From: Dipetalonema caudispina
Taxonomy: Eukaryota > Nematoda > Chromadorea > Rhabditida > Onchocercidae
NCBI GenBank assembly: GCA_013365325.1
Contig: JABVXV010000037.1
Span: 124,001 to 188,000, forward strand
Length of the DNA: 64,000 bases
Direction of reading: 5' to 3'
Shown here: positions 1 through 64,000 of the stretch, one piece after another
Numbering within the stretch: the stretch's first letter is position 1
Layout: every line of letters begins with the position of its first letter
Position numbers and translations under genes: made by a program
Notes under the pieces: generated by a model
What the model was told of the DNA's origin: nothing
Seen by the model: the letters and a program-made list of their open reading frames with translations, nothing else
Databases searched by the model: none

Positions 1-361
1 TTTCCTTTATTGAAATATCCGTTGAATTATTTCTCAAAATCCAATTTAACTCAATTTAAACAGTCAAACGACAATTCTGTTGTGCTAATGATCCATTATG
101 GGAGCTACCCTCTTCAACTCCAACCTATTATTTCCAATATATAGACCCATCCTACGCGCCCCTTTCTTTCATGTGTAGTCATTCGGCGATGAGCGACATT
201 CAATAATTCTTATAACCACTTAAGTATGACCCAACTAATTAATTTTTTCTCTCATCTTCGTGATTAAATGATAATCATTGGAATTTAAACTTTCTTCCTA
301 CAATTACTTTTTACGGAATCATATTCAGAGGAAAGAGAAAAAGATATCAAAAATGAATTAC

Positions 362-3300
362 CTTTTTTCTTCTTGAGAGACCGGTAAAGCTTGATGTTTT
401 GAAAAAGCAATAGAAGGAGCAGCACCAGCCTCTCCAAAGGAAGAACCTTCACTTATCAATTCTTCCTGGTCGTTGCCCTTCGATGGACAAGGAATACTAT
501 CAATTTCTAACGGTTTGTTTTTAAATATCTACAAAAAAACACCAATACTTTTATCAAAATTTAGCTTAGTTTTATCAGTAATTTTTTCGAAACGATCAAG
601 GTACATGGAAAACAGAAGCGATTTTATAAGAAAGATGAGTAAATTTCTGAATCCAACAAACAGCAAGGAAATCAGTCAAGTAATTACTCATGTAATAACT
701 TACAACTTCCTGCATCGCTTTTTCTTTTTTTGAAATCAAACAGATCAGTGCTACAAAAACCTTTGTTCTTGGCAGTTACTTACCTTAGCATTTCCCTACT
801 GAATTCTGACATTTTTTTCTAGTTTTATTGTCTCCTCTCCCTCCATTTCTGACAATTTTCTAAGCAAACATTATTTTGCTTGAATCCCCTATCCGTAATC
901 TACAATCTTGATCTTAGTATAAAAATTCCTTATTAATACGCTATAAATAGTAAAAGAGCTAACGAGATCATAATTTGCAATGAGCACTTCGACAACTACA
1001 TTACAAAATTTAATATCCATAATAGCTGCCATTGTTTCCTCTTTTGGCCTCAGCAGTGTTGGCCCAAAACAAACACCGAGATTACCCACAGTCATAAGAT
1101 TCTCACTGGAACGATCTGCTACCCTGAAATTCAATAAAAGAAACATAGAACTGAAAATGAATTGAAAATAAAAAAATCCGCAGACATTTCAGTCAGGCAA
1201 TACTTCAATCATAGACACTAGTACAGTTCTTCTTGGTCTTCGCTAGCCAACGAGTTATCTGTCTTCTCAGTTCTTTCAAAGATTCGAGAACATATACATC
1301 TCATATTACTTCAAAACAAATTTGATAGTTCCACTTATTGAATTAATGAAGAACTTAGTTTCCATAACTAAAGAAAAGTCTTTTTTTTTCATCTCTTTAT
1401 AAGCTTAAGAAATTTACTTCTTAAGATGCTCGATAATAATTTGCAACATCTCGAAATGTATTTGCGGCAATTTATAAACAAAATAATGAATACAAGAGAC
1501 ACGTGTCTTGGAATCCATTTTAGCGGCATTAATAAAGTGCGGATGTAAGTCAAATGTCATCAGTGGTTCCGGTAAATTCCTGCAAAATATAGTCTTGGAA
1601 TTTATTGAAAACGGAAAAAAGTGATCATAACAGTGATATAAATATATAAGGCTGAATCAAGGAAATTACTTCACTAGCTTTTACATCACAGACAAGAAAT
1701 CCAGTCATAAGATTCCAAATGTTCACGAAGTGAAATATTCGGTGGCTGCGTAAACGCCACGGTTTAAAATATTATTTTCACCCTTTTACTTTAAAACCAT
1801 CAAAAAAGAGTTTTCATGTTAAATACGACTATCAAATTAAATAAGGAATCGTAAAGCCAGACTGAATCGCAGTGCTGCAAGTGCAAAGAGATCAGGCAGT
1901 ACCGAAGTAAAGCAAGACTTTAATCATGGGAATTGTAAGCATGCTAAAAAAAGTGTTAGTGTTTGGACTTTCGACTGTGATTACAATCATCAACATTTTT
2001 CGCTATCTTTAAAAGATCAATTATATGTTTTTCAGAAAACACATACCTCAAAAAAGTTTTAAGTGCGCTTGATAAAGTTTTAATCTCCCATTCATCATCG
2101 GTAAAACTAAGTTTGTCATGCACGGATCGCCGTCTGTCCAATCCAATTTGCATCAACTTTTGCACTTTCGATGTAACACCACAATTTCGATATAACCCTT
2201 GCTCCCGTATTCCTGAAAAATAAAATTGGTTCTATCTTAGTAGTAAGATCATTTGCGGAAATGTACTGCAAAATTTATGCATGTATTTATATTTAAACTC
2301 TTCAATTCTGTGAAGTACGAGAAAATGGTGAAGAAGGAAAAGTGGGAAGAATATCTGAACAATCAATAAGTTGCACACTTCGGTGAGAGGAAATCTTTTT
2401 AACTAACTGATTTGGGATACTTTTTACATCATCTATTGATGAATTCCGCAATGGGCAAAACATGTTTTAAGCCAAGGTCTCCCGATTCATAAGGCTTAAA
2501 TTTTCATATTTGCCAACAATACATTATAAAGACGTCAGGATTTATATCCATCAGTCCGTAAATATTTACATATATTTCATTAATTACTAACTCCCTCTTC
2601 ATTTCCAACAATACTTATTCATTTTAAACTATTCTTCAATCTGAAAATGCAAGCACAATGTGAAGGAGAAGTGCAATTAAGAAAAAAAGAATTGTATTTC
2701 TTGAAAGCGAAAGTGCCTCTATTACTTGAGAACATATAATTAATTGGCAAAGCGGAGAAGAAATCAGTGGATAGAAAACACAGATGTTAAGCTAATGCTA
2801 TGAATTTGTAATAGTCTAATTTGTCCCAACACACTGTCTAATGCAATACTTGAAGCATGTGGACACGAATGCATCAAATGAGTATCATCACTAACGTAAA
2901 ATTGTCACTGTAATTCATTTCCGGCTCTCATTTTAATGTCAAAAAATCATAAAAGTTAGTACAGCATGAGACAAAAGCTGAACAGCTTGACCAAATTTTA
3001 ACAGTTAAACATATGTAACATCGAATTTTAAGAATTTGTATTCCACAGTAGTTAAATTAAAACAGTTTAAATGCTATAATTCGACGAGTTGTTGCCAATC
3101 ATCGGTTTACCTCCCTACTCATCATTCAAATGGCATAATTTTACACTTAAAAATATAATTTCAAATTTGATAATTCGAAATTTAAACATTTGCGAAAATT
3201 CTTTAATTTATGTTTCATTATTAACTCCCCTTCAAAATTCACAAACCTTTTTCTTCTATTGTTTCTATACATCTCCGTACAAAATCGAAACCACTATCAT

Positions 3301-6300
3301 CGAGAGTTGCTGCAAAATTACAAACAAATAAATTCATCAGGATTAAATGTAAGGAAGGAATTTTAATTTAAAAAACGATTTAAAAGAAAGCCTGTAAAAA
3401 AGATACCGTGACATTCGTCCAATACAAATGCTGGTAGAAATGCACTACCGCAATATACGGCTCTCAAGCCTCGAGTCAAATTGTAAGTTGTTGAAGTAGG
3501 ACTGATACGATTAGCGATACCCAATGATTGGGTATGCTCTGTGAACGAAGGGCGCATAGAACGTTTAATGAGGCAGGAAAAAAATAATTTTTGAATAACT
3601 ACGAATGGTGAGAAAATGAACGATGTGATTCAGAAGCATGGAAGATTAAACACAAATTTCATCGCTTAAGAAAACATCGTGGCAGTAGTGTTGCTGTTGC
3701 TGCTAGGATTTCCATATGAAACTGAAACCGATGATGGCTAAAGGGGAAGGGCCTAATAAGCATTGGATATATTTTTAGTTTATCTTTTTGGATCTTCTAA
3801 TTCCTTCGAAATTTAAGCTCCTATGAAGTATTGGATTTCTCCCTCTCTCTAATTCTTCCTTTTGCTCCTCCTTCGCTTTATACTTATGTGTTTGCAAATG
3901 ACGTCAATCACGAAGATCAACATGACAAATATGTGACATGAAAGTGGTCAAGTAAGTACGCACTTTTACAATCGAAAATTTCTTTCGAAAAACATTTCTA
4001 TAGAATAGTGCCATGCCTTCCTGGCGTTCCGCAGCTGTGGTCGAGACAATTTACTGATATCGAAGATATTTACTAATTCATCTAGATAAAACAACGATAA
4101 ATACCGCTTATACCGTAAAACATTCGAAATTTCATACTTCCTAAATATCATTCACGTGTAACATTTAACCTACCACATATTTGTAAATAATTTTCATGGC
4201 AATAACCAGCAGGAGGAGAGGAGCAAAAAAATAAGTATACAAGGATTTATACTTACATATATTTCATATCTATGTTATTGCGTACTTATATTACTCTTAA
4301 TTACTAACTACAAAACTGAAATCTCTTAGAAAAATTCAGAAATATATTAGTACAATAAAATGTTAGAAATTTCAGGAAATTCCGACAAGAAAAATTCAGT
4401 TATTAAAATCGACACAATTCTAATAAAAAAATTTCTTTCCTCCAAAAGAAAAAGTTGAGGCAGATAAAAATTTCGAATGAAACATTTCAAGTAATAAAAT
4501 TCAAGAGAGTATGGGGTGAAACCATATGTGCACCATTGCTCTCGAAACTTAGTAGCAAATAGCATCATATTATGAAGTTATTAAAAAAAATTAAGATCTG
4601 TATGCTTTCATTCAATCCTATCTGTCAATTACAAACTGTGTCGAGGATAGAGTGGTTACTTTGTGAAATTAGGCAAGTACACCAGCATGATAAACTATTT
4701 GTAAAAACTGCATACATTACTATTCAAATAAACGTTGATTTTTGCAATTAGCATAGGAATTTAGCCAAACTAACACTTGCAGCAAGGAATGAATCATCCT
4801 AAATTTATTATCAAATCTTTAAGAAGTGTTCTAATAGACACTGTGTCGACACTTCAACAATGTTTCCCAAGTTTTTTGCATATTAATGAACGAGGTGTAT
4901 GAACTTGCATAACAAATGTCACTTGTAATTAACAGCAAAAATACTAAAAGAAGTCCTATTCCATTCACCGTTAATGGAATCTGACAACTATTTAAGAAGT
5001 AAAAAAAGAAAAAATTTACTTCCCCAGCGTACAAGGCCTGAAGTTATCATAGTTTTAATGTTTCTCTTTAATAACAACATTACGAATACTCCTTCATTCT
5101 CTCTCTTACGCTCTTCTAATTTTATCTCACGCAAATTTTTTTATCTATCATAACAGGAAAGCTATTCTCAGGATGAATTTCTCATACATTAACTGCAGTG
5201 TGTTATTTTACAATGCATACTGAATTTGAAAACTTTAATTATCCTTTTAAAGTTCTGTATATAAAACCCAAATTCCAAAATCTTTATAATAAATAGGAGA
5301 CCGAACTAATGAGCAGATAATGATCAAGTAATTCTATAACTATCAGTATATAAATTAATTCTCTTATTATTACGAATGATAATCTTGTTTCTAGCAGCAA
5401 TCAAACAAATCATCTTCAAGACATAGCTTTATGGTATAAAGTCAACACTCACCATGTAAGCTTATATACCACAAATACTGCACATCCAAATCCATACCAA
5501 GAAGTAATTTAGATAACAAGATCACACATCTATTATAAAACGATTTTTGAAAGACATTTCTAAAAGAACCAAAACAGGATATTAACCTCGCAATCTATTT
5601 TAAATCATATCCCTTTCAGAGTAAACTTAAAGAAATGAGGAGGATAAACCAACTCTTGAAAAATGCAAGCTGCACCAACAAATTTAGATATGTATATGTA
5701 GAGATGCTTCTTATGTTTTCTTGAAAGTAATCTTAAAACACAACCGCTGCTATGTAATTCAAAATGTGATAACAATATTGAAAGTGATTTAGATAGTTCA
5801 TCACTTCCGGGATGCATACGTAAGTACAAACATAAACTAAGACGAAGAGTAAGAAAAACCTAAGATGTGACTGGATCGCCCTACCGAATATAGCACGAAA
5901 TTACTTTAAAGTTCTTATCACTTGCCATTTCATATGAATGTAATGGGAAGAACGAATTTTTTTGGATCATGTAATGAACATGTTCTTAAAGCTAATGATA
6001 GTACTCCTACTAATTCTATTACTATTAGCTCATCATCCAAAAATAACTATGAAAACAGCAACAGCAGCAAGATCATAAAAAAGCCCAGAGTGGTAAGTAC
6101 ATATAGCTATAATAGCACATTACAAACTGGCATAAAATTCTTAATCAATTTTTCCTCTGAAACCAAAAGCCTTTTCTGAGATCCTGAAGTTCATAATCGA
6201 AAAAAGTCATTAAATTTTTTTCTTTAAAGATCTAAAAAAAAACAAAAAGATAAAACGGAATTACTATTAGAAAATTAGAAAAGAGATCTGAAAACTTAGT

Positions 6301-6351
6301 AAGGAGAAAATTGGACAAGATCAGATCGTGAAGAAACACACAAATACCCAG

Positions 6352-6385
<34 letters not shown>

Positions 6386-9300
6386 TTGCATTTTCATAAA
6401 TAAGTGGTAAATATCATATTACGAAAAATAACCAGGTATTACCATCGAATAATTCTACTCAGAACTCAACTCTCTTCATTTTCTAAATTATCCTCATCTT
6501 TTCATTCCCTTCTCTTTCCTTTCATTCCTTCCATATGGCCAAAAACCTTAGAGATATACCGTTCTTCTTTTTTCATTTCTACCAAATCGTTAAAACTGCA
6601 TGTTTCTTTTTTAGATGCCCAAAAAAGTTTTAGAAATATTACGTGGCATACCCACTAGATCTAGCAGATATGTACAATTAATTTTTTGGGTATTATTGTC
6701 CAAAAGAAACAAAGAACCTATTCTTTTAGTGATCTTTTTCATTCCGGAAATTCACGATAAAAAAAGCTAATTAGTGTATCGAAAAATTATGCACATTTTT
6801 CATGAACTAAAATTTCAAGAAACTATCTGTAATATCAAGATCAGCATACCTTGCAGAAACTGCAGGATGTAACTCCCTATCCATTATCGATGGATGGACT
6901 AAATAATTTTTAGTAAGTGGAATTACTGAATCTCTGTTGAGAGCTTAATATATATAATACAAACAGTGCCGAATATTAAATTTTGAACGAGAAGCAAGAA
7001 CTGGCAACAGGATTGCAGTAAAGTACAAGAGTACGATATTACTGGCAAATATATGGATCTAATTTAACTTATCACTAACTTGCACTAAAAAAGTACTATA
7101 AAGTATCCATTGTTTAGAAATGACGTGTAGTTCAGTCTTTCAAGACGCAAAATAAAGTAATTATCAAGTTAAAGTCTGCATCGAGAATTCAAAATTAGAT
7201 GGTTCAGGATTTATGATACTATATGACCGAAATATCAGGAAGAAAAAATTATAGACAATGAGACACCGAATCATTAGTAAAAAGTTTTAGGTTGCGAAAT
7301 GCAAGTGTGCGAAGAACGAAACAAGCAAGTACTATATGTACTAAAAAACGCATCACAGATACGATTTAAAAAAAAGTGGACACAAAATTGCGCAAATTCA
7401 ATTTTGTCGACTGTTATCTAAAGCAGGAAAAAATGCTTACTTCCAAAGCAATTTGATGTCGGTCCTGATCCAGGTGAGTATATCTGAAATGTGTCATGTC
7501 ATTACTTTCCACTTATATGATGAAATCGTAATTTTACTTATGAATCGAAATGAAACGAAGAAATCATAGTTGCTTTACGTTTTTTTATAAAGGCAATGCC
7601 CAGTCCGAGAACAATTCACTAGCTAGCAGCATTATGAAAAAGTATTTCATGCATAGTTGAACGTCAAAACTTCCTCGCAATATACTTGGCTTTTTTGAAC
7701 ATAAAGTAGTATATTGCATAAGTTTTCACATTAGAATTGAGACCATCGCCACATTTCTAATATTTCAGAACTTTCTAGTTTTCTAGTTTCAAGATGTTTT
7801 CACATTATATGTAATCTGAACGTCATACATAAATCGATTCAAAACAGCAACAGAATTCAGTTAACTAAGTTGAATTACTTCCCTACTTGTGACCGAAGCA
7901 AATATAAGCACTGGAGATGCTCAAATTTTGAGTTATATAGACATAACATCAATAAATCTTTGAAAATCAGTATTTTAAGAGTTTTCTAAGTTACGACTAC
8001 CAAATGATGGAAAACCTCACGGGCTCTCTTCCATCCATAGCATCAAGCCACTGTCGGCGATCTTCTTCCGATAATGCTTGTAGCGTCATTTGCTCGGTAC
8101 GATCCATTGCTAAGACGTCAAAACAAAATCTGAAAAATGACTTTATAAAGAAACTAACATGTATACAAAGCCTTGATAATAATACAGCATATACCATTTT
8201 CACAAGCTTTCATTTGAAATGTTAAGAGTATTTCGAAAAAAAAAAAAAAAACCTCTTATCGATACTGTCTGAAGCTCTTCGAGTGCATGTCTTTAATTTA
8301 AAAGAAACGGATTGTCCGAGCGCGCCTTTCATATCCTTAATATAAATCAGGAGAAATAAAAATTAATAAAAACTGAACAAAACTTGGATTTTGAATGAAC
8401 TATTATAAGATTTGAGAAAGACTGTTACGTGAAATCTAATTTAAGATGAACTATATATAATGTGATGAGATATATTGAAAGATAAGCAGTGTTAAACCTT
8501 TTAAAAATATATTTACTCCCACCACAAGTAACTTACGTGAGTTCTATTTTCCCTCATAGTATCTGCAAGGTATCCTTACCGTCGGTATGAGTATAGCAAA
8601 AAAAAAAACACTCCTGAACATAATCATCTCCAGATTTCATCATTTCTCATCCTTAATAATCAATAAATTGTCAACGATTGGAGCATCACAATTCTGACAT
8701 TCCACTAACCGTTCTTGCCGTATTATTTACTGGAATCATTGTGAATATTCGTGTTTCCTTTTGATATACACAATAATACATAGTCCATCGATTTGACAAA
8801 ACATCCCTACTAATTGTTTCTAGAAACAAAATATGTAATGGTTAGATCTCAAGATGATATTCCATTATTAAAATGATAATATGATTACACCACATACCAT
8901 GGCAAGAATCACGTCTCAGTATGATATATCATGTTTTTAAGGATTAAGAAAGAACCTACTTGGAATTTTACTTTTTTCGTGAGCAAAAATATAGCCTTGT
9001 TTAATGCTAGAAACGGTTCGAGGCATCGAATTTTCACTAATATTATTACTTTTACCCGTTTGAAATACCTGGAAACAGTAAAATCGGATTTATGCATAAG
9101 ATTTATTTTAAAAAAATCGAAATTCTCAGGCAATCTTACTTCTCGAGACACAGTAATTGACAAGCTAGATTTCTTCTCGAAAAATATTACTAATTAGTGA
9201 TTACCTTATAAATAGGTATGACTATTTCATCTGGAGGATCTCCAACTTTCTGAAGCCATTTTTCCAATCTTTAGAGATTTGAACGTAGACTAAGTTACTG

Positions 9301-12095
9301 AATACTCAATGACTGATCATAAGGAATCTAGAGTTGCGTCTCCTATTTTCAATTGAATCTCCGGAAAGAGGCTGATCATGCCATCTACCAAAATATTTAT
9401 GCAAAACGTTTAAAATTTTTGCAAAAATCAAAACCAACTGCATTTTTCAAATGATTTATCAGCATTTTGTCTTTGAGCTGCACATAATATTCCTTTGTTT
9501 CCTCGAAACTCTGCTTCGCCTGGAACTAGCTCTTCATTAAATCAAATCCTAAGGAGAATTTTTTTGAAACGAATTCGAATAGATAACTGTTCTCTCTGAT
9601 TCATCAACAAAACAAAATAACTAAGTATTACCCTACTGCAAATAATAAAAAATAGCCGCTAATAACATGGAAATCGATATCTGAAAAGAAAACGAACATG
9701 AAAAATGACCTTTTGAACTTTCGATTGCACTTCACTTAGAAATGGTTTGAAGTCCTCGTGCGTCACGTGGCCTGAAAAGATTCCTGTCTTCGTCAGCAGT
9801 GATTTTATTGACTGATAATAAAGAATAAAGCTTTGTAAAAAGGCATACAGAAGAACACAACGCAATGAAAATTTTAATAAAGTTTCTTTAATGAAACTTA
9901 CCAATTTATATTACAACCCTGACTTGTGTAAAAAATTTATTTTTATATAAGCAAACAATAACACTTACCAACATGGTAAAAAGTAAGCCAGCTATATACG
10001 AATGAGCATAACGTCTCTACAAATTCAAATTTCATTCTTTCCTGAACCGCTTGTATTGCTGTTACATAATCCAGCGAACAACTGCAGAAATTCCGCTGCT
10101 GCATGTCCAATTGGGCATCCGCTTCTTTGAAGTCATTTTTCCGCGCCTTCAAAAGGAAATCGAACTTTGAACTCATCTATTTACGAGTAGCTTAACCTAG
10201 TCTCCCCAAGGGTCCTGAGTCTTCTGATCTTGCTGTGAATAACCATGTACCAATAACCACAGAAAGACTAATGATGTCAGCTACTCAACCATTTCGCTTT
10301 ATCTATCGTTGAGTTAGCTGTGAAAAGTACTGATCATATCATTTTCGTTTGGAATTTTCAGAGTATTCCATATGTTTCGATATTTTCGAAATATTATTTC
10401 TTATCCCAACCGTGATGAAAATTTTAGTCACAAAAGATTTTTTGCGTGCAAAACCAGTAGTTTGCTAATTAAAAAAAGGAAAGATTACAGTAGCAAATTA
10501 AATTTCACGGAAAAAAAAATAGCAGAAAAAAACCTACCGTCGATAAATGCAGATGTTTTTCGAGCGATGCATAAAATTTGTTAGACTCCTTTTCATATCT
10601 CTTTTTGTCATCATGTAATACCTAAATTAGCTTGCATTTTACACTTCTAAATTTATGCAAGATGTATATGAGTATCTTGTAAAAACATTAAGCCTGGAAA
10701 GGATTTGAAATCCATGGAAACTAGCACAAATTTGATGTGCTCATCCAAAATTTAGCAGAAAATATTGGTTTAAGAAAGAATACGTTGCATTGGAGTTCGG
10801 ATCACTCACCCAAGTGTGCGCCATATAGACACTCGGTATCATATTTCCCAAAGAATTAAATTACTTCTCAACATGAATGCAATCCTTCTTCATGACAATC
10901 AAAAGTAACCTTGCCAATTCCTTCCACTCGAAATTTACGAAGGGGTTCGATAAAATGAATCTCCGAGTCCTCAATAATTTTTTCGCGATGATCCTCGATC
11001 TGACTTACAAAATCTCCAAATTTACTTACACATTCAGCTGCAAATCTGATATATCAATTGTGCTTTTGTTATGTTGACTTACAATCATAAATTATTTATA
11101 TAATGCTGAGCAGAGATATTTTCACAAAAATTTCAGATATTCTAAGGCAAAGCGTGTCAACTGAGACTTCGTATTTTTTATGACTGTTTTGTCATTGCTA
11201 TGGGATAAGAAATACTGCAGCTGTAACGGAAGGTAAAGAAATTATCTAGCTCTATCTTATATATTATATAGCAGGAAAATGTATGAAAACCTAAGCATCT
11301 AAAATTATATCATCCTTCATCAAAAGCGATTTAAAACGGATAATGAAGAACTAGAAAGAAAAATCAACCTATTTTTCGTTCATCGTCAGTTTGAGTACTA
11401 CCAATTGTGACAAATTTAAATTCTTTTAACGACTTAGCAAATGCTCTTTGCGCTATGGAAAGTTCTGCAAAATAAGTGTGAATTACATCTCATCTTTTTG
11501 TAACTCCACTGCAAATCACAAAACTACAAGTCGTCATCTTTAAAATCGTGACGACTTTCTTGAAATTTACAGTCAGCGAAGAAATTCAAGTTTAATTAAA
11601 TTAATCCGAAGTATTATAAATTAGTGGACTGAAATGACATCAAAACTAAATGCGAAGTATTTTCTGTTTTCAGCCGACATTTATTTTACTCAAATTCAAG
11701 CTGACGTAAGGAAATGTTCGTGCATCTCCCTAAAATGAACTATTCAATTTCATTTTAACCACAGAAAAGTGAATATATTGAAGAACCTTTTAAAAAGAAA
11801 ACAAAAAAAGAGAATGCGGAAATGATGGAAGTTGATGAAGAAAACTAAAACCGGAATTGAAACGGACAGTGCAGAGAATACAAAAGATAGAGAAAATAAG
11901 AATTGAATAAAGAAAAAGTGTGAAAACAATGCAAAACTCACTTCTCGTACATTGAATAAGTTCACGGCATTGTATTTCAATATTTTTGATATTTTTATGG
12001 GCATCTTCCAGAACACTTTCATGTTCACGCAAATTTTGGCGAAACCATGGACTATCCGATAGGCAATCCGCAAATTCTAGCGGCCGTAGAACCAT
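362..12095 (-). CDS. GRAF: GRAF/oligophrenin-type BAR-PH-RhoGAP protein (3' end unresolved)
   Basis: Rho GTPase-activating protein that would bind curved membrane through its BAR domain and switch off Rho/Cdc42 GTPases. Exons read on the minus strand: 12095-11942, 11464-11369, 11037-10910, 10621-10538, 10146-9969, 9771-9710 and 9519-9439 (BAR); 9268-9205 (linker); 9068-8960, 8819-8710, 8335-8253 and 8129-8021 (PH); 7483-7441 and 6898-6850 (linker); 3538-3407 (less certain); 2212-2047, 1579-1418 and 1123-964 (RhoGAP); 528-362 (Ser-rich linker). Family signatures: [14 protein letters not shown] at the start, [18 protein letters not shown] ending the PH domain, [10 protein letters not shown] with the arginine finger, and [19 protein letters not shown]. 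The ATG at 12095 gives the family N-terminus. Nearly all junctions match in phase; 9439 to 9268 does not, so a small exon is missed or misplaced. The N-terminal part of RhoGAP is poorly resolved and no SH3 domain was found. Identity is firm; exact exons less so. Confidence 0.9.
5934..6770 (+). CDS. Possible nested two-exon gene inside a GRAF intron
   Basis: Two exons, 5934-6092 and 6615-6770, on the strand opposite GRAF and inside one of its long introns. The first encodes 53 residues rich in Ser and Asn, beginning [13 protein letters not shown] and ending KKPRV, followed directly by a GTAAGT donor. The second follows a TTTCTTTTTTAG acceptor and reads in the same phase ([19 protein letters not shown], then a hydrophobic stretch) to a TAA, for 104 residues in all. 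The reverse strand of the first exon is broken by stops, so it is not a shadow of GRAF coding sequence. No family recognised. The low-complexity composition means chance openness cannot be excluded. Confidence 0.33.
6352..6379. repeat. (TA)n microsatellite
   Basis: Fourteen uninterrupted TA dinucleotides, inside the intron of the possible nested gene and of GRAF. Self-complementary and likely to vary in length. Confidence 0.95.
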
Positions 12096-15000
12096 TATAT
12101 GTCGTGTACAACAAAGATATCAGAAAACACAAAAGAAGTATCAGCTAGCCGTGAGTAACTTCCATCGAATCATGTTGTATACCACTGAGATTAATAAAAG
12201 AATGCAAAGTTATGATACAAAATCGGTTCACAATTTCCCTAACACAGTAACCCTGGAAAATAGTAAATGAAAGAGAATATCCACGATCATATAAGGCATA
12301 ATTCTTGTTGACATTTGCACAATTTACTATAGTATATTGTAACTTTCTGTATGTTACAGTTCTATAGACGTAATAACTTTGCAATTATAATTCATTTCGA
12401 AAATGAAAATCTAATTTCTTTACATCAGAAAATGAAGTAAATAAACAATATATAAGGAAGAGAGCATCAACATTACTTGTATCATTCGTTATCTTCTTGC
12501 TGCTGTTAGGGCAAAATGATACCAATGATAACAAACCATTCTTACCCATTCATCTCCTTACACTCGCCAACATTCACCAAATGAGATATAATGTTTTCAT
12601 TGTGATTTGGACATTAATTATTGATAAAAACGATGTAATAGCAGGAAATAGAATTGGTTTTGAAGAGACTTTTCAGGGATCAACAAAACATTGAAATGTA
12701 TTCGTTAGAGATTGAGAGTGGGAAGATACAGTGAGATAAGTGAGGAAACGATAGATGATGTGAGTACTACTGAGTTAGTGTTTGAGAAAATTACTGAATG
12801 TAATGATTCCCGATGATGAGGGTAATTGAGAAAGTTTGTTTTTTGCAGAGAAATGAGCAGAGAGACAGTAAGTGATAGCTTTTCTGATTTGCATTATTCT
12901 AAAACAAGGGAACGAGAAGGAAAAAAAGCGAATTGGAATTTGGAATTTAAAATCGGGAGTTTTCCGAGATCACTCAGAGTTATCAAATAGTAGTTGTTCG
13001 TTATCACTGATAAATGTTAGGGTTATAGCACAATTTCTTTACTCAATTTTCCAACTAATTTCTCATCCTAACTCTTAAAATATCCTGCTTATTGGTTCAG
13101 AGAAATGAAATTCATCAGCGACATCTTTCACTACAATCATCGCAAGCAAACTTTTGCATTTCAATTTTTTAAAATATTTAGACTTAAACAATTGAAGATA
13201 GACCTTTAACTAGAATAGAGAATGAATAGATTTACCGATCAAGCGATCATTGTAACCTTTGATCGTACTAGAAAGAACTGATAGATTTAACTGTAGAATT
13301 ATTTAGATACAGCTGACTGAGGCAATATAGTTTCAGTCCGAATTATGTTATTAAAACAAGACTTTATGCTAATATTTAAAATTAACGAAACCATATATCT
13401 CAATATTCCGTTCAACATATCTCACTGATTAAACTATCGACTTTTTTTTTTTTTCATTTGAAGCTTCCGGAAATAAATCTCACATATCACTTTTTTAATA
13501 CTTGTCCAGTTATCGTCATTCTGTTCTGCCATGTTAACTAACTGAAAATTTGACAAGCAGTGAATCAGAAAAATTGGAAATGGGAAAAGAAGCAAGTGGA
13601 AAATATCATAGTTGGAAGAGCAGAAAGGATGAGTCATGCCAATTTCTTCCAATTTTTTTTTTATTTTTTTTCACAAAGAAAGCAAGAAAATATGATGACA
13701 TGTCGTGCTTTCAATATTATAATCATAGGGAATGAAATGGATGACATAAAGATGACATTGTTTATTGAAAGTTTGCGCTTGAAATGATAATATATTGTTA
13801 TACCAGTACATTTAATATGTTCCCGATATACTTTTTCTTAATAAGAAATAGTTACTTTCAACCATTCTATTTCATTTTTTCATAATTAATTACTATTATC
13901 CATTTTTCTCTCCCATCTTTCCTTTAATTAAAACAAGAAGAGAAAATTTTAGGCAAATGCTTTTCCTCTCAAGACATTGTTAGAGAAAATTTTGTCCACT
14001 TTGACGTAGTTATTTAATAATTTTTTGTATACCATTTTAAAAATTGGAAAGATAAAAGTTTTGAAGTTAGAACTATCTCATAGCAAAATATTTTATGCTT
14101 CATTGGTTTATTTTTCTTTTTCTTAATGAATAAGCTAAACGATCAATAATGTATCATCCAGGAAATTGATTTAAAAGAATGCTTGAAAAGGAAGCATAGA
14201 AAAAAGAAAAAAAACTTCAGAAGTATACTGGAAGAGCGTTCGGAAACATTTCTCGGCTCACTCTCTACTTTAATTGATCCCAACTTCTTATTTAAATCCT
14301 TCATTTATATGAAAAAAAGAAAAATCTTGTCATAAAAAATTTATAACACACGTCACTTCAGCAATTTTAATGCAAACAACGAAAATAGTAAACAATCAAA
14401 TGCCGAGTGCAACGTTTTTCATTCCCCCTCATATATTTATTTACATTTAAATAATGCTTAAAGCTAATCTGAAGTCTTCCTACGGTAATCTCAGTAGTCC
14501 TTGATCAGTTAGCTTGACAAAGTAGTTTTAAGGATTCTTCCTTAATCAATCTAATAAAGTAATGGATACTATAACTGGTTGAATTTATGATGAGAGAAAT
14601 AGGAAGAGAGATATCTTGAAGATAATTAAGCAAATGAATTCCTTAAGGCAAAATTTTAAAATGTGAATTTCATATGAATATAACAGTAAGCAGTCTGACA
14701 TAAGTTATTTCTCAATTCTTCGGTAATATTCCTAATTTCATTACTCGTTGCAATTATATATGCAATTCCTATTTTGATTAAGAACTTAATAATAAAACAA
14801 TTCATGGTGACGACAAAATGTTTTCCTTACCTAAGTGACATATAATCGAACACAACAGTACATAGGATCATATTGTTTGTTGAAATTACACATTTTGAAA
14901 AAGTCAATCACTCTATCCTCACCTATAATATCCATGCGCTCATTTTCCCTCATAATATTTGAATAAACAAAAATGAAACTTTAATAATATACTTACATTC

Positions 15001-15276
15001 ACATTTTCGTTATCACCTATCATCTAAATGTCAACAGGATACGTTATCAGCAAATGATTACTTAAAAAGGAAGAATAAATACATAGATATGCATAACTTG
15101 TAACATATTGTATATTGATCAAATTGACAAAAATAACATTTAGGAGAAATTATTATTAATTCCAAAAAAGAAACAAATCGAATTTAAGGAAAATTTCTAA
15201 ATAGTCAAATAACTTTTATAGGAAGACGCTGTCAGCAATATCAACCAAACTTTATATGTATGCTTATCTATCTGTA

Positions 15277-15358
15277 TGTGGGTGTATGTGTATGTATGTA
15301 TGTATGTATGTATGTATGTATGTATGTGACGGGTGTATGCATGTATGTATGTGGTATG
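15277..15358. repeat. (TATG)n / GTATG microsatellite
   Basis: A run of about ten TATG units flanked by imperfect GTATG units and interrupted once by GACGGG. The open frames crossing it, including minus-strand ones rich in Tyr-Ile-His-Thr, are repeat artefacts. Confidence 0.95.
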
Positions 15359-15487
15359 AGTGTGTATAATCTATAATTTGTTGAGAACTGTTGAAGTTTA
15401 AAACAAGACGTGATAATGTCGGTGGTATATATCTCCACATTTTCAGAATACCTATAAAATTCATGAAGATTATAGGACGTACAGACA

Positions 15488-15548
15488 TATATATATATAT
15501 ACACACACACATACACACACATACAGACATACACACACATACACATAT
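15488..15548. repeat. (TA)n(CA)n compound microsatellite
   Basis: A TA run passing into CA and CATACA units. It lies about 130 bases after the GTATG repeat and is largely complementary to it, so the pair can be read as an imperfect inverted repeat. Confidence 0.9.
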
Positions 15549-16886
15549 AGACTAGACAAGTTTTATATGAGAAGAGAATGAAATTTGACATGTGTTATGT
15601 TGAGTGATGTTTTAGCTTCAGGCTACCAGAACATTTGAAAATTTTTTTTCTTTCTTGGCCCCGAAAGAATAGGCTAGAATAAAGTTGATGCTAAAATAGA
15701 ATGTGAAAGATAACATAGATCGAGAAAAAAAGAGGAAACATGACACATGGATTTGGAATCGATATGGGTCCTCATTAAAATCATGAATTAGTGATGGCAT
15801 TACAACATTTCCGTGTTATATATTTTTACGTCTACATATGCGTCTGTACGTTCGTACGTGTATGAAATCATTTGGGAAATACTTTTTGCTTTTTAGTTGA
15901 CATAGCCTTTTCTCATTAAATGAAGCAGAAATAAATTTTTGAAGTGTAGTGATACGTGATATGTATAGTTTCAGATGTATGATCTGTTGGAAAATGATAT
16001 GATCCGTGAATGCAATTGTGACATAATGATTAGAGACAATTACAGATTCCATTAGTTTCATCATCACGGCTAGAAATATATTTGTAATTGATATGGAATA
16101 GTTATTCTTGATTGCTTTTTTCTTCTTCGTCTAATTGCGAACGGTTATGATTGCTAATATCACTCATACAACTTTTACAATCATTTCTACTAATGGCATT
16201 GTACAAATTTAAACTGTTTACAAATCTGATGAAATAAAATTTCAGAGTAACTTACAAAATTATACTCACTCAAATCAATAAATTAAGAATATACTTGCAA
16301 CAAAATGTTAGGATTAACTAATCGAATCAGATATTGTACAGGAAAATCCAAGTCGGAAATATGATCTGATAAAGATAGGAAATCACCGATATGGTTCACT
16401 GAATAGTATTTGTAAGCCCTCAATTCTTTATCATAAAAATTCAATGGAAGCCTAATTGCATAGCTAACAGTTGAAGATAAATAAGAGAAAATTGACAGCA
16501 ATGTGAAAAAATTTCATTTGGCAGTTGAATTGATGAATAATCGCAAGACAAATTAAAAAAATTATTGAGTAATATCACACTTAAGTTATAGGCTGTATTT
16601 TCTTAACAATAAATTTACATCATAGATTATCTCTATCATCCAGCAATAGTGGTAATAATATTTCTACTAAAATTACACAACAAAATGAATAATTTATATT
16701 CTTCTTTTTGCTGAGTACTACAAAAGAAGGTAAGAGATGATAGCATCACCTTAGAATGTTAATTTAAAAAAACTGCGAATATGGCTTATTCTTGCTATGA
16801 TAGCTCAGTTGAGTTGAGTTTACCAATTCTAACTTTTTTTTTTTTCTAGAAGTGAAGTTTAATTTTAAGTGGACAGTTAGTCGACA

Positions 16887-17198
16887 ATGTTATATCTATA
16901 CCTGTTGCTAATCTTGTTTACTTGTCCACCTCATCGAGATGAGTGTACTCTTACCGGGGCACTTAGTGTTGTATTCACCGATTTTGATCAGTCATCAATT
17001 GTGGAACAATGTTTATATATTGTATCGTATACTTATATACATACACATATTCACATATATTATCTCCATCACACACATACATGTTCAATAAATTTTAAAA
17101 TACCTTATGATATGTATCCGACATATGGTAATATGAATTTGACGATACGCGTATGTCACATGCAAACACGTCATGCTCTCACGTATACGAAAAGATAA
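16887..17198 (+). CDS. Possible small secreted protein or first exon
   Basis: A 103-codon open frame whose first 15 or so residues, MLYLYLLLILFTCPP, look like a signal peptide, followed by a polar stretch (RDECTLTGALSVVFTDFD). A T-rich tract ending in TTTCTAG lies 37 bases upstream of the ATG and could be a spliced-leader acceptor. The later part is Tyr/His/Thr-rich because it crosses TATACATACACA-like simple sequence, so real coding may stop at a donor such as ATT|GTGGAA near residue 38. No family recognised. It could be the 5' exon of a gene continuing to the right. Confidence 0.3.
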   Translation: MLYLYLLLILFTCPPHRDECTLTGALSVVFTDFDQSSIVEQCLYIVSYTYIHTHIHIYYLHHTHTCSINFKIPYDMYPTYGNMNLTIRVCHMQTRHALTYTKR

Positions 17199-20100
17199 GC
17201 ATTTTCTAATTTCATTCTGTTATTTCACGCTGATATTAACATTTCTGACATTTTGATAATCGAAACAGATATGCTAATATTTCTCCGTATGAGTAGATAG
17301 AAATTATATATTAAAAACAAAATTTCTCGCTGTTTCTGAACAATTATAGAAGTGTCATTCGGTCAATAAATAACAATATCAAACAGGATGGAATTAATAT
17401 AACTGGATATTGCAGTTGTGTAAGAGAAGCAAGCAATGCAGATGCATATATGCATGCATGCATGCATGTGTATTGCAATTCGGGATATCATTGAGAATGA
17501 TGAAGCAGGAAGAGAGTTTTCGCATAACTCAAATTATATGAAAAATTGGTCATCAACCAAAGTTTATATGAAATTATCATTTCTACACCTAAATTCGTTT
17601 GATACATTGTAATATCAAGAACTTGTTAAGTTCAATATCTGATACAGCAATTCCAACTAGAAAGGTCACTATACTGGTTAACATAACCAGAATGAAGTTT
17701 CATTAATTAATGGATTATATTAGCAAGTCACTGCTTAATTTTATATTTTTACAGTGAAATTTTTTTTTTTTTTTTTGATACAAGGGAAAGAAATGAAAAA
17801 TGAATGTTATTGGTCCTACTTATTATATTGTTATCCCTTCTTAATATTGTGTTAGGATGGAATATCGACAGAGTGAGAAAAAAACCTTCGTTTTTTTGAT
17901 GGAAATTTTGATTAAAATTTCAATCATTGTTAATAGTTTTTATGATAAATTTCACCTCTCAAAAAATCCAAATCTTTTGAGCAACTTTTGATTTGGTTGA
18001 AAGATTTGGATGTATTTCTGGATAGAATTTCGTGAAACCTTTTTCAATTTTATGCAAGTATTGGAAAATAGCTTCAGATTGACATTTTGACCATCGAAAG
18101 CCTAATTGGGTAGTTGGATTAAGCAAAATGGATTGGTATTTTGAATTAACATTTCCTACAGATTTGGCGGTGTCTGTGTCTCACACATCTTGCGCACTCA
18201 CTGATAACCATAAAGAATAGTTCTTTTAGCAAATATTTCGACGATTTCAGCAAAATGTCCATTTAAAAAAATGATGTCATTAATTCGCAAAAATACAAAG
18301 TTCACTTTTACTATGACCATTTAAGCAAACAGTAGTTGATAAGTAATTCAGACAAGATCCATTCTTCTTGGCTCATATAAATGTTTGCGGTTGTCTTTTC
18401 AATGATTCTCTGTATTGAAAGATCAGCCAATACTGAATTCTCTTTGTCTAGGCTATATTTTATCAAGCTTATTCTGCTGATATAATTTATGCTATTAAAA
18501 AGAATTAACTGCTAATGGTCATATTCAGAAAGTTTTAAACGATTCAATAAGGCCATTTATATTAGTGTGAATTTTGATTGTCGATCATTTATTAGTTTTA
18601 ATGTAATGCAGGAACTGAAGTAAAATATTCGTAGTTCCAGAAAAGCCTCTCCACAAATAATAGTAGTTGAGAAGCATCAACGTTAATATTTTAGCCATAC
18701 TTCTATTCAGAAACAACTCTCTTAAATGAGCGTTAAATAAAGGAAATAGAAATCGATGGTAGTTATTCATTTTGATTTCTTCCCGATCGAAATCTAATTT
18801 TAGAGAGAATATGTGGAGGAAATTTTAGACTTTTAGCGTCATCTCTTCTGCTCTATTCTATCTTTTTTGAACATAATTATGTGAGTAGCTTCTTTCAAAC
18901 AAAAATGTTTGTTTGAAATTGCAGAAGATAAAAGGATAAGGAAGGAGAGAGATATTTCAGGAAGAAATATAAAAGAGAAGAAAGAGAGGAAATTAAATGG
19001 CAAAAAAAGAAAACAATAAATTGTGATCGAACATAATGGAAATGTATAGAACTCATTTTACAATTTCTTGGTATCAATTAATTGCTAAAATTAAACTTAT
19101 TATTTCCATTTTGTGTTGTTGCTTCAGTTATTGATGATCAACTATTAATGTATTCTAAGGTTAAATCTCTTTTCAAGATTAACTTGATCAAATCTTTTTT
19201 AACTTGCTTATCACTACAAATTTAATAAAAAAATTAAGGAAAACATAAGTTAAAATTAAAATTAAAACAAAAATTTAAAGCGCGAATGAATAAAGTGAAG
19301 GGAAAGGTATTATTCAGAAAGCATTCTGAATATCAGAGGAGTGATATTAATCATACTACCGTATGCATTAATGAAGAAATTGTTAGCTAATAAGAAAAAT
19401 CATCAAACGATTTAAAATTCGGACATTTTCTACAGCGAAATATTTACTCATTGTCATTGACTTCAAAAGATACACTTATGGAAAATTCCTACAATGAGGT
19501 CAAATGAATACATATACATATTAAATGTATTCAATTTAAATAAAAGATAAAAGTTATCTGTAAATGTTAATCATATAGGTTGGCAATAGTAATATTGTAG
19601 AAATCTTTGATATTGAAATCGATAAAAGTGACAATCGAGTGACCGCTAATTTGATAACACAACGAACTATCCTTTCCAACTACTCATCATATTTCCATCC
19701 ATCCGTTCTTCATTCTCTCCATCATCGCTGTAATTGATAACGTCTACAACGATAATGGAATAATTAATAATTGCGTGCCATCATATTTATTACTACTACT
19801 ACTGCTATACGAAGACTTTTATCTAATCTTCTCTTTTATATAAATTACAACATCATTACTATTTTACTAAATAATTTAAAAACTTTCTAAATGCAAAATA
19901 TTATTGTTTACTGAATCCAATTGAATTTATTTTACTTCAATTCGATTTATTTTGATTTAATTTCATCCTTTTTCTCTTTCTTACGGAATTTGTGAAATTT
20001 TACACTGGCATTGAATTTTTTTAAAGCTTCTTGGAAATTTAAGAAATTGAAGGAAATGATATCAAAATGATTGAATTAAACTTGCGCATATGTTAATTGC

Positions 20101-23100
20101 ATAATTTTTGTCGAAAATTTTAAAAAAATCTATAAATATCGCATGAAGAGTCGATACTTATAATATGTGCTGCTTTTTACTCAATTGTTACTAAAATGTT
20201 TATCTTCGATTTTTAAATTTTAGTTCGCAAAAACTTTAATTAGTGATGAAAATTGCTTTCATTGAAAATGCAATGATGAATACTTTATGTTGTTAAAAAC
20301 ACATAATACAACTAATTAATTACCAAATAACCGGCTACTGCTTTATTACTAATAGAAGCAAAAAAGATAGATGAATATTTGATTGGATACGTGAATTGAA
20401 GGTATTAATAATTAATTGAATTTGATTTTGAAAACACAACATCTCTAACTTACAGGAATTCGAATGCTTCATTAAAATTCATTATTATACAGATTATGAA
20501 AGAAAATTACCCTGAAAATTTTAGTTGAAATATTCTAAAGTATCCTTGAAAGTAAAATGTATGATTTGTCACGCGACATTTGAGATTTTTTTTTTTTTTT
20601 TTTTTTTGCGCGCTTTCTGTCTCTAACATTTGCTGTCATGCAACCGTAAAAAATTTTTAAGCTGATTACATTTGGATATCCTATAAATATAAATCGAAAT
20701 TCACATTTGTTACTTCAAATACTTTTTTTTTTTTTTTCAGAAAGAAGCAATGCTGTAGTCCGGAAATGATCGTTAAGATTATCAACGGTTGATATCAGTT
20801 AGGATGAGAAAAGTTTCGAAGGAAACAGAATATGGCTAATGTACGATATAAACTTTTACATTGATCTCAATTCTTTCTTATGATATTTTAAGCAGAAGAA
20901 TAGTAAAATTTTTTTTTTAGAAAAGAAAAAAGCAAACTAATTTATTTTTGAAGCTTACTTCTTCAATTGGCCAAAGAACTGAAAATGATTTTTTGATTTT
21001 TTGAAGTGTGAAAAATGCCCAATAATGAATGAATTATTAATCAATGGCTGGGATTAAATTATTTTTTGTTAAAGTATAATTTAAGAGTAATTTTGCTTCA
21101 GTTCAAAATAATGCTATAGTCAACTCTTAAAATATTTGGCTTTTTTCTGCAAAACAACTATGAGAGTAACAAATTATTATAAATTTCCTAACTTTTCTCT
21201 TTTTATTTTATCATCTCTCAATTAAAAATATGGAAGAAGAAGTTTTCTGACAACAAAGGCTTCACATGTATAAAGATGATGAATCTTGGGGAAAGCTTAA
21301 TAACTTTCATGAAAAATCAAATATTTCGCTATCCTTTTTATCTCCATATGTAATATTCCGGAAATGGAACACGGAACATTTGTTCACAATCATGAAGAAA
21401 TCCGTTTGTTTGAATTGCTCAAATGTCTTCTGTATGGAATTACTCTCAGATGAATTATTTAAAAGTTTCAATTGAATTTAAATGAATTACGTGATTAAAT
21501 CAGAGAATTGAAACAACATTTTCATAGTAATTTTTAAAAAAAATACTTAAACGAAAAGTCAAGAGAATACAATTAAATGGGTTAGCTTAGTATTTGGGTG
21601 TAGAAGAAGATTAAATTTGGATCATTAAATTTTTGTTGTTCAATTTATCAACAGACTCAACACCTAGGAAGATAATATGGGTCCGTAAAAAATGAATTCA
21701 ATCCTGAAAATATTTTCACCTCAAGCAACAAGAATAATTTCATTAATGATTTCAATTTCATGCAATTTTCCGCAACCTATGCATAAGAAAAAATTTTCTT
21801 TGAATATCGTACTTCTGCGCTTTTTAATTATACCAAAATTGTATATATTTATATTTCTCTTTCAATTTACATCAGAATATCTTTCGTTTTATTTAACGAT
21901 TGTATTTTAATGCTTGAAAATGATTAGAATAATTCACATTCAAATTTTCATATAATCAATCATATTAAGGTGTTTTTCATCTCTCAGATTTGATCAGATT
22001 TTCAGAATTGTACAGTTAAATGGATAAGTTAAATATTTCGTTCTTCATTTCTCGCATCTGTGCAGTTAAACAGTGCTTTCTTACAACTTTATAAATGACT
22101 AATGCGAAATAAAAGTTCGCTATATGTGAACTTTTGCGAATTTATAGATGTTACGAACACGTAAATTAGATATTCTATTCCATGTTACTTCCGTTACCTT
22201 TCGAAATCTGATTTAAGGAAGAACTAGCCATTTTGTTTTCTTTTCTCATCATTTTTGTTAAATAAATAGGTTGCATACTGTAATGGGTCACATACCAGAC
22301 ATACATCAAAGGTCAAATATAGTGAGGGGTCATGGTATATGTAAATCATTCAGTGGAATTTAAAAGTGTAATGACAAACTTTACACATAGTACAAGTGAT
22401 TGCTCATAACAAAAAAAAAAAAAAAAAAAAGTTATACTTGCCGTGAGATTTTGGAAAGAAACATAGTAAAATATTACATAAAATAAAAGATAATACTTTT
22501 GAAAAAGAAAAAAAAAAAAAAGTTTACGGTAACTTTGGCCCGATTAAATTTATTGATTGGATTGAGAGCAGTACATAAGTTCTCAAATATATTTTTGATC
22601 ATACAAAATACCAATAATTTCACTGATCTAAGAATTAAAGAAAGAATTTTATTTTATTACCGATTGTACTTCCATAATTTCAACAATAAAATCAATAACG
22701 CTCATTTTCAGTTAATCGAGCAATTTCTTCTTAATTAATGTCCTTTTTTTTTATTTACCGAAAAAAATGAAAACATTATTAACATTGTCAATAATTCTTA
22801 TTCCCAATTTAGCTATTATTTCCATCTATAAAAATTTTGATTGTTTATTGTTATTTGTGACAGATAACATTTAGACAACTTATTGTTATCAAATATCGAT
22901 AAAACATTTCATATTATTATTTTAAGCATTTAAAATTTATTTATTGTCATTTTATCCTATCAACATTTACCAATTTATTGTTATTATTTCAATTCTTTTG
23001 TAATATATAAATTTAAAATTTTATCTTTAATTTTACGGTTTTATAAACTTGAATAATTGAAGAGATATGAAAGTAAACAGTTGAGAAAAAGTTATTTTGA

Positions 23101-23199
23101 AATAAATATGAAAAATGGTAAGGAAGTTAAAAATTCAGGATGCAAAGATTATTACAATAAATTAATTTATTGATTATTAGTTTATCTCTACTTGATCAG
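17199..23199. other. Gene-poor A+T-rich stretch with homopolymers
   Basis: Six kilobases with no exon I can support. It contains T tracts near 17760, 20587 and 20724 and an A tract near 22411. A strong acceptor at about 20741 is followed by a short Cys-containing frame that soon meets a stop, too short to call. Earlier exons of the orphan exon at 23200 may lie here unrecognised. Confidence 0.55.
17442..17470. repeat. (GCAT)n palindromic microsatellite
   Basis: Tandem GCAT/ATGC units; every unit is its own reverse complement, so the tract can form a hairpin. Confidence 0.9.
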
Positions 23200-23361
23200 G
23201 TACTATCATATAATACTGGAAAGGCACAATTCAATCCGAAATTTAAAATCCACTCCTACTATCCATCCGGACCGGCATTCATAGAATATTCAGAACGGTC
23301 GCCGATATACCGCGAAATACCGGAAGATACGGAAAAGATTTTGAACAAGGCTTCTATGTAG
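23200..23361 (+). CDS. Orphan terminal exon of an unrecognised gene
   Basis: After CTTGATCAG, a 54-codon frame reads GTA CTA TCA and runs to TAG at 23359-23361. Its composition is protein-like, unlike the surrounding simple A+T sequence: basic and aromatic residues with Pro (NPKFKIHSYYPSGPAF), then an acidic C-terminal part (REIPEDTEKILNKASM). No ATG lies in frame, so this is read as the last exon of a plus-strand gene whose earlier exons I could not place. The in-frame sequence just upstream (LLIISLSLL) is hydrophobic and could instead be a signal peptide from a non-ATG start. No family recognised. Confidence 0.45.
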   Translation, partial: VLSYNTGKAQFNPKFKIHSYYPSGPAFIEYSERSPIYREIPEDTEKILNKASM

Positions 23362-24170
23362 GATTTTTTTTTTTTGTTAGAGTTTGAAGTTTTGTTTTAA
23401 TTCTGATTGTTTTTGAGCTTTTTAACAGTTGTTGAATTTAGATTTCCTCAAATTTCTCTGTTAACCATCACTTTTCACGTCTTTTCTCCCAGTTCCAACT
23501 AAACTTTCCTCAATACGAAAATATATTCTATAAAACTATTCTCAGTCATTTAACTAGCAATACTGTTCGATCTAGATTTTCAAGATCCAGAAGATTATCT
23601 CTTCATCCAAACGATTAAATGAAATTTTTGTACTAAAATTAAAACATTTCTATCATTTCTCATACATTTTCGGATGATTCAATCAATTCAGTTTTCATTA
23701 AAATATTATCGAGAAGTTTTATTACTATCACAGCGTGATGTTAAAATACTCTATACATGTGGTACTATTTTTGATATAAATCTATTTTAGCATTATTCGC
23801 ATGAACTTTGTTACATTATTACTATCAGATGGAAGATATTAAGATCGGTATGGAGGATACGCAACGGTATATCTGTAAGTTGTATATAATTTTACGCCTT
23901 ATATCTGTAAGTATATAATCCATGCCAGAAATGAAAAGAAAATTTCGGGGTGCATAAATATAGTTCATGAAAAAAACTTATTTTGCTTCTAATGTTTGAT
24001 CAGTCAACCTCATTTTATTCTCTTTTACATTCTGTTATTTATATCGCTTCTAATGGCAGCAGTGTTTTTGTTTTTGTATAGTTGATAATTTCTTTATCAC
24101 CGCTTTTTCTAACAAATCAAATTTTGTAATAAAGAACATATAGAAGTAGTTAATTGTAGCATTATTGACG

Positions 24171-27100
24171 ATGTGTGATGAAGATGATGACGAGGTAATG
24201 GTATTTGAATGCAGCGCTTCATTGGCCGCTAATGCATTTCCGAATTTCGAGGAAATTCGTCGTGCCGGAAAACTTTGCGATGTGGTACTTGTTGTTGGTA
24301 ATGTCAGGTTTGTAGAAAAATCCATTTGCTTATCATATTATGCATATTTTTTGGTCTGTTTTAGAAATTTTCCATATAGAATTTCAATAGTTTCAGGTTT
24401 AGTGCTCATCGTATTGTTCTAGCTGCAACAATTCCTTATTTCCGAGCAATGTTTACAGCTGATATGGCTGAAAGTCAGCAAGAAGAGATTCATTTGAAAG
24501 GTTGATTTTTGTCATATGAAAGTGGTTACTGCATCCAGTCAGTCATATTCAAGCATCTAAGACAGTTTCAATGCTAAGGTCAACCATAAAACTATTCCTT
24601 TAGTTCACCTCTTAGTTATGTTGTAGATGGTGTTGCAGGGTAAGTAGCTCTCGAAAGGCATGAATATTACATAGAGATGGGATTTCTACGGCCTACTAAA
24701 TGTTCGGAAGCAAGGTTTTGGGGTCTCATTCGTGTCCAGGTCCAAGACTTTGAAGTCACAAAGAGTCCTAAGTAAAATCGTTACAAAATATAAAAAGGAA
24801 GACAAATAATGCGAAAAACTGTTATGACTGATATTCTCATTGCTTTCTGTACAGCCTCACAGATGTTCTGATCTGGATTCTTAAATTTTATAAATTGGGA
24901 CTTGGTAGTTAATGGGGATGCGTTTCTTATCTATCTTTCGGTATCTAATTAAAATTGTTTCATTATATTGTAATACAAATTTTCATTTTACATGCTGGAC
25001 TTCATTTTTTTTTTTTTGCTTGTTTCATGAAGATTTCGAGCCGGACACATTGGAGCAATTAATTGCCTTCTCATACACGGGAAGCGTAAGAATAACCGCT
25101 GCAAACGTGCAGAGTATGATGCATGCAGCAAATTTCCTGCAACTAAATGGAATCGTAGATGAATGCTCCAAGTTTCTGAAGTGTAGGTTGCACGCACAGA
25201 ATGTCCTTGGTATACGATCCTTTGCTATGGCTCTCGGCTGCGTATCACTCGTTCTTTCGGCAGGTAGCTAATTGTATGTCTCCTTCCTCCTTATTTATTC
25301 TCCTTCTTTCCGAAATTGCCAAAATAGCTCACTAATAGTCTTCCATAGAATTCGTGTCGTTAGTTATATTTCAGAATGCGTAGCATGCGTTTGTCTGTAT
25401 CAATGGATAGGATATCCGCAAGATCCTCGGAAAATAGTTTAAATTACTGATGTACAATAGGTCATCTCGAGGTAGGGGAGTGGGACGTAAATCGCTGTAT
25501 GTGGAATTTGTTATATTATGAAACGACGAATAAAAGAAGACGAAGACAAAATTATTCTTACTTTATGGTCTATTTCCTTTATTCATTTCAAAGCATGTGA
25601 CGGTTGTACTTCAATGTTCTATTTTTATTTCTGGAAACTAATCATTTAGATTGTTTTCTGCACAAACATTTTCTATCAGTATCGCAAGGTGAAGAGTACT
25701 TGGCTTTATCAATAGATGATTTGGTAACAATATTGAACAGAGATGAATTGTTTGTTGAAAGCGAAGAGCAAATGTTTGATGCGTGTATGCGATGGGTGCA
25801 GCACAATCCTGAAAGGAAGCAGTATTTACCGAGGTAATATTTTTTAGCTAAGACTGAATTTATATATTATAATAAATGGACATTAATTTTGATATTGCTT
25901 AATTGTTTCACCCTAATTTTTTTCTCATTCTAAGTTTCTTTATTTCACAACTGGATATGATTTAATATTAAAGTAGTTGATGGGTTTTTCCTCTTTGGCA
26001 ACGGACAAGTCAGTACATAGAAACAATTATCAGCAGAAATATAAGGTGATTACGAGATGGTATTGTAGTTTGACTTACTTTTTTCAATTTACGGAATAGG
26101 AACCTCTTGAATGATTGCGTTATGACCAAGCTAAAAACACTGATTATTATTATTTGGATGCAAATTCAGCCACATTTGCTATACACTAAAAAACTATTCA
26201 AAACTCAGAATGTTATTCAATGAAAGTTCTTTCTTCATATGCTTTGGTATTGGCTAATTATATTCCATTTCGTTCTTTTCCTGATAGTAAGGTAACTGTA
26301 TACTCACAAATACTGACTTATCAGTGTGACTTTATCTTTTCTTAACAAATCAAATTTCAGGCTACTTACATGTGTCAGGATGCCATTACTGAAGCCTCAC
26401 TTCATAACCGATCATGTAGCCTCTCATCCATTCATTCGTGAATGCCTTGACTGTCGTGATCTAATTGATGAAGCAAAAGACTATCATCTTATGCCAGAAC
26501 GAAGGAAATTCCTCAAGAAATTCAGGTGCAGTTATATCTTTATAGAAATATGAATAAAGAAATGATCCAAAGTATGGTCAGGAAGATCTTAATAAACTCA
26601 GCCGTATCATTTTTGTTGAACTTTTTGCCTTGTCTGATAAGTTTCCATATTCTTTTCATTTAATACAGCCAAGATTTCTTTTTTTTCAAGAGCAGAATTA
26701 AAATTCCTTATGAAAGAAAGCTTTTTAAAATTAAATTTTTCTCTAGGACAAAGCAGAGGTGTTGCTTTGATGTTCCTGGTTTGATCTTTGCAGTTGGTGG
26801 TTTGACGAATGCCGGTGATTCTTTGTCAACTGTTGAAATGTATGATCCAATGACTGGTAAGTGTTTTTTATTACCTTTATTCATCAAACTTTCCAATCTT
26901 GGGCAAATTATTACTACGAAGCGCGAAGTTGTTTGCAGGTAAATGGACATCAGCACAGCCGATGAATTCAATCCGATCACGAGTGGGTGTTGCTGTAATG
27001 AATCGCATGTTATACGCCATTGGTGGTTTCAATGGGCATGACCGACTACGCACCGTTGAAGTTTTTGATCCGGATCAGAATAAATGGACTGAGGTGAATT

Positions 27101-28716
27101 TGAGGAAATAAATAAGGACATGCTCCATTTTATTCCATTTCTCATAAAAAGTGTGGGACTACAAGGGTGTCGTAAGGTGGGGTAACAAAGCGACCCAACC
27201 AAGAGCCAGATCTTATAATTCTCGTTTGCTAGACGCTGTAAAGAATTGCAGGTTTTAAGGCTTAATAACTTTTGTCCTATTTGTGAAAGCTGATGCTTAA
27301 CCGTGTCCTCACATAGTCGTCCCATGAGACTATAGTGCACTGAATGCAGAATGTTGCTATTCCTAATGTATGATGATTTATTTTTTCTTTTGCAGGTAAG
27401 TTCGTTAATTAATAAACGTTCCGCTCTTGGAGCAGCTGTAGTCAATGATCGCCTTTATGTATGTGGTGGCTACGATGGGATTAGTTCACTTGCATCTGTA
27501 GAAGTTTTTAATCCGTGTACAAATCGATGGACTCTGACTACTGCTATGAACAAGCAGAGATCTGCTGCTGGTATAGCTGTTATTGATAATTACATTTATG
27601 GTAAGAATTTGCTGATGCTTTATTTGTAGTTTAGTTTTTAAAAGTGTTCTGCGTATGCACGTGTAAAGGTGTCGTTGGGAAGCTGAAATTGACTTAAGTA
27701 AAGACGTAAAAAAATGCTTTTCAGTAATAGGTGGACACGACGGAATGTCAATATTCAATTCTGTTGAACGTTTCAACGTCGATAGTGGTGAATGGCAAGT
27801 GGTAAAGTCGATGAACACGAAGCGATGTCGTCTAGGAGCTGCGACTGTTCGAGGAAAAATCTACGTTTGTGGCGGGTAAACATTTTATTTTATATCGTAT
27901 GTAATACACTTTTCAATTTGCAAGTGTCTTCAAATATAACAAATTTTTAAATTGTATGGTTCATTAATGCCAAATTTGTCTAAATTCTAGCACCTTTTCC
28001 AGATTTTGTTGTGAGCAGCAGTAGAGTTGTCGGGAGCGTTGATTTTTTTGCAGCTATGATGGATGTCAGTTTCTAAAAAGCGTTGAAGTATATGAACCAG
28101 AGAAGGATGAGTGGAATCCACTGTCACCGATGCATTTAAAAAGAAGTCGAGTATCATTAATTTCCAATGCTGGTGTTCTTTATGCTATCGCTGGGTTTGT
28201 CATTACATTCATTCATTTTGAGAGATAGGAATGGATTAAACGTATTGCTTGATGTCTGGCTTTGTTACCTTTTCTGCATAGGTTTTCGAACAGATCTGTG
28301 GCAAGCTTGCAGCACCACTTACCCATTGTCAAATGATTGCATCATTAAATAGCATGACGCTTCAAATAAATCTTAGAAATCAAAGTTTTGTACGAGAGAA
28401 GTGTCCAGCTATGGTGTAAACATAACTGCTTGGTCAAAAGTGTTCTGGTTTGAGATTTTGCCATAATATACTTCCTCGGAGACTTAAAGTTTCTTTTATT
28501 TGCTCCTTTAGGTATGGGAAATTTGTTGTGTCTTTGATTTCCACTATTCAAAAATTTCATGTAGGTCATTTCAGCTATGACGGCATTTCGAATTTGAGTT
28601 CCATGGAGACCTATAATATTGAGGAGGATAAGTGGACATTAGCAACAAGTATGGTAGCGCACGAAGGTGGCGTTGGTATCGGCGTGATACCATTCCATCC
28701 TAGTAAAATATCATGA
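24171..28716 (+). CDS. KLHL18: KLHL18 orthologue, BTB-BACK-Kelch CUL3 adaptor
   Basis: Substrate-recognition adaptor for CUL3 RING ubiquitin ligases. Eleven exons: 24171-24307, 24397-24500, 25033-25263, 25650-25833, 26361-26525, 26747-26856, 26939-27093, 27396-27600, 27725-27875, 28054-28194 and 28575-28716. All phases match and the CDS is 1725 bases, 574 residues, the same length as human KLHL18. Domains: BTB from about residue 30 ([36 protein letters not shown]), BACK ([20 protein letters not shown]), the family signature [16 protein letters not shown], then six Kelch repeats each with GG and a spaced Tyr/Trp ([37 protein letters not shown] and so on). It ends with the subfamily-typical [12 protein letters not shown]. 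The ATG at 24171 is the first in frame. Nothing is broken or missing. Confidence 0.96.
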
Positions 28717-28908
28717 CCTATGATTTCTTGCTTTTATTTCTTACGGGCAGCTTTGAACTGTGCATTAATTTGTCTTTTTTTTTCCCTTTTCAGATTCTGC
28801 TTTTATTCATATTAAATGCACGATAATAAGATGTCGATTATACTCTTTCCATTTTCTTCCAATTCATTGCCATTTTTTATTTTCCTTGACATTTTCCCAA
28901 GTCGTGTT

Positions 28909-28914
28909 AATAAA
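28909..28914 (+). terminator. Candidate polyadenylation signal for KLHL18
   Basis: AATAAA about 190 bases after the KLHL18 stop codon, the first canonical hexamer on that strand. Confidence 0.5.
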
Positions 28915-29377
28915 TAATTAGACAGTCATTTTCACACTTCGATGCTATATTCCTCGAGTTTGCTTCCGTATACTATTTGCTTATTAATTATTAACATTGA
29001 GATTTCTGTTGTGCAGAAAAATGTGATTTAAATTTTTTTTTTTGTGAGTTGAAAATCAGGAAAGTTAAGGCGAGGTCAAGGGTTAAAACTAGTTATTGAT
29101 TTGAGTGATGTCGTAAAAGATAAAAATGACTAAATTGATAATTTGGTATTTCTAGCATTCATTTTAATGATAAGTGGTTTCCAGGATTTCATGTGTTTCT
29201 ATGCGTGGAACAAAGTGTAGAAAAATGATTTATAAAGAACATGGCAGTGTTAGCCGGCAAATCAGTAAGACATTCTGTTGTTTTACTTTTCAAAACTTCA
29301 ACATAACAGGATTGGTTGAGTAAATGTAGTAAGCTAAATTGGTTGGTTGATTGTATTCCTGAAAATTCAAGAGAGAC

Positions 29378-29404
29378 AGCACGAGAGAGAGAGAGAGAGA
29401 GAGA
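29378..29404. repeat. (GA)n microsatellite
   Basis: GA dinucleotide run in the gap between the convergent KLHL18 and PDI-like genes, just past the end of the PDI-like coding sequence. The rest of 28717-29473 shows no exon. Confidence 0.9.
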
Positions 29405-29473
29405 AGGAAAGATTTGATGAAGGGAAATATGAATGTCAGGGAGAGAGATCATATTATTTGTAAAAGTTTTAGC

Positions 29474-30637
29474 TCAAAGTTCGTCTTTACCCTTAACTTG
29501 TTCCTTATTCTTATTTTCCAATTTCTTTTTCCCATCACTGGTTTTTTCTTTCTTATCCCCTTTCTCGTGCTTTTCCATGCTATTTTCTTCGTCCTTTTTC
29601 ATATTCGTTGTAATGAACTCAGAGAAACTGTTCGCCGTTCGTTTATCCGCCGTATGATAAATGGGCTAAAAGGGGAAAAAAAATGAAAAGCTGAAAAGAT
29701 GGTCAAACTTTCTACTTGTGGATCATTTTTTGAAGAAGTTTTTTTTTTTTTTAATTAAAAAATTCAAAAACTTTAATGATTTAATTTTTTTCTGCAACTC
29801 TGTTATTATTACCATTGTTATCAAACTATATTTGGATTTCATTTTTGCAATGGATGTATTGATGCAAGTTTTTAGAAAACAAAAAAAAAAAGTACTAGTT
29901 GAAGAGACAAACCTTCTTAGATCCTTTGATAAATAGCGCTATGGCAGGTACATCAAATATCGGTAATCCAAGTACTTCGTTATTCACTGAGTTCATTCTG
30001 GCGATTACCAGATTTTTGTTGTTTTTGTAAAGTTCGCCAAGTTTCTCGAATTCCGGCATCGTTCTCTTGCATGCTTCACACCATGGTGCATCTGTAAGAA
30101 CCATAATAGTTGAATTTTTCAATAAATTCTGAAAAAATCCATTCTTTTTAAACTAAATTCCTTTAAATCAGTCATTTTTCAAATCCATTAAATACTTCGA
30201 GATGGTTGATGTTTGAGATGTTGCAGTTACTAAAGAATGATTCAGTGAGACATAACCTGACTGACATCATGAACGGAAATAATCGTTCAGTTGTTTTTTG
30301 AGATGATATTATACTATAGCAAATTAGAAAATGTAGAAACAGTTGTACCATAGGTTAATTTATGTTATAACTTATTTTTTATCTGAAGATAAGATTATAT
30401 GGGAAATACAAAATATTTCAACAATTTTAAGTTGATTATTTAGTCATGAAGTGTTAAATGTTTTCTCAAGAAATTTATGGTAATTCAGTTATCGTCTATT
30501 GATGAATACGCTGCTTGCCGATTAGTTTGAATCTATGTAGCCCTTGGGATGTATACCGCATCTATTGAAATACTAAGGTCCAGCAACTTTTCTACTTTTT
30601 TGTAAGCGATATTGAATGTAGTAATGAATCTATTTTG

Positions 30638-30668
<31 letters not shown>

Positions 30669-32373
30669 AAGTTTTTAATTAGTTTTTAAATTGTTTTTCC
30701 TTATTTGCCTTCTCTTCCAGTATTTTCTTACGTACTCTTCGCAAACCATTTATTTTTTTTTCTCTGTAAATGATGCTTTAGTAATATTAAGTAAAAAGAA
30801 TGAAGCGAACTTACAGAATAATACGAAGGTTGTTCTCTTCGAGTCAAATACTTGCTCTTCGAAGTTTTTCCCTACTAGTTCAATTACAGATTTTTTATTC
30901 CAGTCATCAGGAATTTCGTCACTTTTTAAGAATGGTATTGCTTTACCATCCAAACATGATTGTACGAATGAGATTATTTCTGCCTTTACTATCTACAAAT
31001 TCATTTATTTATATCAGTGAAAATGATATTAGATTTTTTAGATGAATTATTTCATCTTTTGGATCAATGCGAAATGTGAAGAATAAGGTATCGATTCATT
31101 TCGCTGTGTGGTATTATTTTTTTTTTTTTTTGCTACTAATGTGGTTTGGAAGAAAGAGTATGAGGGACAAAATTGTTGGCAATCTTCTATCCTCTGTAAA
31201 GCGATCAAATTGTCGAAATTCACTTAGAAATGAAATTGTGAATTCTTCATTTAGAAAATTCAAGATTTATAATTTATTGGAGAAATACTTACAAAAAATC
31301 CTGAAAAAACTACTTACTTCTTTCATTTCCGCTTTATACTTCTTGAAGTATTTTTCAAGGCTAACAAACAACACACCGGGCACATCTTCCGCTATTAAAC
31401 CGAAAAATTCGATTATTTGCCAATTTTCTTCTATGTCCGAGTTGATATATACAAATCGAACCTAAATACCTGGGTAATTCGGCACTGAATAACTTATTCA
31501 AATTTAGACTTTCTGATAGTATTTATAATATTTCTAGAATTAGGAACGATTCAGGATTCAAATATTCGCTATTAGTTGTTTTTGTAGGTATTATGAAAGC
31601 AAATGTTTCTGAAACAGCAGGGAATCTAAATTTAAGCTGAAGAAATGGAGGTCCGTCTTCAGTACTGTAGAAGGTATCCGAAGATGACTGGATTTAAAGA
31701 TATACTATTAATTAGCCCTCAGGCTTTTTTAAGATTGGGTATTTCTTGAAGTCTTTGTATAGCATTGCTACTTCTATAATAATGATTAATATAAAAATGG
31801 TTAAACCTTGTCTTCAAATTTCTCCGCAGCTTTCTTGAATTCATCCAGATGGTCATCATAATCCTCAGATTCTTTTGATTCAATCAATATCGCAAATTCA
31901 GTATTCTCATTACCACGAAAAATGGACGATCCCGATTCTTTCACATATTCGGTTATCAGATTTTTTTTCTATATTGTATCGATATTGACAAAGTGAGACT
32001 GTCCATTATATCAGTAAGGATATCAATACTGTTTTATAATTCAGTCAGTGAATCTCCTAGTGATGATGTAATTAATTACATGCCAAATTTGGTAGAGTAT
32101 TTAACCTACTACCCTTTTCTCCTTTCTTTCCTTGCTCTTTCTCATTTTCCGTCGATGATGATTGTCTCCCTTCGTTAAACTACTTGTATTTGTTGAACTG
32201 TTTACTCCAATTTGTCCCTTTCCTTTCCCTCACTTCCTTGTTATGCTATCACATTATTCTTAGTAATTAAAATGCCTTAATGTACATCGTTGATAATATC
32301 TAACCTTCATTTCAACTAGTGTTCCAAGTAAGGGAAGAAGCAGAAGTGGACAAATAGGAATTACTCGCCACAT
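29474..32373 (-). CDS. Half-size protein disulfide isomerase-like protein (signal peptide, b', a', KDEL)
   Basis: Predicted soluble ER-lumen thiol-disulfide oxidoreductase or chaperone. Six exons on the minus strand: 32373-32305, 31968-31807, 31461-31318, 30992-30815, 30091-29913 and 29665-29474. All phases match, giving 307 residues against about 490 for ordinary PDI. Exon 1 is a signal peptide (MWRVIPICPLLLLPLLGTL). Exons 2-4 are a PDI b'-like domain (VRFVYINSDIEENWQIIEFF) and linker (GKNFEEQVFDSKRTTFVLFY). Exon 5 is the thioredoxin-like a' domain with APWCEACK, so the active site is CEAC rather than CGHC, and a cis-Pro loop (FDVPAIALF). The last exon has a Lys/Glu-rich tail ending KGKDEL, the ER-retrieval signal. 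No a or b domain exon was found, and intron 1 (336 bases) is too short to hide both. Confidence 0.88.
30638..30667. repeat. A(30) homopolymer in a PDI-like gene intron
   Basis: Thirty consecutive A on the plus strand, inside the intron before the CEAC exon. Possibly a retrocopy tail or slippage tract; its length may be unreliable. Confidence 0.9.
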
Positions 32374-33686
32374 TTCGTCTTTCCTTGCCAGCGGATAATG
32401 GTTGATATGTTGTGATGGCAATAGTAGATGATGGTGCTGATGGCACTTTTGACGACACTTTTCGATCCGGGTAGTCGAAAGGTGTAATATGTGTCCCTTA
32501 CCATTTCTCGCCCTCGTCCCAATTCTCCTCCTTCTAATACTATAACTTGTTTTGCAAAAGACTGACGAGCATTATTTTTTGCATGCAGACAAAATTGATG
32601 ATCATTAGAATTTCATTAAATGAGAAAGATGAATGGATACTGTCGCAATGATTTAATGATGCATTATGCATAATAGAAAATATGTTGATATTATAATTGT
32701 AGTAACTTATATAATGATATCGATATGTATTCGATCTCTTGGATCATTCAATGTTTCTTTATATGAGAATTAGCAGATGAATTTGGATTTTCCATCTTAG
32801 AGGGATGAGTTAGTTTAACCATGCTAATCTAGATATTGATGGATTTTATTAAAAATTTTGCAGCAAATATTCAGTACGTATTAGAAATTATAGGTGACAA
32901 GGCTTATCACAATATATGCTATATTGATGATTGTCATCAATTTTTTCCACATTATTATGAATGGCGAATATCACTACATGTATATATTTTGTATTTAAAT
33001 TTTTTGCTGTTATTTCAATTTGAGTGTAAGATAGGATGCATTCGGCGAATCAGACAGTTATGCAGCAAACAAAACGTTGTTGTATTTGTGGTACGGACAC
33101 TTCTCCCAACGAACAACCGAAGGAAAGCGTTCAATTCATTACGACAGCAATACACTCTTTCCATCCCTGTCCAGCGCTTCTTGAAAGAATGGAAATATTT
33201 CACTCTTTCCTTTTTCCCTAACCAATTCAACTCTTTTGGCATCGGCTCTCATCAAAACATTTCACATCACAAAACGAAAACTTTCGAAAGACCAGTTAGC
33301 AATCGAAAATTAGCTCGATAAGTTTTTTTTTTCTTTTTTTTTTTTTTTTTTTGTGGTATTGAACCAATTCTCCTCACAATTTGGCATATTCATAGCATTA
33401 TTTCACCATAGATTAGAGCTCTCTCTGGAAGCGAGTAAGTTTTAGGAATTTCAGTTTTTTTTTTAGAGAGTAATATGAATGCTTTTATACTATCATCTTG
33501 AAGAGTTCCGTAAAGTTTTTTTCTTCGCTCTATGAAAAACGTCCTCCCACGCGATTCTCAAATGTTTGTTCTCTTTCGATGTGTATTTTTCGTGTTTTTT
33601 AAATTATTTGTAGCTATTGCCTGTAAAAGTTTAATAGTCCGATACCCGTTGTCGCAGTATCTAGAAACATTATCTTGTATTCGTTA
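32374..33686. other. Divergent intergenic region
   Basis: Space between the minus-strand PDI-like gene and the plus-strand gene at 33740; both promoters should lie here. Around 33015-33321 three frames on two strands are open together, including a Cys-containing plus frame (RCCICGTDTSPNEQP). None has a clear start, splice sites and homology, so no gene is called. T-rich tracts lie at about 33319-33352. Confidence 0.5.
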
Positions 33687-33701
33687 TTCCGTGTATTTCA
33701 G
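33687..33701 (+). promoter_or_regulatory. Candidate spliced-leader trans-splice acceptor
   Basis: A pyrimidine-rich tract ending TTTCAG, 38 bases before the ATG at 33740, with no coding exon recognised upstream. This is the position expected for a nematode spliced-leader addition site. Confidence 0.45.
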
Positions 33702-33739
33702 GAGTTTGATTATTCAAGTACCAAAAAAGGATCATCGCA

Positions 33740-35761
33740 ATGAACAACCCTGAAAGTAAGTTTTGTGTTCTCTCCGTTTGATTACCATACAAGAAAGAGA
33801 ATCATTGAATTTCGTTTCTCGGTTCTCAAGATATAAGCCTGTCGAATTTTGTCCGATTTTCAAGATGGGATTGTTTGGTCATCTTATCCGACTTCTCTTT
33901 ATAGTTGCATGCGTTATGTGAATGTTTCTTGCTCTTTTTTATCATTTTCAGAAAATCGGAAGTTAGGTGAAAGCGTGCGTTGTTTACGTGAACAAGGACT
34001 AACTTTCTCTCAGATTTCTCAAGAACTGAAGGTATATATTAACTCGATATTATTTGATGTGAAAAGCAGAAGGTAACAAGGACACTTGGATGATTCCTTG
34101 ATATGTCAATTATAAAGCGTCAAATTAGAACCGTTTCTGTTCTGGAGAACCGTAGTGAGAAGGTGAAAAAGGAAATGATAGAAGAGTACTCATCATCCTG
34201 TTTTTTATTTGAACTTTATTGAGTGAAATACCATGCAATTCTCTAATATTAATTCAAATCTAAATTAAGTTTAGTCTGCATGTTTTATTTTCTTGATCTT
34301 CGTAAATTCAATCTTAGGACCTTATCTTAATCATGCTAATGTTCACGTTTGAGTGTTAAAGTGCATCGAAGATATATCCAGGAACTTTAGGATGAATTGT
34401 TGGATACTTACTTAATTCGAATAACTATATAGTGAACTTTTGCCGAAAAGGTTTTATTGGTAGGAATCTATTGTTAACATCACTGAGTATATTTGTATGC
34501 TTCAGCAACCGCTATCGACGTGTTATTCAGCCATGAGGTCGCTTAAATTATCGAAAGACTATACAGAAAATCTGAAGATGGTTGTGAAAAAAAGGAAACG
34601 TGATTATGCTGGATCTCTGCAGTCTGTAAGTATCCATCGTTTATTTCTCGTTGCTTTTTAAAGCTTTGATTCAAGTGCAATTAAAGTTTTAACATGTAAG
34701 AAGGTTGAAGATCCTAATTTTAGAAGCTTTCGTGAATTATAGAAAATACCGTGAATATTACAATCGTACTAAATATTTACAGTGATAAAAAAATGAACAG
34801 TGCTAAGCAAGGTTTTCGGAAGACATTGTAGGGTGGTAGCTGCTGTTCAAGCTCGGAATCAGATCAGTTGATTGATGAATCTCCTTCTCTTCAAGCTTCA
34901 TCATCCTTCACTCTACCATCACCTACCTATGCAACCTATGGCTTAACATCGACTACAAACCAGCTTTTGCACGCTGTGAACAAATCAATCGAAGCTGCTC
35001 CATGGCATCAGCAACTTAGTTCCAGTATGGTATCGGGGAACTGTGTTGGTTTATCTTTATTTTGAATAATTCTCTTTATGTTACTGGAGGAATACTAGAG
35101 CCAGGGAAACATGGAAAATGTCATCAATTACAGAAAAACGAAGGAGAAGGCGAAGAACGTCGCATAACAACCGATCATTCATCGACAACATTCCCAGTTG
35201 CAACCTCATCTTTCACCGACTCCGAAACCATTTCATCCTTTGTGCCATATCGAGAAATAAATCCAGAAACTACTTGTTTTCTGGAAGAGGCTAAACGTAT
35301 TGCTTCATCAGCATCATTTAAGGTGAATTATAGCGGAATCAGATCAATTCACAAAATAAAATACGAAGCTATGAACGATTTTTTATTGGTATTTGTAATG
35401 TAAATCTGATTTAGCTTTAATGTTAAGCATTTTATTTTCTTAGCAGATTTCATAAGCTAGACTGAATGACTGGTTATTTTCTGATAACTCCTTCTTTTTG
35501 TGACATCGAAATTCTTTTGGGTCATGCATCTGCAATACTTTTTTTCCCTAAATTTTATGCATATTTTAGGGTAGCGATAGCACGAAAGTAACCGTTTTGG
35601 AGGAGAATGCTGAAAATGCTATAACGCAAAAACTGACATGGGCTTTGGAACAGCTGGAAAATTCGAGGAAACCGGATGAAATTGTACAGTTGATGAATGT
35701 GGTCGCTAGTGCTTTGAACATATTGAACAGTTTGAAAGTTAAAGATAATTCTACGTCCTAA
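33740..35761 (+). CDS. Unrecognised protein with helix-turn-helix-like N-terminus
   Basis: Six exons: 33740-33755, 33952-34031, 34506-34625, 34832-35029, 35101-35322 and 35570-35761, all in phase, giving 275 residues. The N-terminus (GESVRCLREQGLTFSQISQE) reads like a short helix-turn-helix of the kind in paired, CENP-B or invertase-type DNA-binding domains. It is followed by a basic segment with KKRKRD that could be a nuclear localisation signal, then long Ser/Thr-rich and acidic regions, and a predicted C-terminal helix (LTWALEQLENSRKPDEIVQL). I do not recognise the family; a nuclear or chromatin role is an inference from the HTH-like start and basic patch alone. The intron at 35030-35100 is short and its acceptor could be shifted. 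Exon 5 ends in phase 0, which would also fit the exon pair at 37690. Confidence 0.75.
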
Positions 35762-37689
35762 ATTTAAAGGCATGTTTTGATACCTCCTGTTCATTATGAA
35801 AGGTGTGTCGAAAATAACGAACTGATTATGTTTGAAGGTTTTTGATAAATCACATTTCTCTCTTTTCATTGTTTAGCTTGAAAACTTGTGTTTGAAGCTA
35901 ACTATTACAGGACGAGATGGTAACAAGTATAGAAGTAGAAAGTCAGTATTGATTATTATCTAATATCATCGTGACAGCGAAAACTATTATCTAATACAAA
36001 AGTAAAATCTTGCTGGGCTTTAAAATAGCTGTGTGAAAAATCAGAATTTGTGAATTGATTCGAGTGAGTTCTAGGAAATGATTTCATTTCACTGTTTTAG
36101 TTAGTCATCAAGAAAATCAAAAAGTAAGATCTTGTGGATCCACAAATTGTTAGTGATTTAATCGCTTTATATCAAGATCTGATTCTCTTTCCAATTTAAT
36201 TTCTTGTTAACCATTTCCAAGCATAGCGAATATCTCTGACGATGGAAAAGTTCATCCTAACATATTCTTTCAAATGAATTTTTATAATGAAGAGTCGAAA
36301 ATGAATTATCATTTCAGTAGTAGTGTTTTCTTTCGTTGTTATTATATATCGTCCATCATTTCTCTATCAAACTTCGAAATATATTATTTGCTTCGACGCT
36401 ACTGAAAATTTAGGAAGCAAGATGATGTCCGGCCCATCAGATGATTGAAAATAAAAACTGGATTCATCGCACAGTTGCTTTAAAATTCTGTATGTTTGCG
36501 TCATTTCTCTTTATCATTATTTGTTATTTAAACAGAATTTTCGGTATCGTGTTCTATCAGTCAGGTTGTCTTGGGATTTCAGCATTTCCACGACATTTTC
36601 CTCTATTCTTTCGATGAAGTTTAATTAACTCCACTTGTTGAAATAAACAAGAACTTCAGCTCAGTTTTTTGTAATCAAGCTCAAGAGAGCATGTTTGTGC
36701 ACAAAGATTTTACATAAAGTTGTGTGAAATTTGTTCACCAAGTATTTGACTCTCCATTTCATTTCCTGTTAACGCTATCATCATATAGACTTGGTAATAA
36801 TTGTTCCTAGGTGATTATGGGAATTCAATGTAAAGTCCTCAACGTCGGCAACATCTCATACCTTGCAATTGCGTATATATCAGTATATATCAGTTGATGT
36901 AGATCAAAACTGCGTTAAAGTAATAATAATATATGCTGTCAACAGAACTGACATAAATAGAGAGGAAAAGGCTTATGAATAAGATTATATACTTCCCTGT
37001 TCATTTACAAAATATAAATTGATACGAAGCTTTTAGGTAAAAAAAGCTTTCGAAGGTTTGCAAAAAAAAAAAATGCTTGCCGAACAAATCTTGTTCATTA
37101 TTCTCAGTAGTCTTTTTGAATTGTAAATTGGCGATTTTGATCACCTATTTCGAAGAGAAAACATCGATCGATGATAAAAATGAAATTGCAAGGAATATTT
37201 TTTAAAACTAGCTCTTCTTAATGACAAAGTTCATTTCTGTGACTTTCTCTTTCCTCTAAAACACAACACTTCCATTCCTTTAAGTTGCATGCAGCTCTAT
37301 TTTGACAAGTTTCATTTAAACATATATGATGTCGTACGGTAATCAGACATTCTAGGTGTGTAATGGATGGCTAAACCCATAATTCTTAGACATCTTATTA
37401 TTTCTTACAAATCCTTGGCTTCAGCATTCTTTCATTACTAGAGAAGTCTAGAAGACGTAGATGAAAGAAAAGGAAAAGAATTATCAATATCCATCAATTA
37501 GATTATTACGAATAGTTCATAGATGCCCTACTATACCTGTCCATTATACCTCCAAGTCATTAACTTTACTCTAACGGTATTTCTGATTCAGGAAATGCCG
37601 TAATGACTATATGTTTATACTTTCATATACTTTTGAATATTTTTAGGACAACTCTTTTGAGTGTCATAATACTCAATATTAGTTTACAG
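35762..37689. other. Non-coding stretch after the HTH-like gene
   Basis: No exon or RNA gene seen. Presumably includes the 3' UTR of the preceding gene. Confidence 0.5.
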
Positions 37690-38331
37690 GTAATAAACGT
37701 GCCACATACGACCAGTCATCCGGAAGAGATCACTGACATGAGCAGTCAAACTGTTCTCCGGTTAGTATGTTGCTAATAGTTTAGATTAAATGTCTTCACT
37801 GATTCTAAGCTACCTAGCAATCAAGCATTGCCTTTTGGGTATACTTGAAGTCTTTCGCATTTTATGTCCACTTCATCGTTATTAAGCATTGCCTACCTGA
37901 CATCATATTAAGTAACTGAAATTATATTTCAATCGTCCTTTCATAATTCATGTAAAATGCAAGTATATATTTGTCTCTGTGTTAAGAAGATATGGAAATG
38001 TTCTGAAAAAAAAAAGTGACTTTCACTGTTTCAAAGTTACTACTTATATGCGCAGTAAAATATGTCCTGTTTGTTTAAAATATGTAATGTTTATCATATG
38101 TCACTTAACATATTATTTATTAAATATATTTAATTGATAGCACATTACTTTTAACTATTCTTGCGAACAGTGCTTTATGATAACAACACAGTTTGCTCAG
38201 ATTATATCTGTTCGATCCTTTAACTTCTGCAATCAAGTGATAAAAGTTATCTACAGCTAGATAATTACTATGTTCCTCTTATCAGGGCTAATAAAACGAA
38301 AAGAAATGACTGGAGAATGGAATGTGAATAA
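37690..38331 (+). CDS. Possible exon pair: alternative 3' exons or a small separate gene
   Basis: Exon 37690-37760 follows TTTACAG, reads VINVPHTTSHPEEITDMSSQ and ends at CG|GTTAGT. Exon 38286-38331 follows the pyrimidine-rich CTCTTATCAG, joins in phase and reads ANKTKRNDWRMECE to a stop. The first composition is clearly protein-like. There is no ATG at the front, so it needs upstream exons; exon 5 of the gene at 33740 ends in the right phase, making these candidate alternative 3' exons. No family recognised. Confidence 0.35.
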
Positions 38332-38767
38332 GATTTGACACACTGTGATACCATTTCGGCAGTCCAAAAGACAGTGATTGACCATTGTGATGTCATATCA
38401 TGCTCAAATCGAATGTCGCTACGGTCTGATTCTCAGTAATGCCTACTAAAACAACAATTACCAATGGAAATCTATTACTACTTTATATATAATCGAGATT
38501 GGACCAATTCTGGAATCTTATTCTCGATTTTAGCAATACATTAGCGTGCAAGTCGGGCAAAAAAATCACTCGTTTAAATTGATCTTTTTCTGAACTGATA
38601 TACTGCGCCTGCATTCTAAGCCGAAGTAAATAAGACGATAAAAATATTCCAACCATTGAAGAGTGTAATTACCGCTCAATATTGCATGATTTACCCAACA
38701 TAGTGATATAATTTATCAGTATCACTGTTAATGATCAGTATTCGAAATATCGGTAGACCTCGAATGT

Positions 38768-38832
38768 GCATTCATGATCTCTGAGAGAAAGAGAGAGGGA
38801 GACAGAGAGGAAAGAAGAGGGAGAGAGAGATC
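38768..38832. repeat. GA-rich simple repeat
   Basis: Imperfect GAGA/GGGAGA purine tract in the gap before the ubc-7 gene. Nothing else is seen in 38332-39736. Confidence 0.85.
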
Positions 38833-39736
38833 AAAAAGACTGAAAACCCTCCAGCGAGCGGACAATAAATGACAGAAATTGTCCTTCACAGCATGGCATA
38901 TCGACATCTGTGGAGTGCGCAATATGCTACACTGACATCGATTCTAGACCATACAGTATGTCATGTTGATAGATATTATGGACCGTGAAACTTTGTCATT
39001 GCGAGATTTTCTTAGGGGAAAGTTGGGGGATAGCGGTAATGTTTCTGTACTGAGTAGAATTTTCATTTTTGCTTTTTTGGAAGCATTGATTTAAATAGAG
39101 AAATAAAGTTGAGTGGGAATTCATGTCTTTATAATATCTTATTCAATTTATTGCAGTTGTTGCGCTATATACTTTAAAATTTCTGAGGTTGAAAGTGGTC
39201 GTTAAGTTGTGAATTCTTTCCTCCTTCTTTTTCTTTCCCCACTGTTCTACTTTTTTCGAATTAATTCTGGTCAAAAACAAAAAAGTAAAAACAGTAGGAC
39301 AAGAGAGTGTTTAATTACTGACCTAAGATGTATCATAGAAACTTCAAATTCAAATGTAAGTTTTGTTTAAAACATCAATGGTAATGTTAAGTCTCATGTG
39401 TGACTAATAGATCATCCATTCGGTAATGAGCTGAAGGTCTATGCAGAACATCGCCATACTTCAAAAGGAGAACGAATAAGCTGTCAAAGTATCGTCCGAT
39501 TTTTAGAGATCATTTAATTATTAATTACGTATTTCTTAGTACTGTGATAGCAGTCGTGATACTATCGATGCTCTTCCACCTTTCATATATGGTACTTTGT
39601 TTTTTGTTCAACGTATTCATCGATTTTTTGTTAGTTGACAAATGACCAAAATTAATTAATTGTATTTTCGATAACCGAGGAAAGGGTCGGTTATTGTTTG
39701 TATTGGTGGTGTAGTGGGTTTATCTAGCGGAGGAGC

Positions 39737-41677
39737 ATGGGTGAACCGCAGTCGGCACTTCTTCTCAGAAAACAGCTTGCAGGTAAGAATCTTCTCGAAC
39801 ATTCTAGTCTTGAATTATTTTCATTTGCTACTCATTTGGGTCTACTCGAATTCCCCTTAATTTGTATTTCTGATATCCTCTACAGATTAGTAGCTAATAG
39901 CCTTAGTGTTGGAAGTTGTGCATATGTGAACTTCAGTAGAGGAAAGTCACAACGATTGACCTGAAATCGAGTTTGGTACCGCAGGCTATCCGCCAAATCG
40001 GTTTTCAAAAAGAATGTCTGGACAAGATATCTGCTACTGATCATTTTTTGTTCATCTAGATTAAAGTGGTAATGGAAGAGAGAGGAAGTGATAAGGAGAA
40101 TCGAATATCAAGGGGATTAGTGAACAAATAAAAAATGAACAAAAAAAAGACACTTTAATCTAGATGAGCAAAAATATTATGTCCTTTGAAAATAAATAGA
40201 TACAGTGTCTCCGTAAGATTTCCGAGTGATACTAGGACATATACCAGGGCTTGTTAAGGCTTACAAAATACGTTACTGGACAGGGATGTAATTAATCTTA
40301 TTGCAGAACTGAAACGAGTTCCTGTTGATGGATTTTCAGCAGGTCTTCAAGGTGATGACATTTACAAATGGGAAGTGCTTGTTATTGGGCCTCCTGACAC
40401 TCTTTAGTTAGTTTGTTTCAAACAGTTTTTTTTATGTACCAAAGAAGTACTTTACCACCAAAATACTGTCGGCAAAGTTAGATAGTCTGATGCATAGACA
40501 ATCAAATAGTTACACAGATTTATCTGGAACTTTTCGCAATTGATGTCTTAAACGCATTGCGACATGAGGTCATGCTAAGAGATTCGTACAGCAGGTTAAT
40601 ACAATTGATAATACTGCCTGTTTCAGCGAAGGAGGATTTTTCAAGGCGCTTCTGGAATTTCCCAAGGAATACCCACTGTTACCACCAAAGATGAAATTCA
40701 TTTCGGAAATCTGGCATCCGAACAGTATGTGTATTTCTTCATTATTACTAGAAATAAGTTATGTTCAAGTAAGGGAGGGATAATTAAGTCGTACTGAAAG
40801 ATTCTCTCCTTACATTACATTTTCTCCCACAAAATTTGGTTTGATCATCTGATTATGTAGTGTTGAAGCAGGATAGAAAAGGATGATAGACTAAGGGTGG
40901 CATATGTTGTTTCATCAGCAAGAGATACATTTTATTGAATATTGGGGAGCCCCAGCCATATTGTGCTTTGCCAGTCTCTGATATTCTGGTCTCTAATTTC
41001 ATGTATTAGCAATTCTTCTGTTCATTATTTTATATTTTAGTTGACAAGGAAGGTAATGTGTGTATATCGATATTGCATGAACCAGGAGATGATCGATGGG
41101 GTTACGAGAAGCCAGAGGAAAGGTGGTTACCTGTGCATACCGTAGAAACAATTCTTCTTTCTGTTATATCGATGCTTGCAGATCCAAATCACGATTCGCC
41201 TGCAAATGTTGATGCCGCGGTAAGGTTTATTGATTTTTGATATGGCTGATAATAATTTTATGATGTATTTCGAACCATAGAGATTTGAAAGCATGGAGAT
41301 GTCCAAGTTTTTGTTACGGTTTGGAAATGGCAACGGAAATTGCCACCGAAAAATGGCTTGGTATGTGTTTCATAATCATCAAAAAGCCTTAAGGGCACTA
41401 CAACATGTTAGTGAGATACAGTGTCAGCCCAACCGTGAAGTGGAATAGCTTTATGGTTGGTATTTGAGCTCTTTTTCTGTTAGTCCAGTATGATCATTCT
41501 GCACTTGTAGGTCTTTTAAGCTTTTGACTTGATAAAATCCATTTTTTTTTTCACTTCCAAACTGAAAATAAACTGAAAATTTTCGTTCTCTTCTAGAAGA
41601 TGCAGCGCGAGAATTTTCCTGAATTCAAGAAACGTGTAGCAGCCTGCGTTCGAAAGAGTCAAGAAGAGGGTTGTTAA
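39737..41677 (+). CDS. ubc-7: Ubiquitin-conjugating enzyme E2, UBC-7/UBE2G1
   Basis: E2 enzyme that accepts ubiquitin from E1 as a thioester and passes it to substrates with RING E3 ligases. Five exons: 39737-39782, 40307-40406, 40627-40724, 41041-41219 and 41597-41677; all phases match, 504 bases, 167 residues, close to the family length of about 165-170. The catalytic Cys is residue 89 in [13 protein letters not shown], with the HPN motif just before it (EIWHPNI) and the G-type acidic insertion loop after it ([14 protein letters not shown]). Other landmarks: [30 protein letters not shown]. The C-terminal part after SPANVDAA ([20 protein letters not shown]) matches the shorter nematode form rather than human UBE2G1. 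No missing key residue. Confidence 0.97.
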
Positions 41678-41821
41678 TTTCGGAGCAGTGGATTGCTATC
41701 TACTCTTTTTACTCTCTCTGACGATGATTGTTGGAGCTGTGAGTTATAATTTTCGTTGTTATCAGAATTTGTTGTTCTTTCCCTCACTTCAATTCACGTT
41801 ACATCATTTTACAGGTCTTAT

Positions 41822-41827
41822 AATAAA
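41822..41827 (+). terminator. Candidate polyadenylation signal for ubc-7
   Basis: AATAAA about 145 bases after the ubc-7 stop codon. The rest of 41678-42432, between two convergent genes, shows no exon. Confidence 0.55.
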
Positions 41828-42432
41828 GATGTGCAAGATGTGATCCATTCTTATTATCGATGATGACACGTTATGTTTACTGCTTTGTTTCCTTTTTCTT
41901 TTTTTTGTGTGGTTTTTGGTTTATCTTGAAATATAAATGTGCTTGAAAGGTTGGTGTTTTCAACACTTGAACAAATAATTGAAGGCAGTTGTCGTGTGAG
42001 TTCAAATCGTGTCATGGAACACTTATATGAGAATGGAATGTTGAGTAAAAATTAGTTACTATAGACATTCAGCTGAATACCTTCTATCACCATTAACTAT
42101 GCACAGAGACTATGCGTAGGTTTCTAAAGTATGTTAAATGTTACCATCGATTGATTTCTAATCTTTGAATGTATTGGAAGATTAAAAAAATCAACTAACT
42201 ACTTTTGCAAAGCAACTTTTTTAATCTCTGTCGAAGGTTCTTAGTTTCTTCTCTTTGCAGGATTTAAATAAACGTAAAGTATAAGCGGGTAAATAGAGCT
42301 ATGTTCATTTCAAAATGGAAAGGAAAATACAGACTGTAGGCACTTCCACAAATGTGTGTTACAACGTTTGAGGTTACGTTTTACACTAAGCGCGAGACAT
42401 CTCTCACATGCTGATGCTGTAATACAGTATAG

Positions 42433-45400
42433 TTAGATCGATTCATTAATCTCCAAAAGAGTTCGAATAACATCTGTTGGATGTGTAGGTGGTGTGAATT
42501 CATAGACCATTGGGGTATGCTCACAATATAGCAATACAAAATCCGTATAGTTCATGATACTTTCGTCGCGATTTGATAAATGCGGATAAAAGATGGAGCA
42601 ATGTCGTGATAACCAATATCGATAAGTACTAACCAGACTAGAAGCAAAACTTAACTCTCTGCTTCCCCGACCTGCAAATCCGTTGCATCACTGAAGTTTC
42701 GCTATCAATGTAACATTTATCAGTTTTACTTATGCGATTACTGCCTCTTCCTAAATTACGATTAAGTAAAATTTAAATAAAATTGAACCCCTTTAATTCA
42801 TGGACTACTAGCTGATTTCCTAATGGAATAGAATAAATTTGCATGCATTAAAGAAGTAATTACAAAAGAAAATATTGGTCTAAAATGCTAGATCATAAAT
42901 GATACCTAATTTGCAAAGAGCATAGCAGATTGTTAGTCGTATTTCTTCACTGTCTAAATTGTTCATACATTCGTCTCTTCTTGCTGATTGTATCATTTCA
43001 TTCAACTGAAGGAAAATTTCTCTTATTGTTTATACGAGCAAAAATTAATTTTTTGCTCGTATAATAAATCTTTATTATTACATGAGAAGAAATGAAAATA
43101 AATTTGGTTGATTTTCAAAATTTTCAGGGACATCAAAATTAGGCATATTTCCTTTTTATGGCTTTCAAAATATACTTGCCTATTTACTGCAAATATAGAT
43201 TGATCTTCTGCGATATTTTGGCAAAAGAAGTATGAAAACATAAAAAATTTCCGATTACTCAGTACATTATGTTTTTTCGACATTGTATATTACCAAGCAT
43301 CAGCCATATGAAAGCTTATAATTCGATTTTTCTAGTTAATGACTCCATTCCTTCTAAGATCTTTAGCATTAACAGGTATTGATTGAGAACTTTTCATTGA
43401 CCTTTAGATCACGCAAAGGTGGCGGTTCTACAGCGATAGTGCAGTGAAGTATGAAAAATACTGGCCAGTAGCGGGACAGGATTACAAATCTATCCGTCGG
43501 AGAGACAAAACTCATCAAAACCGTACTGAGTGGACGACGAATTGCTTCTGCCAATATTTCTTCTAAATTTTATGATATAGTTATTTTCATTTAAATTTAA
43601 CAGTTTACCAAATCATAACAATATCATCCGGATCTATTGTGTCACAGACTCATCCTGCAACATGTTCATGTTCCAGTATAGTGCAATGCAGCTAATCAGG
43701 AAAAATATACCGGAAAGAGGTTATTGCACTATCCAAACGATCCAAACATTTAATACAGTTTTTTTTTTATTTTTTTTTGAAATATTGTAATTTCTAGAAA
43801 CACTGTCTAAGTCCATACCCTGTCAGGCATCCTGAGATATTAGAGCTGTGGGAGATGAAAAACCCGCAAGTAAGTAAAAGTAAGTGAAAATTTTTTCAGC
43901 TCTCCCTTCGAGAATGTATTCGAGAATATGACGATTAAAGCAATATGTTACGTGGAACACTTACTCCTCGTGTACACAAGCATCTCAGTATCCCACGAAA
44001 TAGCGGGAAATTGTGTTATAAATAAAATAATTCACTTCTGAGGGATTGTTTGTGAATTCCCTATCATTAATTATTTCATGCACTCTTTAACTCTTGATCG
44101 ATCGATCGATTCTGTTATCCATATTCTTTATGAAACTTACTTTTTTCAATGATTAATTGCTCTGTCAATAATTTCAATCGTTTATCTGCACGTGGACCAC
44201 GTTCTTTCTGCACCGCTATAATTGCTTTCTGTTGCAGTATAAAATTTGAAATAAATTCTGTGATATTGATTTATGCATGATCTTAAAGTTAATAGCATAA
44301 AGGGAAAATATTGAATAGTATAATGATCCTTCAGATTCATACATTGGACAGTTGCTTGAGTGAAGCCGATAAATTGAAGTCAAATGCAGTTCGATGGGAA
44401 TCACGTTCAACTCCAACTACTATTACTTGAATCCAGCAACAAATATATATATATATTATAAATAGCTTCCAGCGATGCTTTTCAGTTACGTGACCACGTC
44501 AACCACACATAATGTTAACCTTACGTGATTTTGCTAATCCTATATAAGATCTTTGTAGGAAATGTTAACTACAGAGTTGTATAAATGAGCTTTTCCGGAA
44601 GATTTCTTCCATCTTTTCAATATCACTTCAATGACATGAAGGAAAATGTTTGGAAACTAATTCCCGAAATTCCTTCCCAGTAAACTTAAACGATTAGTAG
44701 CAGCAAAATGTAGAAGAATAGATTCCCGGGAATTCTATGCAAGCCAAAATAACACTTCTGGTAAAGGAATCTGAATCACCATGAAATTGCTTTGGGAAAG
44801 CCAAATGAGAGTGAAATTTAATGGAAAGAGAATATAGAAAATCTTACAGATGGATTAATGAAAAAAAATAGAATTTGAAGAGAAGTGATATCTTTTTTTA
44901 AAGCTAACTTTTCAAAAAATTCCTTACAATTCAAAAAACAGAGTAGTCATTTCTCGACTGGTCAAGAATTGTTAAATATTTCATACCTACCATTCCTGTT
45001 CATTTGCATTTGAAAACATTTGCGCAATCGGCATGAAGGACACCAATTCCGGCGTGTTTTATCAACTGGACAGTTATTACCACCAGCTGCAATTTCATGC
45101 ACTGTAATTTGCACAGTAATGGAATGTTATACTATCATGTAGAAAACATTGCAGAAATTAGCACGAAGTCCTTCGTAGTTAGAAGTAAAAAATACTAATT
45201 GATTTTTGAAATTTAAATTATTTAATACTCAAAAGTAGACGTTATCAATTAATCCTTAAATTTTTTTGTTGTATTTCGTGTAATACTTCCTACACCGACG
45301 TAATATTTCACGATGATAACTGTTAGAACAATACGACACAACACCACATGATTACTGTACTTTAAGGTGCATTTGCATCTTGTTTCACGCACGTCATGCC

Positions 45401-46218
45401 ACGACACTACGTCAAAATCCGTATAGATGAAGAAATAAAGCAAAATTAATTGCTTATGAATGTTGCGAAAAAAATAATTTTCTTTCATTAACATCACAAA
45501 GTGTCACAAAGAAAGACGATATCAAAAACTTACAAACGCAAGTGTAGCTAATGTTGCGTCTAATGCTGTTAAAAAAATATTCCGACAGGTATTCGTAAAT
45601 TACTTGCGAATCCATCAACATACTGTCAAGTTAATCTCAATCGTTTCTCAATAAAATTTGTGAAATTTTTAATTTCAAGATAAAACCAATCTACATCATT
45701 GGTAATAAATAATACCACTAATCAGTGCTTTGGTTTTCAACTTTTTATTCGGATTGAAGGTAAGTTACAGGAACTATTTTTACTAGAGAAAGCAAGGAGG
45801 TAAGATAGGATGAAGTTAAAGTACGGAGAAATGTATTTTTGGATGACATGTGCAAGTGAAAAAGATTTTACTGAATAAATTAGAATCAACCACGGCTTAA
45901 ATAGTTGGTGAATTTAACGAAATAGTTTGGTAGAATGGGCTTTTTTCTACTAGGCTAATTAGAGGTAGTTTTTTAGTGAATGAAGAAATAGGTCTGGTGG
46001 TAGGCTTGATAATCATTAGATAAAATTTCACAACTGATCAAATTTTTTTTTTGTTTTTTTTTTTTTTTTTTTCAAAATTTTCATTCTTACTAGTATACAA
46101 AAAACTTACCTTCGTTTGAAAAAGCAACTGCATCCATCACATGTCCATAGACCATAATGTCGTCCAGAACTTTTATCACCACATATTTGACAAGTTATTC
46201 GTACAAACTCATTATGTC
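42433..46218 (-). CDS. NR2E-like nuclear hormone receptor (N-terminus incomplete)
   Basis: Ligand-regulated or orphan transcription factor. Seven exons: 46218-46110, 45565-45534, 45086-44991, 44215-44141, 43562-43402, 43005-42906 and 42671-42433, all in phase, about 270 residues. Zinc finger 1: [14 protein letters not shown] and [10 protein letters not shown]. Zinc finger 2: [20 protein letters not shown] then [12 protein letters not shown], followed by [10 protein letters not shown], typical of NR2E (tailless, PNR/fax-1) receptors. The ligand-binding domain is recognisable at helices 3-5 ([20 protein letters not shown]) and later ([16 protein letters not shown]), ending with a possible AF-2 helix ([13 protein letters not shown]). 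The first zinc-finger exon starts in phase 1, so at least one 5' exon is missing; a possible one ends at 47463 (PYQRKIG). The P-box CDGCSC, with Cys where Gly is usual, is notable. Confidence 0.88.
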
Positions 46219-48165
46219 CTAAAAAATGATAGAGATTTAAGGAATTCTTTTTTCATCTTAAATGTTAAATTGAATTTCAATTTCAAATTTTTGATCTGCT
46301 CGCATTTCACAAATTGTGCGCATTTCAAACTTAAAAAATTGCTTTCTGAAGCAAAACAATATGCAATTCAGAAATGCGAATGCATGCAATGAATAGGTAA
46401 AATGAAAATAGTTATTTACTCATCCTTTTCCAAATGTGTATTCGCTTTAGTGATCGAAAAAACGAATTTACTCTGAAATATTCTGTGAATTAGTAAATTA
46501 TTTTAAGTTGGAATAAACGGAAAATGCAATTTACTATGATGGATATCACGCAGTACGACAAAGTTTGGTGATCGAAAACGTATCAATGAGAAATAAGAAT
46601 AACAATCGTTTTTTTTTTCATATCAAATCTCAAGATTTTATCAAAATTTGCATTTCTTAGCATTTATCCACTGTTTGAAGTTCTCTCTACATGTGCCTTC
46701 TTCTTAATACCTTTCAGAAACATTTTGAGTTTCGTTTTCCACTTATAATAATTCTACTTCTTAGAAAGAAAGACCATAACAATGTTGCAAAAATATCGGA
46801 ATATTTTTGGTTAAACATTGATACTTATCATCATGAAGCCAGTAATATGAAATTCTGTCTTCCAATCTTAATTAATTTCAACAATTTCGATGATCCGATT
46901 ATTGCCCGTGTAAAGTCTATCTAATCAAATAATAAGTTCAAAATGTAAATGTATCATTTTTTTTTTTTTAGAAACTATAAGTTTACAATCTTTCCAAAAT
47001 TAATTCATTTTGAAAGAATAAACGTCTAGAAGATGTTCATCAATCAAAAAAACACTTACCATTTATTACAAATAAACATTCAGATATTTGTGTCTCACAA
47101 AAAAAATGCTTACTATAATAACGTAAATAGAATGATAAGTGTGGGATTCGATCATTAGACCAACTAATATCTTCGAATCCGGAATTACTACTGTACTCCA
47201 GCACAATCTAGGCTTTCCCTTCTATATAGTTATGTTATTTTCCGGACTCCGGATTTTAGTTTTTCAATTCATTCTGTATGAAATTTCTGCGCTTATCATT
47301 ACCTTTCACTTTTTCAGTAATTTTTTCCTCTTATCAGCAATTCTGACGTTATAGTTGAAGTGGCAGATATTAGAATCACTCCTCACTAGGATCACTTTAA
47401 TATTACTGTAGTGGTTAGCAAGAAAATGCAAAACTTTTTTTTCTAAACCAAAAAAATAATAAAAACCTATTTTTCGTTGATAGGGGCCTGTGATGAAGAG
47501 AGCCAACGATTGAAACGCATCACAACACCGTTATTTCACCTATATCATGCAAACAGGTACCTTTTGGCTTTACTTTATTAGGCTTTTACATTAGAAATTA
47601 CAGCCACGCCTCATACTTATGGCACTAGAATGTAATAATGACAATTTACAATTCCAATGGGAATGTCAAACGGTGCGACTCAGTAATTTTCAGGGATAAA
47701 GTAAATTGGAAAGGCATTTACCTATTGAATCCGAGAGATGAAAGAGACTACCTTCCGTTGATTTTCCCATGCTTTTCTATTTGGTTGTTCATTTTCTCAG
47801 GCAGGAATATCCAATTAGAAGTTAAAATTAAAAGTAGGTATATTTGTATCACCTCTTCCCTATCCAACTTACATACCACATTTCAATTAAATAACGACAA
47901 GAAAAACTCATATTATGGTATCACTTCAAATATTTCGTATATATCTAACTTGAAGTAAACAAATAAATAATATCATACTGAATCTGAAATAGGATTTTCC
48001 ATTTCTAAATTTACATCAACTAAACATTTGCATGTTATTTACCATTTGATAGTTAAAAAAAAAAAAAAGAAAAAAAAAAGCTATGGTAATTTACATAGAA
48101 ATTACACGTGCATGCATAAGAATAATGGTATAACAATAATATACATTTTGGATATTCTTTTGCTT
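46219..48165. other. Region upstream of the nuclear receptor
   Basis: Should hold the 5' exon(s) and promoter of the nuclear receptor. A minus-strand exon after CATCACAG at about 47489, ending in phase 1 at about 47463, fits the phase of the zinc-finger exon but is only nine codons. T-rich tract at about 46047-46072. Other open frames look like chance. Confidence 0.4.
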
Positions 48166-51100
48166 CTATACTTTTCTCTGTTTTTCTTTTTCAGATTTTG
48201 AATTCGTTCCACTCTTTTTACTAGTAGTGATATTACCCTGCTTATCCGCTTTGTCTGCACTAGAATCTTGTTTATCCCCTTTAGATTCCGGTTTTTCATC
48301 TTTAGATTTTGATTTGTCTCCTTTAGAAGTCAATTTATCTTCATTAGAATCCAACTTGTCTGGTTTTGATTTCTTACTTTCCTTTGATTTCGTCTTTTCT
48401 ATCACCTTTTTATTCATTAGATTCTTATAAAGATCTTCGAGGACACTTGGAATCTCTATCTTTTTACTTTTGCTTTGCACAGCTGCTACCATTCTAAAAG
48501 GATCTAACAAATTAGTCATCTTTTTTTTTTTTTCTAAAGGTTTAAACCAATGCTGTGGGATTTCATTAAAGCGATTTGGCCGTCGGTATCGCAAGTCCAC
48601 GTAGTATATAATATTAGAGATATTACACGACCCATCATATCAGTGGACATCGATTGATTCAGAAATTTTTAAATAGAGAGATTGATATTACTAAAATGTT
48701 GCAAGAAGATTGAATTGAAAACAACAAAGTTGTCTAAAAAGTAGACAGGAATATTTCAACAGTATTTATCTCCCATTTCGTTTACCTGGGTATGTCCTCA
48801 TTGATGAATTGATCCAAATTATGCATCAATTCCTCGTCTACTTTGTTCCATCCTTTGATATATGACAAACGAGCCTTTTCCAGAAAGGACTATAAAATAA
48901 GACGTTGCGCAAAGTGCATGCGGAAGAACAAATATGTCACGAGACATTGCGGTACGATAAGTATTTCCAACTTTTGCTGGTGTATGACTTGTTGTTTTTG
49001 TATTTGGTTATATTTATGGAAACAAATGGAAAATATTACAATAATAGCAGAATGCAGAATTTTTCTGCATCCTTTCCCATATCTTACCTGAAATTTCGAC
49101 GAGTGAAAAAGCAATAGTTAAAATACTGTACATACCTGTATGTCAGGTAAATCGCTTTCTGCAACACGTAAACGATACTTAAAATCATCCAATATTCGAA
49201 GCAAATTACGTTGTGTTACAACACGTTTCAATTCACCACTTGACCTACACCACATCTAAAAATGAATGAAAGATCATTGCGTAACTTTTTTACCAGAACT
49301 ATCCGATGCACAATCTCCTAGTGAATGTATTGATTACACGTTTTACTGTCATACTTGGAATTTTAGAAGATGCTCACATATCGAATGGTTAAATCATTTT
49401 GTTTACTTTACCTTAATTAGACTATCTGCTGATTAAACTATCTGTTGTTGAAACTTTATCAATAAAAAGAAAATGATGTAACTTGTCAAAATTAACATAA
49501 AGTGAAACTCAAAGTTTGTTTCAGAAACCTTAGGATGATATCGTATGATACAATTAATATGCCAATAGTGCATGAAAATTTTTGCAAACTAATATTTTAA
49601 TAAAATGACAATCAAAAGAACTGACTGAATGGTAGTGATGTCAATCACGGAAAAATACGTCGAATAGTTGGCTTATAAGAAATTCGATGTTGTGCAAAGT
49701 ATGCATACCTTTTTAAGAAGATACTCCATGACAAGCGCATGAATTTTCAATTTCTTGGCTCGTTTGATTACGTCATTTAGTTTACGTACGTTACAACTCG
49801 ATGGAAGTAATTTTAATTCATCGAAGAAGTCAATATATTCTTGAGTAAAAATTTCATGCACTTCAGAGCTCTAAATGTAAAGCTGTTTTCTTTCGTCTAA
49901 GTTGTACAAATGATCAGGAAGTAAGCAGAAATTGATTCCTTATTGGATCAGTACGGAAAATTTCCCTCTCCTCCCCCCCTCATATTTAAATATCGATCCG
50001 AAAAGCAACAAAAACACGAACAATTGTGTCTTTGGAATCGTTGGTACAAAAGGAACCGATAAAAACTTTAGGAACTTCCGGTGATTCGAGAATTCGGCTT
50101 AAACTCCACATCAGTGCACCTCTTACTCGAATAAGTTCTGCTGCTCCCACTTGATCTGCCTTATTGAGCACTATTTTAATCTAAACATTATATTTCATTT
50201 TTTTTTTTTTTTTTTTGCATATTATAAAGAGAGAAAGTGGAAAAAGTGACGGTCGGAAGAAAATCGATATTTGATATCTTTAAAAATTGGAATACAACAA
50301 TAGTAGAATAAATAAAAAAACTAAAGTAAATGATGCTTAAAGATCAAGAAGAAATTGATGGCATACTTTTTCTTCATTTCCTTTGAGACATTGTATCACC
50401 TGTTTGTACTCATCGCTGATATCCAATTTTGAAGTATCAAACAAAAGTACAATCATATCGACCTGTACACTAACTCCAACTTATTAAATTGTTCCTTTAT
50501 CACTAAGAAAAATATATATGATTGCAACAATATTGGTAAAAATTCGAACGAAATGATCTCAAATTCTATCATTTCTAGAAAGTCTCACCTTCCCAGCAAT
50601 GTAATTTACGACGGATGCAAAATCATAGCCACGTGATGAACGTTGCTTTTGACCAGATAATATTCCGGGTGTATCCATGAAAGTGATATGTTCCAGTAAT
50701 TTCGACGGAAGTGTTGCACCACGCATTCGTGTTAGGAATGCCGAACCAAACATATTTAATGACTGCAATACAGTATTATCATTCACTTCAATGCAGTTTT
50801 TATTTTTTGTGCATATCAGAATGCTGTGCAGAACTGTTTTCGTGAAATATGACTCCTTTACGTCATTAACGTAATTTTATGCTGACATAGCCACAGTAAT
50901 TTTCCAGATAAGGTCTGCAATGCCAATCGTAAAATCATTCGGCTTAATCGAATTGGAAAAAAAAGGCTATGAATATATCTAATTAATTTACAACAATAAA
51001 AGATTCGTCTGATAACACTTGACAAATCACTTAAAAGCAATTCAATCAAAAGGATAAACCTGAAATGGCAACGTATTATCAGACGCAAGCGATGTTCCCA

Positions 51101-52137
51101 TAACGGTAGTTGCATTAGCGGAATGATAGATGACTGTGAAACAATCCGTAGTCGGTTCCGGTCCAATCATACTGCCTGGATATTCCACTCCGTTCAGAAG
51201 AAATTTAATCATCGATGTTTTACCGACCGAATACTTCAATAAATTGTAAACATTCAACTTTACCACGATAGTAGCAAAACTATACATATGTTAGCTTGCG
51301 ATGTCAATTATTAAATAAATCATTTCAGTTTATTCAGCAATTTAGAATATTGATACTTTCAATGGCTTTGTGCGAAACGAAAAAGCTAACCTGCCCAAGA
51401 AATAAAACCATTGGCTTAGCCTCAAATTCGGCACGATACAATGCTGGGGTATAAAACTGATCATAAATGTGTCGTTTTTCCATCGGTAACATCTTCAATT
51501 TTTTGCTTTTTCACACTACCATACAAAAATAGAAATATTAATCATATGAAAATTTTTGAAACAAAAAAAAGAAAAAACTTCTCTTTTCCCATTGCTAGAT
51601 TAAATGAAGCTGTTAACATATGGAAATTTTTATTTTATCCTCTAACTTTAATTGCGCAAGTCTTCATCCCATCATTAAAACATTCTCTCAGAACTGAAAT
51701 TTGACTTCTAACATTCAACTAACGGAATTTTTTAAACAAAAAAAAAAAAAAAAAAGGAAAAATCATGGAACCCAAAATGAGATATATGATAAACCTTTTG
51801 CTCATAGTTCAAGTAGAGTACTTCAGCGATATTATCTCTGGTTGGTAATGGTATTGGTGCCTAAATAACCTATTTCAATACAAAACAATTTAATGATTCA
51901 ACGAAAAGTGTTTATTTAGCAGACAGTTGTTGAATTTACAGCATTTTATCAGAAGATTAATTTCACTGCATTTATTTGACTTTTTTGCTACATCACAATT
52001 TTTAAATCTTCAACTTTTGGATCATTTAGACGATTCCATTGTTTTAAAATAGAAAAAAAAAAACAAAAATTAAATTTATCTAAGGGAAAATTCCGTTGAC
52101 TGACCAGTGGAACCGTTCTTTTTCGAAATAATCCCAT
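48166..52137 (-). CDS. EHD-type dynamin-like ATPase without EH domain, Lys-rich tail
   Basis: Member of the EHD/sarcalumenin-like family of membrane-remodelling ATPases. Exons: 52137-52105, 51860-51795, 51492-51391, 51233-51060, 50762-50589, 50462-50367, 50180-50016, 49870-49709, 49255-49136, 48889-48786, then a tail from about 48533 to 48166. Landmarks: helical N-terminus (RHIYDQFYTPALYRAEFEAK), P-loop GQYSVGKTSM, EPTTDCF, switch DTPGILSGQKQRSSRGYDF, LLFDTSKLDISDE, NKAD, ALMWSLSRILESPEVPKVF, then VRKLNDVIKRAKKLKIHAL. The start MGLFRKR fits a possible N-myristoylation site. In place of the C-terminal EH domain lies a roughly 120-residue Lys/Ser/Asp repeat-like tail (DKSKSKDEKPESKGDKQDSS). The last junction works only if a 13-A tract is one base shorter; otherwise the protein stops soon after the ATPase part. 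Boundaries before 49870 and 51492 are less certain. Confidence 0.88.
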
Positions 52138-52805
52138 TTTTTTTTTTTTTTTTTTTTTTCAAACAACCGATGATTTTAACAAAACCGACTGATAATTGTG
52201 AAATGAACAAAATGACGATTGCAAGAGAATTTCGTTGCATTTATGAATCCGTTACACATTCAATAAACAAATACCGGAGAATCCTAGTTGATACAATGAG
52301 TGCTTCATATATCCAATAAAGGATACATATCCATCGTTCCGGGGATTATTTCATGTGTCACAACATAACATTATCAATCGAACATTTGTTTGATATGTCG
52401 ATTATTTTTCAAATCAAAATTTTGAATATATTAATAGTATAGCTAAATTTGAAGCCCTTTTACTCTTTCTTCACATTTGTCACTCACATGATACATCGTA
52501 TCATTGTTTAGCTTAAATTTTGGCGGTGCATTTCATTTGTTTATGTTTGAAGAGGAACGTTTTAGTTTTCATCTATTCTGGTACTCCTCAGGGTTAATGA
52601 TTAGGGAATAGAGGAATGCTGATACTGTATGTAATGATGATACCCGACACCCTTCAATGGTTCTCTGGCAGGAGTGGGTGGGTCAATAATTCATCCCTAT
52701 CAGCCATATATATATATATATATAAAGGTACCAATGAGGTCAATAGGTGCAATTCGATATATTCGAGCTATGTTTCAATTTCTCTTATTCAGAGTGATTT
52801 GCAGG

Positions 52806-53012
52806 ATGTCTGAAGCTAAAACAGCCAGCTGGCAGCTTCAAATCGTTGCTTTTTTGATGGTATGCTTTTGTGCTTGCTGTACGTACATGAAGCAAGCAAT
52901 ACAGCCCGTATCAAGTTCAGCAATCTCCGTACCCTCTTCAACCCTATACCAACATTCCAGCTATTTCCAGGCAGCCAAACGAACACCTAAACAACAATTC
53001 TCTTCGTCTTAA
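52806..53012 (+). CDS. Small Cys-containing single-pass membrane protein
   Basis: A 68-residue single-exon frame starting one base after TGATTTGCAG, which looks like a spliced-leader acceptor. Short polar N-terminus (MSEAKTASWQ), then a hydrophobic segment at about residues 11-28 (LQIVAFLMVCFCACCTYM) with four Cys, then a Ser/Gln-rich tail ending KQQFSSS. Probably a membrane protein with one span or an uncleaved signal anchor. No family recognised. It lies just above the start of the EHD-like gene on the other strand, so the two may share a divergent promoter region. Confidence 0.5.
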   Translation: MSEAKTASWQLQIVAFLMVCFCACCTYMKQAIQPVSSSAISVPSSTLYQHSSYFQAAKRTPKQQFSSS

Positions 53013-53518
53013 TACTCATATCAAATTAATTGATGATTTTTTTTTATTCTATTAATGGTACACGTTAAATGAATTATGGTACCCATGGGCACGTCATGCG
53101 TACGTCTTTCACCTGTTCAGCTATCGGTTAGAAAGTCATATTTTGTCCGAGCTGCCCCTTGAAAGACTAACGCTACGATGCCCACTTCTTTTTCTCTCTT
53201 TCCCTCTTTCTCTCTCCTATTGTTACATTAAAAAAAAATTTTTTTTTTTTTTTTGAAAAAATTTTCTTTCTCAACTTTCGATCAGTTTATTTAGATATCT
53301 GAATAATACGATATGATATGATACAAGGGTACATATATAGGTGAAAATATATGCAACGCACTATTTACTTTATTTCTTTATACAAATAGGTTATACATAT
53401 TTAATTACCTATTTTAAGAAATGAGTAGAAATATTATAATGGATAGATAAATGGGTGCATGTTTTATCAACAAACTTTAGCTGAAGCTAAATTTGCAAGA
53501 GAAACGAATCGCATTATC

Positions 53519-53596
53519 TGTGTGTGTGTGTGTGTGTGTGTATGTCTGTGTATGTATGTGTGTGTATGTGTGTGTCTGTGTGTGTGTATGTATGCA
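53519..53596. repeat. (TG)n / GTATG microsatellite
   Basis: TG dinucleotide run with TATG interruptions. The rest of 53013-53847 contains T tracts and no supported exon. Confidence 0.95.
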
Positions 53597-53847
53597 GGCA
53601 GTTGGAATGTTCAAATCTGTTAAAGTGAAGAAAGAAAAAAAGGAGAAAAGAGGAAATAAGCAGGTTGAGGAACAAATGAAACTTACTGGTTATCTTCCAG
53701 TAGTATTGTGGTAAAGTGAAAAATACATTGAAGAAGTTGGCAATAACAACAAATAATAGCTGTGATAGTAATAGCAACGATTTAAAGGAACTTCGAAGAA
53801 GAAAATCTATTTTTCATTTACAATCTTATTCATTGTTCTATGTATCA

Positions 53848-55302
53848 ATGGCTATCATTCGTCCACCAATGTGGTGCATTTCTAAAATATCAATTCTTAA
53901 ATGGCTTCAATTGGTCAGCGATTTGTTTTGTTTAAAAATATTTTTTTTTTAATACTTTTTAAATTATAATTGAATCAATTGAAATTATTTAAATTTTACA
54001 TTGAAATAATGAATAAGCCAACTCTTTGTTATTAGTGTTAACAGATAAAGTACTATCAGAGATTTCGTTCAATTTCTATAAAGGATATATTTGATTATTC
54101 TCATTAGTTACAGCTAATCATCTAGTCTTATCTATATCGTTTTCCACAACTAACTTAATATGATCCTAAAACATTTGTTATCTCCAAAATTTCAAAATTT
54201 TGAAATTTTTTAAACAATTGTTTAGCAGCGATGAAAAAGATACATTAGCAGAAAAGATCCTGGTAACATGATCAATTGTCAACCTCTCATATACACTTTT
54301 CTTAATTTTCTATGCCAAATGATTTTCATCATTGGTCATCTTCATTATGTTCATATATGTATTTCCTTATTATTAAATAGATAAACCTTACTATACTATC
54401 AAATAATAATGTCAAATAATCCTTTCAGGTATGTTCTTTAATTGTTGTCATTTTTATCAACGATGGAAGATATCAATGGTTCATTTACACAGTAATTTTC
54501 TTCATTTCTATCCTTCTCATTATATGCACCTTCCTTACATTGGTGATACTATACGTGGGTATAAAGAATGTTTACAACATTGTTAGTTTTCGAATTGTAT
54601 TATTTATGAGAAATTCGTTGATAGTACTTTAATAATGATTTCATATCAATTGTACAGTCATTTATCAACGAGTTATCACTGCTTCATTAAATGTTCATAT
54701 CATGATTTGCTAATTAATATAACAATTCTTGGATATATTTTATCAAAGAAAAAAAAAAAACTCCAAAAATTATTCTTATTATTGAAATATATCTAAATGA
54801 AATAAATAATATTTGAAGTCTTATGATAATAACAAATTTTTAGGAAGTGATATTTAATTTAATAGCATTTTCGTTATGTTTATTAGCCGATTCATTATTA
54901 ACCTACGATCTGATACAAATGGTTTCTGGTAGTTACGCGCATCATCGATACCTTCCGCCAACAAATATTGGTAGAAATAGTTGGAAGAATCGAATCGCCG
55001 TCTGCACAGTACAACATTCTTAATTTTCTATTTCATGTTCATTCGATTAATTCAATTTTTATGTTTCCGTATAAACTGATCATTAATCTATAAATCATCC
55101 AAACACTCTAATTTTCACAGAAGAACAATTAGTAAAAGTTGTACATTTTTTTGTATCATTTTTGATCAATATAATATCTAGAGACAGTGCGTTTTTTTCC
55201 AAATTTAAAATCAATTTTCAGGTATTCCTGCTGTTGGAGACACTCTTTTATCAGGCATCGTTTATATTAATCAAACATAAGGGAAGAAGTCTGGATCAGT
55301 AG
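53848..55302 (+). CDS. Four-pass MARVEL-like membrane protein
   Basis: Four exons: 53848-53913, 54429-54581, 54844-55008 and 55222-55302, all in phase 0, 154 residues. Four hydrophobic spans in a MARVEL/CMTM-like arrangement: span 1 from ISILKWLQL into VCSLIVVIFI, span 2 (FIYTVIFFISILLIICTFL), span 3 (EVIFNLIAFSLCLLADSLL), then a polar loop with HHRYLPPTN, and span 4 (TVFLLLETLFYQASFILI) with a short basic end (KHKGRSLDQ). Such proteins act in membrane apposition or vesicle traffic; a specific role cannot be given. The ATG at 53848 is the only in-frame Met before the first span, but the frame is open upstream, so a further 5' exon is possible. Confidence 0.75.
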
Positions 55303-56340
55303 AAATATTTCGTCTTCATGTTCTATTTTTGTTTTAAAAAAATATGACAACGAAAAGCCTACTGTGATCGAAAATCTAAAACACATTTAATATCAATGAT
55401 GGTTTATGGATATAGAAAATCATTATTTATCAATTATTACATTAACTAATGGAACCTTAAATAGCATATTATCTTCCTTTTCTATCATTTTCAACACTAC
55501 CATTAAACGTTACTTTTTGCTTACATTTTAATTACTGTTATTTTATTAATCATAATGTCATTTAAGACAATCGATATTATTATACCTTTCGTGATGACCT
55601 ATGTAAGGTCATCGCAAATAATTATGTACATTACTTACGCCGCAAATCTTTATATTTTTTTAAAGTACAATTTACTATGCATTATTTTTTGTTATACATT
55701 TGCATTTCATGCAATAACATTGACCATTACCTTATTTGTTTCTTTTTCGTATGTTTCACAAAAAAATTGACAGTATAAAATTGCTATTGTCCACTGCATT
55801 TTATTGTTACCAATTTTGTAAAGTTGTGAGGGTTGGTTTGAATCGTTCGTTAAAGCTCTCTTTCTTCACTTCACGGATATTTCATCCTTTGGAACTTATG
55901 AAATCGATGACCAATGGAGGCAGTTTATGATGTGTCGTTTTTTTGGTGCGTTTTACTGTTGGCAAATAAGAGGAGGACGGATTTCTAAATCATTGAGGAC
56001 AAAAATTTCTAAATTACAATACTTTTTGAATTTCATGTAGAATAGAAATTAAAGATGGTGACAAATCAATCATCATTATGTTGAATAAAAAAATATTTTC
56101 GTGATTTATCCTTCGCGGGAAAGCTAAGAAAAAATATTTTTTCATTTCTAACATTGGTAACAATTGAAAAGGTCAAGAAAATCGATGTTACTATTTTTTA
56201 ATTCTATGTCACAACAAGAAGATGGCTTTTTTTTTTTAAAAAATTTATGATAATATTCCTTTTACTGATGGATAAAATGGATGATGTGTGAAAGAAATTT
56301 CTTTAAATCATATGATCTTCTTCACAATGAAAGTTTCAGT
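55303..56340. other. Non-coding stretch between two small membrane protein genes
   Basis: Open frames here, such as 55555-55770, are hydrophobic only because the DNA is rich in T, with no splice sites or family features. TTTCAG at about 56339, just before the next gene's ATG, may be a spliced-leader acceptor. Confidence 0.5.
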
Positions 56341-58028
56341 ATGCAGACAACCTTGGTATTTTTGGTGAGTACAGTATTATTCTGGTGGGGATGTTGCAAT
56401 CGATCAGTTAATCATAATAAAAAACCTCACCACCGTTCAGCTATTTCGGATGAAACCGGAGCTGCTACAGCACCGGTAAATAGTACAATACAAACAGCTA
56501 AAACAGCTCGAGAGGATGCTCAATCACCGGCTTTATCCAAATCACAATCAATTCATCGTACATCGGTGATTAATTTTGATACATTTGCTGTAATTCAATT
56601 GCATATTCCTCCTACATGCATACAAACACAGAGGTCATTTGTTGAGACAATTTTGCCTTCAAAATGTAGATTTAACCTTAAGTTATTTATCAAATTCAAG
56701 TACGTAAGGGATTATTTGATGAATGATGCTATGCAATGGGTTTCTGTTAAAATAGTGGCATAAAAGCGCCATCGAAAAGTGAAAACGAGGCAGTTGAAGC
56801 GATGAAAAAGAATTTCAAATAAGCTTTCTGAATCAAAGGCGCAATTGTCATAACATTTAGTATACAAAGAGTCCCTGAAATCCTGAAATTACGTATTGCT
56901 GAAAATGAGTAAATTGACTTCATTTGCTTACCTGATAAGTGGTAGTACAACATTCCATTAGAGAACTTTTTAGTCCGAAAAATTGGTAGAAGCAACACAG
57001 CCAGAAACCATGAAAATGATTCCTCAAGTAAGCAAACCATTTTGTCGGATAGATAGGTAGTCTTCATACCATCATATTTCGTATGAATCTGTTTTTAAAA
57101 CTATCGTACCACCGTACTCTCTTATATAGTCAAAGATGTTTCTACCAATGTATTTTTAATTTTAAATAACACTAAATTAAAATAAGATATAAGGGAATGA
57201 AATAAAACCAGATGGAATGGAGTAGGATAGGACATAATCGAAAATGTTTTTCAAATTTATATCGTAACTGGCTGGAATTTGTATGAAATGTGAGATTTAC
57301 AGTCACCTTCGAAATCAAAATCGTTAAAGTTGAAGAAAAATTTGGATCAATCACAACATGAAGAACTCATTATTCCAGTACAATTTTTCGACTTTTTTTT
57401 TTTTCTTACAACACTAACTGGAACCAGAGCATATTTTAATGAATTATAACACTTCCATAAAGAATGACATAATATTTCATGCTTATCTCGAATAGTTTAC
57501 TGTTATGTGTTAATTATCTAGTATTAAAATTATCTGAATGGAGAGACTAGCAAATAGGCATGGCATATATTATTGGCCAACCAAAGTTAAGTGGTCCAAA
57601 TCATAACTGTACAGAACAGTTCTAAATTCGACATTTTCAATTTATCACTAAATGCACTGCGTGCATTCCAGTAACAATCAGGAAACTTTTGACATTGAAT
57701 GTTTAGAAATTCCAAGTTTCAATCGGAATTGATTAACAGACTGAAACTAACATACTTGATTGAATTTATATTACAGCACAAAGAAGAGCAGGATTCATTT
57801 GCTACGCATATTCCCAAAAAAAGAGTTGCTAGAAGAAGCATGGAGGTTTCTACGATCTTTTATTATTTCATAAAATTCATAAATTGAAAAAGTTTTGAAA
57901 TTATAACTTTAAACATGAAGATAATCTATGTGTTGCAGATTAAAGCAAGGCCACCGGTACGTTGTGATCGCGATGACTACAAGACAATTCCGACACATAT
58001 GTTGCCTTCTTCAACTGATGACCTTTAA
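56341..58028 (+). CDS. Small signal-anchor or secreted protein, unrecognised
   Basis: Three exons, 56341-56565, 57777-57845 and 57939-58028, all phase 0, 127 residues. The ATG lies one base after GTTTCAG, consistent with trans-splicing. The N-terminus is hydrophobic (MQTTLVFLVSTVLFWWGCC), a signal peptide or anchor. Then come a basic Asn/His segment, a Thr/Ala/Ser-rich stretch (ETGAATAPVNSTIQTAKTA) with possible N-glycosylation sites, exon 2 with the basic motif KKRVARRSME, and an end with RPPVRCDRDDYKTIP. The basic run could be a furin-type site if the protein is secreted. No family recognised. If the first donor is not used, the frame continues to a 160-codon single exon, but the extension looks non-coding. 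Confidence 0.62.
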
Positions 58029-58148
58029 CAAAAAAAGAAAAAAAAGAAAAAAAGGAACTATCATCATAAATAGCCTATTAAATTGATAGTTACACAGATA
58101 ATTTTATTGTTGAGCAAGCATGCATACGTCTCAACTCGCAACTGTAAT

Positions 58149-58154
58149 AATAAA
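58149..58154 (+). terminator. Candidate polyadenylation signal
   Basis: AATAAA about 120 bases after the stop codon of the 127-residue gene. Confidence 0.45.
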
Positions 58155-61100
58155 TCATTTTTTTTGATTGGAAACGATGAAATTTTTTGTCAATCGCACC
58201 AATAGAACATTTCTCACATGCAGTAATATCAACTATAAAAATACTTATGATCATTCATAATGTAAAATAATGTGCCAGGAAACTTCTTAATTCATTCTCT
58301 TGGCTCTTTCCAATATTATTAGGATGGGATAACAGTCCCTTCATTTCATAATTTGAACAGATAATTTAAAAAAAATTTCACATTATATTGGAAGTTACTA
58401 AGCATGATAATGATTAAAATATGACTAGCCTAATCAAATTGTCATCTCTAAGCCAATTTCATTTCTACTGGCTACCATTCTCCCAAATGTACAATGTATT
58501 TTCAGAAAGTTTCAACAATTTAGTCACATTTCTTTATGTGTGGATATTCTACCAAAAGGCGATATATATGTATAGTGTAGTGTGCTCTGTCAATATATGT
58601 TTATTTACTTTGAAGTTAATTTGAAAGGAGGAAAGTTTTTGACGGAATGGAAGAGGGTGAAATTCTTAGAGAGTAAATTCACAAGTTAGAGTCGTCTAAG
58701 CTAGCATTTTTTCAGGCCTTATTTTGATTATTATAATGCTCACTAGTTTTCTAACGAGACATGAATAAAACCAATGCTAAATCTGTTACAATTTATGTTC
58801 TCCTTCTAAACTAAGGCCTTGCTATCTTTGGCTTCACTCGTTCATCCCTGCTTCCCTTCATTCATACACTATCCCATCCTATAGCCCCTTAATGTTTAGT
58901 TTTCAAATGAACTGAGTTAGTTAAACGATCGATCATAATTTCATATGCAAAATACACTATGCTTATGCCATTTTACGACAAATACATATGACATGCATGC
59001 AGTTGTAATCTGCATAGATTAAAGCTCAGATTGCCAAGTTACTTCCATTGAAAATGAGCCTGGAAGGAAGAAGATATGTGTACCTTTATCCGAATGAAAT
59101 AGTTGAATTGCTCGAAAAAGGATCTCCATCCATTTTTTCCAATCATTACTCTATCCAATCCAACAATCCTAGACAACCTTATTGCTATCAAGCATTATCC
59201 ATTCATCCATTTCACCTGCTTTTTCGTTTCTCTCAGCTTTAAGCATTACCTTCCATGAGTATCTTTCATTCCAACCTCTGAATTACTTCTCATTCTACAA
59301 TGCATTTCATTCACAAACTTTTCTTTCCATCAAATTTACGCCTCATTAATAAATTTGCAATGAAATCGCTTACGCTCTCAGCACACATTTAAATGTATCC
59401 TTTCGCTTACTTATATATTTCCCGCATTTACACATTCATATTTATCATATCTCTACATATTTCGTATCACTGAACATGCAAATCGTGCACAATTCCTTTG
59501 CATTCAATTTTCTCCATTTGAAAGTATCGGCAAATTGAAATGTATCACTTAAAGTTAACACCACTAGACGATAATTTACGCTTAGTATTAGAAGATTAAA
59601 TGGGTTCACTTCTTCCCAGGAATAATATTTACCCTCACCTATCGCGGGAAATAGATTTCTACTTGTAGTAATTATTCGGGCAAGCGTTATATTCAAATTT
59701 CAATCAGAAGAAATAAACGTTGAAAAAACTTCCCATTTTTATATCAGTTAGAGTATGGATAAATAAGTAAAATGTACCTGTTTTTTAAGCTTTCTATGGC
59801 TCTTTATGGCTTGGCCATTACATATTCTGCTCTCAATCATATTCATCAGAATTAGCAAATTGAAAGCTTTAATTCTGTCATAACTTCATCGAGTTATTGA
59901 TCACGTTTGGTCATTTGGGATATGACAAATATTATTGGTTTTAGTTTTTCTTTACAAAAATTAATTAGAACAAGTGATCAACAGATGGATACGTTATATG
60001 TTAAGCAGTCATCATATATTTGTCATTGCAATAAAATGTATTTACTTGGAATGATATCATATCATTAGTGAATTTGGTATCTGCAGGGACTATTAGTGAT
60101 GATTACCGATCGGCTTATGTAATGAAGCGTTACCCAATTAATACCTGTAACAAATATTATATAAGCTTGAAGCGTATCATGTGTTTTTTCACATCTACTT
60201 TTAATTCCTTTTCTTTTCATTTCTTCAGGTATATAAAGTTTTACATTCCCATACATAATGCTTTCATGCCTTTCAAAAAATTATTCTCTTTGTTAAGTTA
60301 CTAATTCTGGAATTGACGTCTGAGAAACGTGTTAGCTTGCAGCAATCTTGCTGTTTAGAATTTGCATTTTCATTAGCCATTCATTATAAAAAAAAAAAAA
60401 CTTTTATGGCTTTCAAGCAAATAGCAAAAAGGGAAAATGCATGTAATTTGCTTGCTGACAATCTTTTTTATTCTTTTTCTTTTGATAAAAAAGACGACTA
60501 TCCATTCAATCAATTTTCTAGAAGAGAAAACTGCAATCGTTACGATGATTTTAACAGTTTATTTGGTAATTTAACGAGATAATTCAACAATTTTAGGATA
60601 GGTAATGTTTAGCTTCATTTTTCCTCAATTTCTAAACTTTCCATTTAGACTTACTTGATAATTAGTAATTAGAAGGATCACCTCAACTTCTCTTATTTCT
60701 ATAACCATATGAAATCCCAATTTTAATATATTACCTTAGCATGATGGTATAATGAATAAAAAGATTGATGAGATACTTGATGAAAAGAATCCCTAAACAA
60801 ATGTAAAGGATTGAAAGAAGAGATATACTTTTTCAACATTTTAATAACATATTTCAATAATAAATCATGCTAGCTAGTCGTATCACGCGCTTCATCTATC
60901 ATAAAAGAGAATGCCTTTGGCATCATCGTCTTCTAATTCACTGATATTGTATCCCCTCATTACCATATCATCATCATGCATCACAACTCTCATCATCAAA
61001 TAGCACAAATCGTTATCCATCTTAATCAGCTAATCTCCCAGATATAATCGAATCTCTTCCGCTTGCAATATCACAATTGTGAGATAGCTTCCGGATAATA

Positions 61101-64000
61101 CTGACAACATTGAGGACGGATAGATAGATAGATAAGAGGTATAGGCTCAACAATCAACCATGCTCTTCCTAACAACATAAACTATGTATGTATATAGCTG
61201 CTTTTGCTAATACTAAACCCTCTAAAAACCAATTTCAACTATCCCTCTTCTCCAACCACATCATTACCAATCGATCATTCCCATACTATACATGTATATA
61301 TATATATGTGTGTGTATGTGTGTATGTGTATGTGTGGGTGTGTGTGTATGTGTGTGTATGTGTGTGTACCGTTATATAATAGCTTACATTGATTTCACTT
61401 TGCTTATTTTGTTTTATGATAATAAATTTTTTTCTTTAATACATTTAAACTATGTATAGATGCTTCACACTAAAAGCCTCTCTTGCCATTTACATATAAG
61501 ATTTTCAGCATTATTTTGTATATATTTATCTCTGTTGCACTTTTCTTTGTTTCTAGGCCTAACAAATTCATTCTAGGCCTAACAAATATTCTTTGTATAT
61601 TTACATTTCTTTTACTTTTACTTCTCTCTTCTCTTACTAACACTTACTTATTTCATAATCCTTTTCTTCTCTACCTACTAAAATGTGTTCCCGTTCCTTT
61701 ATTATCAAATACCGTATCTCTCTTGTTACCGTAAATTTCCTATATTATATATTCATTATTTTTCATTCCGGTAGTTTAATGATTCATATTTATCCTATCA
61801 TTTCGCCTAATTGCCTTGCCAAATCATAATCCTAGGATTTCCATTTCATTTTTTCATCATTGCATCCATTTCCTATCAATCTTTCTATGAATACTACAAT
61901 CATTACTATATAAAACAAACGAGGAATAACAGTAATCAAAGAATACAATTTTAATAATTATTTAATTTTTTTTATTTTGAGTAATCATTTCAACTAAAAG
62001 TCACTGATACTTTCCAGTCGACATATTGAATTGGTTCAATCGGCCACGGGCCGTGCTGTACTTTTCTTTAGTATTAATGGATGGATGGATGGATAGGTGG
62101 AACATTTTGCATTGAGTGCTTCGAATTTTCATTCCCTTTTCATCTCTGTTAACGTTGATTTATATCATCTCACTATTCGTTTTTATATATTAAAGTGTAT
62201 ATTTTAGCTCTTTTGAATTTCGTTATCCATTTTCGAATTTTTTTTTTTACAAAATGATGTTTACATCATTTTCTTTCCATACTTTTTCTCCTACCATAAC
62301 AATATCTTTTCTCGTAGATAACTTGCTTATTCTTACAACTAATATCCTACCTGTTACGATAAATATTCATGGGGTAATATGTGTCTGTCATTCCCAACCT
62401 TATATCGGTACCATTTCGTCATCTTTGATATGAAATTTACTTTTATACATAAGTATGATTTATCACAATCCGAGGTGGTGGTTGACTTACGTGAAATTGT
62501 TGGCGTCACGTTTACTGGGATGTTGTTTTGAAGATCACGTTGATTGGAATGCGATTTTGAAGAGTTTTCGTTATCGTACCGAAAGAAATAAGTCCTAATT
62601 GCAGAATACAGTGAGGGATGGTACTTCCTTGATGCCGAATATCAGCCGATGATGTCAGATTTGAAATATAAAATAAATATACAATTGAGGAGCGTATTTA
62701 GTTCAACATTATTATTCAATCTTTCAGATGGAATGAAATAATACACATATTAGTGGAAAAAAATAATTACTGTTTAGTGACTTGTGTCGCTTTGGTAGAG
62801 TAAATTAATAATGTTGTCATATTTGTGTTGCTTTGAATGATTTTTTTTTTTTCGATTCCTAATGAAGTAAGTAGATATGTAAACAAATTTGCTGAAGGAA
62901 TGAATGAAGAAGTATGTGTAAATGAGAAGCAAGTAAATAAACGAATAGACGAATGGATAAATTACTCAGCAAGCGAATAAACGAAAAAATGAGGAAGTAC
63001 ATGAACACATATATGTTTATAAAACAAAATAAAACACAACTTATCTTTTCTCTGATTCCTTTTTTTTTTGCTTCACTGAACTTTTACTTAGTCTTATTCT
63101 CAATTTTGATAAGACAAAATATGAAATACATCACAAGACTGTACATTCTTTTAAAGAATGTGTGACATCATTGCTTGTTATAGGGAATCGAATTTGAGTG
63201 CTATCTTAGGATTATAAAAAGTTCTTTAGTCATTTTTCTATGGTAAAATTTGAAGCGAATTGAAAGAAACGGTGAAATCTAATCGAACATTATTAAATCT
63301 TCAAGGAAATAAAATAGGGAGTTGATAATGTCCTCTTTGGAATAACTCCCAAAATAAGAACTCTTTCAAAAAAAGAAATCCTGAAATTGCACAGATTTCA
63401 AATAGTTTCAAAAATGATTATTTCAACAAATGTATTCGACGAAGCCACTGGAAAGTTTTAACACTATCTTGCAGAGCTTATCAAATTCTTCGATATTCTC
63501 GAGAGCCTATCATAGTGTCATTCCATACTTTCCATCATGACGATTAAAATTCCTCAGTAAACTATTTCACTCTGCGTAATAAATATAGGAGTGGTTATTT
63601 TAGTAATTATTCGTTAGGTCTCATGGTAATTATTCCCACTAAAGTTTTAATTTAGAGCATTACTAGAAATTTGTTCAATAATCATTTGTATACACGCATT
63701 CTTAAATATTGCTTGACATTCAGTATTGCTTGATATTTATACGGATACATGATTAAGATGGAATGGGTGATATCCGTTACTGTTATCATTACGTTTGTTT
63801 ACTAATAGTTGGCAATAATGATCTATTTGATGATCAACTCGTTTGTATTCTTTTGTCAATTTTTTGAACAACTTGCGATAGTTATTTGTTGGCTAACTTA
63901 TTTATTTGTTTGTTTAGCTGTTGGCCATTTTGTTTGTCTTGTTTGCTTTTTTGTTGCAAATGATCCGTTCATTTCGTTTATTCGTCACATTGTTCGCCAG
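58155..64000. other. Gene-poor right flank
   Basis: Mostly simple A+T-rich sequence. Two weak coding signals: a plus frame from ATG 59054 (MSLEGRRYVYLYPNEIVELL) without a usable donor, and a segment around 60087-60256 where both strands look coding (plus SDDYRSAYVMKRYPINTCNK after a CTGCAG acceptor; minus YIPEEMKRKGIKSRCEKTHD from an ATG). No complete gene can be built from either. GGAT tetranucleotides at about 62079-62094. Confidence 0.5.
61294..61368. repeat. (TG)n / (TATG)n microsatellite
   Basis: TA run passing into TG with TATG interruptions, similar to those at 15277 and 53519. Confidence 0.95.

Follow-up and report, generated by a model that had tools for sequence, protein, structure and literature searches.

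The window analyzed here, a 64 kb (64,000-nucleotide) stretch of a Dipetalonema caudispina contig, carries on its minus strand a six-exon gene for a half-size protein disulfide isomerase (PDI). The gene spans positions 32373-29474 and encodes 307 amino acids plus a stop in 924 nt of coding sequence (Table 1). All five introns are GT-AG, the exon phases are compatible throughout, and the layout of the product is a signal peptide, a b′ domain, an a′ domain with the active-site motif CEAC, and a C-terminal KDEL. The spliced gene model reproduces exactly the coordinates, protein length, CEAC and KDEL of a preliminary description of this DNA, and spliced alignment of three orthologues (P0001, P0003 and P0005) onto the window returns identical exons all three times. 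In Pfam, residues 27-136 match the b′ half of Thioredoxin_6 (78-183 of its 184 model positions) and residues 161-262 a single Thioredoxin domain, with weaker thioredoxin-like matches on the same a′ region. The closest PDB entry is human PDI, residues 23-264 of the query aligning with 235-475 of the chain (whole-sequence E 8.6e-64). The N terminus is hydrophobic, as judged by hydropathy and not by a dedicated predictor. When the a-b part of the species' own full-length PDI is compared with the whole 64 kb window, only the a′ exon is matched (E 3e-4; the rest at E ≥ 10), and no a/b similarity was found within intron 1. Furthermore, with the full-length PDI as query against the genome, matches on this contig (E ≤ 1) are confined to the exons of the half gene. 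The preliminary description had taken the half-size layout for the true architecture, and the lack of a/b exons in the window, together with the same form in relatives, agrees with that view.

Table 1. Features of the half-size PDI gene, in window positions
Feature	Position	Strand	Basis
5′ leader DNA with protein-level similarity (44%, E 1e-7) to an N-terminal extension carried in frame by the Litomosoides gene model	32391..32525	-	protein-level comparison
Exon 1: ATG and signal peptide MWRVIPICPLLLLPLLGTLVEMK, phase 0 end	32305..32373	-	splice model, spliced alignment, matching hydrophobic N termini of orthologues
Intron 1, 336 bases, where the full-length gene has a and b exons 2-4	31969..32304	-	gene comparison
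Exon 2: opening part of b′	31807..31968	-	splice model, PDB match, spliced alignment
Exon 3: mid b′; 5′ boundary that of the full-length PDI gene in position and phase	31318..31461	-	gene comparison
Exon 4: last part of b′, then the x-linker with the conserved Trp156 and the beginning of a′	30815..30992	-	gene comparison, residue counts
Exon 5: a′ core and active site	29913..30091	-	splice model, gene comparison, residue counts
Active-site codons Cys189-Glu-Ala-Cys192	30069..30080	-	read from sequence
Exon 6: rest of a′, then a tail rich in lysine and the stop codon; 5′ boundary common with the full-length gene	29474..29665	-	gene comparison
Codons for C-terminal KDEL	29477..29488	-	read from sequence

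The leader DNA upstream of exon 1 lies in another frame than the half-PDI gene, and that frame stops just beyond the ATG; it represents conserved leader DNA or, alternatively, an upstream ORF overlapping the gene. On the plus strand, exon-sized ORFs at 24909-28716 contain BTB and Kelch motifs (Pfam) and probably form one Kelch-like gene; its last Kelch ORF, in convergent orientation, comes to within some 760 bases of the half-PDI stop. Elsewhere on the minus strand, an ORF fragment at 50562-50876, which by eye resembles an EHD/RME-1 ATPase, has no Pfam match, and neither has a Lys/Ser/Asp-rich repetitive ORF at 48169-48639 that lies over 21-base tandem repeats (48270-48361).

The half-size form is shared by relatives. 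A protein search returned 25 matches, comprising the half-PDI family (P0001-P0019), the window's own ORF (P0024) and five other proteins. Filarioid orthologues, 76-81% identical over 89-100% of the query, come from Elaeophora, Acanthocheilonema, Wuchereria, Cercopithifilaria, Setaria, two Onchocerca, Litomosoides, Brugia and Dirofilaria; more distant relatives are found in Thelazia, Dracunculus, Ascaris, Parascaris, Toxocara and Syphacia, along with sequence P0019. A profile search, which scored just the 7,987 candidates with most words in common, added partial members from Gongylonema and Anisakis and, at E ≤ 1e-20, three PDIs that do not belong to the family. We take these genera to fall within the suborder Spirurina. 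For Gnathostoma a full-length PDI was found and no half PDI among the matches listed, and outside Spirurina no half PDI was found in the word-limited protein searches, so that its absence there is not proven. C. elegans C35B1.5, placed beside ERp27 in PMC3415087, was considered as an orthologue and dropped, though not disproved; the portions of PMC3772064 and PMC9025465 that bear on it give only expression changes.

In each of the ten relatives run through Pfam, a single Thioredoxin domain is accompanied by one partial Thioredoxin_6 domain, any other thioredoxin-like matches falling over the same a′ region. The b′-a′ form, whose occurrence in related species the preliminary description had proposed to check, recurs with no second catalytic domain in any of the ten. 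The ten filarioid rows have a mean identity of about 86% in b′ and in a′ alike, and nine other filarioid models start with the same kind of signal peptide. For residue counts we used 17 half-PDI rows, after removing P0007 (a near copy of P0006), the partial P0011, P0013, P0026 and P0030, and the window ORF P0024; four imperfect rows were retained, namely P0009 and P0015 (both starting at b′), P0017 (partial) and P0018 (an extra segment at an intron and an uncertain start). The 26 full-length rows used for comparison consist of the species' own gene and 25 among the matches listed (120 of 7,662).

An ordinary full-length PDI of 503 aa with two CGHC sites is encoded in the same genome on contig C255, and comparison of the two genes points to a common origin. 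Three intron positions are exactly common to both, at AAxKFxxK|V (phase 0), VLF|YAPWC (phase 1, the 3′ boundary of exon 4 in the half gene) and K|(I/P)I (phase 0); under simple uniform placement, three exact matches would be expected by chance with a probability of about 6e-8. The exon 1/2 junction of the half gene (phase 0) lies two codons from the exon 4/5 junction of the full gene. Since this junction and the first four introns of the full gene are all phase 0, dropping exons 2-4 keeps the frame. The half gene has one extra intron (after residue 125, preceding exon 4) that the full gene does not have. The first exons of the two genes show no clear similarity, so a new signal-peptide exon recruited to a partial duplicate would look alike.

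In a tree of 48 rows (17 half, 26 full-length and the five outgroup sequences P0127, P0020, P0021, P0027 and P0029; models of three further PDI-like loci of this genome, L024-L026, were left out of the analysis), the half proteins form one clade (100/100) on a long stem (1.16) that joins the 26 full-length PDIs of nematodes. The point from which the clade branches is loosely placed, as the full-length rows group together in just 40% of bootstrap trees. Identity of the half PDI to the species' own full-length PDI is about 40% in b′ and 42% in a′. Together, the tree and the shared introns argue for descent from a PDIA1/PDI-2 gene of the TIGR01130 type, and the gene is both real and old. Presumably, exons 2-4, which encode a and b, were lost before the sampled Spirurina groups diverged, and the diverged half-size paralogue would then have been maintained alongside the full-length gene.

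In human numbering, Cys397, Cys400, Trp396, Pro395, cis-Pro441, the x-linker Trp364 and the b′ pocket residue Phe249 are invariant in all 17 half rows, and Arg461 is present in 16, the exception being the partial Toxocara model. The b′ pocket positions 240, 249, 258, 289, 291, 304, 305 and 318 carry hydrophobic or aromatic residues throughout (17/17), while position 301 is Thr in three rows and Ala in two. Between the active-site cysteines, Gly398 is replaced by Glu (10 rows), Ser (3), Thr (3) or Ala (1), and His399 by Ala (16) or Val (1). The CEAC that the preliminary description proposed to look for in relatives is confined to filarioids (9/17 rows, plus one CEVC), other lineages having CSAC, CTAC or CAAC; the constant of the family is the absent Gly-His pair (17/17), with CEAC as the filarioid state. 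Lys401 is Gln in 16 of the 17 rows, Lys being found only in the window species, Phe440 is Val in all 17, and His256 has given way to Phe (11) or Tyr (6). At Glu391, every half row has Phe, Leu or Met. Loss of this buried Glu was rejected as a hallmark of the half PDI, as Leu also occurs in 8 of the 26 full-length nematode PDIs (25 of them among the matches listed). The species' own full-length PDI (C255:323420-327094) is one with Leu at the buried Glu position of a′ (VLFYAPWCGHC). The 16 C-termini that can be read comprise 12 KDEL, one KQEL, two KTEL and one without such a motif, and the net tail charge in 16 half rows ranges from 0 to +29 (two at 0), against -10 in the species' own full-length PDI.

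We used AlphaFold2 with 22 aligned rows to model the Wuchereria orthologue, which gave a mean pLDDT of 79.8 and a pTM of 0.59, with pLDDT dropping below 50 at residues 1-24 and 283-307 alone. The PDI chains in 7zsc, the human collagen hydroxylase complex, are the top PDB matches in Foldseek (TM 0.69-0.70, rmsd 2.6), followed by other PDIs and the fungal b′-a′ fragment 3wt1.

The half PDI is probably a diverged PDI-2/PDIA1 paralogue that lacks a and b and has been retained as a two-domain ER chaperone/oxidoreductase. Its most likely role, judged from sequence, is that of an ER-resident b′-a′ protein that has a detuned active site and serves few clients. The signal peptide would direct it into the ER and the KDEL-type end would retain it there; the hydrophobic b′ pocket may bind a client or partner, with which the single a′ site would form mixed disulfides. 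The features kept are those required for client binding by b′ and for mixed disulfide formation by a′. Some of the lost features are tied to fast catalysis in the classical enzyme, and the His of CGHC and Glu391 have catalytic roles in PDI. Loss of the Gly-His pair could plausibly alter the redox potential, as the preliminary description had supposed. With Gly-His missing from all rows, and the flanking Lys from all but one of the 17, the a′ site is predicted to react more slowly than CGHC and to be poised differently, which would suit a narrow client set over bulk oxidative folding. In human PDI, K401Q alone is reported to leave 83% of the wild-type ERO1α rate and K57/401Q 54% (PMC5835755). 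The flanking-Lys argument does not apply to the window protein, which retains that Lys. A detuned exchange site is likely; its catalytic direction cannot be read from the sequence, because CxAC sites occur both in TMX1, described as a reductase, and in ERp18.

One alternative is a reducing role, in which the half protein would be a disulfide-breaking factor of the TMX1/ERp18 sort that passes clients to degradation. The Ala at the His position is shared with TMX1 (CPAC, described as a reductase) and ERp18 (CGAC), but the reducing behavior of TMX1 is ascribed to Pro at position 2, which is found in none of the 17 half rows, and the half protein keeps b′ and has no visible membrane anchor; we consider this reading unlikely. 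It is likewise doubtful, though conceivable, that loss of three in-frame exons and detuning of the site made a Spirurina-specific PDI half into a stable subunit that holds a mixed disulfide with one ER partner; speculatively, such a partner could belong to the cuticle collagen machinery or be another secreted product.

A more specific proposal is that the half protein serves as an alternative β subunit, using b′ and the a′ cysteine to engage a collagen prolyl 4-hydroxylase α or another α-like partner. Pirneskoski 2001, cited in PMC9676403, states in its title that b′ and a′ meet the minimum requirement for a prolyl 4-hydroxylase subunit; for the human complex, the contacts that hold the α subunit are reported to lie at a′ Cys397 and in the b′ pocket (PMC9676403). 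The half protein has the proximal a′ cysteine (Cys397, 17/17) and a pocket with eight of nine positions hydrophobic in every row, and its model matches the PDI chains of the hydroxylase complex best. The orientation of the domains in an AlphaFold model, however, depends on known PDI structures, the Thr and Ala residues at position 301 depart from the pocket pattern, and Cys53, the contact in the a domain, is absent. Above all, the sole α subunit found here (C555) retains both of its cysteines, one of which contacts the very a domain that the half protein lacks; this fits a full-length PDI and makes the collagen-hydroxylase role weak, and we regard that role as quite improbable. In the loose exon-by-exon genome search, PF08336 matched at C555 alone, whereas PF13640 matched two other loci and not the catalytic exons of C555 itself, so that further α subunits may have been missed. 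Two other 2OG-oxygenase matches in this genome lie at C353 and C188. An α subunit specialized for the half PDI by loss of the a-domain cysteine was looked for in the same loose search and not found.

That the gene is an annotation artefact with missed front exons, or a decaying pseudogene, is very hard to credit: database models with truncated, extended or partial ends do occur (P0008-P0010, P0014, P0015, P0017 and P0018), but the shared signal-peptide starts, the strong filarioid conservation of both domains with both cysteines invariant, the location of the full-length PDI at another locus with no a/b exons nearby, and the sequence of P0019 (a 1,576-base contig), which lacks an extra segment present in the Syphacia model at the shared intron and so looks like a spliced transcript, all speak against this reading.

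The half PDI is a domain variant of a well-known enzyme family and not a new kind of system. A literature search by title and abstract opening, with few subscription papers covered, met no description of a half-size nematode PDI among the matches listed, and within that reach the protein is undescribed as such. The Brugia PDI that has been cloned is reported as the 487-residue form (PMC5547380), and the thioredoxin-domain proteins reported in the Onchocerca proteome are not linkable to the half-PDI gene (PMC4974336). The half PDI has been kept across the splits of filarioids, other spiruromorphs, dracunculoids, ascarids and oxyurids, and would be an ER protein of parasite lineages.

Compared with nematode PDI-2 and human PDIA1 (P4HB), b′, the x-linker and a′ align throughout and the ER signals are alike (KDEL in the window protein, and KDEL, KQEL or KTEL in 15 of 16 C-termini), whereas a and b are absent, there is one CxxC site instead of two, and the tail is not acidic. 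In place of the four classical domains a-b-b′-a′ there are b′ and a′ only, and in place of two CGHC sites a single CxAC or CxVC site (17/17). On TIGR01130, with a cut-off of 344.25, the orthologues P0003 and P0014 reach 187 and 191 bits (model positions 209-475 and 215-474), against 527 bits for the full-length P0033. CxAC sites are known from TMX1 (CPAC) and ERp18/TXNDC12 (CGAC) (PMC7563315, PMC12781119), in which Ala replaces the CxxC His as it does in the half PDI (CxAC in 16/17, CxVC in 1/17); those proteins, however, have a single a-type domain and no b′, and TMX1 is membrane-anchored. PDI products without some domains are described among human P4HB splice variants, but these are alternative transcripts of one gene, and the account of them in the relevant portion of PMC7640458 names no signal peptide-b′-a′-KDEL form. 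The same domain pair and fold are present in the recombinant b′-a′ and b-b′-a′ fragments of PDI (PDB 3wt1 and 3uem), which are laboratory cuts of full-length PDIs, whereas the half PDI is a natural, inherited gene. It is the natural counterpart of the b′-a′ fragment that biochemists cut from PDI to probe domain roles, and offers a ready comparison for the capacities and limits of b′-a′ with a CxAC site.
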